In this document: piece by piece, positions 1 through 64,000 of the stretch
Position numbering within the stretch: the stretch's first letter is position 1
How the letters are laid out: every line of letters starts with the position of its first letter
Assembly (NCBI GenBank): GCA_027491355.1
Contig: JAIXWI010000019.1
Coordinates: forward strand, 59,261-123,260
DNA from: Bacteroidota bacterium
Lineage (GTDB): Bacteria; Bacteroidota; Bacteroidia; UKL13-3
Length of the DNA: 64,000 bases
Direction of reading: 5' to 3'
Made by a program: the position numbers and the translations under genes
The notes under the pieces: generated by a model
Database searches by the model: none
Seen by the model: only the letters and a program-made list of their open reading frames with translations
What the model was told of the DNA's origin: nothing

Positions 1-104
1 AAATCATTTCATATTCAATTGTTAAAGCTGATAGTTTAATTGCATTTATTGCAGGATTCAAAGACAATGTTTATGCTAAAGCCTATTTTAGTTACCAAAA
101 ATAA
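1..104 (+). CDS. 3' end of an unidentified protein (truncated by window edge)
   Basis: Frame 3 is open from the first base and ends at TAA (102-104). It reads IISYSIVKADSLIAF... and ends ...AKAYFSYQK. The other two plus frames hit stops within 40 bases. Amino-acid composition and codon use look like the neighbouring genes, so this is probably the tail of a real plus-strand gene that converges on the PNGase F-like gene. The alternating polar and aromatic ending could fit an outer-membrane strand, but 33 residues do not allow a family call. It is too short for the ORF track. Confidence 0.45.
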   Translation, partial: IISYSIVKADSLIAFIAGFKDNVYAKAYFSYQK

Positions 105-266
105 ACCCACAGTTACACAAGATATTCATTGAAAAAATGAGGCTATGATAGCATAAGAAATGATTTAAAAATACTTGTGATGTATTCTGTAATCATTTCC
201 ATTAAAATCTGTGTAGTTAAATTCAACAGGCTTTGATGATGAATTCATGCCAAAAATGTGTTTTCA

Positions 267-3200
267 TCAATGCTGAATGTGTATTTTTTGCTGTACCACA
301 CTACCACCTTTTTTTAACTTTACAATGTAAATTCCAGCATCTAAATCATTGGTTGTAAAAACATTTTTGTTTGAACTCAATGCAGCTACATCAAAAACTG
401 TTTGCCCAAGCATGTTGATTAATGCTAATTGAGCCCCTTCAATTTGTTTCCCTTCAACCGTAAATGTTGCGGTTGCAGGATTTGGATACAAACTAAAAAA
501 TTGCGTGTACTGATTGTCTTCTACATTCAAAACCCAATCTGTAGTGAATGCCAATTCTATGCTGTTACCAAAATCTGATTGTAGTGTTCTGATAGCAGTT
601 CCATTTGCATTTTTAATTTTAGCATAACCTGTTCCTTGAGCTGTATTTGCCCACCATGACAAACCATCACCACCCCTGTCTTCAATTAACAATTTGTAGC
701 AACCTCCCAATTGGTAATCAAAATTAAACACTGTATTGGCTTTGTCTAAACTTCTTTCATCAATGACTTGTTCATTTTCGTCTATGATTTTAACCACATT
801 GTCTGATGGAACATTGTTTGATCTGATTTCTAATGTAAACTTTCCTGGCAAAACTATTGGCGAATTGAAACTACTCATTGCATGGTTGTTAAATGCATAT
901 TGGTCAATTTGTTGGTTTACTTGTACAATTTGAGCATGGAAGAGATTCCCATTTTTTTGAACACCTTCTAACCACAAATTTGCAATGGGCAATTCAATTG
1001 TAACCATATCCATTGAAAGTAAACTTCCTGTCCAAGTGTACGATTGCTTGTTGCTTGACTGATTAACCCAATAGTCAATTTTTAATTGTTGAATGGTAGA
1101 TGAACCCGTATTCTGAACAACAATTTTAGGCTTTGTGCAGGTTGGATTTTTTCTTGCATAAGCAATTTTAGTGCTTGGTTGTAATACATCATTGATACGG
1201 GCATCTGTCTGAAAATTGGGTACTCCATAACTCACCAATTGGTGAGCTACATGAAACCTGTAATCACCAGCAGCATTTTGTGGAGCAGAGGTATTGTAAT
1301 CAATTGTTGTAGATTTTCCTGGAGTTAAGTAAGGAGTTAAATCTTGTTGCATGGTCAATGAGGCTTCCCCTGGGCACCATCCTTGTCGGTCGTATACCCA
1401 TGTTCCACCCTGAGGAAATACTGGATTACTCCCACATTCTTGTACAACTTTCCAATAAAACTCACTTTCACCACCCTCAATATTGATCATGTGGTTGACG
1501 GTTCCACCATTGTTTTCAAATTCACCCTCTGTACCATGACCAGTAATGGTTGATCTCAATTTGAATTGACTTGCATCTTTATGTGGAGTTATGTTTAATG
1601 TGGTAAAGCGCGTATCATTATTGATACTTGCAATAGAGGCAGCACCTGCTCTGTTGGTGCCTTGCCATAGCTGATTGAACTCTAAAACAGGTCTTGGAGG
1701 AGTTCCAACAACAAATAAATATTCCATGTCTATTTGTTCTTGATTCTGCCCACCCAATGCCATTAAGAAACGCTTATTCCCTTTAAACAAAGGGGTAAAA
1801 TCTGTCATGTCAAAATACCAAGTTTTACCTTCTACACCAAAGTCGACACCAATTCCATAAGGTGTTACAAATGAAAGCAATTCGTTGTAAAACGGGTAGC
1901 GTTTGTAATAGGTCATGTTTACTATTGTAAATTCGCCTTCAACAGCGTTGGCAATTGAATCAACTCTATTCCCTGAAGTTGCATCAAAAACCATAGATGG
2001 AGCAGCATTGGTGATGCCTACAATGGTTGTATCAAGCAATACGTCATCACTGGCAAGCGGCATCATCCCTTCTTTGCTGCGGATACTGTATTTGTATACC
2101 AATGAAGGTTTTCTTTGCAAAGAATCCAACACCTTTACAGTAACAACTGTTGTTTGAAATGTTCCCTGATGGAGCGTCAATGCAGGTTTGGTATAAGCTG
2201 CAACAAAGTTTCTGTTTAGAGATTCTCCTCTTTCAAAGCTCCACAATAAATGATCACCTATAACTGAATTTCCTGTTACTGAATTTAAAATTGCATTTGA
2301 ACCAAAATCATTCATCTGATAATATGCAACTAAATTGGCATAATTTGGATGTGTTGCATCGATGGTTTTATTCATCCATCTTGAAATGGTGGTATCGGCT
2401 AGTTCTTTGCTATAGATAGCCAATTCAGTAATTTTACCTTTGTAATTATTGTTACCATTTTGGTCTTTACCCAATAAAATTTGAAGCAGTTTTATAGCCC
2501 TTGCCTTGGAATTACCAGCAGTCCATAAAGTACCATTTAAATAAATTTTCATGGAACCGTTTTTGACATTTTTGGTAAATGCCCAATGGTTCCAACGTCC
2601 AGCTTGTTCAGCTGGAACAGCTACTTTATTCACCCTGTCATAACCCCCACTAAAACCACAATCAAAGTATACATTTCCATTGCTATGAGGCAAATGAATG
2701 TTCAATTGCCTGTCGGCAGGATTATTGGCATATCCATACAATAAAGTAGTGGTAATAGGCATTGAAGCTGCATTGCCAAAAGCCCAAAAAGAAATACTCA
2801 TTTCATTGCTAATAGTTCCCAATAAGGCTGTATCTAATTTTGCAAAGCCTTGGTTCATTAAATCGAGTGCGTAATTGTTATTGGCATGCATGCCAATTTG
2901 ATTTTGTTGTAATTGAGCTGCTAGTTGAACCGTTGTTGTTGGTAAAGAATTGGTATAAGAAAATTCCAACAACAAATCTTTGCTGCCATCCCAAGTTAAT
3001 GCTGTGTGAAATGGCAAGAAGTTTTCGCCATTTTTAAAAGTATAATTAGAAAAGTATACCTCGGTAAAACCACTCATTTCAGGTGCATTTAAATTCCATT
3101 TATAGGCTGAAACCCATTTTGCTTTTACTTTCAAGAATTGTATTTGTCCACCATTGTTTACCACATGCAAGGTCATGCCATTAATGCTTCCAGCTATCAA

Positions 3201-3755
3201 TCCTGCGGTTTGCATTTCAGCAGCGGTATACAGTATTTGAGATTTCCCTGATTTTTGATTTCCATCCAATACAAAATCGGCAATCTGACTGCCCAATAAA
3301 CCCATGCTTGCTTTGGTTTCGTTTTGAACCGAATTTACTTTAACTTCTTTTTGAGTAAAGACTTTATAATCGTAAACAGGTTTGCTGGTATACTTAAAAT
3401 TACTTCCACTAAAATTAGAAACCATGTAATTCAAATTGGTGGCTGCTACTGCTTCTATTTTAGTTGAATCAACCAAATAGGTATTGCAGCTATAATCCCA
3501 TTCGCCACAGCCTTGGTCACGGTTGGTTGAATTGGACACCAATGCATTTTTACAACGCATGGTGTACTTCAAAATAATTTTCTCAAAACTCAAATTTGAA
3601 TCTGGCAATTGCACGGCAGTATCTCTTGTTGCTGATGCAAAATGGAATACTTTTACTTTGAGGGTATCACCAGTTTGTTGGGCGAAGGTATACAGTGAAA
3701 ATAAACACAATAAAACTAGGCTAAAAAAGCTAACTATTCTTTTCATAAATCGCAT
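267..3755 (-). CDS. Secreted PNGase F-like protein with LamG domain and T9SS sorting tail
   Basis: Predicted secreted glycan-active or glycan-binding protein of 1162 aa. A signal peptide ends near residue 25 (LYTFAQ). A cysteine-rich GCGEWDYSC motif lies near residue 80. A concanavalin-like LamG domain spans about 315-465 (MSISFWAFG ... GRWNHWAF). About 590-860 resembles the two jelly-roll domains of peptide-N-glycosidase F: SFVTPYGIGVDFG, a GTPPRP hinge, and the late GTWVYDRQGWCPGEA block, with WCPG at about 793. After an Ig-like stretch the protein ends in a type A T9SS sorting domain (LYPNPATATFTV, ending VQQKIHIQH). PNGase F removes N-glycans from asparagine; whether this protein is catalytic cannot be read from the motifs alone. 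Its position beside the T9SS core fits export by that machine. A start at Met4 is also possible. Confidence 0.82.
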   Translation of the reverse strand: MRFMKRIVSFFSLVLLCLFSLYTFAQQTGDTLKVKVFHFASATRDTAVQLPDSNLSFEKIILKYTMRCKNALVSNSTNRDQGCGEWDYSCNTYLVDSTKIEAVAATNLNYMVSNFSGSNFKYTSKPVYDYKVFTQKEVKVNSVQNETKASMGLLGSQIADFVLDGNQKSGKSQILYTAAEMQTAGLIAGSINGMTLHVVNNGGQIQFLKVKAKWVSAYKWNLNAPEMSGFTEVYFSNYTFKNGENFLPFHTALTWDGSKDLLLEFSYTNSLPTTTVQLAAQLQQNQIGMHANNNYALDLMNQGFAKLDTALLGTISNEMSISFWAFGNAASMPITTTLLYGYANNPADRQLNIHLPHSNGNVYFDCGFSGGYDRVNKVAVPAEQAGRWNHWAFTKNVKNGSMKIYLNGTLWTAGNSKARAIKLLQILLGKDQNGNNNYKGKITELAIYSKELADTTISRWMNKTIDATHPNYANLVAYYQMNDFGSNAILNSVTGNSVIGDHLLWSFERGESLNRNFVAAYTKPALTLHQGTFQTTVVTVKVLDSLQRKPSLVYKYSIRSKEGMMPLASDDVLLDTTIVGITNAAPSMVFDATSGNRVDSIANAVEGEFTIVNMTYYKRYPFYNELLSFVTPYGIGVDFGVEGKTWYFDMTDFTPLFKGNKRFLMALGGQNQEQIDMEYLFVVGTPPRPVLEFNQLWQGTNRAGAASIASINNDTRFTTLNITPHKDASQFKLRSTITGHGTEGEFENNGGTVNHMINIEGGESEFYWKVVQECGSNPVFPQGGTWVYDRQGWCPGEASLTMQQDLTPYLTPGKSTTIDYNTSAPQNAAGDYRFHVAHQLVSYGVPNFQTDARINDVLQPSTKIAYARKNPTCTKPKIVVQNTGSSTIQQLKIDYWVNQSSNKQSYTWTGSLLSMDMVTIELPIANLWLEGVQKNGNLFHAQIVQVNQQIDQYAFNNHAMSSFNSPIVLPGKFTLEIRSNNVPSDNVVKIIDENEQVIDERSLDKANTVFNFDYQLGGCYKLLIEDRGGDGLSWWANTAQGTGYAKIKNANGTAIRTLQSDFGNSIELAFTTDWVLNVEDNQYTQFFSLYPNPATATFTVEGKQIEGAQLALINMLGQTVFDVAALSSNKNVFTTNDLDAGIYIVKLKKGGSVVQQKIHIQH

Positions 3756-3765
3756 TCAATGTCAT

Positions 3766-3773
3766 CAAATATA
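3766..3773 (-). promoter_or_regulatory. -7 box of the PNGase F-like gene
   Basis: On the minus strand this reads TATATTTG, a perfect match to the Bacteroidota TAnnTTTG element, 10 bases before the start codon. No TTG was found at the usual -33 distance. The transcript leader would be only a few bases long. Confidence 0.5.
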
Positions 3774-3845
3774 ACACAGAACTGAAAAAAAATACTGCCA
3801 TTTTTGACAACTAACACAAAATCTAATAAACAGTTACGTGAAGTT

Positions 3846-3881
3846 AAAAAAACAAAAAACCTCGAATTTCTTCGAGGTTTT
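3846..3881 (-). terminator. Rho-independent terminator after tRNA-Val
   Basis: The perfect stem AAAACCTCGAA / TTCGAGGTTTT has a 4-nt loop. In minus orientation it is followed by TTTTTTGTTTTTTT. It begins 6 bases after the tRNA 3' end and separates it from the PNGase F-like gene. Confidence 0.85.
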
Positions 3882-3886
3882 GTTTG

Positions 3887-3961
3887 TGGAGGCACATGGA
3901 TTCGAACCAAGGACCCTCTGCTTGTAAGGCAGATGCTCTGAACCAGCTGAGCTATGCCTCC
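3887..3961 (-). tRNA. tRNA-Val (anticodon TAC)
   Basis: The minus strand folds as a 75-nt cloverleaf. The acceptor stem is GGAGGCA / TGCCTCC with discriminator A and no encoded CCA. The D arm is GCTCAGCTGGTTCAGAGC. The anticodon stem-loop is TCTGC-CTTACAA-GCAGA, placing TAC at 34-36 (valine, GTA/GTN). The T loop is TTCGAAT. The T stem CTTGG/CCATG has one T-T mismatch. ORF 3834..4064 of the track runs across it and is not a gene. Confidence 0.95.
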
Positions 3962-3973
3962 CTAAGGGGAGTG

Positions 3974-4002
3974 CAAATATAAAAAAGGAAATTGGATTAC
4001 AA
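3974..4002 (-). promoter_or_regulatory. Promoter of tRNA-Val
   Basis: The minus strand shows TTTG (-33 element), 18 bp, then TATATTTG (-7 element, plus coordinates 3974-3981). Both match the Bacteroidota primary sigma consensus. The tRNA 5' end is 12 bases downstream of the -7 box. Confidence 0.75.
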
Positions 4003-4070
4003 ATACTTTTATAAAAATATTTTAAATAAAATTGAACCAACTCTCCTAAACAATACAAAGTCAACTACAT

Positions 4071-4104
4071 AAAAAAGGGATGTCAATACTGACATCCCTT
4101 TTTT
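4071..4104 (-). terminator. Rho-independent terminator of the gld operon
   Basis: The stem AAAAAAGGGATGTCA / TGACATCCCTTTTTT has a 4-nt loop. It starts 15 bases after the gldN stop. It is symmetric, so it could work in both directions, but only gldN is positioned to use it. Confidence 0.88.
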
Positions 4105-4119
4105 ATAGTTTAAATGAGT

Positions 4120-4965
4120 TTAGTATTCCCACAAATCATGCTCCATCTCAAACAATTCATTCTTAATGCGCTCGCCTTCTAACAAAGCAGCAACTCCATT
4201 GTCTCTGAATTCTTCGTATTCTCTGATGTACATGTCGTGCTGGTTCGCTTCTTTGGTTACATAGCTCGAGAACATGCGTTGCTCAAACCAATCATCATAA
4301 GAAATACGTGCAGCATCGTTTTGTCTATTGAACAATTCGTAATTAACAGCTATATGTCTGAAATCTGTTTCAGGACTGCCATCTTTTGCATGGTATTTCA
4401 ATACACATAAATCTTGTTCAGGCAAATCATTGCCCTTGATTTTTGGTGTGTAACGAGGCGCAATAGATATGATTCTAACAAACATTTGAGAATGCTTCTT
4501 GTCAAAAATCCAATCTTCTACAATTCTGAATTTTTGAATTCTCAATTCTGGTATCATTGGGTTTACAATGGTATCAGGTTTGGTCAAGGACGGATCATTC
4601 GGATCAATTGGGGTTTCGATGTAATCTGTATCAGTACCCAATGTCATGAAATACTCAATAGACATTTGTGAAGTCAATGAATCGTTTCTGTAAGGAATCA
4701 ATTTACCTTCCTTCACTGCATTGTAAACAATGACACTCAAAGGATTTTTAGGCCAAGCCATAGGCTGGTTTTGCTTTTCTCTTACATCAATCACCCTCAC
4801 AACACGTTTGGCAAACTTCACATCTGCCTCTCTTAAATAAGGCCAAGCAATGACTTTACGTTCTTGCACAGCTTGACGGTTGTAGATGAAATCATCGTAC
4901 ACTCCTTGCGCAAAGCTTCCAAAGCTCAAGAAACTGAATAGGAGGATGATTATTGACTTCTTCAT
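4120..4965 (-). CDS. gldN: GldN/PorN, T9SS core periplasmic protein
   Basis: Periplasmic component of the type IX secretion/gliding apparatus, known to form a ring with the lipoprotein GldK/PorK. It has 281 aa, the usual family size, and a signal peptide (MKKSIIILLFSFLSFGSFAQ). Family features include the early YDDFIYNRQAV stretch, the ADVKFAKRVVRVIDVREKQNQP block and PLSVIVYNAVKEG. It is the last gene of gldKLMN, 20 nt after gldM, and is followed by a strong terminator. Identity rests on sequence character together with operon order. Confidence 0.95.
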   Translation of the reverse strand: MKKSIIILLFSFLSFGSFAQGVYDDFIYNRQAVQERKVIAWPYLREADVKFAKRVVRVIDVREKQNQPMAWPKNPLSVIVYNAVKEGKLIPYRNDSLTSQMSIEYFMTLGTDTDYIETPIDPNDPSLTKPDTIVNPMIPELRIQKFRIVEDWIFDKKHSQMFVRIISIAPRYTPKIKGNDLPEQDLCVLKYHAKDGSPETDFRHIAVNYELFNRQNDAARISYDDWFEQRMFSSYVTKEANQHDMYIREYEEFRDNGVAALLEGERIKNELFEMEHDLWEY

Positions 4966-4985
4966 AATGTTCTGTTTAATTGCTG

Positions 4986-6521
4986 TTATTGTCTAACTGT
5001 AACGGTTAAAGAAGCAGGCAAGTTTACGGCACCTGCAGGTCCTTGTGCACTGATAGCAGTTAAAGTATATGTATCTCCTGGTTTAGCCAATTGCAACAAA
5101 GCTTTAGGCTCACCTGTAATGCTTGGTCCACTACCTTGAGCAAATTTACCATCTCCTCTTTTAGGTTGGTAGATGATTGTCCATCTGATTGGAGTATAAT
5201 TTACACCTTCAAATGCAAAATCTTTCAATGCTGTGAATACAAAACTTGCAGCCTTGATTTGTCCAACTGAGAACGAACCACTTTGGTCTATAGAACCTAA
5301 CATAGGCATAGGCTTAGGGATTTGACGCACACGGTATTTTTGGAAGCCCATTGTTTTTCCTTTCACATTTGCAGTAATAGTTACCTCTCTTTGAGAACCA
5401 TCAACTCTTAACAAATAGGTTCCATCTTGTTTGTCTCTGCTCAACTTACCTCCAGCAGAACAAGTAACATCTACTTCTCTTGCAGAAACACCAGGTACTG
5501 ATATTGAAATTGGATTGTCTAAACCAATGTAAACAACATTCATTTTAGTTGCTGAAATAACAGCCAACGGTGCCAAAGCAAAATAAGAACCTTCAACTTC
5601 ATCCCTTTTAGGTTTACCTTGAGCGTCTTGGGTTACAATCACTGCTTTGAATTTGTTTTCACCTTCTCTGGTTGCAGTTACTTCGTATTTACCAACTCCA
5701 CCATCAACTTTAACAGCAGAACCGTTCACACTGATATCAGGATTGGTTCTTGAACTAGATGCTGCTAAAAAGATATCAGCAGAATACTTATTACCCAAAG
5801 TGATGTAAGTACCATTGTTAGGAATGATTTTAGCTTCCAATTTGTCAATGATCAAAACATCGTCCTTGATAGAACCTTTTAAGTAATCCAAAATTTGTGC
5901 TTCAGTATTTTTGATGTCATTTTGTGTTTTAGATAAAATGGCAACAACTGCAGCTAAAGGTGTATGTTCGAACATTTCAGACTCCCATGTTTTTGGAGCT
6001 TCAGGCTCTTCAATGATCAAATCTGATTTGATATCACCTTGTCTGTCTTTTGGCACAATGGCCATTAACTGATTTCTAATTTGGTTGATTTTTTCTTTGA
6101 CTTCTTTGCCTCTGCCTTGGTTGATCATCAAATTTGCGTGCAATTCAATGTTACTTGGTTGCAACAACTCTTCATCTGATTTTCCGTCTTTACGACCACC
6201 TGCAAGGGCAATCAATTCTTCTTTTAAATCTGAGAAATATTTAACGCCATCATCTGCAATTCTTTTCACTTCGATCGATTTGTCGTAAGCTTCTTTTCCT
6301 TTTGCATCTGCAGGACTTATTTCTTCGTGGTATTTCTTAATTGCTTTTAAGGTGTTTTCATTTTTCTTTTCAATGTTTTCACCAGCACGGTCCATACTTA
6401 CTTCTACCATATGGAAGGCTTTCAAGATTTCAGCTGATACGTTCAATGCTAACAATGCTGTTAACACCAAATACATCATGTTGATCATCTTCTGCCTTAC
6501 GCTTACATTACCTCCAGCCAT
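4986..6521 (-). CDS. gldM: GldM/PorM, T9SS motor shaft protein
   Basis: Inner-membrane protein of 511 aa. A single N-terminal membrane helix (about 15-32, MYLVLTALLALNVSAEILKAF) is followed by a long periplasmic part: a helical region to about 215, then several Ig-like beta domains. In characterised systems the GldM dimer spans the periplasm and couples the GldL proton-driven motor to the GldK/N ring. The N-terminal MAGGNVSVRQKMINMMYLVL is highly typical. It lies between gldL (37-nt gap) and gldN (20-nt gap) in one transcript. Confidence 0.96.
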   Translation of the reverse strand: MAGGNVSVRQKMINMMYLVLTALLALNVSAEILKAFHMVEVSMDRAGENIEKKNENTLKAIKKYHEEISPADAKGKEAYDKSIEVKRIADDGVKYFSDLKEELIALAGGRKDGKSDEELLQPSNIELHANLMINQGRGKEVKEKINQIRNQLMAIVPKDRQGDIKSDLIIEEPEAPKTWESEMFEHTPLAAVVAILSKTQNDIKNTEAQILDYLKGSIKDDVLIIDKLEAKIIPNNGTYITLGNKYSADIFLAASSSRTNPDISVNGSAVKVDGGVGKYEVTATREGENKFKAVIVTQDAQGKPKRDEVEGSYFALAPLAVISATKMNVVYIGLDNPISISVPGVSAREVDVTCSAGGKLSRDKQDGTYLLRVDGSQREVTITANVKGKTMGFQKYRVRQIPKPMPMLGSIDQSGSFSVGQIKAASFVFTALKDFAFEGVNYTPIRWTIIYQPKRGDGKFAQGSGPSITGEPKALLQLAKPGDTYTLTAISAQGPAGAVNLPASLTVTVRQ

Positions 6522-6558
6522 TGCTTCTTTCTTGAGTGTTTAATAAATGAAAAACAAA

Positions 6559-7185
6559 TTAGTTACGAACGTTCATTGCAGCCAACATGTTTCCGTAAAC
6601 ACTGTTCAATGCAGACAAGTTTTTGTTCATTTTATCAAGTTGAGCAGCCATTTCTTTAGAGCCCTCAGCAGCAGTTGCTAAACTTTCCATCGCGTTGCTA
6701 GCTTTGGCGTAAGAACCGTTAATGGTGCTCAAAGAATCAGCAGCTTGTTTAACATTTTTGCTGTATGCATCAGTTGCAACTACTGCACCAGAGATGTCTT
6801 TTAAACCCGAAACATTGTCGTTCAAAGATTTGAAACCATTGCCTAAGCTAGAAATCAATTCAGGACCTATTTTAGCATCAGCCAACATTTTGTCTAATTG
6901 TTGTGTAACGCTTCCGTTATTACCTGAAGCCTTCTTTTCTTTAGGATCTAAACCAGCTAATTCAGGGTAAACTAAAGTCCAATCTGGCTCCTGGTGAGGA
7001 GGCTCAAATGCAGAAATCGCGAAAATTGCAGCTTCAGTTAACAAACCGACCATTAACATGAAGTCAGCTCCAGCTAAGTGAAGAATTTTGAACAAAGCAC
7101 CAACGATAACTACAGAAGCACCAAGTCCATAAGCCTTGGCCATAATTGATTTAAAAAGTTTACTTTCTAAAAAGCTGTTTTTCAT
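6559..7185 (-). CDS. gldL: GldL/PorL, T9SS motor membrane protein
   Basis: 208-aa inner-membrane protein that, with GldM, forms the proton-motive-force-driven motor of the T9SS. Two N-terminal membrane helices (about 18-36 and 42-60) are followed by a cytoplasmic tail rich in helix and coiled-coil sequence. Glu51 in GLLTEAAIF and Glu61 in SAFEPP sit where the family has conserved acidic residues in and after helix 2; I infer they correspond to the proton-pathway glutamates. It sits 43 nt after gldK and 37 nt before gldM. Confidence 0.95.
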   Translation of the reverse strand: MKNSFLESKLFKSIMAKAYGLGASVVIVGALFKILHLAGADFMLMVGLLTEAAIFAISAFEPPHQEPDWTLVYPELAGLDPKEKKASGNNGSVTQQLDKMLADAKIGPELISSLGNGFKSLNDNVSGLKDISGAVVATDAYSKNVKQAADSLSTINGSYAKASNAMESLATAAEGSKEMAAQLDKMNKNLSALNSVYGNMLAAMNVRN

Positions 7186-7228
7186 TTGAAATTATTTAAA
7201 ATGGTTAATAAAATGTTTTTATAAGAAA

Positions 7229-8521
7229 TTATTTCTTGTCTCTGTTTGAGCGACCTACGTAGCTCTGAACTGTTCTGAAACCAACGTATGAATTTGCTGA
7301 ATCTTGGTATTCATATGTTCTTGTTCCGTTTTGAATATAGTAAGCAATGTCTTTCCAAGAACCGCCTTTGATGACTTTTCTTTTCAAGGTTTCAGGCTCA
7401 TCGTCTTTTGCATCATATTGATAGTCCGAGTTCAAATCATGTGAAAACATGTGTGATGACTCGGCATAAGCTGAAATGGTCCATTCTGCAACATTACCAC
7501 TCATGTCATACAATCCGTAATCATTCGGGAAGTATGAACCAACACGGATAGGGTACACACCGCCATCTGAACTGTAATCTCCTCTGCCTGGCTTGAAGTT
7601 TGCCAATGAACAACCTTTTGCATTTTTTACATATGCACTACCCCAAGGATACATTGTTTGGTCACGACCGCCTCTTGCTGCATACTCCCACTCATATTCT
7701 GTTGGAAGACGGAAAGCTGTTACGCCGTTTTCGTCATTTTCAGCATAGAAAGCATTCAATTTAAATGTTCTCCAATGTGCAAATGCGCGGGCTTGTTTCC
7801 AATTTACACCAACTACAGGATAATCGTCATATTTTGGATGCCAATAGTACATGGTTGAAATTGGCTCATTGTATGCATAGGTAAAATCTCTCATGAACAC
7901 CAAAGTGTCAGGATAAATTTCAACCTCTTCAGTTTTTTTGAATTTCTCGCGAGAAACTTTGTAAGAATCTTGGCGTTTCAACTGAGCAGCTGCTCTTAAA
8001 TCTATGTAATCGTAACGGTATTTGATTTTTCTTACATCAAATTGTTTGGTTCTGTAATAGATTTCACCACCTTGGTAATACAAATCTTGAACATCTCCGT
8101 TTTTGGCATCTTCTGCCTCAATTTTTTCGTTGTACTTAATGGCATGTTCACCAGTTTCATCACCAGAAATTGGGTCAACCAATGGGTATTGAAATTTTTC
8201 ACCCAATTTTTCACGGTATATAGAATCCAATACACCATCTACAAACTGACGGTACTCGTTGTTTGTGATTTCAGTATCGTCCATGTAAAATGCCGTAATG
8301 GTGATTTGCTTGTTAGGCGAAATCATTGTGTTTGGGATATCCTGTTCGTTTGATCCCACGTGAATGGAACCTGAAGGAATATAAACCGTACCATATGGTT
8401 GAGGGTGGAACCAAGCCTTACGACCAGATACACCAGTTAGTTCTCCAGAATCTGAACTCAAGCCGCAACCAGCGATTGAGCTAAGAAATACGGAAAATAC
8501 AAACCACCTTAATGTCTTCAT
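7229..8521 (-). CDS. gldK: GldK/PorK, T9SS ring lipoprotein
   Basis: 430-aa outer-membrane lipoprotein with lipobox SIAGC (Cys19). It forms the periplasmic ring with GldN. The body is a formylglycine-generating-enzyme/sulfatase-modifying fold: VYIPSGSIHVGS, FYMDDTEITNNEYRQFV, PVVGVNWKQARAFAHW, RLPTEYEWEYAARGG, GNVAEWT and VIKGGSWKD. GldK uses this fold structurally, not as an enzyme. It is the first gene of gldKLMN and has its own promoter-like sequence in the 102-bp gap after porP. Confidence 0.96.
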   Translation of the reverse strand: MKTLRWFVFSVFLSSIAGCGLSSDSGELTGVSGRKAWFHPQPYGTVYIPSGSIHVGSNEQDIPNTMISPNKQITITAFYMDDTEITNNEYRQFVDGVLDSIYREKLGEKFQYPLVDPISGDETGEHAIKYNEKIEAEDAKNGDVQDLYYQGGEIYYRTKQFDVRKIKYRYDYIDLRAAAQLKRQDSYKVSREKFKKTEEVEIYPDTLVFMRDFTYAYNEPISTMYYWHPKYDDYPVVGVNWKQARAFAHWRTFKLNAFYAENDENGVTAFRLPTEYEWEYAARGGRDQTMYPWGSAYVKNAKGCSLANFKPGRGDYSSDGGVYPIRVGSYFPNDYGLYDMSGNVAEWTISAYAESSHMFSHDLNSDYQYDAKDDEPETLKRKVIKGGSWKDIAYYIQNGTRTYEYQDSANSYVGFRTVQSYVGRSNRDKK

Positions 8522-8552
8522 TTTATTTCAGTTTATAATTAGTCTATTTGGG

Positions 8553-8582
8553 CAAATATATTAAATACATTGAAAAATCCAA
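8553..8582 (-). promoter_or_regulatory. Promoter of gldKLMN
   Basis: The minus strand reads TTG, 19 bp, TATATTTG, which matches the Bacteroidota -33/-7 consensus in both boxes and spacing. The -7 box (8553-8560) is 31 bases before the gldK ATG. It implies that gldKLMN can be transcribed without porP. Confidence 0.7.
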
Positions 8583-8623
8583 GTTTTATGATTTTTTTAT
8601 ATAACGAATTCTTTACGATTTTA

Positions 8624-9640
8624 TTACATGAACCTTGGAGTTAAAACCGGAACTGGGGGCCTTACCACAGGGGTGTATTTAATGCCAAAGCAATAACGAA
8701 TCAAGAATTCATGTGAACCAGCACTGTAAGTCAAAATTCTGGATGTAGTTAAATCATACGAATAACCTACATATAAATTGTTACCAAGTTGATAGCCTGC
8801 CAAAACAGATACAGCATCCATTGGCCTCCATGTTAAACCACCTCTGATTTTTTGGTTCCAGATGGCATAACAGTTGAAATCAGTTTGAATTTTTGCTGGG
8901 TCTTTTTTAACTAAAATATTTGGCTGTAATGTAATGGTACTGCTTAAATTGTACTCTGCTCCTGCAACAAAATAGTAATGCATTACATTTTGAACTTGTC
9001 TGCTATTTCCATTCCATTCATAAGTTACTTTAGCTTGGTTCAAATGGGTTGCTGATAAACCTGCGTAGAAATTATCAAAAACTGACAATTGTGGTTTGGT
9101 GTAATACAATCCAAAACCATAATCCATGGCGTTACCTCTAACCATTGATGTAGGAATTTTAGGGTCACCTGGGTCAAGTGCTTTTAGTTTGTCACCATCC
9201 AAAGATTTCTGCATAAATCCGGCATTGAAACCAATGGCCAGTTGTGCATCGTTCTTCAAAGGTTGTTTGTATGCGATGGAAACAGATGGAACAATTGACA
9301 GTTCAAAACCCAGCTCATCTCTCAAAACATTCAATCCTAATCCGAATCTTTTACCAATTGGTGCACTAAAAGAACCTACTAAATTGGTTGGTGCCGTTCC
9401 TCTAGGTACTGGATTTGGTGTACCTGCCATTTCATTTCCACCACCAAAACCAACCCACTGGGTTCTTTGTAACAATGTTGCACAAAATTTATCGCCATTC
9501 CCTGCAAATGCTGGGTTGTATGTCAGTTTGTTGTGCATAAATTGACTGTACTGCGGGTCTTGTTGTGCAAATACAAACCGACTGCATGAAAAAGCAATCA
9601 TTACAAATAAAATTCTTGTATAGCTGTTGTTCATTGGCAT
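8624..9640 (-). CDS. porP: PorP/SprF family outer-membrane protein
   Basis: 338-aa predicted 14-strand outer-membrane barrel of the PorP/SprF family. It has a signal peptide ending FVFAQ and the hallmark start QDPQYSQFMHNKLTYNPAFAG. The late strands include NNLYVGYSYDLTTSRI and GSHEFLIRYCFGIKY. PorP associates with the T9SS ring and helps to anchor or deliver substrates at the outer membrane. It directly precedes gldK, giving the canonical porPKLMN order. The 102-bp gap and gldK promoter mean the transcripts may be separate. A start at Met3 is also possible. Confidence 0.93.
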   Translation of the reverse strand: MPMNNSYTRILFVMIAFSCSRFVFAQQDPQYSQFMHNKLTYNPAFAGNGDKFCATLLQRTQWVGFGGGNEMAGTPNPVPRGTAPTNLVGSFSAPIGKRFGLGLNVLRDELGFELSIVPSVSIAYKQPLKNDAQLAIGFNAGFMQKSLDGDKLKALDPGDPKIPTSMVRGNAMDYGFGLYYTKPQLSVFDNFYAGLSATHLNQAKVTYEWNGNSRQVQNVMHYYFVAGAEYNLSSTITLQPNILVKKDPAKIQTDFNCYAIWNQKIRGGLTWRPMDAVSVLAGYQLGNNLYVGYSYDLTTSRILTYSAGSHEFLIRYCFGIKYTPVVRPPVPVLTPRFM

Positions 9641-9750
9641 AGCCTAATTTTTCTAGAAAACAATTATACGAATAAATTCTTTTTAAAAAAGCAATCGAGA
9701 AGAATTTTTAATCCAAACTGTGCTTTGACAAATGTGGATAAGGCTAATGT

Positions 9751-10506
9751 TTAACCCTTATTGATGGCCTCTACAAATTTATCAATGGCCATCACCATTG
9801 ACGGTGTTTGAGGGGTTGGGGCTTGAATATTGACATTCAAACCAGCTTCAACCATGGCTTTGATAGTTGTTGCACCAAAACCTGCTATACAAGTTTTCTT
9901 CTGTTTGAATTTTGGAAAATTTTCGAACAATGACCTGATGTCTGCAGGAGAAAAAAAAGCAATAATGTCGTAATTGACATTGGTTAAATCTGACAGATCA
10001 GCTGATTTAATTCTGTAGAAAAATGCTTCTTTAAAAGCAATTTTATTTTTCTTCATGAATTTCTCAATGTCTTGCTTGCGCCAATCTGAACAAGGGAAAA
10101 GGTATTTTTCAGTTGGATGTGCTTTGAACAATGGCTGGAGTTCTGATTCAGTGCCTTTACCAATGAAGATTTTTCGCTTTCTAACTTGAATGTATTTAGC
10201 TAAATAATTGGCAATGCTTTCATTCACGCAGAAGTATTTCATGTCTGCGGGAATTTCAATTTTAGACTCAGTACAGATTCTGAAGAAATTGTCTACTGAA
10301 TTTCTTGAATTTAAAATGATGGCAGTATGGTCTAGGATGGTTACCTTCTGTTGGCGGAACTCTTTGAGTAAAATAGGTTCTACCTGAATAAATGGCCTGA
10401 AATCAATTTTCAACCCTTGCTTTTTAGCCAAATCAAACCAAGGCGACTTTTCGCTTTCTGGCTTGGGTTGAGACACAATAACACTCTTTATTTTTTCGTT
10501 TTTCAA
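9751..10506 (-). CDS. hemD: Uroporphyrinogen-III synthase (HemD)
   Basis: 251-aa cytoplasmic enzyme closing and inverting hydroxymethylbilane to uroporphyrinogen III in heme and siroheme synthesis. The fold shows the typical weakly conserved two-domain pattern: VSQPKPESEKSPW..., AIILNSRNSVDNFF, a linker, then YDIIAFFSPADIRSLF and the late IAGFGATTIKAMVEAGL. The only usable start is TTG at 10506, overlapping the DUF4271 stop as TTGA, so translation is probably coupled. HemD next to DUF4271 is a familiar arrangement in the phylum. Confidence 0.88.
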   Translation of the reverse strand: MKNEKIKSVIVSQPKPESEKSPWFDLAKKQGLKIDFRPFIQVEPILLKEFRQQKVTILDHTAIILNSRNSVDNFFRICTESKIEIPADMKYFCVNESIANYLAKYIQVRKRKIFIGKGTESELQPLFKAHPTEKYLFPCSDWRKQDIEKFMKKNKIAFKEAFFYRIKSADLSDLTNVNYDIIAFFSPADIRSLFENFPKFKQKKTCIAGFGATTIKAMVEAGLNVNIQAPTPQTPSMVMAIDKFVEAINKG

Positions 10507-11456
10507 TTGAACCAGGTATTTAAATACAGTTTAAATACAATAAACCATGGAAATACTTCGAAGGCGCAAAGATAGGTAAAAAGATAAATTGTTGGATACT
10601 TCATTGCTTCAATTCCCAATAATAAATTTTTTAAGGTTCTGAAAATGAAACCTACTAAAATAACTATGATGGCCAAAGCAGCAATGATTCTGGATGTTTC
10701 ATAACCCGGAACATAAATATACATGAGGTTAAATGCCAATAACAAAAGTCCAATTAAATTATTAATAGAAATAGCATTGAAAACAAACAAGGTTGCCAAA
10801 TCAAGCATTTTAAAAAGCGCTCCTACAAAAAAATTCAATACAATCTTAGCCAGATACACCAATGTAACAAAGCCTGCAATTTTCCAAAATACTTCAAAAT
10901 CTATACCTTTTTCAATTAAGCCCCTGCGCTCAGCGTAACTTACGGCAAAAAGCGACAAGGAAGCAACGAAACCCAAGAAAATAAGGAAAGATGTCAACAA
11001 ATAATTTGGTCCTTTTTCTAGCCAAGATTTCACATTCAAACCCATATCTGTGGCCGCCAAAATGATGGCATCAAATCTTTTTATGTTGAACAAGCGAACA
11101 GCTGCCAAAAAAAAGATGATCAAACTCAAAGCCCAAAATTTCCAATTCCCCTGCCGAGCAGTTCTGTACTGTATTTGTTTAACACTTGGCAAATTGCGTT
11201 GTTTGACTTCTTCTTCAAAAATAACGCGGGTAATGGCTTCTGATGGATAAATTTCTTTTCGTATAGAAGTCGGATTCCTGATACTGTCCAACAATGAAAA
11301 TTTGGAGTGGTTTGGCTTCAAAACAATGGTTTGAATAGAATCAGGAATTGAAAGTTGGTTTGCAATTGTATCCGCTTGAATGGGTGCTTGTGCTTTTAAA
11401 AAAGAACACATCATGCAAAATAGTAACAAATAAATATGGCGATTGATTTTACTCAC
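10503..11456 (-). CDS. DUF4271 multi-pass membrane protein
   Basis: 317-aa inner-membrane protein of unknown function. A signal-like N-terminus (YLLLFCMMCSFLKAQ) and a soluble part to about residue 100 are followed by six or seven hydrophobic helices (WKFWALSLIIFFLAAVRLF through LFTYLCAFEVFPWFIVF). It starts with GTG overlapping the upstream TAG by one base, and its stop overlaps hemD. The three-gene chain (Omp85-like, DUF4271, hemD) is therefore one translational unit. A role in heme or envelope biology is only inferred from position. Confidence 0.8.
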   Translation of the reverse strand: MSKINRHIYLLLFCMMCSFLKAQAPIQADTIANQLSIPDSIQTIVLKPNHSKFSLLDSIRNPTSIRKEIYPSEAITRVIFEEEVKQRNLPSVKQIQYRTARQGNWKFWALSLIIFFLAAVRLFNIKRFDAIILAATDMGLNVKSWLEKGPNYLLTSFLIFLGFVASLSLFAVSYAERRGLIEKGIDFEVFWKIAGFVTLVYLAKIVLNFFVGALFKMLDLATLFVFNAISINNLIGLLLLAFNLMYIYVPGYETSRIIAALAIIVILVGFIFRTLKNLLLGIEAMKYPTIYLFTYLCAFEVFPWFIVFKLYLNTWFN

Positions 11457-13225
11457 TAGAACAGATGGTTGTAACCGAAATGAATTTTGGCAGCATTGAA
11501 GTTGAAATCTCCACTGTTTATTTTACCGACAGCATAATACATTGATAAGACCCCATTGCTAGTGTTAATTTGTATGCCTGCACCAAAACCTTTGGCATTG
11601 TTGTACTGATTGTTACTGAAAAGTTGATTGTTCATCCAAGCTTGATTGTAAAACAAAATAAATGAAGAATTTTGAGGAAGTAAATACCTCCATTCAATAT
11701 TGCCCGAAATATATTGATTTGCAAACAAACTTTGTTCATCAAAGCCCTTTAAAGTTTTAAGCCCTCCTATTCTGAACTGTTCTTGTTGAAGGATGGAAGG
11801 ACCATTGATGGATGCTGCACAAAACTGTCCCATCAAATTAAAACTTGGGCTAATGGGTATGTATGATTTCATTTCAGCAGCTAAATGCCATTGAATACTG
11901 GTTAAATCATGTTTGTCATAGACAGTATAAAATTGTTGGTTGTTATTCGTGAAAAGAACATTTTCAATCAACTCATTTTTAAGGAGTTTTCTTTCGGCAA
12001 CACTGGCATTCAATTGCAAAATATAACCTTTGGTTGGGTATTGTTCATCGTTCAGCTTTTTGAAAGCAAATTGTAATCCCAATTGATTGCTGAGCGCATC
12101 ATGAAGCTGAGGTATATTTTGGTATTGTCTAACCCATGACGTGTCTGTGTACAATAAATTGAAACGTTTATTTTTGTATACCATTCTTAATGACAAACCT
12201 TCACGCTCTATGATTTTGTATCCAAAATCTTGGTTCAATTCAAGGTACAAACTGTCAAATTTAAGCATCCGAAAAGCATAGGAGATGCCCAGTTTATATT
12301 TATTGACATACGGAATTTCAGCATTCAATTGCAGTTCTCTGGAACCTATCAAATAACTTCTGAAAGCCGTTTCTAACTGTAATCCTGTACCCCATAAATT
12401 ACACAATTTTAACTTTATGTCTCCTGTTAAAACCAATAATTGGTTGAGACTACTTTTAGGAGCAAAACCTATGATACCATCGAATACATTTGATTTAACT
12501 TGACTGAGCGATAGATATGGCTTGGCGCTGTTTCCGTAAAAATAAATTGCAGTTGGACTACTCAGTCTTGCAAAAGGTAGTTCTCTGATTTTAGCATCAA
12601 AATTGGCGCGTAATTTTTCGTTATACAGCATTCCTGGTTGTATGCCACTCAGGTGTATCAGGTACTGTGCTTGCAAATGAACTGGCCCACCTAAAGAGAT
12701 GCTATCAAAACGTATCAGTGGACCTTGATTGAAACTGATAACAGCATTTATGTGTTGGCTATCTAACCAAATAGAATCGAGAAATATTTGTGCGAATGGA
12801 TAACCTTGTTCTTCTGCTTTATTCAATACTTTTATCAGTTGCTTTTGCCATTTATAAAACGGTATGAACACTTGCTTTTGACTGCGTTTTGGAAACAGAT
12901 AGGTATGGTAGGCTTCTGGTAAATTACCAGCTGCAAGCATGACAGATTCGAAACATAACCCTAAATTCACTGTTGTAGCAAATTGAAAAGTATCCACTTT
13001 AATAATGCTGTCGTAACCAGCAAATAAATAACCCAAATTCTTACAAGAATCAATGTACTTGTTCAACCTTTCCTGTAATTGAGGAAAGGAATCTGCTGTG
13101 TAAGTGATGGCAGATTTTGTTGAAACTACTTGGCTCAATGCCATGCGCAATTGAACTTGTGCATACAAGGTTGTTTGTACCAGTAAGAAAATGGCAATTG
13201 TTCCTATTTTTTTAAGATGACTCAC
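11456..13225 (-). CDS. Omp85/BamA-like outer-membrane beta-barrel protein
   Basis: 589-aa exported protein with a signal peptide ending TTLYAQ. The N-terminal half contains POTRA-like units (QLQERLNKYIDSCKNLGYLFAGYDS; KVLNKAEEQGYPFAQIFLDS). The C-terminal half is a beta-barrel, including a surface-antigen-type segment LKTLKGFDEQSLFANQYISGNIEWRYLL. It lacks the five-POTRA length of true BamA, so it is more likely a TamA- or FhaC-like member or a heme-linked paralog. Start is GTG at 13225; no ATG is available near the signal peptide. The start region is divergent from hemW. Confidence 0.78.
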   Translation of the reverse strand: MSHLKKIGTIAIFLLVQTTLYAQVQLRMALSQVVSTKSAITYTADSFPQLQERLNKYIDSCKNLGYLFAGYDSIIKVDTFQFATTVNLGLCFESVMLAAGNLPEAYHTYLFPKRSQKQVFIPFYKWQKQLIKVLNKAEEQGYPFAQIFLDSIWLDSQHINAVISFNQGPLIRFDSISLGGPVHLQAQYLIHLSGIQPGMLYNEKLRANFDAKIRELPFARLSSPTAIYFYGNSAKPYLSLSQVKSNVFDGIIGFAPKSSLNQLLVLTGDIKLKLCNLWGTGLQLETAFRSYLIGSRELQLNAEIPYVNKYKLGISYAFRMLKFDSLYLELNQDFGYKIIEREGLSLRMVYKNKRFNLLYTDTSWVRQYQNIPQLHDALSNQLGLQFAFKKLNDEQYPTKGYILQLNASVAERKLLKNELIENVLFTNNNQQFYTVYDKHDLTSIQWHLAAEMKSYIPISPSFNLMGQFCAASINGPSILQQEQFRIGGLKTLKGFDEQSLFANQYISGNIEWRYLLPQNSSFILFYNQAWMNNQLFSNNQYNNAKGFGAGIQINTSNGVLSMYYAVGKINSGDFNFNAAKIHFGYNHLF

Positions 13226-13235
13226 AATTTGTGCT

Positions 13236-13243
13236 TAGATTTG
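13236..13243 (+). promoter_or_regulatory. -7 box of hemW
   Basis: TAGATTTG matches TAnnTTTG and lies 21 bases before the ATG at 13265. Because the ORF-track start (13217) lies upstream of this box, it supports the internal ATG as the true start. No clear -33 TTG is present. Confidence 0.45.
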
Positions 13244-13264
13244 TCTGCAAGCAAGCATTCATTC

Positions 13265-14404
13265 ATGTCAGGCCTATACATTCATATTCCATTCTGTAAA
13301 CAAGCGTGCAATTACTGTAATTTTCACTTCAGCACAAGTTTACAACATGTTGATGCAATATTGGAAGCAATCTGTAAAGAATTACATCAGAAAGCTGCCC
13401 TTCTCAATAAACAGACCATTCATACCATTTATTTTGGAGGCGGGAGTCCTAGTATTTTAAACACCAATCAACTCAAAAAAATTGTGAGCTGTATTCAGAG
13501 TTTAACTGATACTAGCCAGGTTATTGAAATGACATTGGAGGCCAATCCTGATGACATGCATCCAGAAAAATTAAGTGATTGGTTGCAATTGGGATTCAAC
13601 AGACTGAGTATAGGCATTCAAAGTTTCAGAGATACCGATTTACTGCTAATGAACCGAGCTCATAACCAAGAACAGGCTATAAAAGGCATTCAATTGGCTC
13701 AAGAAATTGGATTTAACAATATCAGTATAGACTTAATATATGGCATACCTGGGTTGAGTCATACAGAATGGCTTAACAATATAGCAATTGCAATTGCATT
13801 GAAGGTTCCTCATGTTTCAAGTTATTGTTTAACGGTAGAACCTAAAACAGTTTTGGCATATCAAATCAACAATAAATTATTACCTGAACTAGATGATGAG
13901 CAAGCCAATGAACAATTCATTTTATTGATAGATCAGTTAGCTGCAAATGGTATTGAACAATATGAAATTTCAAATTTTGCAAAAAAAGGATATGAATCTA
14001 AGCACAACAGTGCCTATTGGAGTGGGGTTCATTACATAGGCATAGGACCTGGAGCCCATAGTTACAATGGCACACATAGAACTTGGAACCTGAGCAACAA
14101 TCAATTGTACAAACAAGCAATAGATAAACATTCCGTTTATGAAGAAACTGAGGAATTGAGCCCATTTGACAGGTACAACGAATACCTCATGACAGGCCTG
14201 AGAACCAGAGAAGGAATAGATAAACATAGACTCAGTAAATTAATTGCTGATTTGCCAATTCAAACTTACAAATCGGGCTTTAGCAAATGGATCAATGAAG
14301 GTAAAATCATTGAAACCAATACCCATTATTTTCTGAGTAAAGATGCTAGGTTTTTTGCTGATGGTATTGCTGCAGCTTTATTTGAAAAACCTAGTTCAAT
14401 TTAA
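13265..14404 (+). CDS. hemW: HemW-like radical SAM heme chaperone
   Basis: About 380 aa. Radical SAM cluster CKQACNYC (Cys11, 15, 18), followed by the HemW-type NFHF. Other markers are GGGSPS, EANPDDM, RLSIGIQSF, DLIYGIPG and the C-terminal HemN-like domain (FDRYNEYLMTGLRTREGID). HemW proteins bind heme and insert it into respiratory enzymes; older annotations call them oxygen-independent coproporphyrinogen oxidase. The track start adds 16 residues that do not look native; the ATG giving MSGLYIHIPFC fits the family. The last 14 bases overlap the convergent aldehyde dehydrogenase. Confidence 0.92.
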   Translation: MSGLYIHIPFCKQACNYCNFHFSTSLQHVDAILEAICKELHQKAALLNKQTIHTIYFGGGSPSILNTNQLKKIVSCIQSLTDTSQVIEMTLEANPDDMHPEKLSDWLQLGFNRLSIGIQSFRDTDLLLMNRAHNQEQAIKGIQLAQEIGFNNISIDLIYGIPGLSHTEWLNNIAIAIALKVPHVSSYCLTVEPKTVLAYQINNKLLPELDDEQANEQFILLIDQLAANGIEQYEISNFAKKGYESKHNSAYWSGVHYIGIGPGAHSYNGTHRTWNLSNNQLYKQAIDKHSVYEETEELSPFDRYNEYLMTGLRTREGIDKHRLSKLIADLPIQTYKSGFSKWINEGKIIETNTHYFLSKDARFFADGIAAALFEKPSSI

Positions 14405-15836
14405 TACAAACATTCTTTTGTTCTGTAAAGAATCTCAAAGCTTCCCATCCACCCTCTCTTCCTACTCCACTCTGTTTAACTCCACCAAATGGTGTTCTTA
14501 AATCACGCAACAACCAACAATTGATCCAAACAATTCCGGCTTGAATTTGAGCAGCTACACGGTGTGCTTTTGTTACGTTTTCTGTCCAAATTGTTGCAGC
14601 TAATCCATATTGAGTGGCATTTGCCATTTGTAAAACTTCCTCTTCAGAATCAAAAGGCATTATGGTAACCACAGGTCCAAAAATTTCTTCCAAATTGGTT
14701 CTACAATTATAAGCTAACCCTTCAATAACAGTTGGGGCTATGTAATAGCCTTCTGAGAGTTCACCTGGTAAGGTTACTGCGTGTCCACCTGCTATGATCT
14801 GTCCACCTTCTTCTTTAGCCAATGCAATGTATGACATCACTTTTTCGAAATGTATTTTAGATGCTATGGCTCCTACTTTGGTAGCGGCATGAAGAGGATC
14901 ACCTACTATTAAATTGGCAACCTGCGCCAAGAATTCCGTCTTGAATTGATCGTAAATACTGCGTTCAACAAATATTCTTGAGCCGCATAAACAAATTTCT
15001 CCTTGGTTGGTAAAACTAGACCTTACACTCTCCGCAACCGCTTTTTTGAAATCACAATCAGCGAAGATGATATTGGGATTTTTACCTCCTAATTCCAAAG
15101 ATAATTTCTTAAAAAGTGGTGCTGCAACCTTGGCAATTTGTTCGCCTGTTTTTGTGCCGCCGGTAAATGAAACAGCTTTTACATCGGGATGTGTAGTAAG
15201 AGCTGGCCCTACTTTGGTGCCCAAACCCTGCACAATGTTCAATACCCCAGGAGGCAAACCTGCTTCCATACAAATTTTAGCAAAAAGATAGGCTGTCATT
15301 GGCGTTATCTCGGAGGGTTTTGCCACCACACAATTACCCGCCGCCAATGCTGGGGCTATTTTCCATGTAAACAAATACAATGGTAAATTCCATGGACTGA
15401 TACAGGTTACAACTCCAAGTGGCGTTTTGAGTGTGTAGTTGATGGCATGATCACCCATAGCATGAGATTCAGAGGCAAAATGTTCGATGGCTGTGGCAAA
15501 AAAATGCATGTTTGATTGTGCTCTGGGAATTTCACCTTTTTGAGCCAACCAAAATGGTTTACCTTGGTCTATGCTTTCTGCTTGAGCCAATGCATCGTTA
15601 TTGAGATCTATGAGTGCTGCAATTTTCAATAAGATAGCGCTGCGTTGATTAGTGGTATATTGACTCCAAATAGGAAAGGCTGCTTTGGCTGCAGCAATAG
15701 CCAATATTGCATCTTGTTCATCACTATCCGGACATAAACTGTAAACTTTGCCTGTAGCAGGATTGTAATTGTCAATATAATTACCAGCAACAGGTTCAAC
15801 CAACTGACCATTGATATAATTCAAAATTTTTTGCAT
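14391..15836 (-). CDS. Aldehyde dehydrogenase, ALDH8/aminomuconate-semialdehyde type
   Basis: 481-aa NAD(P)-dependent aldehyde dehydrogenase. Visible motifs are the cofactor-binding TPLGVVTCISPWNLP, SFTGGTKTG, the general-base glutamate in LELGGKNP and the nucleophile in NQGEICLCGSRI. The WINCWLLRDLRTPFGGVKQ block is characteristic of 2-aminomuconic/2-hydroxymuconic semialdehyde dehydrogenases, so kynurenine-pathway tryptophan breakdown is plausible. No other kynurenine gene is in the window, so the substrate remains inferred. It converges on hemW with a 14-base overlap. Confidence 0.88.
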   Translation of the reverse strand: MQKILNYINGQLVEPVAGNYIDNYNPATGKVYSLCPDSDEQDAILAIAAAKAAFPIWSQYTTNQRSAILLKIAALIDLNNDALAQAESIDQGKPFWLAQKGEIPRAQSNMHFFATAIEHFASESHAMGDHAINYTLKTPLGVVTCISPWNLPLYLFTWKIAPALAAGNCVVAKPSEITPMTAYLFAKICMEAGLPPGVLNIVQGLGTKVGPALTTHPDVKAVSFTGGTKTGEQIAKVAAPLFKKLSLELGGKNPNIIFADCDFKKAVAESVRSSFTNQGEICLCGSRIFVERSIYDQFKTEFLAQVANLIVGDPLHAATKVGAIASKIHFEKVMSYIALAKEEGGQIIAGGHAVTLPGELSEGYYIAPTVIEGLAYNCRTNLEEIFGPVVTIMPFDSEEEVLQMANATQYGLAATIWTENVTKAHRVAAQIQAGIVWINCWLLRDLRTPFGGVKQSGVGREGGWEALRFFTEQKNVCIKLN

Positions 15837-15855
15837 ACCCTCATTATTTAGCAGA

Positions 15856-15863
15856 CAAAATTA
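15856..15863 (-). promoter_or_regulatory. -7 box of the aldehyde dehydrogenase gene
   Basis: The minus strand reads TAATTTTG (TAnnTTTG), 19 bases before the ATG at 15836. No TTG occurs at the expected -33 distance. Confidence 0.45.
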
Positions 15864-15955
15864 GTCAATTTAATGCTAAATATTGGGCTTCATTAAATTC
15901 AATAGCTTCAATGCAATCCGATATTTATTTAATAAACTTGTGGTCAGTATTCCAA

Positions 15956-17113
15956 ATGATTCCATTGAAAAAAACCAGTATCTGTCATTTTTCCTCCGTT
16001 CACAAAACCACTGATTCAAGGGTATTTGACAGAGAATGTTTGAGTCTTTCAAGGTATTTTGAGGTATATTTAATTGGAATTGGCGAACAAGAATTTCAGC
16101 ATAACCAAATACAGGTTAAAGTCATTCAGCAATCCAAACACCCATTTTTGAGACTTTTAAAAACACGTTTTCAATGCTTTTACTATGCTTTGAAAACAGA
16201 TGCATCCGTATACCATTTTCACGATGCAGAGCTGCTCTTGGTAGGTATATTACTTAGTGTATCAGGAAAACATGTTATATACGATATCCATGAAAATACT
16301 GCTTCAGATATTTATTATAGAAAATGGCTTCCCAAATGGCTGAAACCTGTTTTGGTATTTGTATATCAAATACTCATGAACATTGCTAAAAATTACATTC
16401 ATTTTATACCAGTCATTGCTGATAAAAAAAATATCGAAAAACTGTTCATTGAAGCAGATGAAAATGTAACCATCGTTCAAAATTTTGCCGAACTGCAATT
16501 ATTCAAACAATTCCGAACTCAAAACAGGTTCAAAAAAACCTCTCCTAGGTTATTGTATGTTGGTAGGTTAAGAGATTATTACTACAATATTGACCCTGTT
16601 TTGGAAGCCATTTATTTGCTTAAAAAAGCAGGCATTGAAGTTCAATTTGATTTAATTGGCTTGATTGAGCCACAGTTTCTTCAGGGGTTTGACCATTTGT
16701 TTTTTTGGCCTGAAATAAAAAATCAAGTTCATTTTTATGGAGAACTCCATCGAGAAAATTGGTTAGCAATATCTAAGCAATCGAACATAGGAATATGTAT
16801 TAAAAATCAAGCAGATGGCGAGGTACTCTCTCATGAACGTAAACTTTTTGAATACATGGCATTGGGATTGCCTTCAATTTTTTGCAATAAGAAAATATAT
16901 ACTGACTTGAACACGCAACATGCCATTGGCATTGCTGTAAACATTACGGACCCAGTAGCTATTCAAAATGCAATACAAAAATTGGTTTCTAACCAAATAT
17001 ACTATGAACAATTGGCAGCCAATTGTATACAATTGAGTGATCATTCTTACAATTGGGAAATGGAATTTGAAAGATTGTTAAATTTGTACCATCTAATTCT
17101 AAATAAAGAATAA
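15956..17113 (+). CDS. Glycosyltransferase, GT-B fold (group 1/GT4-like)
   Basis: About 385 aa, cytoplasmic or membrane-peripheral, transferring a sugar to an unknown surface glycan. The N-terminal Rossmann half starts KTSICHFSSVHKTTDSRVFDRE; the C-terminal nucleotide-sugar half contains LLYVGRLRDYYNIDPVLEA-like sequence and the acidic HERKLFEYMALGLPSI motif of GT4 enzymes. The ATG at 15956 puts the first beta strand at the N-terminus. The track start at 15911 adds 15 hydrophobic residues and cannot be excluded. The stop overlaps the miaA start (TAATG). Confidence 0.85.
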   Translation: MIPLKKTSICHFSSVHKTTDSRVFDRECLSLSRYFEVYLIGIGEQEFQHNQIQVKVIQQSKHPFLRLLKTRFQCFYYALKTDASVYHFHDAELLLVGILLSVSGKHVIYDIHENTASDIYYRKWLPKWLKPVLVFVYQILMNIAKNYIHFIPVIADKKNIEKLFIEADENVTIVQNFAELQLFKQFRTQNRFKKTSPRLLYVGRLRDYYYNIDPVLEAIYLLKKAGIEVQFDLIGLIEPQFLQGFDHLFFWPEIKNQVHFYGELHRENWLAISKQSNIGICIKNQADGEVLSHERKLFEYMALGLPSIFCNKKIYTDLNTQHAIGIAVNITDPVAIQNAIQKLVSNQIYYEQLAANCIQLSDHSYNWEMEFERLLNLYHLILNKE

Positions 17114-18018
17114 TGGCAGCCCCAAAAAAATTGATTGTAATAGTCGGGCCTACAGCTTCAGGAAAAACTGCCCTTTCAATAGAAATAGCCAAGCTACTTC
17201 AAACAGAAATTATTTCTGCAGATGCCAGACAATTTTACCAATCAATGGATATTGGAACGGCTAAACCATCCATGGTTGAATTGGAGATGGTTCAACATCA
17301 TTTCATCAATAACCTTGAACCTGCTGATTATTTTAGTGCTGGAGATTTCGAAAGAACAGCCTTAAAATTACTTGAAACACTGTTTCAAAAATACAACAAT
17401 GTGGTTGTTTGTGGCGGATCTGGCTTGTATGTTCAGGCATTATGCCAGGGTATGAGCACCATGCCTGCAGCTGATTTAAACTTAAGGGCTGAATTAGAAA
17501 AAACATACCAAAACTCAGGTATAACAGCATTGCAACTACGTCTGCATGAATTAAATCCGGTTAAGCTTCAACAAATTGACACATCAAACCCCCAACGTTT
17601 AATGCGTGCAATTGAAATGGAAATCCAACAAGTAGAGTTGGTTCAACCCGCAATAAAACGTCCATTTGAAATTCATAAATTTGGCATTTTAACAGACCGA
17701 GAAGCATTGTACAATAGGATCAATGAAAGGGTAGATCATATGATGGCAGCAGGATTATTAGCTGAGGCCAAAAAACTTTATCCAATAAAAGCATTGAACG
17801 CACTGCAAACTGTAGGCTACAAAGAATTGTTTGAATACTTTGACAATACCTGCAGCTTAGCGTTTGCAATTGATAAAATCAAACAACATACCCGTAACTA
17901 TGCCAAACGTCAAATGACTTGGTTCAAACGAGATACTGAAATAAATTGGATTCCTGCCACTGAAACCAAAACAATGGCATTGCAAATCATGAAACATTTA
18001 GAAAGCACCCCTCATTGA
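17113..18018 (+). CDS. miaA: tRNA dimethylallyltransferase (MiaA)
   Basis: 301 aa. It transfers dimethylallyl to N6 of A37 in tRNAs reading UNN codons; the product is the substrate of MiaB, which is also in this window. P-loop GPTASGKTALSIEIAK, then ISADARQFYQSMDIGTAKP, HHFINNLEPADYFSAGDFE, VCGGSGLYVQAL, PQRLMRAIEM, and the C-terminal TVGYKELFEYF and QHTRNYAKRQMTWFKRD. It starts within the stop codon of the upstream glycosyltransferase, which indicates coupling. Confidence 0.96.
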   Translation: MAAPKKLIVIVGPTASGKTALSIEIAKLLQTEIISADARQFYQSMDIGTAKPSMVELEMVQHHFINNLEPADYFSAGDFERTALKLLETLFQKYNNVVVCGGSGLYVQALCQGMSTMPAADLNLRAELEKTYQNSGITALQLRLHELNPVKLQQIDTSNPQRLMRAIEMEIQQVELVQPAIKRPFEIHKFGILTDREALYNRINERVDHMMAAGLLAEAKKLYPIKALNALQTVGYKELFEYFDNTCSLAFAIDKIKQHTRNYAKRQMTWFKRDTEINWIPATETKTMALQIMKHLESTPH

Positions 18019-18029
18019 TTTATTTTTAC

Positions 18030-18037
18030 TATTTTTG
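18030..18037 (+). promoter_or_regulatory. -7 box of terC-lipB
   Basis: TATTTTTG matches TAnnTTTG and lies 19 bases before the ATG at 18057. It is in the 38-bp gap after miaA. No matching -33 box at the right spacing was seen. Confidence 0.4.
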
Positions 18038-18056
18038 CACTTGCTAAATAAGACCA

Positions 18057-18821
18057 ATGTTAGAATTACTCTCACAACCTGCAGCTTGGATTTCTTTGAT
18101 TACTTTGACGGTAATGGAAATTGTACTGGGCATTGACAATGTCATTTTCATTTCTTTGGTAACTGGAAAACTAGAACAATCTAAACAACTTGGAGCCAGA
18201 AGAATTGGATTGTTTTTGGCACTATTCATACGCATTGTACTATTGAGTTTTTTAGCAAATATTGTTCACAGCGAACCTGTAAGCATTTTTAACTTTGGAG
18301 ACCATCCTATTACCATCAGAGACTTGGTTTTATTGTCTGGAGGATTGTTTTTACTTTATAAAAGCACTATAGAAATTTTTGAATTACTTGAGCATGATAC
18401 CGAAGAAAAAAGCAAACAAGTAAAGGCCGTTTTTTGGAATGTAGTTTTACAAGTTATCTTGATTGATATTGTATTTTCATTTGACTCAATTATCACAGCT
18501 GTTGGTTTGGCTCAAGACTTACCCATTATGATATTAGCAGTTATCATCTCAATGATCATTATGCTTTTCTTCTCTGGCTTGATTTCTGATTTTATTAACC
18601 AACATCCAAGTGTAAAATTATTGGCTTTAGCCTTCTTACTGGTAATTGGTGTAATGTTAGTGATTGAAGGCTGGAACCATGAAATAGCTCAACAAATCAA
18701 CTTAAAAGCATATGTTTATTTTGCCATGGCTTTCTCTATCTTGGTTGAATTATTGAACATGAAAATGCGTAAAAAAGGTAAAAATGACAAGCCTGTTGAG
18801 CTGAAAGATATTTACAAATAA
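18057..18821 (+). CDS. TerC family integral membrane protein
   Basis: 254-aa inner-membrane protein with about seven helices. The two TerC signature repeats are clear: MEIVLGIDNVIFISLV near residue 22 and DIVFSFDSIITAVGLA near 142, with the conserved membrane aspartates. TerC-family proteins are linked to metal (Mn2+) export and loading of secreted metalloproteins. The name comes from tellurite resistance, but no other ter gene is nearby, so a housekeeping metal role is more likely. lipB follows after 3 nt. Confidence 0.9.
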   Translation: MLELLSQPAAWISLITLTVMEIVLGIDNVIFISLVTGKLEQSKQLGARRIGLFLALFIRIVLLSFLANIVHSEPVSIFNFGDHPITIRDLVLLSGGLFLLYKSTIEIFELLEHDTEEKSKQVKAVFWNVVLQVILIDIVFSFDSIITAVGLAQDLPIMILAVIISMIIMLFFSGLISDFINQHPSVKLLALAFLLVIGVMLVIEGWNHEIAQQINLKAYVYFAMAFSILVELLNMKMRKKGKNDKPVELKDIYK

Positions 18822-18824
18822 TTC

Positions 18825-19529
18825 ATGCAAAAACCCGTTATATTCTCTGACTGGGGGCTTATTGAATACCAAAAAGCTTGGGACCAACAAGAAAACATTT
18901 TTAAGCAATCAGCCGATTTAAAATACCAAAGAAGGCTATCAGGTGAAATGGGGGCTGATCCAATTGAGAACCATCTCATATTCTGCGAACATCCACCTGT
19001 TTACACTTTGGGTAAAAGTGGTAAAATAGAAAACTTGTTGTTGAATGAAGCAGAGCTAAAAGCCATCAACGCTACTTTTTTTCCGATTAACAGAGGAGGT
19101 GATATCACTTTTCATGGTCCGGGCCAAATAGTTGGTTACCCTATTTTTGATTTGGAACAGTTTTACACTGATATTCATCTTTACCTGAGAAACCTTGAGG
19201 AGGCCATTATTTTAACCTTGGCACATTATGGCATTAAAGCTGGAAGGTACGAGGGTTATACTGGTGTTTGGTTAGATGCTGATTTACCCAATGCAAGAAA
19301 AATTTGTGCAATGGGTGTTAGGTGTAGCAGATGGATAACCATGCATGGCTTTGCATTCAATGTCAATACCGACTTGAATTACTTCAAACACATAGTTCCA
19401 TGTGGCATAGACGACAAAGATGTTACATCTATGGAGAGAGAGCTTGGAAAAAAGCTTGAGATTGATACGGTTAAAAAAGTACTGAAAGAAAAGCTTTCTG
19501 AGGTTTTTGAAATCAATTTATTGCCTTAA
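18825..19529 (+). CDS. lipB: Octanoyl-[ACP]:protein N-octanoyltransferase (LipB)
   Basis: 234 aa. It moves octanoate from acyl carrier protein to lipoyl-domain lysines, the first step of lipoate synthesis. Motifs: HPPVYTLGKSG, RGGDITFHGPGQIVGYPI with the substrate-binding RGG/HGPGQ, TGVWL, KICAMGVRCSRWITMHGFAFNVN, and the catalytic cysteine in IVPCGIDDKDVTSM. A substrate for its product, the E2 acyltransferase, is encoded at 53.4 kb. It converges on the acyl-CoA dehydrogenase gene with one base between stops. Confidence 0.96.
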   Translation: MQKPVIFSDWGLIEYQKAWDQQENIFKQSADLKYQRRLSGEMGADPIENHLIFCEHPPVYTLGKSGKIENLLLNEAELKAINATFFPINRGGDITFHGPGQIVGYPIFDLEQFYTDIHLYLRNLEEAIILTLAHYGIKAGRYEGYTGVWLDADLPNARKICAMGVRCSRWITMHGFAFNVNTDLNYFKHIVPCGIDDKDVTSMERELGKKLEIDTVKKVLKEKLSEVFEINLLP

Positions 19530-19530
19530 T

Positions 19531-20673
19531 TTACTTTAGAATACTTCTGGCAATAACCAATTTCTGTATTTCACTGGTTCCCTCTCCTATCGTACAAAGT
19601 TTAGAATCCCTGTAAAACTTTTCAACTGGAAAATCTTTGGTATAGCCATATCCCCCGAATATTTGAACTGCTTCTGTTGCAGCCCATACAGCTACCTCGC
19701 TGGCATAATATTTGGCAAATGCTCCTTCTTTGTTAACACTCAAACCTTTGTTTTTTCTGTCTGCTGCCTGAAGGGTTAACAATTCTGCAGCCTCTATTCT
19801 GGTAGCCATGTCTGCTAATTTGAAAGAAATGCCTTGAAAGTTACTAATTGGCTGTCCAAATTGGTGCCTTTCTTTGGCGTATTTTGTTGAGGCTTCATAA
19901 GCACCTTTTGCAATACCTAAAGACAATGACGCTATTGAAATACGACCACCTTCTAAGATTTTCATGGCTTGCTTGAACCCTTCACCTTCTTTACCTAAAA
20001 GATTTGCTGCAGGAATTCGACAATCTTCAAATATCAATTCAGCAGTTTCAGAAGCACGCATGCCCAATTTATTTTCTTTCTTTCCTCCTCTAAAGCCAGG
20101 AGTACCTCTCTCTACTACAAAAGCACTGATGCCATTAGAATCTAACAATTCTCCAGTTCTTGCTAAGACAACAGCTACTTCTCCTGAAATACCATGTGTG
20201 ATCCAGTTTTTACTTCCATTCAATACCCACTCATCTCCGTCTCTTTTTGCAACACATTGCATGCGCATGGCATCGCTTCCAGTATTTGCTTCTGTTAAGC
20301 CCCATGCACCTATCCATTCTCCAGTTGCCAGTTTAGGCAACCATTTTTGTTTTTGTTCCTCGTTACCAAAATAAAGGATATGACCCGTACACAATGAATT
20401 GTGTGCAGCCATACTTAAACCAACTGAACCACATACTTTGGACATTTCAATGATAGCCGTCATGTATTCAAAATAGCCAAGGCCTGAACCTCCGTAATTT
20501 TCAGGCACCAAAATACCCATCAAACCCATTTGGCCCATTTGCTTGAACAATTCTCTTGGGAAAATCTGCGATTCGTCCCATTCCATCACATGGGGCCTAA
20601 CATGTCTTTCTGCAAAATCTCTGACCATGTTTGCTATCATTTGCTGGCTTTCTGTTTGTTCAAAATTCATCAT
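19531..20673 (-). CDS. Acyl-CoA dehydrogenase
   Basis: 380-aa FAD enzyme oxidising acyl-CoA to 2-enoyl-CoA. Motifs: [14 protein letters not shown] and [10 protein letters not shown] (FAD/substrate binding), RMASE-like [40 protein letters not shown], and the C-terminal [20 protein letters not shown] with catalytic Glu in IGEGTSEIQ. Length and motifs fit the short- and branched-chain group; the chain-length preference cannot be assigned. It stands alone on the minus strand. Confidence 0.92.
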
Positions 20674-20743
20674 TTGAATTGGTTTTATTTATGGCTGCAA
20701 TATCTTCAATTATGTTCAGAAATTGAAACCCTTTACATTTTTT

Positions 20744-21385
20744 TTACTTTGTAATTTCTATGTAGGGTAAAATTAAATTGTAAATAGAATCATTCATGGT
20801 TTTGAGTGCTTTGATATCTGTGAGTTGATTGAAAGCACCATGCTGTTCTCGGAAACGAATCAATTGTTTTGACAATGAATATTTGAAATAAGGATGCTGT
20901 TGCAACGAGGCCAGTTCACAGGTATTTAAATTGAATTTATGCACTTTACTCGGATTGACATAAATGACATCCTGCAAGTCGTATAAAAAATCTTCTTGAA
21001 AGCCATAAATTTCTGTCAATTGATAAACGGAATGGAACCCACCTAATTTTGTTCTGTAAGCAATAATTTTCCCCGCTAACTTAGGCCCAATTTTGTACAA
21101 TTTTTCCAAAGCAACAGAATCGGTTGTATTGAGTTCAACCCTAGAAGGCTTTTGAACCTTGTCACTTGTAATCAAGTTGGATGCAATTTTAGTTTCAGGC
21201 ATTGACGCGTCTGTTTGCGTAATCAATTGAACAGTAATTGGATCTTGATGAACCCACAATGGAATACAGGCGTTGGCAATTCCAATTACTCCTAATAAAA
21301 AGAGCAACAAGTATATGCCTTGCTGCTCTTTTTGTAGTGTATAAAAATACGATTGAAAAATGAATTTAAGGTTTGTCTTTTTCAT
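20744..21385 (-). CDS. ComEA-like helix-hairpin-helix protein, membrane anchored
   Basis: 213 aa with one N-terminal membrane helix (about 22-45, GIYLLLFLLGVIGIANACIPLWV). Helix-hairpin-helix motifs follow: LEKLYKIGPKLAGKIIAYRTKLGGF and a degenerate second set (ELASLQQHPYFKYSLSKQLIRFREQHGAF). ComEA-type proteins bind DNA nonspecifically in the periplasm, often for uptake. No other competence gene lies here, so DNA uptake is only one option. The first 20 bases of its coding sequence overlap the end of the small membrane gene upstream. Confidence 0.82.
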   Translation of the reverse strand: MKKTNLKFIFQSYFYTLQKEQQGIYLLLFLLGVIGIANACIPLWVHQDPITVQLITQTDASMPETKIASNLITSDKVQKPSRVELNTTDSVALEKLYKIGPKLAGKIIAYRTKLGGFHSVYQLTEIYGFQEDFLYDLQDVIYVNPSKVHKFNLNTCELASLQQHPYFKYSLSKQLIRFREQHGAFNQLTDIKALKTMNDSIYNLILPYIEITK

Positions 21386-21536
21386 GGTTTTCTGGGGCTT
21401 TGTTCAACTTTGGATTTTTTACGATGAAAAAATACAACAGCGCAAAAACAAAGGCACCAAAAAAGATTTCAGTTAAAAACCAAAACCAGAAACCTGCTGG
21501 TTCTACTTGGTCTGAGAGCAAAATAAATTTATGCAT
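21366..21536 (-). CDS. Small membrane protein, 56 aa, unknown function
   Basis: Not in the ORF track. The minus strand from ATG at 21534-21536 to TAA at 21366-21368 encodes MHKFILLSDQVEPAGFWFWF... with one strong membrane helix (about 16-39, rich in Phe) and a charged tail ending ENHEKDKP. The start overlaps the rfbD stop by 8 bases and the end overlaps the ComEA-like start by 20 bases, the pattern of a coupled three-gene operon. No known family was recognised. Confidence 0.72.
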   Translation of the reverse strand: MHKFILLSDQVEPAGFWFWFLTEIFFGAFVFALLYFFIVKNPKLNKAPENHEKDKP

Positions 21537-22440
21537 GGTGAAGAGATTTGAGTTGATTGTCTACAATTTGAAGGCCTTCCTTAAAAGTATGCGCTTGGTA
21601 ATTCAGCAGAGTAATAGCTTTGTGAATTTGAAAGCCAGTAATAGGTGGTCGCTTGGCTGGTTGTTGAATGCCTTCACTGCTGGACATGCTGATCAATGAT
21701 TTATCCAAGTTCCAAAAATCGGCAACCTGCACCACCAAATCATAAATACTCATAAAGTTTTGACCAGAAATATGAAAAATACCAGTTGCTTTTTGAGCAG
21801 CAACCAATGCACAAGCTTTTGCTAAATCTTCGGCCAATGTAGGGGTCCTGAACTGGTCTGCTACCACTTGAATGGACTTACCACTTTCTAAAGCATTTTT
21901 AGCCCACAATACAATATTGGAACGGCTCATGTCTTTGACAACACCATACACCAATACTGTGCGAAGAATTGCCCATGAATTTGAATGGGCTTGCACCAAT
22001 TGTTCTGCCTTGAGTTTAGAGTGCCCATAATAGCTAAGCGGATTGGGCTTTTCGTTTTCATGCAAGGGACCATGTGTACCATCAAAGATGAAATCGGTTG
22101 ACAAATGAATCAAATGAGCGTTAATTTGGTTACAAGCATTCACAATAAATTGAACCGCTTTAACATTGAGCAAATCACAGTTTACCTGATCTAATTCACA
22201 GGCATCTACATTGGTCATTGCTGCTGTATGTATAACGACATCGGGTTTTGTTTCATTGAATACTTGGTTCACTTCCGCTTCAATTGTAATGTCTAAAGCA
22301 CAGTAAGTATAATTTCCCGGAAAGGGATACCTGTCAGCTCCTCTTGCTGTTGCAATCAGTTCAACTTCTGGAAATTGTTTGTAATGATCCAACAACTTTT
22401 GACCTAAAAGCCCATTACTGCCTGTTACCAATACTTTCAT
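21529..22440 (-). CDS. rfbD: dTDP-4-dehydrorhamnose reductase-like SDR (RfbD)
   Basis: 303-aa extended short-chain dehydrogenase. N-terminal NAD(P)-binding VTGSNGLLGQKLLDHY, HTAAMTNVDACELD, DFIFDGTHGPLHENEKPNPLSYYGHSKLKAE with the catalytic YxxxK, and the late RPPITGFQIHKAITLL. The family makes dTDP-L-rhamnose for surface polysaccharide. The other rml genes are absent here, so a related sugar reductase is possible. It heads a three-gene minus-strand operon and is divergent from miaB. Confidence 0.85.
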   Translation of the reverse strand: MKVLVTGSNGLLGQKLLDHYKQFPEVELIATARGADRYPFPGNYTYCALDITIEAEVNQVFNETKPDVVIHTAAMTNVDACELDQVNCDLLNVKAVQFIVNACNQINAHLIHLSTDFIFDGTHGPLHENEKPNPLSYYGHSKLKAEQLVQAHSNSWAILRTVLVYGVVKDMSRSNIVLWAKNALESGKSIQVVADQFRTPTLAEDLAKACALVAAQKATGIFHISGQNFMSIYDLVVQVADFWNLDKSLISMSSSEGIQQPAKRPPITGFQIHKAITLLNYQAHTFKEGLQIVDNQLKSLHHA

Positions 22441-22575
22441 AAGAAATAATATAGGCCTGCAATATGCGGTAAATGAGCCTTTTTCACAAGTTTATGAAGC
22501 AGCATAAGTACATTTACCCAATTTAATTTTTACCTGATAAAGACTTAAAAAACTGCCAGACTGTCAGATATTCTA

Positions 22576-22583
22576 TATATTTG
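22576..22583 (+). promoter_or_regulatory. -7 box of miaB
   Basis: TATATTTG matches TAnnTTTG perfectly. The ORF-track TTG start at 22581 lies inside this box, so the real start is the ATG at 22605, 21 bases downstream. Confidence 0.55.
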
Positions 22584-22604
22584 CAGGTCGAATTTAAATA
22601 CCCA

Positions 22605-23987
22605 ATGAAAGGAATCACCGCAAATATTGAGCGTCCCAATGCCCAAAGAAAACTATACATTGAAACCTATGGCTGTGCTATGAACCTGGCTGACAGCGAA
22701 GTAGTAGCATCCATCTTATCAGACAAGGGGTTTCAAACCACCCACCAAATAGAACAAGCAGATGTAGTTTTTATCAATACTTGTTCAATCAGAGACAATG
22801 CAGAATCACATGTTTGGGGAAGATTGAAAGAATTCAAACCCCACAAACGGAAAAATCCAAAATTAATCATTGGGGTATTGGGTTGTATGGCAGAAAGACT
22901 AAAAAATGATTTACTTGAAAAAGAACAAATCATAGACATTGTTGTAGGCCCAGATGCATACAGAGACATTCCCAGACTCATTGAACAAGTTGATGAAGGA
23001 AGCAAAGCGGTCAATGTATTGTTGTCGAGAGAAGAAACTTATGCTGAAATTACTCCAGTACGTTTGAGTTCGAATGGAGTTACTGCATTTATTTCCATTA
23101 TGAGGGGCTGTAACAACATGTGTTCTTTTTGCGTGGTACCTTTTACAAGAGGAAGAGAAAGGAGCAGACCTTCTGCGTCTATTGTAAAGGAAGCAACCGA
23201 GTTGTATCAAGCTGGCTACAAAGAAGTCACCTTGCTAGGACAAAATGTAGATTCATACAATGAACAAAATGATGCAGGCGAAAGTATTTGCAATTTTGCT
23301 GGTTTATTAAAAAAAGTGGCAGCTGTTGCGCCAAATTTGAGGGTTCGTTTTAGCAGTTCGCATCCTAAAGACATTACCGATGAGGTATTGTTTGCCATGC
23401 AAAGCCATCCCAATATTTGCAAGCATATTCATTTTCCAATTCAATCGGGCAATAGCCGAGTGTTGAATTTAATGAACCGCACCTACGACAGAGAATGGTT
23501 GATAAAACGTATTCAACGCATCCGAGAATTGATACCAAACTGTGGCATTTCCACTGATATCATTGCTGGCTTTTGCACAGAAACAGATGCTGAACACCAA
23601 GAAACTGTTAACATGATGCGTGACCTGCAGTTCAATTTTGCCTTTATGTATGCATACAGTGAAAGAGAAGGCACCTTGGCACAGAGAAGATATGCTGATG
23701 ATGTACCAGCTGAAGTTAAAAGCAGTAGATTGGCTGAAATAATTGGTACACAACAAAAGAATTCTGTTTATTTAAACCAAAGAGAAATTGGTAAAATACA
23801 TACGGTTTTAGCTGAAGGTTTTTCTAAACGTTCCGATCAAGATTTACGTGGCCGAAATGACCAAAACATCATTGTTATTTTCCCGAAAGAAAATTATGAA
23901 AAAGGTCAATACGTTAGGGTAAGGATTGAAAGTGCAACACAAACTACCTTGATAGGCAAAGCCATAGAACATATTCCTCAACCTTAA
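22605..23987 (+). CDS. miaB: tRNA-2-methylthio-N6-dimethylallyladenosine synthase (MiaB)
   Basis: About 460 aa. It adds the 2-methylthio group to i6A37 of tRNA, acting after MiaA. The N-terminal MTTase domain carries three cluster cysteines ([25 protein letters not shown]). The radical SAM cluster is [27 protein letters not shown] domain closes the protein ([12 protein letters not shown] ... [19 protein letters not shown]). The start was moved from the tracked TTG to ATG 22605, giving [12 protein letters not shown]. The sigma-54 activator follows after 15 bases. Confidence 0.96.
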
Positions 23988-24002
23988 TACTTAGGCACAC
24001 TA

Positions 24003-25244
24003 ATGAACATTCAAGATATCAAACAAAGATTTGAGATTATAGGAAATTCACCCTTGTTAAACATTGCATTGGAAACAGCTGTTAAAGTTGCTGCCACAGA
24101 CATTACGGTATTAATCAATGGTGAAAGTGGAGTTGGGAAAGAAGCGTTTTCAAAAATCATTCACTCATTAAGTCATCGCAAACATGGGCCATTCATTGCA
24201 GTAAACTGTGGTGCAATTCCTGAAGGCACCATCGACTCAGAATTATTTGGCCATGAAAAAGGATCATTTACTGGTGCACACGAAACAAGAAAAGGCTATT
24301 TTGAAACAGTTAACGGAGGCACCATTTTTTTAGATGAAGTAGGAGAACTACCGCTTGAAACCCAAGCACGTTTATTACGGGTTTTAGAGAGTGGAGAATT
24401 CATTAAAGTAGGTTCTAGCAAAGCACAAAAAACAGATGTTAGGGTTGTAGCTGCAACCAACAAAGATTTGCTCGATTTATCCATGACTGGTAAATTTAGA
24501 GAAGATTTGTATTACCGACTTTCAACTGTTCCAATTAAGGTGCCACCATTGAGAGAACGTAAAGAAGACATCAACTTATTGTTTAGAAAATTCTCTGCAG
24601 ACTTTGCAGAAAAGTACCATTCTAAACCTGTCATACTTGAACCAGATGCACTTCAACTATTGGTTAATTTTAGATGGCCAGGAAACATCCGACAATTGAA
24701 AAACATTGCTGAGCAGTTGTCTGTATTAGATGAAGATAAAATAGTCAATGGCGCCGAATTAAAAAGAGTACTTCCACCAGAGAAAACAGGTTTACCAATG
24801 GTTTTAGGCAATTTCAACAACGAAATGCAACTGAGTGAAAGAGACATCATGTACAAATTTCTACTCGATCTCCGAAAAGACCTTTCTGATTTAAAAGGGG
24901 TAGTTTATGACATGATGCAAAACAGAGAGCACTTTGGTAATGTTCCGGTTAATGCCAACCCTATTTTTAGTGCAAACGAACTCAATACTGTTCACCATAC
25001 AACACCTGTTACACCTACCGTAGTACAAATCAATCCTGGAACTAACTTGGTAAAATCGGGTGATTACATCGATATCACAGAAGCCAATATGGAACCAGAA
25101 TCATTGTCATTGGAGCAAAAAGAAATTGAATTGATAAAAAAATCACTGGATAAACACAATGGCAAACGCAAGAAAGCTGCACAAGAATTGGGTATTTCGG
25201 AGCGAACGCTATACCGAAAAATCAAACAATATGATTTGGAATAG
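24003..25244 (+). CDS. Sigma-54-dependent transcriptional activator without receiver domain
   Basis: 413 aa. The AAA+ sigma-54 interaction domain starts almost at the N-terminus: Walker A INGESGVGKEAF, the GSFTGA loop that contacts sigma-54, Walker B GGTIFLDEVGELP, and FREDLYYRLSTVPI. A variable linker (about 270-355) and a Fis-type helix-turn-helix (NGKRKKAAQELGISERTLYRKIKQYDLE) follow. With no receiver or GAF domain, activity must be controlled in another way. miaB followed by such a regulator is a common Bacteroidota order, usually continued by an LptE-like gene; here repeats follow instead. Confidence 0.92.
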   Translation: MNIQDIKQRFEIIGNSPLLNIALETAVKVAATDITVLINGESGVGKEAFSKIIHSLSHRKHGPFIAVNCGAIPEGTIDSELFGHEKGSFTGAHETRKGYFETVNGGTIFLDEVGELPLETQARLLRVLESGEFIKVGSSKAQKTDVRVVAATNKDLLDLSMTGKFREDLYYRLSTVPIKVPPLRERKEDINLLFRKFSADFAEKYHSKPVILEPDALQLLVNFRWPGNIRQLKNIAEQLSVLDEDKIVNGAELKRVLPPEKTGLPMVLGNFNNEMQLSERDIMYKFLLDLRKDLSDLKGVVYDMMQNREHFGNVPVNANPIFSANELNTVHHTTPVTPTVVQINPGTNLVKSGDYIDITEANMEPESLSLEQKEIELIKKSLDKHNGKRKKAAQELGISERTLYRKIKQYDLE

Positions 25245-25332
25245 GTAATTGGTTTGGAGAACTTATTTAGTTGTGTGTGAGTTATTGGTTTGATAGTTGT
25301 TGCTCAAGAATTGTCAATCGGTTGTTGTTTAA

Positions 25333-25694
25333 TTGGAACATCCGATTGATATTGGTTTAGGGATGAGATTTTGAATAGTCTTGAGTGAATGGTCGTGTGA
25401 GAGTTTTGAATTTGATTCTCCCTTTTTTCGAAAAACTAAATTGCTGCTTTTGAACGGTAATTGGCTAAAAGTCATTTTCCGTACCTTTTTTCTTGATAAA
25501 AAAGGTACCCCAAAAATCAAGACCTCCGCCAATCGGCTTAAAATCTATCTGCGTCCTTGTTCTCCACGCGCATAACGCAGCAAGTCAATACTGTTTCTGC
25601 TTGTTGTTTTTTGTTAATTGCTGTCGGGATTCGCTTGCTGCAGGCTTACCCACAACAAGTACTGGTGATTTTGTGCGCCGATTGACAATGGTCG
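25333..25694. repeat. Tandem ~370-bp repeat, unit 1
   Basis: This unit runs from GGAACATCCGATTGATAT to the CAATGGTCG end. Constant landmarks in order are GATGAGATTTTGAATAGTC, TTGATTCTCCCTTTTTTC, a GTACCTTTTTT/AAAAAAGGTAC hairpin, GACCTCCGCCAATCGGC, CTGCGTCCTTGTTCTCCACG, TCGCTTGCTGCAGGC and GTGCGCCGATTGACAATGG. Short inverted ends CAATCGGC/GCCGATTG (25530-25537 and 25677-25684) bracket about 155 bp. Frames differ between copies, so it is not read as coding. Confidence 0.9.
25481..25508. repeat. Hairpin inside repeat unit 1
   Basis: A perfect 11-bp inverted repeat GTACCTTTTTT / AAAAAAGGTAC with a 6-nt loop. The TCTTGAT in its loop and arm can instead pair with ATCAAGA 19 bases downstream (25516-25522). 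The same hairpin recurs at 25853-25880 and 30216-30243, and with one changed end base near 29845-29873. Confidence 0.85.
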
Positions 25695-26067
25695 ATTCAT
25701 TCGAACGAGATTGGTTTTGGGATGAGATTTGAATAGTCTTGTGTGAATGGTCGAGCCATAGTTTTGAATTTGATTCTCCCTTTTTTCAAGTTGAAAAATT
25801 CAAAAAACTAGTTTGCAGCTTTTGATCGGTAATTGGTTAAAAGTCATGTTTCGTACCTTTTTTCTTGATAAAAAAGGTACCCCAAAAATCAAGACCTCCG
25901 CCAATCGGCTTAAAATCTATCTGCGTCCTTGTTCTCCACGCGCATAACGCAGCAAGTCAATATTGGTTTCTGCTTGTTGTTTTTAGTTAATTGCTGTCGG
26001 GATTCGCTTGCTGCAGGCCTTCCCACAACAAGCACTGGTGATTTTGTGCGCCGATTGACAATGGTCG
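25695..26067. repeat. Tandem ~370-bp repeat, unit 2
   Basis: All landmarks of unit 1 appear in the same order. The copy has an extra AAGTTGAAAAATTCAAAAAACTAG-like segment after the C/T-rich tract (also in unit 3) and ends GATTGACAATGGTCG. The near-identical stretch from the hairpin through GCGCATAACGCAGCAAGTC indicates recent duplication of units 1 and 2. Confidence 0.9.
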
Positions 26068-26109
26068 GAAAATCCGATTGGTATTTTCTTTTGGATGAGA
26101 TTTTTAGTG
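26068..26109. repeat. Start fragment of repeat unit 3 (interrupted)
   Basis: GGAAAATCCGATTGGTATTTTCTTTTGGATGAGATTTT is the beginning of a third unit. Similarity stops here and resumes at 29753 on the other side of the 1127-aa gene, with about 30-40 bases of the consensus missing between the two parts. Confidence 0.7.
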
Positions 26110-26187
26110 ACTTCTTTAATTATAATTTGAATTTAAAAATCAAACATAAAATGACTCATTTATTTTGAAGATACTTTGAAAATAAAA

Positions 26188-29100
26188 TCAAAAACTTCGA
26201 ACAGCTCTAACTAAAAACCAACTAATATTGGGATTCTTTACATAATACCATGATACTTGACTACATACCGTTACTGCTATTGCTAATGTTTTATTATCTA
26301 TATTACTCTCTGAGGAAGACCAATAAGGTTGACCATATCCACAAGAAAGATCTATATAACTTCGATTGAGTACTAACTTTTTCAATTCTTGTTCACTTGG
26401 TAAATACCAATCGTCAAAACCATTTACAACTAAATCATTACAAGCTTTTGCTGCTGAATATTGACTGCATCCACTTACTATTAATGCTGTATTTGCTGCT
26501 CCAGTACCAATTGCTGTTGCTGTTCCCATACTTGTGCCATCACAACCCCAGCTATATCCACAGCCCCAATACTGACAACCATTTGCATTTACATTACAGT
26601 CATTAGGAGCTGCAATAATTCCATGTATTTTATTTGCATCATATCCCAAATCACCTGGTTCTAAGATGTAGGCAACTTTACCACCACCAAATACAGAACC
26701 AACAGTTAAGTTCTTGACTACTCTTGTAAACACACAAGTTTTTCCTCCAATTGCAATACTAAAACTTGCGGTGCCTGTAGTATTGGGTGTGCCTGAAATA
26801 GTTAGAACCAATGTGCCATTACCATTGTTCAAAGTGCCCGCTACAAGTGTTGCTATTAAACCAGATACGCCTGTAGAACTAATGATTCTAGAATAGTATG
26901 AAGCTCCATTGGCTCCAGTATAATTTAGAGTTACAGTAACATTACTGGCTGCAATACCATTGTATAAATTCCCTCCATTCGCTGTTGTATCATGTTGCAG
27001 GCTTTGAATTGAGGGGGTAAGTGAAGTGCAAGGTACATATGATGACACCCCACCACACACATACTCTGCCCATTTGCAATTACACAATTGGTCTTTGCAG
27101 AAATATCTTTGAGCTTGATTGGTTGTTGTGTTGGTGGTATCATTTCCTCCAAACAAGAATACCATGTTATTAGCTGTTTTGGCTTCTATGTTAGTTCTGT
27201 TGGTGTTTTGGGTATTGCTTTGTTGGTACCATGCATTGCTTGTAAAGTCAAATACATATACCTTGTTTGAGTTGGTATTGTTTGCTTGTTTGCCGCCAAA
27301 CACATACAATTTGTTGTCGTAATTGGTAGCACCCACTTGTGTCAATGCTACTGGCAAATCAGGCATGGCAGTCCAAGTATTGTTTGTTGGATTGTAAACC
27401 TCTACACTGCTTATAGGTTGGCTATTGTTATTTGTTCCGCCTATTTTGTATAGCTTGTTGTTATAAGCTACCAATCTGCTTTGAGTTGTATTTATAGTTG
27501 GATTGGCAAGTGCTGTATAGCTATTTGTTTGTGGGTTGTATTGAATGAAGGTATTTTGATTATTGTTGTAACCTAATACATAAATTTTGTTATTGATACT
27601 TGCTGTATACACACTGCTAGTTGAAGTACTTGTTTGGTTGGCTTTGTTCTGCCAAGTATTGCTAGCAATATCATAAGCTTCTGTTGTACCATTGGTATTG
27701 AAACAATACACTTTGCCATTGGCTTCGGCTAAGCCACATTCAATACAAGCTGTTGGTTTGTTTGCAATGGCCGTGTATTTTCTGTCATTTACATTGTACT
27801 TATGTGCATTGTTTGTATAGTTTTGGTTAAACAAATAAATATTAGAATAATAAGAAGTGGCCCTTACAAGGCTTTGTGCTGGTAAGTTTACGGTTGAAAC
27901 AAGTGTGTCGTTTGCGCAGATATTGGCGGCGGCTAAAGCCGCCGCCAAACTCCTATACGTTACACGTATGCTTTGGTCACTCGTAACATTTTTAAAAGTA
28001 TAAGAACTAGCAGTTGGTACTTGAACGCCGTTTACAATGACACTATCAATCCAATACCCTGAATTGGGTGTGAAAGTGTAGGTTTGGTTTGAACCTGGAT
28101 TAACTGAAATGGTTCCTGAAGGGCTGATGCTGCCGTTTGAAGATGATACAGAAACAATTTGGTTTTTAACATATACTGTAACACTGTCTATACAACTGCT
28201 GATTCCATTACTAACAGTACAATAATAAGTGGTGGTAGTACTTGGATTAACAGAAATAGATTCAGTAGTATCACCAGTTGACCAAAAATAACTTACATTA
28301 TCTTGTTTATATGAAGCTTCTACGTATAATCTTTTGAGAGTACCATAGCAGGGATCACCAAAAACAGAATTAGTTGCAGGTATAACTGCATTAGATTTTC
28401 CTATTAAATAATTTTCAACTACAGCTTTAGACAAACTATAATGACAACTTCCTGTTGAAAAGTTGCCACAACTGCCATTCGGTGTACCATAGCTTGCAAA
28501 ATTGATTTTTGAAAACACGGCACCTTGTGGTAGACTAAATGAAATTTGATTTCCTTCTTGCGCTGTTCGGCAAATTATACTAGAATTTGAAACACTAAGA
28601 TTTATAGTGTCTCCTTTAAATATCATTGTATCACTTATATCAATTTTAACATTTATAAGATTCACAAAAACACTGTCTATTCCAAAGCAAGAACCACTTG
28701 TAACTTTGCAACTAAACCAACCAGAATTATTTACATCGATATATGATTTATTTGAACCTGTACTCCATAAATAACTATCAAATGAATTATTTATAAATAA
28801 CATTTGACTACCTCCACAAGCATTTATTGTATCTTGTAAAATAAAATTATTAGTAAAATTTATACATGGGTTAATTCCTGTATACATTGCTACGATTTCT
28901 GACGGTGTTATGACCCGATTATAGATTGCAATATCATCAAGAATCCCTTTGAAATACCTACTATCTCTGTTATAAGCACCAATTGATGAAAAAGTTGCAG
29001 AACCAGTAAAAAAACTAAAATTTGGAGTAAGACTTGATGAATCTACAAGATGAGAATTAATATAAATTTTCACCTTATTCCCTTGTGAATATGTAAGTAC

Positions 29101-29571
29101 ACAATGATACCAACTATTATTGTTTATATATGCTCCTGGATTTACATAATGTAATCCATCAGAAAGTTTAACCCCTCCACTCAAATATTTTAACCCATTG
29201 TTTAAATTAAAATTAGACAATTCCCATTCCCTGCTTCCTTGATAGTATATTAATTGCTGTCCAGCGCTTAAATCATTTGAATTCAACCAAATTGAAATTG
29301 AAAATGAATTACTCGAAACCACATTTGGGATATTTATGCAATCATTCCCATCAAAACTGAATGCTTTATTTTGATAGCCATTTTTATCTGCTGTCAGAGA
29401 AGCCCCGTTGACTGTTCCATGATTCCCATTTCCACTTTCATCATTGGCATTGCCATTAAAAGGCCACCATGCTAATAAACCATTGGTAGGAATATATGAA
29501 GGGATATTTTGACTGCGAGAAATTGAGCTAATGAATAGCAACATCAAAAGTAGGTAGTTTTTATATTTCAT
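26188..29571 (-). CDS. Secreted multidomain protein: LamG, SUEL-type lectin, kelch repeats, DUF1566
   Basis: 1127 aa with a signal peptide (YLLLMLLFISSISRS). Domain order: LamG about 25-230 (LLAWWPFNGNANDESGNGNHG); Ig/PKD-like about 235-310; a SUEL/galactose-rhamnose-binding lectin-like domain about 332-420 (INFASYGTPNGSCGNF, NSVFGDPCYGTLKRLYVEA); another Ig-like segment; an SGSISPSG-type repeat domain about 475-545; kelch-like propeller repeats about 570-840 (IGGTNNNSQPISSVEVYNPT); and a C-terminal DUF1566/Fib_succ-like domain about 975-1127 (GFDDWYLPSEQELKKL, YWSSSE, ending FLVRAVRSF). No T9SS sorting tail is visible. Likely a surface or released glycan-binding protein. Repeats flank it on both sides. 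A weak -7-like TATATTCG lies about 40 bases upstream. Confidence 0.85.
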   Translation of the reverse strand: MKYKNYLLLMLLFISSISRSQNIPSYIPTNGLLAWWPFNGNANDESGNGNHGTVNGASLTADKNGYQNKAFSFDGNDCINIPNVVSSNSFSISIWLNSNDLSAGQQLIYYQGSREWELSNFNLNNGLKYLSGGVKLSDGLHYVNPGAYINNNSWYHCVLTYSQGNKVKIYINSHLVDSSSLTPNFSFFTGSATFSSIGAYNRDSRYFKGILDDIAIYNRVITPSEIVAMYTGINPCINFTNNFILQDTINACGGSQMLFINNSFDSYLWSTGSNKSYIDVNNSGWFSCKVTSGSCFGIDSVFVNLINVKIDISDTMIFKGDTINLSVSNSSIICRTAQEGNQISFSLPQGAVFSKINFASYGTPNGSCGNFSTGSCHYSLSKAVVENYLIGKSNAVIPATNSVFGDPCYGTLKRLYVEASYKQDNVSYFWSTGDTTESISVNPSTTTTYYCTVSNGISSCIDSVTVYVKNQIVSVSSSNGSISPSGTISVNPGSNQTYTFTPNSGYWIDSVIVNGVQVPTASSYTFKNVTSDQSIRVTYRSLAAALAAANICANDTLVSTVNLPAQSLVRATSYYSNIYLFNQNYTNNAHKYNVNDRKYTAIANKPTACIECGLAEANGKVYCFNTNGTTEAYDIASNTWQNKANQTSTSTSSVYTASINNKIYVLGYNNNQNTFIQYNPQTNSYTALANPTINTTQSRLVAYNNKLYKIGGTNNNSQPISSVEVYNPTNNTWTAMPDLPVALTQVGATNYDNKLYVFGGKQANNTNSNKVYVFDFTSNAWYQQSNTQNTNRTNIEAKTANNMVFLFGGNDTTNTTTNQAQRYFCKDQLCNCKWAEYVCGGVSSYVPCTSLTPSIQSLQHDTTANGGNLYNGIAASNVTVTLNYTGANGASYYSRIISSTGVSGLIATLVAGTLNNGNGTLVLTISGTPNTTGTASFSIAIGGKTCVFTRVVKNLTVGSVFGGGKVAYILEPGDLGYDANKIHGIIAAPNDCNVNANGCQYWGCGYSWGCDGTSMGTATAIGTGAANTALIVSGCSQYSAAKACNDLVVNGFDDWYLPSEQELKKLVLNRSYIDLSCGYGQPYWSSSESNIDNKTLAIAVTVCSQVSWYYVKNPNISWFLVRAVRSF

Positions 29572-29752
29572 ATTTAAAATTAACTATTATTTAAAATATA
29601 TTAATTGACACGAATATAGTATTATTATTATTTTGTTATTTTATTGGGCAAATATGAACTGGTATTTTCTAATCAGTGTTAATCAGATTTATTCACTATA
29701 ATATTTATAACAATTATTGAGAGTGTATTTATTGGTCCGTTTAAGTTTCAGT

Positions 29753-30058
29753 TAATAGTCTTTTGATTCTCCCTTTTTTCAAGTTGAAAAATTCAAAAAA
29801 CTAGTTTGCTGCTTTTGAACGGTAATTGGTTAAAAGTCATTTTCCATACCTTTTTTCTTGATAAAAAAGGTACCCCAAAAATCAAGACCTCCGCCAATCG
29901 GCTTAAAATCTATCTGCGTCCTTGTTCTCCACGCGTCTGACGCAGCAATCTAAATTTCTGTTAATATTGAGCTATGGCTTGTTGCTTTGGCATTCGCTTG
30001 CTGCAGGCCTTCCCCACATCAAGTACTGGTGATTTTGTGCGCCGATTGACAATGGTCG
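29753..30058. repeat. Remainder of repeat unit 3
   Basis: Resumes at TAATAGTCTTTTGATTCTCCC and continues through the hairpin, GACCTCCGCCAATCGGC, CTGCGTCCTTGTTCTCCACG and GCGCCGATTGACAATGGTCG. It diverges from units 1 and 2 between 29936 and 29990 (CGTCTGACGCAGCAATC in place of CGCATAACGCAGCAAGTC). Confidence 0.85.
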
Positions 30059-30273
30059 GAACATCCGATTGATATCTTCTTTTGGATGAGATTTTAATTA
30101 GTCTTGCGTGAATGGTCGTTTGAGAGTTTTGAATTTGATTATCTCTTTTTTTGATAAAATTTTAAAAAAAGAGTTTGCTGCTTTTGAACGGGAATTGGTT
30201 AAAAGTCATGTTTTCGTACCTTTTTTCTTGATAAAAAAGGTACCCCAAAAATCAAGACCTCCGCCAATGGTCG
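30059..30273. repeat. Repeat unit 4, internally deleted
   Basis: Begins GGAACATCCGATTGATATC and keeps the hairpin (30216-30243), but jumps from CCTCCGCCAA directly to TGGTCGG. About 155 bp between the CAATCGGC and GCCGATTG inverted ends is missing. Confidence 0.8.
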
Positions 30274-30394
30274 GGGGCTTCCGAAAGATATTTTCTTTTG
30301 TGATGAGATTTTGAATAGTCTTGAGTGAATGGTCGTTTGAGATTTTTTGAATTTGATTATCCTTTTTTTTTGATAAAAAGGAAGCAAAAAATGA
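30274..30394. repeat. Repeat unit 5, truncated
   Basis: Starts GGGGCTTCCGAAAGATATTTTC, keeps GATGAGATTTTGAATAGTCTTGAGTGAATGGTCG and a shortened TTTTTTTTTGATAAAAAGG remnant of the hairpin, then ends against the 3' end of the DUF3109 gene. Confidence 0.75.
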
Positions 30395-30397
30395 TGC

Positions 30398-30976
30398 TTA
30401 TTCTTTCGCGCCCAGATACGCTTGCGCAATTTCTTCTAATTCTTGATACCAGGCTTTGCCGTATTTGCGTTCGAGGGCTGTTTGTAAAAAACGGTAAACA
30501 GGAACACCTTCCTTCTTACCGAGTTCACAAGCATCTTTGCAAATGCTCCATTGGTGGTAATTGAGGCCCTCGAAATCGCCAATTTTAATGGCTCTGATAG
30601 GATACAAATGACAAGAAATTGGTTTTTGAAAATGGGTATCCCCTGCTTTCCATGCTTGTTCAATGCCACAGTGCAATTGACCATTGGCATCTCGGTTGAC
30701 AAAATTGCATTCACCTGTTGGCAAACAAGTGGTCACCCATTCATCGTCTTCATCTTTTTCTACAAAACCTCTTTTTTGAATATCTGCAATAGACTCAGCA
30801 GTTAAAAAAGGTTTTATTTTAGGCCATTCTTGCTTTAAAATTTCAACTTCTTCTGCCAAAACTGGCGCACCCGCATCTCCTTCTACACAACAAGCTCCTT
30901 TACATTTATTGAGGTTACAGATGAATTGTTTTTCGAAAATATCTTCAGAAATGAGCTGTTCGCCTAGAATTATCAT
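30398..30976 (-). CDS. DUF3109 family cysteine-rich protein
   Basis: 192 aa. The N-terminal cysteine group CNLNKCKGACCVEGDAGAPV and later CLPTGECNFVNRDANGQLHCGIEQAW, SCHLYPIRA and SICKDACELG look like an Fe-S or zinc-binding protein of the YkgJ-like cysteine-cluster class. Function is unknown; the family is widespread in Bacteroidota as a single-copy cytoplasmic protein. It is divergent from rlmN, and its 3' end abuts the repeat array. Confidence 0.88.
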   Translation of the reverse strand: MIILGEQLISEDIFEKQFICNLNKCKGACCVEGDAGAPVLAEEVEILKQEWPKIKPFLTAESIADIQKRGFVEKDEDDEWVTTCLPTGECNFVNRDANGQLHCGIEQAWKAGDTHFQKPISCHLYPIRAIKIGDFEGLNYHQWSICKDACELGKKEGVPVYRFLQTALERKYGKAWYQELEEIAQAYLGAKE

Positions 30977-31025
30977 GATGCAATGTAAAACTTCATGAAG
31001 AAACCTACAAACAATCAGATTTGAT

Positions 31026-31033
31026 TATCTTTG
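31026..31033 (+). promoter_or_regulatory. -7 box of rlmN, very close to the start codon
   Basis: TATCTTTG matches TAnnTTTG and ends only 5 bases before the ATG at 31039. At normal spacing the transcript would begin at or next to the ATG, giving a leaderless or near-leaderless mRNA. The ORF-track TTG at 31021 precedes the box and is not a likely start. Confidence 0.55.
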
Positions 31034-31038
31034 CATCA

Positions 31039-32103
31039 ATGAATTTGCCATCAAAAACTGATATCCGCTCTTTAAGCAAAGAAGCCCTGAAAGAGGCCAT
31101 GCTTGCTCAAGGAGAAAAAAGCTTCAGAGCCAACCAGGTATATGAGTGGCTTTGGAAAAAATCTGCATCTGATTTTGATGAAATGAGCAATCTTTCATTA
31201 GAGACCAGAGAATGGTTAAAATCAAATTATGTCATCAACCATGTAAAAGTAGTTGACAAACAAATCAGCAATGACAAAACCATCAAATCTGGATTCCAAT
31301 TACACGATACACATATAGTTGAAGGAGTTTTAATTCCGGCAACAGACCGCATGACGGCTTGCGTTTCTTCACAAGTTGGTTGTAGTTTATCTTGTAAGTT
31401 TTGTGCAACTGGTAAACTGGATAGAATTCGAAATTTGAATCCAGATGAGATTTACGACCAAGTAGTACATATTAGAAATTGGGCAAATCAACATTACAAT
31501 CAGCCACTGACAAATATTGTATTCATGGGAATGGGTGAACCTTTGCTCAATTACAAAAATGTATTGGCTGCCATTCAAAAAATAACTTCACCTGAAGGTT
31601 TGGGCATGAGCAATGAACGCATAACAGTTTCAACGGCTGGTATTGCCAAAATGATTGAAAAATTGGCCGACGACAAAGTTAAGTTTCGATTGGCTTTGTC
31701 TTTGCATGCAGCCAATGATGAAAAGCGAAACAGCATTATGCCTATCAATGAAAGCAATTCATTGAATGCCCTCATTGCAGCCTTACAGTATTTCCATCAA
31801 AATACCCGAAACCGCATCACCTTTGAGTACATTGCATTCAAAGATTTCAACGACTCAATTGCAGATGCTAAAGAATTACTTGCCATTTGTAAAAAAGTAC
31901 CTGCCAAAGTAAACATCATTGAATACAACCCAACAGGAGATGGATTATTTGAAAAAGCAAGTGCCAATAAAATTGATGCTTTTGCACAATTTTTGCTGAA
32001 AAATGGGGTGCAAGCAACTGTTAGAAGAAGCCGGGGCAAAGACATTGATGCCGCCTGTGGACAGTTGGCAAACAAAAAACACGAAAACGCGTTAATCAAT
32101 TAA
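31039..32103 (+). CDS. rlmN: Dual-specificity 23S rRNA/tRNA adenine-C2 methyltransferase (RlmN)
   Basis: About 354 aa. Radical SAM enzyme methylating C2 of A2503 in 23S rRNA and A37 in some tRNAs. Cluster motif CSLSCKFC (Cys115, 119, 122), preceded by ACVSSQVG. FMGMGEPLLNYKNV, RITVSTAGIAKMIEKL, LALSLHAANDEKRN and the C-terminal methyl-carrying cysteine region GKDIDAACGQL are present. The start was moved to ATG 31039, giving MNLPSKTDIRS. nfu follows after 9 bases. Confidence 0.96.
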   Translation: MNLPSKTDIRSLSKEALKEAMLAQGEKSFRANQVYEWLWKKSASDFDEMSNLSLETREWLKSNYVINHVKVVDKQISNDKTIKSGFQLHDTHIVEGVLIPATDRMTACVSSQVGCSLSCKFCATGKLDRIRNLNPDEIYDQVVHIRNWANQHYNQPLTNIVFMGMGEPLLNYKNVLAAIQKITSPEGLGMSNERITVSTAGIAKMIEKLADDKVKFRLALSLHAANDEKRNSIMPINESNSLNALIAALQYFHQNTRNRITFEYIAFKDFNDSIADAKELLAICKKVPAKVNIIEYNPTGDGLFEKASANKIDAFAQFLLKNGVQATVRRSRGKDIDAACGQLANKKHENALIN

Positions 32104-32112
32104 ACAGACAAT

Positions 32113-32679
32113 ATGGAACAAGCAACTTTTTTAGATGTATATGTAGAACAAACTCCAAATCCAGAAACGATGAAGTTTGTTTTTAACCGCATGATCCTTC
32201 CAAACAATGCTCTGGATTTTCCTAACAGAGACAAAACACATGGTTCGCCATTGGCTGCCAACTTGTTTGAATTCAGTTTTGTTCAAGGAGTTTTTATCAT
32301 GAACAATTTTGTTTCAATCACCAAAACTCCCTATTCGCAATGGGAAGATGTTTCGCCAATTGTAAGAGAGTTTTTAAAATCTTATGTGGCTGCAGGTGAA
32401 AAAATCATTCACGATGCAGGCTTGAGTCAACAAATAGATTCTGACGACCCAATTGTTCAGAAAATCATTGAAATATTAGATACCTATATCAAACCTGCTG
32501 TTGAAATTGATGGTGGACTCATTTCTTTCAAATCATTTGATGAAGGAAAAGTGACTGTTGAATTGAAAGGTTCATGTAGTGGCTGCCCATCCTCTACCAT
32601 TACCTTAAAAAGAGGCATTGAAGGCATGTTAACCAAAATGGTACCTGAGGTAAAAGAAGTGGTAGCAGAATCTGTTTAG
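32113..32679 (+). CDS. Nfu/NifU-type iron-sulfur carrier protein
   Basis: 188 aa in two domains: an N-terminal Nfu_N domain (QTPNPETMKFVFNRMIL, LFEFSFVQGVFIMNNFVSITK) and a C-terminal NifU-like domain (PAVEIDGGLISFKSFDEGKVTVELKG) with the cluster-binding CSGCPSSTITLK. Such proteins hold and deliver [4Fe-4S] clusters. Several Fe-S enzymes in this window (RlmN, MiaB, HemW) are possible clients, but that is inference. Its stop overlaps the convergent recX stop by 4 bases. Confidence 0.93.
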   Translation: MEQATFLDVYVEQTPNPETMKFVFNRMILPNNALDFPNRDKTHGSPLAANLFEFSFVQGVFIMNNFVSITKTPYSQWEDVSPIVREFLKSYVAAGEKIIHDAGLSQQIDSDDPIVQKIIEILDTYIKPAVEIDGGLISFKSFDEGKVTVELKGSCSGCPSSTITLKRGIEGMLTKMVPEVKEVVAESV

Positions 32680-33167
32680 TCTGTTTCTTGACTGCTTGAT
32701 TTGATGGTGGACCAAACCAATTCTGGTTCAAACCCCCTTCCAATTAAGTAAACAGCAACTTTGTTGTTGCGCTCCCAATCAGTTTTTGCCTTTACCTCTC
32801 TTCTTTTTTTAATGACCAATGTTGCCAACACTAGTTGGTAGTCATCCGCATCTATTTCCTTCATTCCTAATTGAATGCAATAAGCAGAAATGTCTCTTTT
32901 TTTAAGTTCATTTTTAATTTTTAAGCGTCCCCATTGTTGGGTTCTGAATTTGCCTCCTACATAAGCTTTTGCAAAACGTTCTTCATTTAAAAAATTGTGT
33001 TCAATCAGGTGTAAAACAACTTCCGCAGCCCATTCGCCAAAAACCAGCCACTCTTTGAGTTTGGCCTCAACTTCTTGGTGGCAACGTTCTTGGTAAGCAC
33101 AAAAATGTTCTGCCTTGAATTTGGCCTCTGCAAGTGTTAATTTTTTTTGTGTTCTTTCTGGCTTCAT
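32676..33167 (-). CDS. recX: RecX family regulatory protein
   Basis: 163 aa, near family length. RecX binds RecA filaments and limits their activity. The three-helix repeats are visible: HFCAYQERCHQEVEAKLKEW, VVLHLIEHNFLNEERFAKAYVGGKFRTQQWGRLKIKNELKKR, and ATLVIKKRREVKAKTDWERNNKVAVYLIGRGFEPELVWSTI. recA is not in the window. It converges on nfu and is divergent from the MFS gene with a 37-bp gap. Confidence 0.88.
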   Translation of the reverse strand: MKPERTQKKLTLAEAKFKAEHFCAYQERCHQEVEAKLKEWLVFGEWAAEVVLHLIEHNFLNEERFAKAYVGGKFRTQQWGRLKIKNELKKRDISAYCIQLGMKEIDADDYQLVLATLVIKKRREVKAKTDWERNNKVAVYLIGRGFEPELVWSTIKSSSQETD

Positions 33168-33204
33168 CTCCTATCTTTATCACAGCTAAATTAACCAAAA
33201 CTCT

Positions 33205-34458
33205 TTGCCTCACAAATACGCACTTCCGCTCTTATACATTGCAAATGCCATTTCTGGATTTGCACAAGGTATCAGCATGATTGCTATTCCATGGTATTTT
33301 AGTGCGCATTCTCAAAGCACCTATTTCAATACAGCTTATGGAATTGCAACGCTTTTGGTTTTATTTTTTGGCTTGTATGCCGGCACTTTGGTAGATAGAT
33401 ATTCAAGAAAATTCATCTTCATTGCAGTCAATATCATTTGCTTTGGAATAATTGGCAGCATAGCCTTTTACGGCAGACTCAATGCACTTCCTAATGAATT
33501 AATTGTATTGGTATTTGTAATAACCATGCTCAATTACAACATACATTATCCTACTTTGTACGCATTTGGGCAGGAAATCAGCAGTCCAGAAAATTATGGG
33601 AAAATAAATGCACAAATTGAAGTGGTGGGTCAAAGTACCTCCATATTATCAGGAGCGTTTGCTGGTATTTTAATAGAAGGCATCAACCATGGACAACAAA
33701 AACTTTTTGGGTTTAATGTAAATACCTCCTTTGCAATTGAAAAATGGGAACTAACGAGTATATTCATGGCAGATGCTATCACTTATTTAATTGCCTGTTT
33801 TATTATTTTCTTAATACCTTATCAAAGAAAAATACCAGCTAAAAAAGCATCTCAAGATTCCATATGGGAACAACTAAAAGCAGGTTTTACCTATTTAAAA
33901 CACCATCCTAAAGAACTAATTTTTGGCTTGTTTTCTTACAGTGTTTTTGCCGCTTTGATTGTAAGCATCCATGCACTATTACCAATTTATATCCATACTC
34001 GTTTGCATGAAGATGGAAGTGTATTTGCGGCATCAGAATTTTTATATGCCATAGGGGCACTTTTTGCTGGCTTAATGATAAGACTTTTATTTCCTGCTAA
34101 AAAGACCGCATTTGGGGTATTGTTCTTAACCAGTATTGCCGCTTTGCTTTATTTGAGTTTGTATTTCAATTTGAATGTGATCTGGTTCTATGTATTTAGT
34201 ATGGTGATGGGTATTTGCAATGCAGGAACCCGAATTCTAAGATTGACCTATTTGTTCAACCATGTGCCCAATGAATACATGGGTAGGGTAAACAGTATTT
34301 TTAATATGGGCAATGTGCTTACCCGCTCTATTTTTATTTTCTGCTTTTCGTTGCCATTTTTTACATTTGACCAACATATTGTTTACGCATTTCTGAGCTT
34401 GGCTGTATTTTTGGGTATATCCGCTTTGATTTTGAGTCAGCATAAACAAACAAATTGA
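33205..34458 (+). CDS. Major facilitator superfamily transporter (MFS_3/DHA-like)
   Basis: 417-aa inner-membrane protein with about 12 helices. The MFS motif A-like GLYAGTLVDRYSRKFIF follows helix 2. The NIHYPTLYAFGQEISSPENYGKINAQIEVVGQ segment and late NHVPNEYMGRVNSIFNMGNVLTRS are like the enterobactin/macrolide exporter group. Substrate unknown. The only start before helix 1 is TTG at 33205 (LPHKYALPLLYIANAI); no ATG fits. murF/alr follows after 3 bases. Confidence 0.85.
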   Translation: MPHKYALPLLYIANAISGFAQGISMIAIPWYFSAHSQSTYFNTAYGIATLLVLFFGLYAGTLVDRYSRKFIFIAVNIICFGIIGSIAFYGRLNALPNELIVLVFVITMLNYNIHYPTLYAFGQEISSPENYGKINAQIEVVGQSTSILSGAFAGILIEGINHGQQKLFGFNVNTSFAIEKWELTSIFMADAITYLIACFIIFLIPYQRKIPAKKASQDSIWEQLKAGFTYLKHHPKELIFGLFSYSVFAALIVSIHALLPIYIHTRLHEDGSVFAASEFLYAIGALFAGLMIRLLFPAKKTAFGVLFLTSIAALLYLSLYFNLNVIWFYVFSMVMGICNAGTRILRLTYLFNHVPNEYMGRVNSIFNMGNVLTRSIFIFCFSLPFFTFDQHIVYAFLSLAVFLGISALILSQHKQTN

Positions 34459-34461
34459 TGT

Positions 34462-36936
34462 ATGAATTACACGCTGAATGAAATTTATAAGATATGTGGA
34501 GGCAAGCTAGTGCATGCTGAGCATAGTCAACATAGCATACAACATTTGGTCATAGATACCCGTAAAATCATTACAGAACAATGGGCCCTATTCGTTGCGT
34601 TAAAAGGCAAAAGAAACAGTGGTATCCATGCCGTTCATGAAGCCTACCTAGCAGGTATAAGAAATTTTCTTATCAATGAAAGCGAAGCACCAATTATTGA
34701 TTTTAGTTTGTTTCCCGAAGCAGGATTTTTATGTTGTTCGGATACGTTGCTTGCTTTGCAAAAATTAGCAGCACATCACCGTCAACAATTCAATTATCCG
34801 ATTATTGGAATAACAGGAAGTAATGGCAAAACAATTGTCAAAGAATGGTTATTTCATTTGCTCCATCAACAGTTAAAAATTGTAAGAAGTCCTAAAAGTT
34901 TCAATTCGCAAATTGGGGTTCCTTTGTCAATATTGCTCATGCAGCAAACAGATCAATTGGGAATTTTTGAGGCAGGCATTTCAGAGAAAAATGAGATGCA
35001 ACATTTGTCTTCAACCATAGCTCCAGAAATAGGTATATTTACATACATTGGAGCAGCACATCAAGCTGGATTTGAGAACAAGACAACTAAGATTGCTGAA
35101 AAATTTAAACTTTTTCAAAGCTGCAAACACCTGGTAATTGGTATTGATCAAGATGAGTTAGCAACTTCCATTACAAGTATAGGCTCAGCTTGTAAACTTA
35201 TAACTTGGAGCAAGGAAAGTCAAGCTGCAAACTTTCAATTTGAAATTCATAAAAAGAAATTCAGCACACTCATTGCAGAAAAAAATGAACAAATCAATAT
35301 CGAGATTCCTTTTACTGATGAAGCATCCATTTGGAATGCCTGTACCTGTTTGGCAAGTATTTTAGGATTGCACGCCATTTACAATTGGGACCTCAAACAA
35401 GCATTAAAAAAATTTGCTGACTTACCTGCTCTTGACATGAGGCTTCAACTCATTGAAGGTAGTGGACAGTGTATGCTCATCAATGACAGTTACAGTGCAG
35501 ATATAGATTCACTTAAAATTGCATTGGATTTTTTAAGACAACATCAAGGAGCCATGCGCAGCATCTGTATTGTTTCTGATTTTGTTGATAGTGGAAAATC
35601 TGAAGAAAAATTAAATCAGGAAATTGCCGATTTGCTTGTTCAATCAAAGATTGATACCATTATTGGTGTTGGACCATCAATGACTAAATTCAAAAATTTG
35701 TATCCAAGTAACAGCTTGTTTTTTGAGCAGACAGATTTGTTAATGTCATTTTTAAAACACAAACATTATGCTAATTCTATTTTGTTAATCAAAGGTGCAA
35801 GAAGTTTTGAGTTTGAAAAAATAAGTAAGTTATTGGCAAAACAAGTGCATCAAACCACTTTCGAAATCAATTTGAATGCGCTGGTAAACAACTTAAATAC
35901 CTATAGAAATTTACTAAAGTCCGGAGTAAAAACTATGGGCATGGTAAAAGCATTTAGCTATGGCACGGGAAGTGTTGAAATTGCAAGAACACTCGCACAT
36001 CACCAAATAGATTATTTAACTGTTGCCTATGCAGATGAAGGTGTCATTCTAAGAAATGCTGGTATCAAGACACCCATCATGGTCATGAATGCTGAACCCT
36101 CTAGTTTTGAGACTATTTTTACGCATCACTTAGAACCTGAAATTTACCAATTTGAATTGTTGAAACACCTCATTCAACATGCAAATGGAGAGGCTTTTGG
36201 TATCCATATAGAATTGGATACTGGCATGAAAAGATTAGGATTTGATGCCACTCAAATTCCTGAACTGATTCAATTATTAACAAACAATGCCAATATTCGA
36301 GTTCAATCAGTTTTCACACATTTAGCAGCCAGCGACGAAAGCGAACACGATGCTTTTACCCGCAATCAAATTAATAAATTCGAAAACATATCAACTCAAA
36401 TTTGCAAGGCTTTACCCTATCCAATTCTCAGGCATTGTGTAAATAGTAGTGGCATTACCAGATTCCCTGAAGCACATTTTGACATGGTGCGTTTAGGAAT
36501 TGGATTGTATGGCATTGATCCCTCTGAAAAAGTACAACAACAATTGCAAGTGATTGGAAGCCTCAAAACAATCATCTCTCAAATTAGAACCCTTGAAGCT
36601 GGTGAAAGTGTGGGTTATGGCAGAATGGGCAAAGTAAACCAACAGACAAAAATTGCCATTGTTGCCATTGGTTATGCTGATGGCTTGAGCAGACTTTTAA
36701 GTAATGGCAATGGTGCCATGATGGTGAACGGTGAAAAAGCATCTATTATAGGCAATGTTTGTATGGACATGACCATGATAGACATTACAAACATTTCTTG
36801 TCAAGTTGGAGATGAGGTCATTGTGTTTGGTCAAAATCCAAGTATTCAAACCATAGCCAGTCAAACCCAAACCATTCCTTATGAAATTTTAACAGGCATT
36901 TCTCAGCGTGTTAAACGCGTTTACTTTTTTGAATAA
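34462..36936 (+). CDS. murF/alr: MurF-alanine racemase fusion protein
   Basis: 824 aa. Residues 1 to about 460 are MurF-like (UDP-MurNAc-tripeptide:D-Ala-D-Ala ligase): P-loop GITGSNGKT (116-124), GIFEAGISEKNEM, INDSYSADIDSLKIAL. Residues about 465-824 are alanine racemase: PLP lysine K496 in MVKAFSYGTG, HIELDTGMKRLGF, CVNSSGITRFPEAHFDMVRLGIGLYG, and catalytic tyrosine in VGYGRMGK. The fusion is known in Bacteroidota. The P-loop reads GKTIVKEW where canonical MurF has GKTTVKE, and such fusions often coexist with a separate MurF, so ligase activity is uncertain while racemase activity looks intact. The 3' end overlaps the convergent methyltransferase gene by 26 bases. Confidence 0.93.
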   Translation: MNYTLNEIYKICGGKLVHAEHSQHSIQHLVIDTRKIITEQWALFVALKGKRNSGIHAVHEAYLAGIRNFLINESEAPIIDFSLFPEAGFLCCSDTLLALQKLAAHHRQQFNYPIIGITGSNGKTIVKEWLFHLLHQQLKIVRSPKSFNSQIGVPLSILLMQQTDQLGIFEAGISEKNEMQHLSSTIAPEIGIFTYIGAAHQAGFENKTTKIAEKFKLFQSCKHLVIGIDQDELATSITSIGSACKLITWSKESQAANFQFEIHKKKFSTLIAEKNEQINIEIPFTDEASIWNACTCLASILGLHAIYNWDLKQALKKFADLPALDMRLQLIEGSGQCMLINDSYSADIDSLKIALDFLRQHQGAMRSICIVSDFVDSGKSEEKLNQEIADLLVQSKIDTIIGVGPSMTKFKNLYPSNSLFFEQTDLLMSFLKHKHYANSILLIKGARSFEFEKISKLLAKQVHQTTFEINLNALVNNLNTYRNLLKSGVKTMGMVKAFSYGTGSVEIARTLAHHQIDYLTVAYADEGVILRNAGIKTPIMVMNAEPSSFETIFTHHLEPEIYQFELLKHLIQHANGEAFGIHIELDTGMKRLGFDATQIPELIQLLTNNANIRVQSVFTHLAASDESEHDAFTRNQINKFENISTQICKALPYPILRHCVNSSGITRFPEAHFDMVRLGIGLYGIDPSEKVQQQLQVIGSLKTIISQIRTLEAGESVGYGRMGKVNQQTKIAIVAIGYADGLSRLLSNGNGAMMVNGEKASIIGNVCMDMTMIDITNISCQVGDEVIVFGQNPSIQTIASQTQTIPYEILTGISQRVKRVYFFE

Positions 36937-37594
36937 ACAAATCGAACCGGTAAGCTGCATAAGGTTGCCAAGCTTGTTGATCAATTGCCAAACCTTCTAA
37001 ACCTGCTTTTTTACACAGGGTTAATAATTGTTTTTTATTCCAAAACCTACCCATGTCGTTTTTACCAATCAGCGTGTGGTATTTGCATTTCAAGTTTGCC
37101 CAAAAACCTTTGTAATAAATACTTTTTTTAGCACTATCAGGGATATCTCCAATTAAAATACGACCGTCTGGTTTGAGGTGTTCTGCCAAATTTTTGAGAA
37201 CGGCCAAAGCTTGTTTGTTGCTTTCAAAATATTGAAAAGAAAAATACAATAAAATACAATCGAATTGTTGATGAAACTTAAATTTAGAAGCATCTGCACA
37301 ATGCCAATCTATTTGATTGCCATACTTTTTTTGTGCTTGTTCAATGAGTAAAGGAGAAAAATCTACCGCACTAATTTGGTTGCCAAATTTCTTCAGAAGT
37401 ATGGTCAATTCTCCATTCCCGCAACATACATCTAATAGGGTGTCATGAGCTTGTAAATGCAATTGTTCCGCTATTAATTCGGCAATTTTATGGAGACTTA
37501 GTTCAGACATTGTTTTGCCTTGCACAATGCGTCCAACACTGCTCAATGGATGTTCTTGCATTGCCCTATGATTCCAAAACTCTTGCCAGTTCAT
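36911..37594 (-). CDS. Class I SAM-dependent methyltransferase
   Basis: 227 aa, cytoplasmic. SAM-binding motif I is LLDVCCGNGELTILL; the strand-2 acidic residue is in QISAVDFSPLLIEQAQ; then WHCADASKF and CILLYFSFQYFESN. The substrate is unknown. It starts within the rlmH stop codon (TAATG on the minus strand), so it is coupled to rlmH. The tail overlaps murF/alr by 26 bases. Confidence 0.85.
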   Translation of the reverse strand: MNWQEFWNHRAMQEHPLSSVGRIVQGKTMSELSLHKIAELIAEQLHLQAHDTLLDVCCGNGELTILLKKFGNQISAVDFSPLLIEQAQKKYGNQIDWHCADASKFKFHQQFDCILLYFSFQYFESNKQALAVLKNLAEHLKPDGRILIGDIPDSAKKSIYYKGFWANLKCKYHTLIGKNDMGRFWNKKQLLTLCKKAGLEGLAIDQQAWQPYAAYRFDLFIQKSKRV

Positions 37595-38064
37595 TATTCG
37601 TGGTGGTAAGGCTCTCCTTTGATAATGGTATAAGCCCTGTACAATTGCTCTGCAAAAACGAGTTTCACCAATTGGTGAGAAAAAGTAAAGGCTGAAATTG
37701 AAAGTTTTGCATTGGCTCTTTGATAAATGCGCTCATCAAAACCAAAGGCACCTCCAATCAAAAACACAATGGATGAAGTTTGCATACTTAATTTATCTAG
37801 GTATTGCGCAAACGAAACAGAGTTGTATGATTTACCGTTTTCATCTAATAAAATCAAAAAATCTGTTGGCTTGATGGCTTTTAATTGCAAAAGGGCTTCA
37901 GTTTTTTTGATAGCATCTGATTGGTGATGCTTGTCTTTATTGGGCACTTGTATTTCACCATAAGTAAAATGGATATAATGCCCAAGTTTTTTTTCATACA
38001 ATTCAAATCCGTCTTTTACGAATGGGAAATGAGTTTTCCCTGTTTGTATCAAACGAATTTTCAT
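37594..38064 (-). CDS. rlmH: 23S rRNA pseudouridine-1915 N3-methyltransferase (RlmH)
   Basis: 156 aa, the usual SPOUT-family length. It methylates pseudouridine 1915 of 23S rRNA on assembled ribosomes. Signature: VFLIGGAFGFDERIYQRANAKLSISAFTFSHQLVKLVFAEQLYRAYTIIKGEPYHHE at the C-terminus, including the knot-forming GGAFG and the final YHHE. It lies 23 bases after clpC. Confidence 0.96.
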   Translation of the reverse strand: MKIRLIQTGKTHFPFVKDGFELYEKKLGHYIHFTYGEIQVPNKDKHHQSDAIKKTEALLQLKAIKPTDFLILLDENGKSYNSVSFAQYLDKLSMQTSSIVFLIGGAFGFDERIYQRANAKLSISAFTFSHQLVKLVFAEQLYRAYTIIKGEPYHHE

Positions 38065-38087
38065 CCAATTAAAAAGTATTAAAAATG

Positions 38088-40640
38088 CTATTCAGGTTTT
38101 TCGGTACCTGGATTCTCTTTCTTTTTACGGGTTGCCTTTTTAACCAATGGTGCTATTTTAAGTTCGTCTGGTTGTGAAGCCTTGTCATAATCTATTTCTA
38201 AAGTATCTCCTGCTACCAATTCCATTTTTAACAATTCTTCAGCCATTGGATCTTCTACAAATTTTTGAATGGTTCTGGCTAATGGTCTTGCGCCTAAATC
38301 TGGATCAAAGCCTTTGTCTGCAAGAAACGCTTTCGCAGCATCACTGATGACAACTTTGTAGCCCAACTCTTCTATTCTTGCATACAATTTGGTTAAGTTC
38401 AATTCTAAAATTTTAGCTATTGCTGGTTTATCCAATTGACTGAATACAATAACATCGTCTATTCTGTTAAGAAACTCTGGCGAGAAAAAGCGCTTGAGGG
38501 CATTTTCAACAACAATTTTAGAATTCTTCTCAGCATCTGCAGTTTTTCCGGGTGTAGAAAAACCAACACCAGCTCCAAAGTCTTTGAGTTGTCTAGAACC
38601 CAAATTAGAAGTCATGATGATGATGGTATTTCTGAAATCTACTTTTCTGCCTAAACTATCAGTTATAAATCCTTCGTCAAGTACTTGTAACAAGATATTG
38701 AAAACATCCGGATGTGCTTTTTCTATTTCATCTAAAAGTAAAACTGCGTATGGCTTGCGCCTTACTTTTTCAGTGAGCTGTCCGCCCTCTTCATAACCTA
38801 CATATCCTGGAGGCGCTCCAACCAATCTGCTCACAGCAAATTTTTCCATGTACTCACTCATATCAATTCGAATCATGGCATCATCACTGTCAAAAAGATA
38901 GCGGGCAAGAACTTTTGCCATCTCCGTTTTTCCAACTCCTGTTGGACCTAAAAACACAAATGAGCCAATTGGTTTGTTTGGATTTTTTAACCCTGCCCTG
39001 GTTCTTTGAATGGCTTTGGTTAATTTTTTAATAGCTTCATCCTGACCAATGACTTTACCTTGCATTTCTGTTCCCATATTCAACAAACGTTGACCTTCTG
39101 ATTGGGCTATGCGCTTAACAGGAATACCTGTCATCATGGCAACTACATCAGCAACATCATTTTCTGTAACTGCATAACGTTGCGATTTGGTTTCATCTTC
39201 CCATTTACTTTTTTCTGAGGCCAATTGTTCTAGTAAATGTTTTTCTTTGTCTCTGAGCTTAGCAGCCTCTTCATAATTTTGACTCTTGACAACGCGGTTT
39301 TTTTCAAGCTTGATGTCTTCTATCTGCTTTTCCAAGTCTAAAATATTGGTAGGCACATGAATGTTACTCAGGTGTACCCTAGCTCCAGCCTCGTCCATTA
39401 CATCAATGGCTTTATCTGGCAAATGCCTGTCTGTTAAATAACGACTGCTCATTTTAACGCAAGCTTCTATGGCAGCTGCATCGTAAGTAACACTGTGGTG
39501 GCTTTCGTATTTATCTTTGATGTTGTTTAAGATTTCTATGCTTTCTGAAGCAGTAGCTGGTTCAACCATGACCATCTGAAAACGACGCTCCAATGCACCA
39601 TCTTTTTCTATGTATTGTCTGTATTCGTTAAGAGTAGTAGCTCCGATACATTGTATTTCACCTCTTGCCAATGCCGGCTTAAACATGTTTGAAGCATCCA
39701 AAGAACCTGAAGCACCACCCGCTCCAACCAAGGTATGAATTTCATCGATGAATAAAATCACATCTGGTGATTTTTCCAATTCGTTCATCACAGCTTTCAT
39801 GCGCTCTTCAAACTGTCCTCTGTATTTGGTACCAGCTACTAAACTGGCCAAGTCCAACATCACAACACGTTTGTTGAATAAAACCCGCGATACTTTTCTT
39901 TGTATGATTCTTAAGGCCAATCCTTCTGCAATGGCTGTTTTACCAACACCTGGCTCCCCAATCAAAATGGGATTGTTTTTCTTTCTCCTTGATAAAATTT
40001 GAGAAACCCTTTCAATTTCTTTTTCTCTTCCAACTATAGGATCAAGCTTACCTTCCTCACCTGCTTTTGTGAGGTCTCTGCCAAAATTATCTAGTACAGG
40101 AGTTTTAGATTTAGAATCACCTTTGCGAACTGGCTCTGATTTTCTTTCTTCTGCAGGTGGGCCATAAAATTCTTCTTCTTCAGGTGGCAATTCATTTTTG
40201 AATTCAGACAAATTACTTTCTAAAGCGTTTTTAAAAACTTCATATGTAATGCCGTATTGTCCTAAAATTTGTGAAGCCAAATTGTCTTCATCACGCAATA
40301 TTGACAGCAACAAGTGTTCTGTACCTATGATGTCTGTTTTAAAAATTTTTGCTTCAAGGTAAGTAATTTTCAATACCTTTTCTGCTTGTTTAGTAAGCGG
40401 AATGTTTACAAAATTGGTATTGTTTGTTGCCGAAGCTCGGATATTGTCTTCTATAGTCTTTTTCAATCTTACACCATCTATCTCTAGGGCTCTAAGGGTT
40501 TTAATTGCTTTCCCATCTCCCTCACGAATTAAACCTAACAACAGGTGTTCTGTTCCAATATAATCGTGACCTAAACGAATGGCTTCTTCTCTACTGTAAG
40601 AGATGACATCTTTAACACGAGGTGAAAATTTTGCTTCCAT
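38088..40640 (-). CDS. clpC: ATP-dependent Clp protease ATPase subunit (ClpC)
   Basis: 850-aa class I Clp ATPase. Two Clp_N repeats ([51 protein letters not shown]); first AAA+ module with Walker [10 protein letters not shown] and Walker [23 protein letters not shown]; a UVR/coiled middle segment; second AAA+ module with [24 protein letters not shown] and arginine-finger region NRIDDVIVF; and the D2-small domain [23 protein letters not shown]. It unfolds substrates for ClpP. The charged tail ends [16 protein letters not shown]. Confidence 0.96.
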
Positions 40641-40758
40641 AACAAATGGTTTTTAAATGAAGTATCAAAAAAGGGTCCAAACTTCAATGGCAATTTACCA
40701 ATGTTTAATTATTTTACTGAGTTTAAATTTCCACGAACAAATGTGTGTTACTTTTGAA

Positions 40759-42399
40759 TTAGCTAGTGATGTGTTCATCTAAAATTCTATTGAGCCATTT
40801 TAACATCATAAACATAGCAGCGGCAGCAATTATCAACAAACAAAAGTTCACCAAAAAGAAATTAGATTTATCCTCATAACTGTCCCAAAAAGTTGCTAAA
40901 ATACCTGAAAGTTTATTCCCCAAAGATGTTGCCAAAAACCAACCGCCCATCATTACGGCAGTGAGTCTTTTAGGGCTTAACTTAGATACCAAGCTCAAAC
41001 CCATAGGACTCAAAAACAACTCGCCAATGGTTACCACTCCGTAACAAGAAATCAACCATGCTGGAGACACCTTGATACTTCCATTGCTTCCAGCCCATAC
41101 CGCAGCAACCATTACAAAAGTTGACAAAGCTGAAATGAGCAATCCAAAGGCAATTTTAGTAGCTGTACTCATGTCTTTTTTACGTCTACCTTTTAGCCAT
41201 GTAAAAAACGCTACCACCAGTGGAGTAAAAACAATCACCCAAAAAGGGTTGATACTTTGAAACAATTCAGTGTTGAACAAGTATACCTTACTTTCAGGAG
41301 CTGGTTCTTGTACAGCACTCACATTCCTGAAATAAACAGGAAAGTCATAGGTTAACTTGGCAACACCATTTTCTTTAACTGCTTGAAATTTTTCATTGAA
41401 AAGCGGAACAGAGTCTTGCTTATAAGCCAATGTTTCTGCTAAATACATTTGCTTGGCTAAAGGCTGAATACTTTGAGGTATTTCCCTGTCTGTATAATAT
41501 TGAGCCCATGTTGTCAAAGCTGTTCCATTTTGTTTGAATACAGCCCAAAACATCACAGACACAGCCATTATACTTAACAAGGCCGCCAATGGTCTTTTGT
41601 CTTGTACACTTGCTTTTACATACAAACCAATGTAGTAAATGATAACAGGTATGGTAGCAAAAATAAATGCATCAGTGCTGTCTGAACCAAAAATATTTCC
41701 AGGTATCATCCATGCACTCACTCCCACAATAATTGCAGGTAAAAATACACGCATAAAAATACCGCCCAAACTCATGTCTTCAGGGGCTGTAGCTTTTCTA
41801 GTATCTGCATGTGCATAATGTTTTAAACCAATTAAAAAAGTAGCAATGCCAATAAACATGCCTATTCCAGCAGTTGCAAAGGCATAGCCCCACCCATATC
41901 TGTTTCGCATGTATGCAGCAAATAAATTACAAACACACGCTCCAATATTGATACCCATGTAAAAAATATTGAAACCTGAATCTTTATGAGCTTGATACTC
42001 TGGTGCAGCATATAAATTGCCCAATAATGTTGATATATTGGGTTTAAAAAAACCATTTCCCAGTATGATTAAAAACAAAGACAAATAAAAATAATGAATT
42101 CCGGGCAGGGCCAATCCAAGATAGCCAATACCCATCATGATTCCGCCAATTAGAATTGAGTTTTTGTATCCTAAAATTCTATCAGCAAGCAAACCTCCTA
42201 AAAAAGGAGTCAAAAATACAAATGCGATAAAAGTACCATAAATATCTGCAGCTTCTTTACGATCAAAACCTAATCCTCCCTTATCTACTGATTCGGTTAA
42301 ATACAATTGAAAAATACCTATCATAAGGTAATATCCGAAACGCTCCCACATTTCAGTAAAGAAAAGGAAGCGTAAACCTGATGGATGTTTTTTACTCAT
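40759..42399 (-). CDS. POT/PTR family proton-dependent peptide transporter
   Basis: 546-aa inner-membrane symporter with about 12-14 helices. The POT signature FFTEMWERFGYYLMIGIFQLYL (ExxERFxYY) is at the N-terminus, followed by GGLLADRILGYKNSILIGG and GNGFFKPNISTLLGNLY. It imports di- and tripeptides with protons. A non-membrane insertion of roughly 80 residues (around FKQNGTALTTWAQYYTDREIPQSI to VYLFNTELFQSINPFW) occurs between helices, a feature common in Bacteroidota members. Single gene. Confidence 0.93.
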   Translation of the reverse strand: MSKKHPSGLRFLFFTEMWERFGYYLMIGIFQLYLTESVDKGGLGFDRKEAADIYGTFIAFVFLTPFLGGLLADRILGYKNSILIGGIMMGIGYLGLALPGIHYFYLSLFLIILGNGFFKPNISTLLGNLYAAPEYQAHKDSGFNIFYMGINIGACVCNLFAAYMRNRYGWGYAFATAGIGMFIGIATFLIGLKHYAHADTRKATAPEDMSLGGIFMRVFLPAIIVGVSAWMIPGNIFGSDSTDAFIFATIPVIIYYIGLYVKASVQDKRPLAALLSIMAVSVMFWAVFKQNGTALTTWAQYYTDREIPQSIQPLAKQMYLAETLAYKQDSVPLFNEKFQAVKENGVAKLTYDFPVYFRNVSAVQEPAPESKVYLFNTELFQSINPFWVIVFTPLVVAFFTWLKGRRKKDMSTATKIAFGLLISALSTFVMVAAVWAGSNGSIKVSPAWLISCYGVVTIGELFLSPMGLSLVSKLSPKRLTAVMMGGWFLATSLGNKLSGILATFWDSYEDKSNFFLVNFCLLIIAAAAMFMMLKWLNRILDEHITS

Positions 42400-42445
42400 G
42401 CTGCAATTAAGGATTTGGCTTATTTAAATACAAGTAAGTTTAAAA

Positions 42446-42480
42446 AAAATGGCGCGCCAGCTTTGCTGGCGCGCCATTTT
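42446..42480 (-). terminator. Strong Rho-independent terminator after the 42.5-kb lipoprotein gene
   Basis: A perfect 16-bp stem AAAATGGCGCGCCAGC / GCTGGCGCGCCATTTT has a 3-nt loop, and minus-strand readout ends in a run of eight T. It begins 20 bases after the lipoprotein stop. Each arm contains the self-complementary octamer GGCGCGCC, striking in this AT-rich DNA. Confidence 0.9.
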
Positions 42481-42499
42481 CAAAATTTCTACAGAAAAA

Positions 42500-44137
42500 C
42501 TAACACACTACTGACAAAACACCTGTAATTTTCAAAGTATTTGTTGTCGCATCATAAGTTGCAGTACATGTCAATCCATTGACACTTGGCACTACAAAGT
42601 TAGTTTTTGAAAGCGGTATGGATACTGTATAAGTTTTACCTTTGTAGAAGGTTTCTAGTACATATGTTTTACCATTTTCCACAACAAATTTTTCTATGTT
42701 GTTGGCACCACTGTAAAAAGCTGTTTCATAGGTAGTCCCCTGAAATAAATAAAACCAATTACCAAAATTTGCATCTACAGGCTTATTGCTACAGCTTGCT
42801 ATAATTGAAACATCTACATTGACGTAATCTTTAGCGGCTCCATTTGCCGTAACAGTGACAGCCCCTTTAGTACACGGATCAAATAACTCAGATTCACCTA
42901 TAAGTTTACCTCCATCTCTGTTGTCGGTTATTCTGATTTTTGCTTTTGAAATTCTTGGAGTTGAGGCAAAAACCACTTCTTTACCATTCGAAATAGATGT
43001 ACCATGCAAAGCCCCCAAATAGTTTCCATTAGCTGTAACCATTGTAACCTCATAATTACCTCCCGACAAATTGGTTTGAATGTTTACTTTAAGTGGATTT
43101 TGGCAAGAACCATAACTACCAAACATACTCCAACCCCAATCTAAATTCCAACCTGATAAGTGACTCATCTCAAATTTCGCACTTAATTTTCCGTTGTCAG
43201 CAAAAACGTTGGCTTTGCCTTCATAAACCCACTCACCAGTTTCTTCGTTCAAACTCCAAACTGGAATGGAATCTCCTGCTTGAACGGGATTTCCAGTTTC
43301 AAAATTATCTTGATTGGCATTGAGTTCTATGCTAGCTGTTATTGGCTTACTAAACTTTTTTACTTCTGTATTACCTGCTTTCATATTCATGGTGAACATA
43401 CCAGCAGTAACAAAATTTAATCCACCTGGTATCCAATTCCCATCAGGCCCTTTTACATATTGAGGCGCCATACCTCCAGGAAAAACATTGTTAGCTGATG
43501 AGCTTAACGCAGAATAAAACTGAACATTAGTTGTTGCATTTGCAGCTGAAATTTGAACACCATTTGCATCTAAAAATTGAGTGCCAGAATCTATTTTTAA
43601 AGTTACTGTTTCTGTAGTTCCTGAAGGCGTTGGAGTTGAAATCAATTGATTGGCTTGAACCACTCCATTTAACAATCCAATGTCAGCAGTTTTAATTGCA
43701 ACTCCCACCGGAGGACTTCCTAATTCTTGTAGGTAAACAGTTACTACGGTAGGTTCACCAGTGGTAACTACGATATCTTTGATCAATTTTAAAAAACCGG
43801 GCGCATCAACCTCAATCTTAAATGCAAGACGGTTAGATGAAGAAAACAATTGGTTATTTGTAACAAATAGAGGAGCCATTCCTAATTTTGCAAAGTAATT
43901 GGTACCGCCATCTGCATCTACCAATGAACCCGCACCAGGACCTGAAATTTTTACAGCAAAGTTTCCCGGCCTTGTAGCAGATGCAACATTTGCATTAACA
44001 AATCTCAACAACACTGAATTTGAATACTTCGTGGTATTTACATTTACACGAACATTTTCCGTGATTCCTCTTTTACAGGCAGAAATAATTGTGATTGCAA
44101 CAATTAAAATAGACAAAAAAATGCTAATCTTTTTCAT
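42500..44137 (-). CDS. Putative outer-surface lipoprotein, family not recognised
   Basis: 545 aa with a lipoprotein signal (IVAITIISAC, Cys20). The body is beta-rich with repeated Ig-like or carboxypeptidase-regulatory-like segments. An internal stretch, SIPVWSLNEETGEWVYEGKANVF ... EMSHLSGWNLDW, resembles the extracellular P-W-D-E-x-G-W pattern of CILP/FAM171-like modules, but this is a visual likeness only. The C-terminal part carries four cysteines (about 350-545). It lies 6 bases after the outer-membrane protein gene in the same operon, suggesting a surface complex. Confidence 0.6.
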   Translation of the reverse strand: MKKISIFLSILIVAITIISACKRGITENVRVNVNTTKYSNSVLLRFVNANVASATRPGNFAVKISGPGAGSLVDADGGTNYFAKLGMAPLFVTNNQLFSSSNRLAFKIEVDAPGFLKLIKDIVVTTGEPTVVTVYLQELGSPPVGVAIKTADIGLLNGVVQANQLISTPTPSGTTETVTLKIDSGTQFLDANGVQISAANATTNVQFYSALSSSANNVFPGGMAPQYVKGPDGNWIPGGLNFVTAGMFTMNMKAGNTEVKKFSKPITASIELNANQDNFETGNPVQAGDSIPVWSLNEETGEWVYEGKANVFADNGKLSAKFEMSHLSGWNLDWGWSMFGSYGSCQNPLKVNIQTNLSGGNYEVTMVTANGNYLGALHGTSISNGKEVVFASTPRISKAKIRITDNRDGGKLIGESELFDPCTKGAVTVTANGAAKDYVNVDVSIIASCSNKPVDANFGNWFYLFQGTTYETAFYSGANNIEKFVVENGKTYVLETFYKGKTYTVSIPLSKTNFVVPSVNGLTCTATYDATTNTLKITGVLSVVC

Positions 44138-44143
44138 AGGAAG

Positions 44144-44857
44144 TTAGTTAATTTTATAGTTAAAGCTCAACTGAAACGTTGGAAAATACCTGTAATCATC
44201 CGTGTTTTTATTAATTTGAGTAGCCATGGATGCATTGTCTTGTAAACGTCCAGTTCCAATAACTGTTGTTGTTGGCTGGCTCAAATAAAACATTCCTAAA
44301 TCCATATTCAAATTAAACTTAGTTTCAGGAATAGGCATTCCAAATCCAAGACCCATGTATGGCGCTATCCCTTTCCAATCTAGATTCAATTCTAGTTGCC
44401 CAATTTCTGAGGGAGAATAGGTTACATTTTCAATGGTGTATGAGGATTTTGGCAACAATGTTGCTTTGAGATCACCGTTCAAAAAATAGCCCAAACCACC
44501 TACTAGTCTTAATCCAATGTGCTCGAAAACTTGGTATTCTCCAAATAAATGAATGTTGCTGAAACTTGCAGCTAAATTAGCAGTTGTAGAAAGACCACTA
44601 ACTGTAATGGGCATTTTATAAGTTGCTGGCAAATAACTGGCACCTGCTCTTAAAAATACCCTATTGTGAAGTTTTGCTTTGTAATTTAATCCCAATCCAG
44701 TAGTTCCAAATTGTATCCCTACAGATGAGCTTTTGACTATTTTGCTCATTGCGTTTTGTTTAGCTGACTCTTTGAGTCTCGCAATTACTTCTTTCTCAGC
44801 AGCAGACAAGAATGTGAAGTTGAGGAGCAGAAAAAACAAGGTTGTAATTTTTTTCAT
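44144..44857 (-). CDS. Predicted outer-membrane beta-barrel protein, unknown function
   Basis: 237 aa with a signal peptide ending FTFLSAA. The rest is alternating hydrophobic strands with aromatic belts: SSVGIQFGTTGLGLNYKAKL, VFLRAGASYLP, IHLFGEYQVFEHIGLRLVGGLGYFLNG, IAPYMGLGFG, and the closing YFPTFQLSFNYKIN, whose C-terminal strand ends in Asn rather than Phe. It resembles small 8-10-stranded barrels. First gene of a two-gene operon with the lipoprotein downstream. Confidence 0.65.
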   Translation of the reverse strand: MKKITTLFFLLLNFTFLSAAEKEVIARLKESAKQNAMSKIVKSSSVGIQFGTTGLGLNYKAKLHNRVFLRAGASYLPATYKMPITVSGLSTTANLAASFSNIHLFGEYQVFEHIGLRLVGGLGYFLNGDLKATLLPKSSYTIENVTYSPSEIGQLELNLDWKGIAPYMGLGFGMPIPETKFNLNMDLGMFYLSQPTTTVIGTGRLQDNASMATQINKNTDDYRYFPTFQLSFNYKIN

Positions 44858-44943
44858 GGCTTAAATTTTATACAAGTTGATGAATACTTTTAAATTTTAC
44901 AAATTAAATTATTATAGGCCAAACAGCCCTTACAAAATTAAAG

Positions 44944-45675
44944 CTACCACGAACCACTCGAGCCACCACCGCCAAAACTTCCGCCACCAAAACCTCCAAA
45001 TCCAGAACCTCCTCCACTGAACCCACCACTGCCAAAACTTCCATAAAATGGTGTTCCAAAACCACCTCTAAAGCCACCATTTCGGCCTCCACCTTTGTTT
45101 CTAAAAACAAAAAACAAGAGTAACACAACAATCATTAAAACCAATTGAATAAAACTCAAGTCATTTTTTTTGTGTTTGGGTAAGTCATTTATAAATTCAC
45201 CGGATGCAGCCTGCATCATTGCCGTTGTTGCAGCATCTATACCTGCTGCGTACTGAGCCTGTTTAAAATATGGCTGAATGATTTGATTGATGATTCGTTT
45301 TGAGAGTGCATCTGTGATGGTAGCCTCCAAGCCATAACCTGTATGAATTCTGACTTTTCGGTCCTCAATGGCGATGTAAAGTAATAAGCCATTGTTTTTA
45401 CCTTTTTCTCCTATACCCCATGTTTGAGCCAATCTTTGACAGTAATCAAAAAGATCATCGCCTGCTATACTGTTTTCAATGACAACTGCTATTTGAGTAG
45501 AGGTTGAATCGTAGTATGCCTTTAATTTATTTTCAATTTGTGCTGCATCTCCTTTACCAATAACATTTGCATAATCGTTTAAGAATCTGGGTGGATTGAA
45601 CTGACTGGGGATTTCTTTGGCTTGGAGCAGCATTGAACCAAAAAACGCAAAAATAAATGCAATTAACTTACTCAT
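44944..45675 (-). CDS. TPM domain protein with signal peptide and Gly-rich tail (YgcG-like)
   Basis: 243 aa. A signal peptide (FIFAFFGSMLLQAKE) is followed by a TPM domain about 25-155 (RFLNDYANVIGKGDAAQIENKLKAYYDSTSTQIAVVIENS; WGIGEKGKNNGLLLYIAIEDRKVRIHTGYGLEATITDALSKRI), one membrane helix about 178-194 (VLMIVVLLLFFVF), and a Gly/Ser/Phe-rich tail ending GGGGSSGSW. This is the classic partner of LemA. The start overlaps the preceding TPM gene by 8 bases. Function is unclear; some TPM proteins were proposed to be phosphatases. Confidence 0.88.
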   Translation of the reverse strand: MSKLIAFIFAFFGSMLLQAKEIPSQFNPPRFLNDYANVIGKGDAAQIENKLKAYYDSTSTQIAVVIENSIAGDDLFDYCQRLAQTWGIGEKGKNNGLLLYIAIEDRKVRIHTGYGLEATITDALSKRIINQIIQPYFKQAQYAAGIDAATTAMMQAASGEFINDLPKHKKNDLSFIQLVLMIVVLLLFFVFRNKGGGRNGGFRGGFGTPFYGSFGSGGFSGGGSGFGGFGGGSFGGGGSSGSW

Positions 45676-46111
45676 GCATGTCCTCCCCTAATGAGATTTC
45701 GTTGCTCAATTCATTGACATCATTCGTTTGGTAAGGAAAAAAATGCTTGAGTTTGTTTCCTGATTCCAATATTGCCCATTCCAATCCTTCTAAAAATTTA
45801 CCAGCTTTAAATTGAGTCGTCAGATGGTTGCGGATGTTATCCCAAAAATCATTGCCAACAACCTCATGAATACCTGCATCTCCAATAATGGCAAATTGCT
45901 TAGCATTGGTTGCCAGATAAATCAAAACGCCGTTTCGCTGCTCTGTTTGGTGCATGTTGAGGTGTTCAAAAACAATTTTTGCCTGCTCAAGGGCACTTTT
46001 TCCTGTTGGTAAATCTTGGTCTATATGCACCCTGATTTCACCAGATGTATCTTTCTCTGCTGACTGGATTGCATTGACAAGTAATGCTGTTTCCTTTTTT
46101 GAAAATTTCAT
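45668..46111 (-). CDS. Cytoplasmic-type TPM domain protein
   Basis: 147 aa, a second TPM domain without signal peptide or tail: FSKKETALLVNAIQSAEKDTSGEIRVHIDQ, MHQTEQRNGVLIYLATNAKQFAIIGDAGIHEVVGNDFWDNI, GLEWAILESGNKLKHFFPY. It lies between lemA and the membrane-bound TPM gene and overlaps the latter by 8 bases. The terminator-like hairpin just upstream separates it from lemA. Confidence 0.85.
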   Translation of the reverse strand: MKFSKKETALLVNAIQSAEKDTSGEIRVHIDQDLPTGKSALEQAKIVFEHLNMHQTEQRNGVLIYLATNAKQFAIIGDAGIHEVVGNDFWDNIRNHLTTQFKAGKFLEGLEWAILESGNKLKHFFPYQTNDVNELSNEISLGEDMHE

Positions 46112-46122
46112 TGATAAAGCTT

Positions 46123-46147
46123 AAAAAAGCCGGATTGACCGGCTTTT
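46123..46147 (-). terminator. Terminator-like hairpin between lemA and the TPM genes
   Basis: A 9-bp stem AAAAGCCGG / CCGGCTTTT has a 5-nt loop and is followed on the minus strand by TTTTTT. It lies 10 bases after the lemA stop and 11 bases before the next ATG. It should reduce read-through from lemA into the TPM pair. Confidence 0.7.
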
Positions 46148-46157
46148 GAATGGTTAA

Positions 46158-46748
46158 TTAAAACTTTACTTCTGGAGCTTTGGCGGCCTCAGCATCTGCT
46201 TCAAAATAGCCTTTTTTATCAAAGCCAAACATTCCAGCAAACATTACCTGAGGAAATTTCCTAATGTAGGCATTGTAGTCTTTTACTGCATTGTTGAATT
46301 GGTCTCTTTCAACTTTAATTCTGTTTTCTGTACCTTCAATTTGACTTTGCAATTCAGAGAAGTTTTGGGTTGCTCTTAATTGTGGATATTGCTCTGCAAC
46401 CACCATCAAACGACCCAAGGCTTGGCTCAATTGCCCTTGAGATGCTTGGAATTTTTGCAATGATTCAGGAGATAATTTTGAGGGATCAACTGTAATTTGA
46501 CTGGCTTTTGACCTGGCTTCAATGACTGCTGTTAATGTTTGCTGTTCAAAATTGGCAGCACCTTTTACTGTAGCAACTAAATTGGGTATTAAATCCAATC
46601 TTCTTTGGTAAGCACTTTGAACGGTGGCCCATGCACTTTCTGTAGTTTCTTGTTTGGTTACCATTGAATTATAAGAGCCACAAGCTCCTACAAAAAGCAT
46701 CAACACCAATCCTACAATAGATAATAAGACAATTGTTCCTTTTTTCAT
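46158..46748 (-). CDS. lemA: LemA family protein
   Basis: 196 aa. One N-terminal hydrophobic helix (about 6-22, IVLLSIVGLVLMLFVGAC) is followed by a helical bundle. LemA signatures: YNSMVTKQETTESAWATVQSAYQRRLDLIPNLVATVKG, EARSKASQI, RLMVVAEQYPQLRATQNFSELQSQIEGTENRIKVERDQFN. Some LemA proteins are described as having an extracytoplasmic N-terminus; here a lipobox-like VGAC is present, so lipid anchoring is possible. The molecular role is unknown, and it pairs with the TPM proteins downstream. Confidence 0.92.
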   Translation of the reverse strand: MKKGTIVLLSIVGLVLMLFVGACGSYNSMVTKQETTESAWATVQSAYQRRLDLIPNLVATVKGAANFEQQTLTAVIEARSKASQITVDPSKLSPESLQKFQASQGQLSQALGRLMVVAEQYPQLRATQNFSELQSQIEGTENRIKVERDQFNNAVKDYNAYIRKFPQVMFAGMFGFDKKGYFEADAEAAKAPEVKF

Positions 46749-46904
46749 GTTTAATTTTTTTAGAGTGATTGTGATGAAATATACAAATACATTGCCAAAA
46801 AACGCATACTGCCAAATTGTATGTCATTTTGCAGGTAGAGATTTTTTAAAAGTGTTGATTGAAGCTGAGTCAAATTGCATATCTTGCCACAAGAATTTAT
46901 TGCT

Positions 46905-47975
46905 ATGATATTTAACAGCGATTGCATCCACTTCAAAGGACATATTCCATGTAAACCTCATAAAGAGAATGGTTACCACTGCGAAAATTGTCCTGCCTAT
47001 ACCAAAGTCTCTAAAAGAATCCTGATCATTAAATTAGGGGCAATAGGTGATGTTATCAGAACAACTCCATTAATAGTTAGGTATAAAAACATGTTTCCAG
47101 ATTGTAAAATTACTTGGTTAACATGGACTCCAGATATTTTACCTGCATCAAAAATTGATGAGGTGTTGAAATGGGACCACAATGCTATTTTGTATGTTCA
47201 ACACAGCAATTGGGACATTGCCATTAATTTAGACAAAGAAAAAGAAGCTGGTGCTTTACTCAAAACCATTGATGCCAAAGAGAAATTTGGATACATTTTA
47301 AGAGACAATGAAATACAACCGGCTAATGACTTGGCAATTCATAAATTTGCAACCGGCATGTTTGATGATGTTTCCAAAGCAAATACTAAATCTTATTTAC
47401 AAGAAATATTTGAAATTTGTGGGTTGAAACATGAAGGTGAACCCTACTTGATGGATACCCATCATGAAAAAGGGTACCAATGGAATTTACCCTCAGATAA
47501 AAAAATCATCGGTTTAAATACCGGTTGTGGAGGGCGTTGGACAACCCGTTTGTGGAGTATAGAAAAATGGGTTGAACTTGTGGCATTGATCAAACAACAA
47601 CATCCTGATGCTCATATTTTATTATTGGGAGGTGAAGCTGAAGATGCTAGAAACAAACAAATTCAACAATTATCAGGAGCCCATTATTTAGGCTATTTTT
47701 CATTGTATGAATTCATCAATTTGGTGAACCATTGCCACCTAGTGATTACACAAGTAACAATGGGCATGCACATTACTTTGGCCTTAGGTAAAAAAATCAT
47801 TTTAATGAACAATATCTTCAATCCTTATGAGTTTGACTTGTTTGGCAAAGGAGAAATTGTATCGCCAGATAAAGCTTGTAAATGCTTTTACAGAGGCGCT
47901 TGCATAGATGGAGTTAGTTGTATGGAAGAATTACCTGCAAATAAAATTGCAAGTGCTGTTACCAGACATTACTAA
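46905..47975 (+). CDS. Glycosyltransferase family 9 (heptosyltransferase-like) with cysteine cluster
   Basis: About 356 aa, GT-B fold. The heptosyltransferase hallmark RILIIKLGAIGDVIRTTPLIVRYK appears near residue 40, and the C-terminal half has GLNTGCGGRWTTRLWSIEKWVEL, ILLLGGEAEDARN and TMGMHITLALGKKIILM. Before the Rossmann start there is a cysteine-rich leader, CIHFKGHIPCKPHKENGYHCENC, and the C-terminus has CKCFYRGACIDGVSC; together they may bind a metal. The start was moved from the tracked TTG (46875) to the ATG at 46905. Likely LPS-core or surface-glycan transfer. The tail overlaps the convergent gene by 4 bases. Confidence 0.85.
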   Translation: MIFNSDCIHFKGHIPCKPHKENGYHCENCPAYTKVSKRILIIKLGAIGDVIRTTPLIVRYKNMFPDCKITWLTWTPDILPASKIDEVLKWDHNAILYVQHSNWDIAINLDKEKEAGALLKTIDAKEKFGYILRDNEIQPANDLAIHKFATGMFDDVSKANTKSYLQEIFEICGLKHEGEPYLMDTHHEKGYQWNLPSDKKIIGLNTGCGGRWTTRLWSIEKWVELVALIKQQHPDAHILLLGGEAEDARNKQIQQLSGAHYLGYFSLYEFINLVNHCHLVITQVTMGMHITLALGKKIILMNNIFNPYEFDLFGKGEIVSPDKACKCFYRGACIDGVSCMEELPANKIASAVTRHY

Positions 47976-49081
47976 TCTTTTTCAAAAATAGCGATTCGTC
48001 CTTTAGAACCAGCTAAAACAATAAGCTGTGCATTTTTAGACATCCCTATCACATTGAATCCTGGCTTCAAAGATAGCCTATCAATGACAGTTCCTTCATT
48101 GAAATGAATGAACTCTGTGCCATTGGTCCCTGTTGTTAAAAATTTATTTGAATCAATAGCTTTTACACAAGATTGATAAGAAAAGCCCTTTACGGAAGCA
48201 ATGACTCGGAAGTCTTTTAGGTCTACGATACCTATACTTGCAGACATCTTTGTGGTTGAATCATTGGTATAATCGCCACCAACAATTACCAAATAAGGCA
48301 AGCCTTTATTCTTTAATTGAGAAAATGAAAAAGCCCCCTGTGAAGCTGTACCTTGAACAATTGGCAGCGGCAATTGCTTCCATGTTTTATTCTGAACATT
48401 GTACACATATAAATTGGATTGAGTGCCACCACTCACAAACGCAAAGCTGTTTTTATTGAGCCATTGAATGCATGAACCGCTTGCAGCAAAAGCAGATTCA
48501 CCCATAGAAACTTTTGGTGCCGTTGCTGTGTCAATCAATTGCCAAGAATCACCCATATCATTTGACAAGTAAACCATGAATTTACCTTGAATGGGATCGC
48601 TCAACATGACTCCTTCTTTTTCATTAAAATCGATGCCATCAATGAATACCGCTGAATCATTGCTGCTAAAAACTTCAATCCATGTTTGTCCTTCATCAAA
48701 GGTTTTGAGCATCAAAGCAGGAAAACCGGAACTGCTGAGTAAAACAGTTGTTCGATTGAATACATGGATATCTCTAAAATCAGATTTAGCATATTTTTCA
48801 ATTTGTGTGAATTGCAAATGAGCACCTTTGTTTACGCTCTTTGCTATAACTCCTTTACTTCCTGAACACCAAAAAACTTGTTTGTTCAAAACAGAAAGCC
48901 CTCTAAAAGATACTGCATTCAACTTTAAATTTGTATTGATAGCTAATGTATCAGGCAAGTTGCATTGTTTGAGCTGTTGGCCATGTATTGGGTTCAGCAA
49001 TAAACAACAAAAAAACAATACAAAACACATTCTTATCAAGCCATTTGGGCATTCAACATGCTTCAATTTATTAAAACGCAT
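47972..49081 (-). CDS. Secreted YCF48/BNR-type beta-propeller protein
   Basis: About 369 aa. The signal-like segment MCFVLFFCCLLLNPIHGQ lies near residue 20. BNR/YCF48-like propeller blades follow: FRDIHVFNRTTVLLSSSGFPALMLKTFDEGQTWIEVFSS, GIDFNEKEGVMLSDPIQGKFMVYLSNDMGDSWQLI, and a last blade ending GMSKNAQLIVLAGSKGRIAIFEKD. Family members are found as scaffolds or glycosidase-like propellers; no catalytic motif is evident. The tracked start is a TTG at 49120; the ATG at 49081 is preferred, and one further in at MCFVLFF is possible. Confidence 0.75.
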   Translation of the reverse strand: MRFNKLKHVECPNGLIRMCFVLFFCCLLLNPIHGQQLKQCNLPDTLAINTNLKLNAVSFRGLSVLNKQVFWCSGSKGVIAKSVNKGAHLQFTQIEKYAKSDFRDIHVFNRTTVLLSSSGFPALMLKTFDEGQTWIEVFSSNDSAVFIDGIDFNEKEGVMLSDPIQGKFMVYLSNDMGDSWQLIDTATAPKVSMGESAFAASGSCIQWLNKNSFAFVSGGTQSNLYVYNVQNKTWKQLPLPIVQGTASQGAFSFSQLKNKGLPYLVIVGGDYTNDSTTKMSASIGIVDLKDFRVIASVKGFSYQSCVKAIDSNKFLTTGTNGTEFIHFNEGTVIDRLSLKPGFNVIGMSKNAQLIVLAGSKGRIAIFEKD

Positions 49082-49231
49082 AAGTGATTTAACAGTTACA
49101 ATTTGAAACAATATAGCCAATATAGCTTACATTTGAATAGCTGCTTAAAAGATACAATGTTGAGGCAGCAGCAATTGAATCCTTGAATAGAGCTGACTCA
49201 TATCAAGCAGATTCAGTCAAATTTGAGCAGT

Positions 49232-51445
49232 ATGAAAAACAAGAAAGACATTCAATATTATAAACAAAAAGTACAACAAGTTTTTGCAGAGGCCGGTAGA
49301 AAAATACTCAACTACAAACAAGTTGCAGCTCGATTGGATTTCAACGATGGCGAAAGCAGAACCATGATACTTTCAGCAATCAAACAGTTGTGTGCCGAAA
49401 ACTTTTTAGAAGAGATAGATACAGGCAGGTACATCTTAAAATTCATTCCTCAATTTATAACGGGAAGGGTTGACATGACTCAAAATAGAGCTGCATACGT
49501 TGTTCCTGAAGATGGCACAGAAGACATTTATGTACCTGCAGATTATACCCATACAGCATTGCATGGAGATACCGTAAAGGTTGCTTTGGCTGCCAGTAAA
49601 AAAGGAGCCAAAAGAATGGGCGAAATTGTTGAAATTACCAAAAGAGACAAAAGCCAATTTGTAGGCATTCTTAACATTCATGCTGGTTATGGTTTTTTGG
49701 TTGCTGAAGACCGTAAAATGAAATTGGACATTTTCATCCCAAAGGAAAAGTTTGGCGGTGCTAAAAACGGAGAAAAAGCTATAGCAAAAATTACACATTG
49801 GGAGCCTGAAGACATGCATCCTACTGGTGAAGTGATAGCAGTATTGGGAAAGCCTGGTGTTCATGAAACAGAAATGAATGCCATTGTAGCCGAATTTGGA
49901 TTTGCTGCCAAATTCCCTGAAGAAGTAGAAATGGAAGCCTCACAATTGAACACGAAAACAAGTGCTGCAGAAATTAAATTGAGGCGGGATTTCAGAGAAG
50001 TACTCACTTTTACAATTGACCCTGCAGATGCCAAAGATTTTGACGATGCTTTGTCATTCGTGGCATTGCCAGATGGTACCTACGAAATTGGCATACACAT
50101 AGCAGATGTTTCTCATTACGTGCAAAAAGGATCAGCACTTGACCAAGAGGCCATTAAAAGAGGAACATCCGTTTATTTGGTTGACAGAACCATCCCTATG
50201 CTTCCGGAGAAACTTTCAAATGAACTTTGTTCTTTAAGGCCCAATGAAGACAAATTGTGCTTCAGTGTGGCAGTTAAAATGAACCAAGAGGCAGCAGTAT
50301 TGGATACTTGGTTTGGTAAAACCATTATCCATTCTAAACGCAGGTTTACTTATGAAGAAGCACAAGAACGCATTGAAACAAAATCTGGAGACCTTTGTGA
50401 AGAATTAGAAATATTGAACAACTTAGCCATTCAACTCAAAGAAAAACGTTTCAAAAAAGGAGCCATTAGTTTTGAAACCCAAGAGGTAAAATTCAGGCTA
50501 GATGAAAACAACAAACCCATCGATTTATTTGTAAAAATCAGAAAAGACGCCCATAAGTTGATTGAAGAATTTATGTTGTTAGCCAATAGAAAAGTAGCCG
50601 AATTGATTGCCAGCAAAAAAAGCAAAGAACATGCCTATCCTTTTGTATACAGGGTTCACGAAGAACCAAACGAAGACAAACTTGGACAGTTCAATTTGTT
50701 TGCTTCGAGGTTTGGCTACCATATTCAAACCTCTAGCGTAAAGGCCATTGCTAAAAGCTTCAATGATTTATTAGAACAAGTAGAAGGAAAACCAGAACAA
50801 AATTTGGTTCAAAGTCAGGCCATCAGAACCATGAGTAAAGCATATTATACCGGTAAAAAAACAATGCACTATGGTTTGGCTTTTGACCACTATACCCATT
50901 TTACTTCACCTATTAGAAGGTATCCTGATTTATTGGCCCATCGTTTGCTATTTGGCTATTTACACAACGAAAAACCAGGCATAGAAAAAGAGATTGAAGA
51001 ACTGTGCAAACAATCTTCTGCCATGGAGGTAAAAGCTGCAGATGCTGAAAGAGCGAGTGTTCGTTACAAACAAGTAGAATACATCAGTGATTTTATTGGA
51101 GACACTTTTAAAGGTATTATTTCAGGTGTAACAGAATGGGGAGTGTATGTAGAAATCAGTCAATTCAGAGCTGAAGGATTGATTAAAATACAAAACTTGG
51201 GTGAGGATTATTTTGATTACGACGAAAACAACAAATGGATTACCAGCAGAAATGGCAGGCAAAAATTGCAATTAGGTGATGAAATTGAGGTAATGGTTGT
51301 AGCAGCTGATATCTTTAAAAGACAAATTGATTTGGCTTGGACAGCAAGTACTGTTACAACAAATTTCAGAAAGAAATTAGACCCACGAGCAAACAAAAAA
51401 CAAGACAGAAAAGCTGGAAGGAAACACCAAAAAAGAAGAAGATAA
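49232..51445 (+). CDS. rnr: Ribonuclease R
   Basis: About 737 aa. 3'-to-5' exoribonuclease that degrades structured RNA. N-terminal winged-helix-like segment, cold-shock domains (FVGILNIHAGYGFLVAEDRKMKLDIFIP), the RNB catalytic centre TIDPADAKDFDDALSF with its metal-binding aspartates, GIHIADVSHYV, VYLVDRTIPMLPEKLSNELCSL, TSPIRRYPDLLAHR, an S1 domain (GDTFKGIISGVTEWGVYVEI) and a basic tail (KKQDRKAGRKHQKRRR). The start was moved from TTG 49223 to ATG 49232. The stop overlaps the next start (TAATG). Confidence 0.95.
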   Translation: MKNKKDIQYYKQKVQQVFAEAGRKILNYKQVAARLDFNDGESRTMILSAIKQLCAENFLEEIDTGRYILKFIPQFITGRVDMTQNRAAYVVPEDGTEDIYVPADYTHTALHGDTVKVALAASKKGAKRMGEIVEITKRDKSQFVGILNIHAGYGFLVAEDRKMKLDIFIPKEKFGGAKNGEKAIAKITHWEPEDMHPTGEVIAVLGKPGVHETEMNAIVAEFGFAAKFPEEVEMEASQLNTKTSAAEIKLRRDFREVLTFTIDPADAKDFDDALSFVALPDGTYEIGIHIADVSHYVQKGSALDQEAIKRGTSVYLVDRTIPMLPEKLSNELCSLRPNEDKLCFSVAVKMNQEAAVLDTWFGKTIIHSKRRFTYEEAQERIETKSGDLCEELEILNNLAIQLKEKRFKKGAISFETQEVKFRLDENNKPIDLFVKIRKDAHKLIEEFMLLANRKVAELIASKKSKEHAYPFVYRVHEEPNEDKLGQFNLFASRFGYHIQTSSVKAIAKSFNDLLEQVEGKPEQNLVQSQAIRTMSKAYYTGKKTMHYGLAFDHYTHFTSPIRRYPDLLAHRLLFGYLHNEKPGIEKEIEELCKQSSAMEVKAADAERASVRYKQVEYISDFIGDTFKGIISGVTEWGVYVEISQFRAEGLIKIQNLGEDYFDYDENNKWITSRNGRQKLQLGDEIEVMVVAADIFKRQIDLAWTASTVTTNFRKKLDPRANKKQDRKAGRKHQKRRR

Positions 51446-52419
51446 TGCCATTTATTCAAGGAAATTTTAAAGGTAATTTGTTTTCAAAAAATGGGCATTG
51501 GGAAACCATCATGCCAGCTTTGTTCCGAAAAATAGAATTGCCTTATAGAAGAGAACGTTTCACTTTACCTGATGGCGATTTTTTAGACCTTGACCTATTG
51601 GATCAAAGTAATGAGGATGCTCCAATTATGGTGCTTTTTCACGGGCTTGAAGGCAGCTCTAACTCTCAATACATAAAAGGCTTCAGTAAACGTTTTCAGC
51701 AATTGGGTATGCGTTGCGTTGCGGTTAATTTTAGGAGTTGCAGTGGCACCATGAACAAGCATTTGATTTCCTATCACAGTGGAGCTACTGACGACATCCA
51801 TACCATCCTACATCATTTTGCAAATCAGTTTAAAAACAGCTCATTGTTTGCATTAGGATTTAGTTTAGGAGGCAATGCTTTGCTCAAATATTTAGGTGAT
51901 GGATTGAAACAATTACCCACTCAATTGAAAGCGGCCTGTTGTATTTCTGTGCCTATTGATTTAGCAGGGAGTTCAATGCAATTGTCTAAATTTACAAATC
52001 AATTGTACATGCGTCAATTCTTGAAAAGTTTGAACGAAAAAATGAAGTTAAAAGCGCAATTTTTCCCCAATAGCATAGACACAACAGGTATAGATAAAAT
52101 TACAAACTTTTGGGAATGGGACAACCGTTTTACTGCTAAAATAAATGGATTTAAAAATGCAGAAGATTATTACAATCAATGCAATGCATTGCAATTCTTA
52201 GAACAACTGAATGTTCCAACATTGTTGTTAAATGCATTGAATGACCCATTTTTATCAGAAAAGTGTTTCCCAGAAAAATTGGCAAAACAACATCCATTGT
52301 TTACTTTTGAGCAGTGTCAATATGGTGGGCATGTAGGCTTTGCAAGTGCATTCCCAAATGGCTATTATTGGCATGAAGAACGAGCCATTGCATTTATGAA
52401 CGAACATCAACAAGGATAA
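51445..52419 (+). CDS. YheT-like alpha/beta-hydrolase
   Basis: About 324 aa. Family block FKGNLFSKNGHWETIMPALFR, LPDGDFLDLDL, LFHGLEGSSNSQYIKGFSKRF, AVNFRSCSGTMN, nucleophile elbow GFSLGGNALLKYLGD, and the acid/histidine region LLNALNDPFLSEKCFP ... YGGHVGFAS. The YheT/YMC0 group acts on unknown esters or lipids. The ORF-track start at 51337 adds 36 basic residues that are an out-of-frame reading of the rnr tail; ATG 51445 overlaps the rnr stop. Confidence 0.9.
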   Translation: MPFIQGNFKGNLFSKNGHWETIMPALFRKIELPYRRERFTLPDGDFLDLDLLDQSNEDAPIMVLFHGLEGSSNSQYIKGFSKRFQQLGMRCVAVNFRSCSGTMNKHLISYHSGATDDIHTILHHFANQFKNSSLFALGFSLGGNALLKYLGDGLKQLPTQLKAACCISVPIDLAGSSMQLSKFTNQLYMRQFLKSLNEKMKLKAQFFPNSIDTTGIDKITNFWEWDNRFTAKINGFKNAEDYYNQCNALQFLEQLNVPTLLLNALNDPFLSEKCFPEKLAKQHPLFTFEQCQYGGHVGFASAFPNGYYWHEERAIAFMNEHQQG

Positions 52420-52423
52420 TATT

Positions 52424-53392
52424 TTGAAAACATATCAGGAACATTTGAGTCAATTTTTAGGTTATTTAACACAAACCAAATACGGACAAGATCCAAAAGA
52501 ATTGTATGACCCCATTGACTACATGATGCAATTGGGAGGCAAAAGATTGAGACCAGTTTTGTGTTTAATGGGATACGAACTTTTTGACAACCGAACTGAA
52601 AATGCATTGCCAGCGGCTTTGGCCATAGAAGTTTTTCATAATTTCACCTTGGTTCATGATGACATCATGGACAACGCCCCATTGAGAAGAGGAAAACCAA
52701 CCGTTTACCAAAAATGGAACATGCCAGTTGCCATATTAGTTGGCGATTTAATGATGATCAAAGCTGTTGATTTTTTAAGAGCATCTCAATCCAAACAAAT
52801 CAATGCTATGTTAGACGTTTTTTTAACAACTGCAAGAGAGGTTTGTGAAGGCCAACAATTGGATATGAATTTTGAAGTGCAAGAAAACGTAAGCATTGAT
52901 GCCTACATTGAAATGATTACTTTGAAAACTGCAGTTTTGTTAGGAGCCTCATTGAAAATAGGCGCATTAGCTGCCAATGCTAGCCTAGCACAAGCCAATC
53001 ATTTGTATGAATTTGGCAAAAACATTGGCATTGCTTTTCAAATTCAAGACGACCTTTTGGATTGTTTTGGCAACCATTCAAACACTGGTAAACAAGTGGG
53101 TGGAGACATTGCTGCCAATAAAAAAACATTGCTGTATATAGAATTGATGGCATCCGTTCATAAAGACGACCTTCAACAATTGCTAACATTGCGTGAGGAG
53201 CAAAACACTGAGGTTAAAATCAATGAAACGCTGAAATTATACGAGAAATACCAGATTCAAAGTTTTGCTGAACTACAAAAGAAGCACTACTTAGACAAGG
53301 CCATGCATCACTTAACAAATTTGGACATCCAATCAGATGCACTACAAATGCTAAAAGCTACAGCCCTGGATTTAATGGAAAGAATTGCTTAG
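52424..53392 (+). CDS. Polyprenyl (isoprenyl) diphosphate synthase
   Basis: 322 aa. Trans-prenyltransferase condensing isopentenyl diphosphate onto an allylic primer, for quinone side chains or other isoprenoids. First aspartate motif LVHDDIMDNAPLRRGKPTVY; second motif GIAFQIQDDLLDCFG; also GGKRLRPVLCLMGYEL. Residues before the first motif are small (ALAIEVFHNF), suggesting a longer-than-geranyl product, though length is not provable here. The start is TTG (52424); no ATG occurs before the conserved core. It lies 4 bases after the hydrolase gene and ends 4 bases from the convergent E2 gene. Confidence 0.92.
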   Translation: MKTYQEHLSQFLGYLTQTKYGQDPKELYDPIDYMMQLGGKRLRPVLCLMGYELFDNRTENALPAALAIEVFHNFTLVHDDIMDNAPLRRGKPTVYQKWNMPVAILVGDLMMIKAVDFLRASQSKQINAMLDVFLTTAREVCEGQQLDMNFEVQENVSIDAYIEMITLKTAVLLGASLKIGALAANASLAQANHLYEFGKNIGIAFQIQDDLLDCFGNHSNTGKQVGGDIAANKKTLLYIELMASVHKDDLQQLLTLREEQNTEVKINETLKLYEKYQIQSFAELQKKHYLDKAMHHLTNLDIQSDALQMLKATALDLMERIA

Positions 53393-53396
53393 CTGA

Positions 53397-54707
53397 TTAA
53401 ATTTCACGGCTTGGCTCCCAAGCCTCCATGTAATCTGCAATCCTTCTTAAGAAGCTACCTCCCAAAGAACCGTCAACCACTCTGTGGTCATAACTCAATG
53501 ACAAGAACATCATGTGTCTGATTGCTATCACATCTCCCATTGGGGTTTCCAATACCGCTGGCTTTTTCTTAATAGAACCAGTAGCCAGAATAGCCACCTG
53601 AGGTTGGTTGATGATAGGAGTTCCCATGACGTTTCCAAAACCACCTACATTGGTGACTGTAAATGTCCCGCCACTGATTTCGTCTGGGGCCAATTTATTT
53701 GCCCTTGCACGGTTGGCCAAATCATTGACTGATTTAGTTAGGCCTACTAAATTCATCATGTCTGCATTTTTAATAACAGGTACAATTAAATTGCCTGAAG
53801 GCAAAGCCGCAGCCATTCCTATATTGATTGCTTTTCTTTTGATGATGTTATGACCATCAACAGCAACATTGATCATTGGGTAATCTTTTATTGCCTTTAC
53901 AACACATTCTATGAACATAGGTGTAAAGGTGATTTTTTCAGCCTCACGCTTCTCATATACTTTTTTGGCCTTTTCCCGCCACAACACCATATTGGTAACG
54001 TCTGCTTCAACAAACGAAGTTACATGTGGACTGGTTTGCTTACTCATGACCATATGATCGGCAATGAGTTTACGCATTCTGTCCATTTCAATGATTTCAT
54101 CGCCACCATTGATACTAACAGAAGGAGCTGGTTTTGATGGAGGAGTTGGAGCTGATTGAACAGGCGCTGAAGCAGAAGCCGGAACTGCAACTGGTGTTGC
54201 TTGAGATGATCTGTTTTCAAGATAACTCATGATGTCTCTTTTGGTAACTCTTCCTTCGCTACCCGAACCTTGAATGTTTTCTAATTCCTGCATGCTGATG
54301 TTTTCAGCCTTTGCAATGTTGAGCACCAATGGCGAATAAAACCTAGCGCCGGTATTACTTGACAAAACTGCTTTTGCAGCTTCTACCTGACTGATGATTT
54401 CTTTAACAGGTGCCGCCAAAGCCTGAGGAACAGGAGCAGCAGCCTTAGGTGCTGTTGCAACAGCACCAGCAAGTTGAATGATTGCAATTGGAGCATTTAC
54501 TGGCACAACATCTCCCTCGTTGAACAATCTTTTAACCAATGTACCAGCTTTTGGCGATGGCACTTCAGAATCTACTTTATCAGTAGCTATTTCCAAGACG
54601 GTTTCATCCAATGCAATGGAATCACCCTCATTTTTGGTCCAACGAATAATTGTAGCTTCTGCAATACTTTCGCCCATTTTAGGCATTACCAATTGAAATT
54701 CAGACAT
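53397..54707 (-). CDS. 2-oxo acid dehydrogenase E2 (dihydrolipoamide acyltransferase)
   Basis: 436 aa. One N-terminal lipoyl domain with lysine in EIATDKVDSEVPSPKAG, an Ala/Pro-rich linker, an E3/E1-binding domain about 123-165 (FYSPLVLNIAKAENI ... GRVTKRDIMSYL), a second Ala/Pro linker, and the catalytic core ending MFLSLSYDHRVVDGSLGGSFLRRI with the HxxxDG active site near 410. A single lipoyl domain and core motifs fit branched-chain or 2-oxoglutarate complexes better than pyruvate, but E1 and E3 are not here. Its lipoyl lysine is a potential target of the LipB pathway. Confidence 0.9.
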   Translation of the reverse strand: MSEFQLVMPKMGESIAEATIIRWTKNEGDSIALDETVLEIATDKVDSEVPSPKAGTLVKRLFNEGDVVPVNAPIAIIQLAGAVATAPKAAAPVPQALAAPVKEIISQVEAAKAVLSSNTGARFYSPLVLNIAKAENISMQELENIQGSGSEGRVTKRDIMSYLENRSSQATPVAVPASASAPVQSAPTPPSKPAPSVSINGGDEIIEMDRMRKLIADHMVMSKQTSPHVTSFVEADVTNMVLWREKAKKVYEKREAEKITFTPMFIECVVKAIKDYPMINVAVDGHNIIKRKAINIGMAAALPSGNLIVPVIKNADMMNLVGLTKSVNDLANRARANKLAPDEISGGTFTVTNVGGFGNVMGTPIINQPQVAILATGSIKKKPAVLETPMGDVIAIRHMMFLSLSYDHRVVDGSLGGSFLRRIADYMEAWEPSREI

Positions 54708-54741
54708 GCGTTTTAAGATTTATAGCCTTTTAGACTTTTTA

Positions 54742-54749
54742 CAAATTTA
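54742..54749 (-). promoter_or_regulatory. -7 box of the E2 gene
   Basis: The minus strand reads TAAATTTG, matching TAnnTTTG, 34 bases before the ATG at 54707. No -33 TTG is apparent at the right distance. Confidence 0.4.
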
Positions 54750-54799
54750 TCGGAAAATACCGATTGAAAAAATATTTCGGGTGAAACACTAACAACCAA

Positions 54800-56683
54800 T
54801 TATTTAGAATACAACCCCACATTTTCAAATTGCAATTCTACCAATCGTTTGTACAATCCGGTTGTGTTGCTCATTAATTGTTCATGGGTACCAGTTTCTT
54901 TTACAGCTCCTTTTTCTATCACTACAATTTGTTGCGCATTTTTAATGGTAGACAAACGGTGTGCGATGACAAAAGAAGTTCTGTTTTGCATAAGGTTATC
55001 AAGTGCTTCTTGAACCAACTGCTCGCTTTCACTGTCCAAAGAACTGGTAGCTTCATCTAAAATTAAAATTCGAGGATTTTTAAGAATAGCCCTAGCTATA
55101 GCCACCCTTTGTCTTTGCCCCCCAGAAAGCTTGATACCGCGTTCACCTACCATTGTTTGATAACCTTCAGGAAATTTAGAGATGAAATCATGTGCATTGG
55201 CTTTTTTAGCAGCGGCAATGACAGCAGCTTCATCTATTTGTTCCAATCCATAAGCGATGTTTTCTAAAATAGTTCCTCCAAACAAAATGACATCTTGAGG
55301 TACATATGCCATTTGACTCCTCCATTCAGACAATGGTATTGAATGACTGGCTGTGTCATCTAAATAGATTGTGCCTTTATTGGGTTCATAAAAACGCAGC
55401 AACATGGCAGCAATAGTACTCTTTCCCGCTCCACTTGGCCCTACAATTGCCACTTGCGTACCAGCACTCACCTTCAATGAAAATGCATTCAAAACCTGAA
55501 CCTCAGGCCTTGAAGGATAACTAAACTCTATTTGTTCGAAGCGGATGGCTCCCTGGAAATTTTTAGTAGTTTGCAAAGTTTTGAATGCTAGTTTTTCAGG
55601 CGTTTGCTTCAATAATTCTCTGACCCTTTGCGTAGCACCAATGGTTTTTTGGAGGGTTGAAAACATATCAGCAAAACCAGCAAATGTACCTCCTACAAAA
55701 GCGGAGAATATGACAAACATGGTTAAGTCTCCTGCCGAAATTTTTCCAATTTGAATCATGGTTGAACCATACCACATTACAAATGCAATAGCTCCAAATA
55801 CTGAGAAAATCATCAGGCTTACAAATGCCCCTCTGTACCTACCATTTTTGATGGCAATGTCTACAACCGATTTGATGTTTTTACTATACCTGTTTAATTC
55901 ATACAGCTCTGCCGAAAACGCTTTAACCACTGAAATACCTTGTAAAGTTTCTTGAACAATGGTACTGCTATCAGCCAATTGGTCTTGTGCTTTTCTTGAC
56001 ATTTTTCTGATACGCATTCCAAACACAACTGCAATGATAGCTACCAATGGAACAACAGAAAGCATCACAAAGGCTAACTCGTTCGAAATCCAAAAAATAC
56101 TGATCAACCCAATAACTAAGGTAAAAATACCTCTTAAAAACTCAGCTAACGTAAAAGAAATGGCATCTTGTATTTGAGACAAATCTGCACTCAATCTGCT
56201 ACTTAACTCTCCTACCCTGTGTTCACTGAAAAACTGCATGGGTTGGGCAATCAAATTTTTGTACAAATCTTTTCTGATAGCTGCCAATGAGCGCTCTCCA
56301 ACATCTGTTAACAGGTAAATACGCATAAAAGAAAAAAACATTTGTACACTGAGTTGAACAAACAACAACACAATAATGGTATTCAAAGTCCATTCAAATT
56401 GATTGAGTTGTGCTGATAAAAAACCTTCAGACATGGGTAAAGATGCTTTTACCTTTGTAGTTTCGGCGCCAGCTGCATCAATCATTTTACCCAATAAAAA
56501 CGGGAATACCATGGTACTCATTGCAGACAAGCCAATGAACAGCATGCTAAGGAAAAATTTAAACCTGTATGGTTTGATATAACTGAACAAGGCAAGTGCT
56601 TCCTTGAACCTTTCTTTTGTAAAAGGAACTTTTTCTAATTCAGGCTTTGCTTGTCCGTTGCTATTGTAATTGCGTTTGGCCAT
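54800..56683 (-). CDS. ABC exporter, fused membrane and ATPase domains
   Basis: 627-aa half transporter. Six membrane helices fall within residues about 35-340 (FFLSMLFIGLSAMSTMVFPFLLG; FTLVIGLISIFWI; LMIFSVFGAIAFVMW). The ATPase domain has Walker A VGPSGAGKST near 415, Q loop MAYVPQDVILFGGTI, signature LSGGQRQRVAIARAI, Walker B ILILDEATSSLD, and the H-loop VIAHRLSTI. It resembles MsbA/multidrug lipid exporters; substrate unknown. It lies 18 bases after the lysine-ketoglutarate reductase-like gene, so it is probably co-transcribed. Confidence 0.92.
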   Translation of the reverse strand: MAKRNYNSNGQAKPELEKVPFTKERFKEALALFSYIKPYRFKFFLSMLFIGLSAMSTMVFPFLLGKMIDAAGAETTKVKASLPMSEGFLSAQLNQFEWTLNTIIVLLFVQLSVQMFFSFMRIYLLTDVGERSLAAIRKDLYKNLIAQPMQFFSEHRVGELSSRLSADLSQIQDAISFTLAEFLRGIFTLVIGLISIFWISNELAFVMLSVVPLVAIIAVVFGMRIRKMSRKAQDQLADSSTIVQETLQGISVVKAFSAELYELNRYSKNIKSVVDIAIKNGRYRGAFVSLMIFSVFGAIAFVMWYGSTMIQIGKISAGDLTMFVIFSAFVGGTFAGFADMFSTLQKTIGATQRVRELLKQTPEKLAFKTLQTTKNFQGAIRFEQIEFSYPSRPEVQVLNAFSLKVSAGTQVAIVGPSGAGKSTIAAMLLRFYEPNKGTIYLDDTASHSIPLSEWRSQMAYVPQDVILFGGTILENIAYGLEQIDEAAVIAAAKKANAHDFISKFPEGYQTMVGERGIKLSGGQRQRVAIARAILKNPRILILDEATSSLDSESEQLVQEALDNLMQNRTSFVIAHRLSTIKNAQQIVVIEKGAVKETGTHEQLMSNTTGLYKRLVELQFENVGLYSK

Positions 56684-56701
56684 TTAAAATGTTAGGTTTT
56701 G

Positions 56702-57910
56702 TTAATCGACAAAATCTTGTAAATATGAAAATTGAGGGGTAAGTAGTCCATCTTTTGCAATACAAGCCCTTTCTATGATCATTGAAGGCTGCGTATCTAA
56801 CAATTCAGGCAATACATGCCTGATGAGTTGTTCACCAAATTCAATTGAAGCATCTACAGGTAACTCACATGGTAAATTGGATACTGCTTGAACATCAATT
56901 GTATTTGACTGAAAAGGGGTTTGCTCTTTGGCTGATAAAGGATGGATGCCAAAATAGGGATCTTCAATAGTGGTGCTTTTAATGGTTGTTGGCAATGGCC
57001 CAGGAATGTCACAAGTAATATCAGAAATAACCCTGATTTTGAAATCTGGTTGCTTGATTTCTTCTAAGGTATAAAATGCTGGAATATGTTCCTTCCAAAA
57101 AATAGCATTGATAAATATATCAGCCACTTTTGTAAATGGTTTGAAAGTACTGATGTAATCTTCAGGGTGTTTATAAAAATCTGATTTATCCCAGAAACGA
57201 CCCAACTTATGGGCATAATAATCTTCACTTCTGAGCTGAACAAAAACAGGCACTGAATAAGTATTTGTTAAAAAATCTTCTGCACTGATTTGTTTGATAC
57301 CAATGGCTCTCAAAAAATCGATGGATCCATGTGCTACTCTACCATCCCCACACAATACAATTTTAACAGCAGGTAATTCTATTGCATTGTATTGCGCTAA
57401 AACAGCTGCCAAGTCGGCGCATTCATGAGCAGGCTTCAATTGAAACAATTGTTGTTTTAAACCCCACATAAGCATGGCATAATGTGTACCTACCAAACCT
57501 GCAAATCTTCCAAAACCAATGATACGGTTTCCGGCTTCCCATACCAATGTTTCGTAATCAATTAACTTAATTTTTTGAGCAAGAATGGTTCTCAGTAGGT
57601 TTCTATTGTAAGCTTGTTTTTTGATGGTATGAGAAAAAAACAAATAGGTTTTTTCAGGAATCAAGGATGCAACTGGCACTTCTTTTACACCAAATAAAAT
57701 TTGACAGTCTGAAAGGTCTTCTGACAAATTAATTCCTAGTTCCTGGTATGTATGATCAGCAAAACATCTATGTGGAGAAGGTTGAATAATTATTTCTACA
57801 TTCGGATAAAAAGACATGACCTGCTTACATTGTTCAGGTGTCAGGGGTGTTCTTTTGTCGTAAGGAAATTTACCCTCTCTTATGATGCCAATTTTAATTT
57901 TTTTCTGCAT
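56702..57910 (-). CDS. Alanine dehydrogenase/PNT-fold, lysine-ketoglutarate reductase-like protein
   Basis: 402 aa. The N-terminal domain IGIIREGKFPYDKRTPLTPEQCKQV and KTYLFFSHTIKKQAYNRNLLRTIL, LIDYETLVWEAGNRIIGFGRFAGLVG closely resemble the lysine-ketoglutarate reductase half of eukaryotic AASS and Lys1-type saccharopine dehydrogenases. The NAD-binding strand is KIVLCGDGRVAHGSIDFL; here GDGRVA replaces the canonical GxGxxG. ISDITCDIPGPLPTTIKSTTIEDPYFGI is also family-like. Probable NAD(P)-dependent lysine or amino-acid oxidoreductase. It lies between dnaG (15-base gap) and the ABC exporter. Confidence 0.8.
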   Translation of the reverse strand: MQKKIKIGIIREGKFPYDKRTPLTPEQCKQVMSFYPNVEIIIQPSPHRCFADHTYQELGINLSEDLSDCQILFGVKEVPVASLIPEKTYLFFSHTIKKQAYNRNLLRTILAQKIKLIDYETLVWEAGNRIIGFGRFAGLVGTHYAMLMWGLKQQLFQLKPAHECADLAAVLAQYNAIELPAVKIVLCGDGRVAHGSIDFLRAIGIKQISAEDFLTNTYSVPVFVQLRSEDYYAHKLGRFWDKSDFYKHPEDYISTFKPFTKVADIFINAIFWKEHIPAFYTLEEIKQPDFKIRVISDITCDIPGPLPTTIKSTTIEDPYFGIHPLSAKEQTPFQSNTIDVQAVSNLPCELPVDASIEFGEQLIRHVLPELLDTQPSMIIERACIAKDGLLTPQFSYLQDFVD

Positions 57911-57925
57911 TGCTCTGTAATGGTA

Positions 57926-59851
57926 TTAATCAAAAACAACTAGCCCCTTGTCTGAGCTCAATTGTGATTCTCTTTGCTTGAGGGCTTGGTATATTTCCAT
58001 GTTCAAGCGGATTTCTTCTTCGTTATTTAATTCAATTGATTTTTTGATGGCCTCTAATGTTTCAGACATTAACTTTTTATTGATATGCAACTGCAAATAC
58101 AACAACGCAGATTCAATGTCTCTTTTAATTACTTTTTCTTCTGCATCAGGAATGATATCGAAGCGGTCTTCCCATGCATTACTGATTTGATAACGCTCCG
58201 TTAAAACATTGGCTGCAAATCCTGAAACAATTGGGTTTACATGCATGGTAAACAATTCAGGTGTAATAGGTGTATTGGCTAAGTAAAACTGATGAATGGC
58301 TTCTACCAATAACAACATGGTTTCATTTTCAAAGCCTATTTGTGCGTTAGCAATCATATCAAAAAACACTTTGATGAATGGTTGAGCATCTAGCAGTTCA
58401 ACATTTGCATTTTGAATCAATAATTTAATCAGGTGTTGCTCTTGAGCCAAAGCACCTTTTTCCTGAACCAAGTCTTGTATTTGTTCAACAACAACTGGTA
58501 AAGGTTCTTCTTTAATCCATTCTTTTTCTTTGGTGGTTAAAAAATCTTTACGTGTTTTGTTAAGTTCAGTAATCAAGAGCTGTTCGTTCATGTCGAGCAA
58601 AGACGCAGCCTCTTTTACAAATGCCATCCGTTTAATAGAATCCGGAATTTTACTGATGCTGCTTACAATGTCTTTGGTTACTTGTGCTTTTTTGAGCGGA
58701 TCTCCTGCACTCTCTTTTAGCAACAAATGAATTTTGAATAGAATAAAATCTTTGACTTCATTTTTCAAATAAGTTGAAAAAGCATCTGAACCCATTTTCT
58801 GGGCGTAAGAATCTGGGTCTTCACCATCAGGGAATAGAACCACCCTGACATTGAGCCCTTGTTCCAAAAGCATATCAATTCCTCTTAAACTGGCTTTGAT
58901 ACCTGCAGCATCACCATCATACAATACCACTACATTTTCTGTATGCCTCTTAATGAGCTTTATTTGCTGCTCAGTTAAAGAGGTACCTGAACTGGCAACT
59001 ACATTTTCTACACCTGCTTGATGAAGACTGATGACATCTGTATATCCTTCAACTAAGTATACAAAATCGTCTTTACGAATTGCATTCTTGGCGTAAAATA
59101 AGCCATAAAGTTCATTGCTTTTATGGTATAAAACTGTTTCTGGTGAATTGACATATTTAGGAGACTTCTCTTCTTTTTTGAGTTGGCGTCCGGCAAATGC
59201 AATGAGTTTTCCGGTTGCACCCAAAATAGGGAATATCACTCTTCCTCTGTAGGCATCGTATACTTTGCCTTGATCTGTTTTTTTTATCAATCCTGAACTG
59301 AGTAATACTTGTTCATTGAACTGATTGGACAATGCTTCGTCGTAAAATGCAGTCCATTGGTCTGGGGCATACCCCAATTTAAACTTTTTAATGATGTCTT
59401 CTCGAAAGCCTCTCTCCTCGAAATATGAAAGTCCAATTAATTTACCTTCTTCTAATTGCCACAAATTGTTTTCAAAAAAGACCCCAGCCCAGTTGTTCAA
59501 AATTTGTAGACTCTCTTTTTCACTTTTTAGTAAAGACTCTTGCGCTTGATTGACTTGTTCAATTTGAGGCCATTCGACATTGAATCGCTCTGCCAGCTGT
59601 TTCAACGCTTCAATGTAACCAAGCCCTTCATATTCCATTAAAAAATTGACGACATTTCCTGCTTTACCACATCCAAAACATTTAAAAATGCCCTTACTAA
59701 TAGAAACCGAAAAAGAAGGAGTTTTTTCTTGGTGAAATGGGCACAAACCCTGCATGTTTGCTCCTGCTCTCTTAAGCCTGACAATGTCACCAATAACTTG
59801 TTCTATTGGAGCCGCCTGAATGATTTCTTCTATTTTACTTTGTGCAATCAT
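57926..59851 (-). CDS. dnaG: DNA primase (DnaG)
   Basis: 641 aa. It makes RNA primers at the replication fork. The CHC2 zinc domain is complete (C37, H40, C58, C61: LCPFHQEKTPSF ... FKCFGCGKAGNVVNF). The core domain follows (YFEERGFREDIIKKFKLGYAP, YRGRVIFPI, FAGRQL), then TOPRIM YLVEGYTDVISLHQAG and VVLYDGDAAGIKASLRGIDML. The C-terminal helicase-interacting region is present and ends SQLSSDKGLVVFD. It heads a three-gene minus-strand operon. Confidence 0.96.
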   Translation of the reverse strand: MIAQSKIEEIIQAAPIEQVIGDIVRLKRAGANMQGLCPFHQEKTPSFSVSISKGIFKCFGCGKAGNVVNFLMEYEGLGYIEALKQLAERFNVEWPQIEQVNQAQESLLKSEKESLQILNNWAGVFFENNLWQLEEGKLIGLSYFEERGFREDIIKKFKLGYAPDQWTAFYDEALSNQFNEQVLLSSGLIKKTDQGKVYDAYRGRVIFPILGATGKLIAFAGRQLKKEEKSPKYVNSPETVLYHKSNELYGLFYAKNAIRKDDFVYLVEGYTDVISLHQAGVENVVASSGTSLTEQQIKLIKRHTENVVVLYDGDAAGIKASLRGIDMLLEQGLNVRVVLFPDGEDPDSYAQKMGSDAFSTYLKNEVKDFILFKIHLLLKESAGDPLKKAQVTKDIVSSISKIPDSIKRMAFVKEAASLLDMNEQLLITELNKTRKDFLTTKEKEWIKEEPLPVVVEQIQDLVQEKGALAQEQHLIKLLIQNANVELLDAQPFIKVFFDMIANAQIGFENETMLLLVEAIHQFYLANTPITPELFTMHVNPIVSGFAANVLTERYQISNAWEDRFDIIPDAEEKVIKRDIESALLYLQLHINKKLMSETLEAIKKSIELNNEEEIRLNMEIYQALKQRESQLSSDKGLVVFD

Positions 59852-60090
59852 GAACGGGTAAAATTAATTCTAAATTCTTGAGTTTCCTCACTAAAATTCT
59901 GTTCAATACAACTTTTGCCAAATACAATAAATAACAAATCCTGTTTTTTATTAAAGTCATCAAAGGACCTTTTAAACGTGTTCATTCGCGAACAAAATTC
60001 CCACTTTGAAACAACCTGTTATTTAAAGCAGACCAATCAAAAAAATATATTTATCTGATTTTCAGAAGTTAAAAACATACCTAAAAAATA

Positions 60091-60101
60091 GGCATCATTC
60101 T
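60091..60101 (+). promoter_or_regulatory. Shared upstream motif GGCATCATTCT, copy 1
   Basis: GGCATCATTCT lies 28 bases before the ATG at 60119, preceded by an A/T run. The identical 11-mer occurs upstream of the 61971 gene. This may be an operator or part of an alternative promoter; role not known. Confidence 0.3.
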
Positions 60102-60118
60102 AATGGGGGTATTTTACC

Positions 60119-60946
60119 ATGAAATTCATTTTGAAACAACTTCTTATTGTTTGCACATACATACTTCTGGCACCCTTTTATACGGTATGTGTGGCCCAAA
60201 TAGGTATTGGAACCAATTCGCCCAATGCCTCTGCAATACTAGATGTTAGTGCCACAAACAAGGGTTTCTTGGCCCCAAGAATGAGCTTAACACAAAGACA
60301 ATCTATTAGTTCTCCTGCTAATGGCTTAATGGTTTTTCAAGAAAATGAAAACGTAGGATTGTACATTTATTTCAATAACAAGTGGAATAAATTGGATACT
60401 GCTTTGTGGAACACATCAAGTGGAAATTTAAATTTTAGCACTGGGAATGTTGGAATTGGAACTGCTACACCCGCTGCAAAATTAGACTTAAATGGCAGTT
60501 TCAAATACACAGATGGTAACCAGGCAGCTAATAAAATTTTAACCAGTGATGCCAATGGAAACGCTAGCTGGCAATCAGCAGGTTTTTTCTTTAAAAAGAC
60601 CATATTGTTAAACTCTGTTGTACCTGGCACATATGTAGGACAAGCCAATATACCCCAGTGGAGTGCCAGCTATACAGCAAGTGGGGGAACGGTTGAAATC
60701 AGAGTCAATTTAACGGCTTTTACACTCGTTGCGGGAATGACTTCTTTTAGGTTGCTCAGAGATGGGGTTGTGATTGATAGCAATCCATTTTATTTCAATA
60801 ATGGCAACACTCACACTACAATTCCAGATTTAATTGCCATACTAGCAAATGAAACAGGAACCCATACCTATGCTGTTCAAATTGGTCCAAATATTTACGT
60901 TGATCCAAATGATAACTGCAATATGATTGTAACTGAATATAAATAA
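60119..60946 (+). CDS. Secreted protein with IGIGT repeats, unknown function
   Basis: 275 aa with a signal peptide ending YTVCVAQ. Mature start IGIGTNSPNASAILDVSATNKGFLAPRMSL is the common Bacteroidota IGIGT module, also found at the start of the adjacent protein, with an internal second copy VGIGTATPAAKLDLNGSFKY. The C-terminal half (SASYTASGGTVEIRVNLTAFTL ... THTYAVQIGP) looks like a jelly-roll-type beta domain. No T9SS tail is present. The same IGIGT modules often precede fibre-like or chaperone domains. The next gene starts right after its stop codon. Confidence 0.78.
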   Translation: MKFILKQLLIVCTYILLAPFYTVCVAQIGIGTNSPNASAILDVSATNKGFLAPRMSLTQRQSISSPANGLMVFQENENVGLYIYFNNKWNKLDTALWNTSSGNLNFSTGNVGIGTATPAAKLDLNGSFKYTDGNQAANKILTSDANGNASWQSAGFFFKKTILLNSVVPGTYVGQANIPQWSASYTASGGTVEIRVNLTAFTLVAGMTSFRLLRDGVVIDSNPFYFNNGNTHTTIPDLIAILANETGTHTYAVQIGPNIYVDPNDNCNMIVTEYK

Positions 60947-61780
60947 ATGAACCCAATAACCATGAATCATTCTTTTAAATTTTTATTTCTTTTTATCCTA
61001 ATTGCAAAGTTCAATTTTGCTCAAATTGGCATTGGAACCAACACGCCCAATAGCTCCGCAAAACTAGAAATCAGTGCAACAGATAAAGGTTTTTTAGCGC
61101 CCAGAGTGGCTTTAACTGCCACCAATTCTGGTAGCCCAATTACAAGCCCAGCAATTGGCTTGATTGTATACAATACTGCTACGGCAGGCGCTTCCCCTTA
61201 CAATGTAAGTCCGGGTTATTATTACTATGATGGAAGCATATGGGTATCTATGTCTGCAAGTACCATTATTCCTGCAGGTTCAGTACAAACTTTTGCTGGC
61301 AGTTCTGCACCACTTGGTTATTTAATATGCGATGGATCAGCTATCAGCAGAACAGTTTATGCCAATCTTTTTGCAGCAATAGGCACATTGTATGGTGCTG
61401 GTAATGGCAGCACAACCTTTAATTTACCAGATTTAAGAGGTAGAACAATTGTTGGTGTTGGACAAGGCTCAGGCTTAACAAATAGAACCATTGCAAGTAC
61501 AGGTGGTGAGGAAAGCCATACTTTAACCATTGCAGAAATGCCATCTCACTCGCACGGTGTGAATGATCCCGGCCATAACCATGGCACCTTCAATGGAAGA
61601 GATGATGGAAATAACTCAAACCAATCTGGCCAAGCGGCTCCTGGTGATGCCAATGCAAATACCAGCGGCTGGCCTACGGCTTCGGCTACTACTGGAATTT
61701 CAATTCAAAACAATGGGGGAGGAAATGCGCACAACGTCATGCAACCATTTTTGGCATTGAATTACATTATCAAATTTTAA
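60947..61780 (+). CDS. Secreted phage tail-collar domain protein
   Basis: 277 aa (or 272 from Met6, which fits the signal peptide FLFLFILIAKFNFAQ better). It begins with the same IGIGT module as its neighbour. Residues from about 105 form a tail-collar/microcystin-dependent-protein-like domain: PAGSVQTFAGSSAPLGYLICDGSAISRTVYANLFAAIGTLYGAGNGSTTFNLPDLRGRTIVGVGQ, then EMPSHSHGVNDPGHNHG and MQPFLALNYIIKF. In this phylum the module occurs in exported proteins, not only in phages. It lies immediately after the previous gene. Confidence 0.85.
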   Translation: MNPITMNHSFKFLFLFILIAKFNFAQIGIGTNTPNSSAKLEISATDKGFLAPRVALTATNSGSPITSPAIGLIVYNTATAGASPYNVSPGYYYYDGSIWVSMSASTIIPAGSVQTFAGSSAPLGYLICDGSAISRTVYANLFAAIGTLYGAGNGSTTFNLPDLRGRTIVGVGQGSGLTNRTIASTGGEESHTLTIAEMPSHSHGVNDPGHNHGTFNGRDDGNNSNQSGQAAPGDANANTSGWPTASATTGISIQNNGGGNAHNVMQPFLALNYIIKF

Positions 61781-61902
61781 GGCAAGGCTAAAATTCAATT
61801 TGACAATATTTCCCATATTGAAACAAGCAGGGAGCAACAAAAAAGACAAATAAAATATGTATACTATTGATTTTCTGAATATTAAATCATAAAAATATTT
61901 TT

Positions 61903-61913
61903 GGCATCATTCT
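61903..61913 (+). promoter_or_regulatory. Shared upstream motif GGCATCATTCT, copy 2
   Basis: The exact 11-mer seen before the 60119 gene, here 68 bases before the ATG at 61971. It is followed by TACAAAGTACATACCATAC. Role not known. Confidence 0.3.
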
Positions 61914-61970
61914 TACAAAGTACATACCATACAGCAATTTAACCCTGCTGTACAACTTAACCAGTTAACC

Positions 61971-64000
61971 ATGAAAAAGATGAATTTAAATTTAAACCTT
62001 ATTGCCAAGCTAATGCTTGAGGCAGGTTTTCATTTGATGAAGCTATTGCAGCAACAAAATCCAAGCAACAAGTTTGCTTTCATTCCGGTAAAAAATTCAA
62101 ATCAGAAAATCAGCCTAGCTGTTTTGATTGGAGTTGCCTTGTTAGGCAATTATGAATCTGCGTCTGCACAAATGAGAATCAACAGTGGCACTGAGATTTT
62201 TATTTCAAACGCTGAAAATTTGTACATCGGAGAAAACTTAACCAATTATGGCACCATCACAATGGGCACAGGTCAATTAACACTGGCTGGTAATTTAACA
62301 GACAGCGGAACCATTAACTTGAGCAATGCAACACTTGGTTTTAGCGGAACAAATGCACAGAGCATCAACTTTAATGGCAATGAAATAACAGCTAATTTAT
62401 CAGTAAACAAAGCTGCAAATACAATCAGCTTGGACAAAGGCTTGTTAATTGTCAAACAAGTTGCTACTGTAAGTGCTGGTACATTAACTACCAACGGCAA
62501 ATTAACCTTAACAAGTGATGCCTCTTCAACAGCGAGAATTGCAGCAAGCAGTGGAACCATTTCAGGTAGTGTAAACATAGAACAATTTATTCCTTCAGGA
62601 AGAAGAAGATACCGTCACATTGGCCATCCTTTTAACAGCAACCAAGCATTGTCATTGTTAACCAACGTGATTGATATAACTGGAAATACAGATGGAGTAA
62701 CTAGCAATGTAGCAAAAACTGTAGGTACAGGATTTACACCTACTGCTACCAACAACCCAAGTGCATTCTGGTTCAATACGAGCAATGCGGATAACAATTC
62801 TGTTAATGGCGGCTGGGCTGCATTTACAAGTGCAAATGGCTCTGGAACTAATGATGCTTGGGGCGTAGGAGAAGGAATTAGGGTATTATTTAGAGGAGCA
62901 AAAGGTGAAGGTTTAACCTCTGGAAATTACACACCAAGTGCGGTTACCCTTCAAATGAGTGGAAGTGTCAACCAAGGAAATACCGTATTAAATTTATCAT
63001 CTGCAGGAACGGGAGCTGGTCAAGGTTTCAATTTAATTGGTAACCCATACCCTTCTCCTGTTGACATCAGCGCAGTTATTTTTGGGTCATCATCGCAAGC
63101 TAATATCAATAAAACTGTGTATACCAGAAACCCTCAAACTGGTGCTTATGTGAGTCAACTATTGACCTCTGGTACTCCTTATGTTATTCCTGCTTACTCA
63201 GCGGTGTTCATTAAGGCCAACGCAGCTACCTCTCCTTCCATTACTTTTACTGAAGCCAGCAAAGCAAGTACTGCAAATGCTACTACCTTCAAATCTGAAC
63301 AATACATTCAAAATGGTTTGCAATTGTTTGCTACTGACAATAACCAAGTCATCGACAATATCAATTTGGCTTTCAATGCAAACAACAATGCCAATTTTGA
63401 AGATGCTTTTGATGCCATCAAACTCAATAACGATGAATTTGATTGCTACTCCATTGCCAATGACGGTCAAAAATTAGCTACTGATTTCAGACCTCTTGAC
63501 AGCCATTCAAACATTCCTATTGGTTTGCGTTTGGCATCGGGTAAAAAAGAAATTACACTTGAAGTGGCTGCAAATACTCTACTTAACAACCAAGAAGTGT
63601 ATTTATTTGACAACTTAAACCGCAGCAGCACACTCTTAACTGACGGCACAAAATATACATTCTCTGTTGATGCTAACAATGCTGCTACTACTGGTGACAA
63701 CCGCTTGTTTATTTACTTCAAAAACAATACTACTGGCCTAGAAAATAATAGCCTGCAAAACAACTTAATGCTATTCCCTAATCCTGCTAAAAACACCTTG
63801 AACATTGCAGTCATTAACCCTGCTGTGAACCTTATCAACTACGAAGTAAGAAACGAAATTGGAAAGGTAGTACTTTCTGGAAATATCAATGATTTTACGA
63901 ATGCAACAATTGCCATTGAAAACCTTAGACCTGGTTTCTATTTCTTAAACACTGCTGATCAAAATAACAACAAAGCATCTTTGAAATTTATCAAAGAATA
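61971..64000 (+). CDS. Secreted protein with long N-terminal leader and T9SS sorting domain (runs off window)
   Basis: Absent from the ORF track because the stop codon is cut: after codon 676 (KFIKE) only TA remains before the edge, so TAA or TAG is one base outside. N-terminal 46 residues (MKKMNLNLNLIAKLML...FAFIPVKNSNQK) precede a normal signal core (ISLAVLIGVALLGNYESASAQ), with cleavage near 66/67. The body is beta-rich, with T/N/S-rich adhesin-like repeats to about 200 (TLTTNGKLTLTSDASSTARI) and a region like other Bacteroidota secreted proteins (GRRRYRHIGHPF, FNLIGNPYPSPVDISAV). The C-terminal T9SS type A tail is LMLFPNPAKNTLNIAV ... IENLRPGFYFLNT from about 600. Confidence 0.88.
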   Translation, partial: MKKMNLNLNLIAKLMLEAGFHLMKLLQQQNPSNKFAFIPVKNSNQKISLAVLIGVALLGNYESASAQMRINSGTEIFISNAENLYIGENLTNYGTITMGTGQLTLAGNLTDSGTINLSNATLGFSGTNAQSINFNGNEITANLSVNKAANTISLDKGLLIVKQVATVSAGTLTTNGKLTLTSDASSTARIAASSGTISGSVNIEQFIPSGRRRYRHIGHPFNSNQALSLLTNVIDITGNTDGVTSNVAKTVGTGFTPTATNNPSAFWFNTSNADNNSVNGGWAAFTSANGSGTNDAWGVGEGIRVLFRGAKGEGLTSGNYTPSAVTLQMSGSVNQGNTVLNLSSAGTGAGQGFNLIGNPYPSPVDISAVIFGSSSQANINKTVYTRNPQTGAYVSQLLTSGTPYVIPAYSAVFIKANAATSPSITFTEASKASTANATTFKSEQYIQNGLQLFATDNNQVIDNINLAFNANNNANFEDAFDAIKLNNDEFDCYSIANDGQKLATDFRPLDSHSNIPIGLRLASGKKEITLEVAANTLLNNQEVYLFDNLNRSSTLLTDGTKYTFSVDANNAATTGDNRLFIYFKNNTTGLENNSLQNNLMLFPNPAKNTLNIAVINPAVNLINYEVRNEIGKVVLSGNINDFTNATIAIENLRPGFYFLNTADQNNNKASLKFIKE

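Follow-up and report, generated by a model that had tools for sequence, protein, structure and literature searches.

The closest described counterpart of a long region in front of a signal peptide core is the ESPR of T5SS proteins, which delays inner-membrane transit (PMC8151025). For translation starts in the Bacteroidetes, an A at position -3 was recognised as a positive start determinant in Flavobacterium johnsoniae (PMC6847099). A search in a limited set of papers yielded no account of extended signal peptides on T9SS cargos. The window analysed here, a stretch of 64,000 nucleotides from the genome of a Bacteroidota bacterium, ends in an open reading frame of 676 amino acids (ORF 61971-63998, + strand). 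Its N-terminus reads MKKMNLNLNLIAKLMLEAGFHLMKLLQQQNPSNKFAFIPVKNSNQK-ISLAVLIGVALLG-NYESASA-Q. The translated frame confirmed the statement of the first-pass annotation that 46 residues precede the hydrophobic core and the predicted ASA-Q cleavage site, both of which were recognised by inspection and a crude script. The features are listed in Table 1.

Table 1. Position and characteristics of the features at the start of ORF 61971 and in its 5' leader. Residues are counted from Met1.
Feature	Position	Strand	Characteristics
Box TTTGGCATCATTCT	61900..61913	+	71 nt before ATG; candidate promoter or regulator site
5'UTR hairpin CAGCA-AUUUAACCC-UGCUG	61932..61950	+	UUAACC in loop; identical in three species
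Met1, best-supported start	61971..61973	+	context TTAACC-ATG-AAAAAG; PWM 8.73 bits
28-nt block, codons 1-9	61971..61998	+	identical in three species
N-terminal extension (n-region), 46 residues	61971..62108	+	net charge +6 in three species
Candidate amphipathic helix, residues 10-27	61998..62051	+	muH 0.40-0.49 (three species); p 0.007 by column shuffling
20-nt block AGGTTTTCATTTGATGAAGC	62024..62043	+	ends just past Met23; identical in three species
Met23, alternative start	62037..62039	+	PWM 0.29; disfavoured by context and codon conservation
Core ISLAVLIGVALLG of the predicted signal peptide, c-region up to ASA-Q	62109..62168	+	from sequence; AQ-M junction aligned in orthologues
Mature T9SS cargo	62169..63998	+	CTD at residues 601-672 (63771-63986); PF18962, TIGR04183

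The end of the window is the end of contig C34, and its last 119 bases (63882-64000) are identical to G000:C6:1-119. This 119-bp identical overlap is an assembly junction, thus the contigs C34 and C6 adjoin. In the C6 copy of the overlap, codon 676 is the last before the frame closes, and the protein is therefore complete. The product is a T9SS type A cargo, in agreement with the earlier assignment: both C-terminal sorting domain models matched above their cut-offs (Por_Secre_tail PF18962, 2e-9, 38.1 bits, cut-off 27; TIGR04183, 7.7e-8, 32.2 bits, cut-off 23), and the genome encodes T9SS machinery, with SprA detected by TIGR04189 at 2481.6 bits. A T5SS domain was found in the product neither in Pfam nor in NCBIfam. 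The adjoining contig C6 carries a PorE-like OmpA-domain gene, with a match below NCBI's cut-off, and a gene that, judged by eye, looks like glutamine synthetase.

Six hundred sixty-seven ORFs, from 0.86 of the 2.44 Mb of the genome, were surveyed for the length of their n-regions. A signal-peptide-like N-terminus was present in 100 proteins, and the hydrophobic core began within the first 15 residues in 81 of these. Where a core started past residue 30, a nearer Met was present or the match was multi-pass/membrane or internal. A second n-region of this length without a nearer Met did not occur among the about 100 signal-peptide-like proteins surveyed. In all of the about 14 CTD proteins whose signal peptide could be recognised, the core started at residue 4-21, compared to residue 47 in ORF 61971. 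The n-region of 46 residues is thus an outlier, and its earlier description as far longer than normal was appropriate.

Two of the three other genomes of the genus that were examined, both MAGs of uncultured Bacteroidetes, contain orthologues, with 81 % (G001, L004) and 80 % (G003, L005) identity. In both the extension is in frame, with one 3-nt indel, and the AQ-M junction is in register. The first-pass annotation had proposed to compare the N-termini of homologues for the block MKKMNLNLN, which is kept in both orthologues. It had regarded homologues starting without the extension as evidence against a long n-region; such proteins were found only among distant homologues of other genera (about 30 % identity), not among the orthologues. 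Those of the distant homologues whose N-terminus can be seen, such as L009, L011, L021 and L026, carry a signal peptide of the ordinary kind, with the N-terminus MKKIIIVINLILPLISNAQ in L009. A profile search for the extension in 64 genomes of the family and 295 of the class revealed nothing convincing outside the genus. Matches in L084, L083, L105 and L087 were judged to be due to chance; in L084 the matched stretch is the end of a preceding gene, after which an ordinary signal peptide follows. Since distant homologues lack the extension and the profile had no convincing match elsewhere, the extension was added at the genus level to an otherwise ordinary signal peptide.

Conservation within the extension is uneven. 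Codons 1-9 and 19-24 are nucleotide-identical across the three species, and in codons 10-18 the variation is spread evenly over the three codon positions. The nucleotide identity is about 76-91 % in 61900-62043, 60-69 % in the intergenic DNA farther upstream and 56-67 % in codons 25-67; residues 25-47 are just 40 % identical, similar to the h-region. Variable sites were distributed over codon positions 1, 2 and 3 as 3, 3 and 4 in codons 1-24 versus 116, 58 and 331 in the mature part, the test on codons 1-24 resting on 10 variable sites. Three-way codon identity was 14 of 15, versus 224 of 471 in the mature part (binomial 2.5e-4). Thus, the lack of a codon-position signature in codons 1-24 indicates a constraint at the nucleotide rather than the peptide level, a pattern that is suggestive, not decisive. 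For this block the sequence data, with 10 variable sites, gave no sign of peptide-level selection.

A conserved 5' leader extends upstream of Met1. The exact 14-mer TTTGGCATCATTCT is present three times in the genome of 2.44 Mb, once upstream of Met1 and once 57 nt before the gene at G000:C6:77190, whose product has an LruC domain (TIGR04456, 224.6 bits). The box is conserved in the orthologues of two other species and is probably a promoter or regulator site. The leader is common to both genes (61900-61973 and L115:17133-17192, corresponding to G000:C6:77133-77192): the box is followed 35-39 nt on by the TTAACC hairpin loop and then by AACC-ATG, at which the LruC-domain gene is predicted to begin as well, and this order is kept in G001 and G003. 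The hairpin 61932-61950 folds in all three species, but 13 of 200 shuffles were equally stable, which alone is not significant. The leader of the LruC-domain gene carries the same loop core on a different stem of 8 pairs, whose outer pair differs between the three species (G-C, A-U and G-U). Box and TTAACC occurred together in 2 of 668 upstream regions versus none in 300 randomised sets, for a pattern picked after seeing both cases; matches were located at these two loci in G000, G001 and G003, and G002 had none. This leader of two secreted-protein genes, a box and a UUAACC hairpin, is a testable candidate regulatory element. A genome-wide repeated element was rejected, as TTAACC hairpins near starts were no commoner than control motifs, and the leader had only a sub-threshold chance match to an Rfam element. 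A sigma-54 promoter was also rejected: the GC at -12 is missing, and strict sigma-54 sites show no enrichment in upstream regions. RpoN is encoded at G000:C38:149609-151045 (420.9 bits), and canonical -24/-12 sites were not enriched in the surveyed part. A related box, AGGCAYNATTCTAWTGG, is located 28 nt before the ATG at 60119 of a secreted-protein gene and is kept in G003; within 60087-60121 the box reads AGGCATCATTCTAATGG here and AGGCACAATTCTATTGG in G003, without the hairpin. Two adjacent secreted proteins matching phage tail fibre families are encoded at 60119-61780. A phage tail collar domain (PF07484) is present in the second. The first has matches in two neighbouring stretches of G001, which suggests that a duplication took place in that genome.

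We give an even chance to the reading that the extension is a 5' expression leader that is translated in frame with a standard signal peptide and cleaved off together with it. Translation would start at Met1, and an ordinary Sec signal peptide of about residues 47-66 would carry an extra front of 46 residues, gained in the genus. The first 24 codons would be kept mainly as nucleotide sequence and form the downstream half of a leader with the order box, UUAACC hairpin, AACC-ATG and early codons, the upstream half of which would also serve the LruC-domain secreted-protein gene. The box may act as promoter and the early codons may support expression. Sec would tolerate the encoded n-region, weakly amphipathic and positively charged; it may have no essential role in secretion, and signal peptidase would remove it together with the signal peptide. 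The start of ORF 61971 is well conserved, though not uniquely so: the difference between early and late conservation was equally large in 13 of 60 gene pairs, thus no special element is needed, which counts against the leader. The folding of leader RNA plus early codons, no better than that of shuffles (z -0.3 to -0.9), counts against it as well, and a thermodynamically special RNA was rejected on this basis. A further point against the leader is that some selection at the peptide level is suggested by the conserved hydrophobic positions in the helix and by the conservative nature of the substitutions in residues 34-44 (KFAFIPVKNSN, KLALVPIQNSK and KLNLIPVRNSN).

A role of the peptide itself was considered. 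The extension may be a functional extended signal peptide, unrelated to the ESPR and like it in effect, with an amphipathic helix of positive charge that would delay the release from Sec or hold the cargo near the membrane, unfolded for T9SS. We regard this as unlikely, though it fares best among the alternatives. The muH of the helix in residues 10-27 is in the top 2-6 % for the same window in 667 proteins, and an AlphaFold model, of too low confidence to be used (mean pLDDT 35), places a helix at residues 8-29. Of the mostly amphipathic extension described before, only a weak signal in residues 10-27 (p 0.007) was recovered, which weakly suggests that a secretion role is possible. The charge of +6 in all three species, the in-frame conservation with a single 3-nt indel and the delay caused by the ESPR in T5SS (PMC8151025) are in favour of such an effect. 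On the other hand, codons 1-24 are without codon-position bias, residues 25-47 are no better conserved than the h-region, the extension is confined to one protein in one genus, and homologous cargos do without it. Searches of the three orthologues against Pfam, including PF13018, gave no match to the extension at E up to 10, and the assignment to the ESPR or another known family was rejected after searches in Pfam and NCBIfam. The likeness to the extended signal peptides of type V adhesins seen by the first-pass annotation was not supported, given the missing PF13018 match, the restriction to the genus and the conservation at the nucleotide level; that the sequences are unrelated, as it also stated, agrees with the missing match.

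The expression leader presupposes a start at Met1. A start-context PWM was trained on 81 signal-peptide gene starts and compared with 5102 internal ATGs. Met1 exceeded 85 % of the true starts and about 99.9 % of the internal ATGs. The orthologues scored 7.7-8.9 at Met1 and 2.7-2.9 at Met23, the latter a passable context that ranks near the 42nd percentile among true starts. Synonymous conservation after Met1 was 0.88 in codons 2-24 versus 0.61 later, and dropped in codons 25-47 to 6/10 (G003) and 3/7 (G001); genome-wide, 60 gene pairs had 0.72 in codons 2-24 versus 0.57 later. Met23 is disfavoured because the codons behind it lack the early-codon conservation expected behind a true start. Met1 is thus well supported as translation start by context and codon conservation, and also by the conserved leader that lies upstream of it and the AACC-ATG that it has in common with the LruC-domain gene. 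The alternative start at Met23 (MKLLQQQ...), noted before, is present; initiation there would put about 24 residues (Met23 to Lys46) in front of the core, with the block from the box to Met23 as untranslated leader. That Met23 is the true start appears rather improbable: the identical block ends just past its ATG-AAG, codons 10-18 vary like non-coding DNA, and its context is passable in both orthologues, but Met1, which would be in the transcript, has a far stronger context, the early-codon conservation of other starts is absent after Met23, the frame of codons 1-22 stays open in three species, and the copy of the leader at the LruC-domain gene stops at AACC-ATG instead of continuing for another 66 nt. 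As an additional start besides Met1, Met23 is possible.

A dedicated amphipathic extension, invented independently of the ESPR and comparable to it, that tunes the Sec export of a T9SS cargo and is coordinated in expression via the leader common to the LruC-domain surface protein, is quite improbable. Most doubtful is a neutral n-region, captured by chance with an upstream in-frame ATG and still retained without a role in expression or export: Sec tolerates long n-regions, distant homologues lack the extension and residues 25-47 evolve fast, but the extension persists in three species with an intergenic DNA identity of just 60-69 %, with two identical blocks in the coding part.

We consider a role of the extension in expression likelier than one in export. 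If it acts on expression, no extended n-region should be given a secretion function until its conservation has been tested at the nucleotide level. An action on export would provide T9SS cargos with a counterpart of the ESPR and would suggest that a delayed release from the inner membrane is favoured by outer-membrane secretion in general. Like proteins with an ESPR (PF13018), the product of ORF 61971 has a signal sequence of more than 50 residues, with the extension before a canonical core, and the cargo later crosses the outer membrane. In contrast to these, it is a T9SS cargo in the Bacteroidetes and not a T5SS protein, and its extension is restricted to a genus and has its strongest conservation at the nucleotide level. 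With T9SS type A cargos (TIGR04183/PF18962) it shares the CTD, the SprA translocon in the genome and, as predicted from the sequence, the Sec signal peptide, but the typical cargos of this genome have the core at residue 4-21 and not at residue 47. The start resembles the Kozak-like starts without SD of the Bacteroidetes (PMC6847099) in the A at -3 of Met1 and the A-rich early coding region, and its early codons are conserved like those of other gene starts in the genome. Unlike at such starts, conservation reaches about 70 nt into the gene, and a second gene has the upstream leader in common with it.
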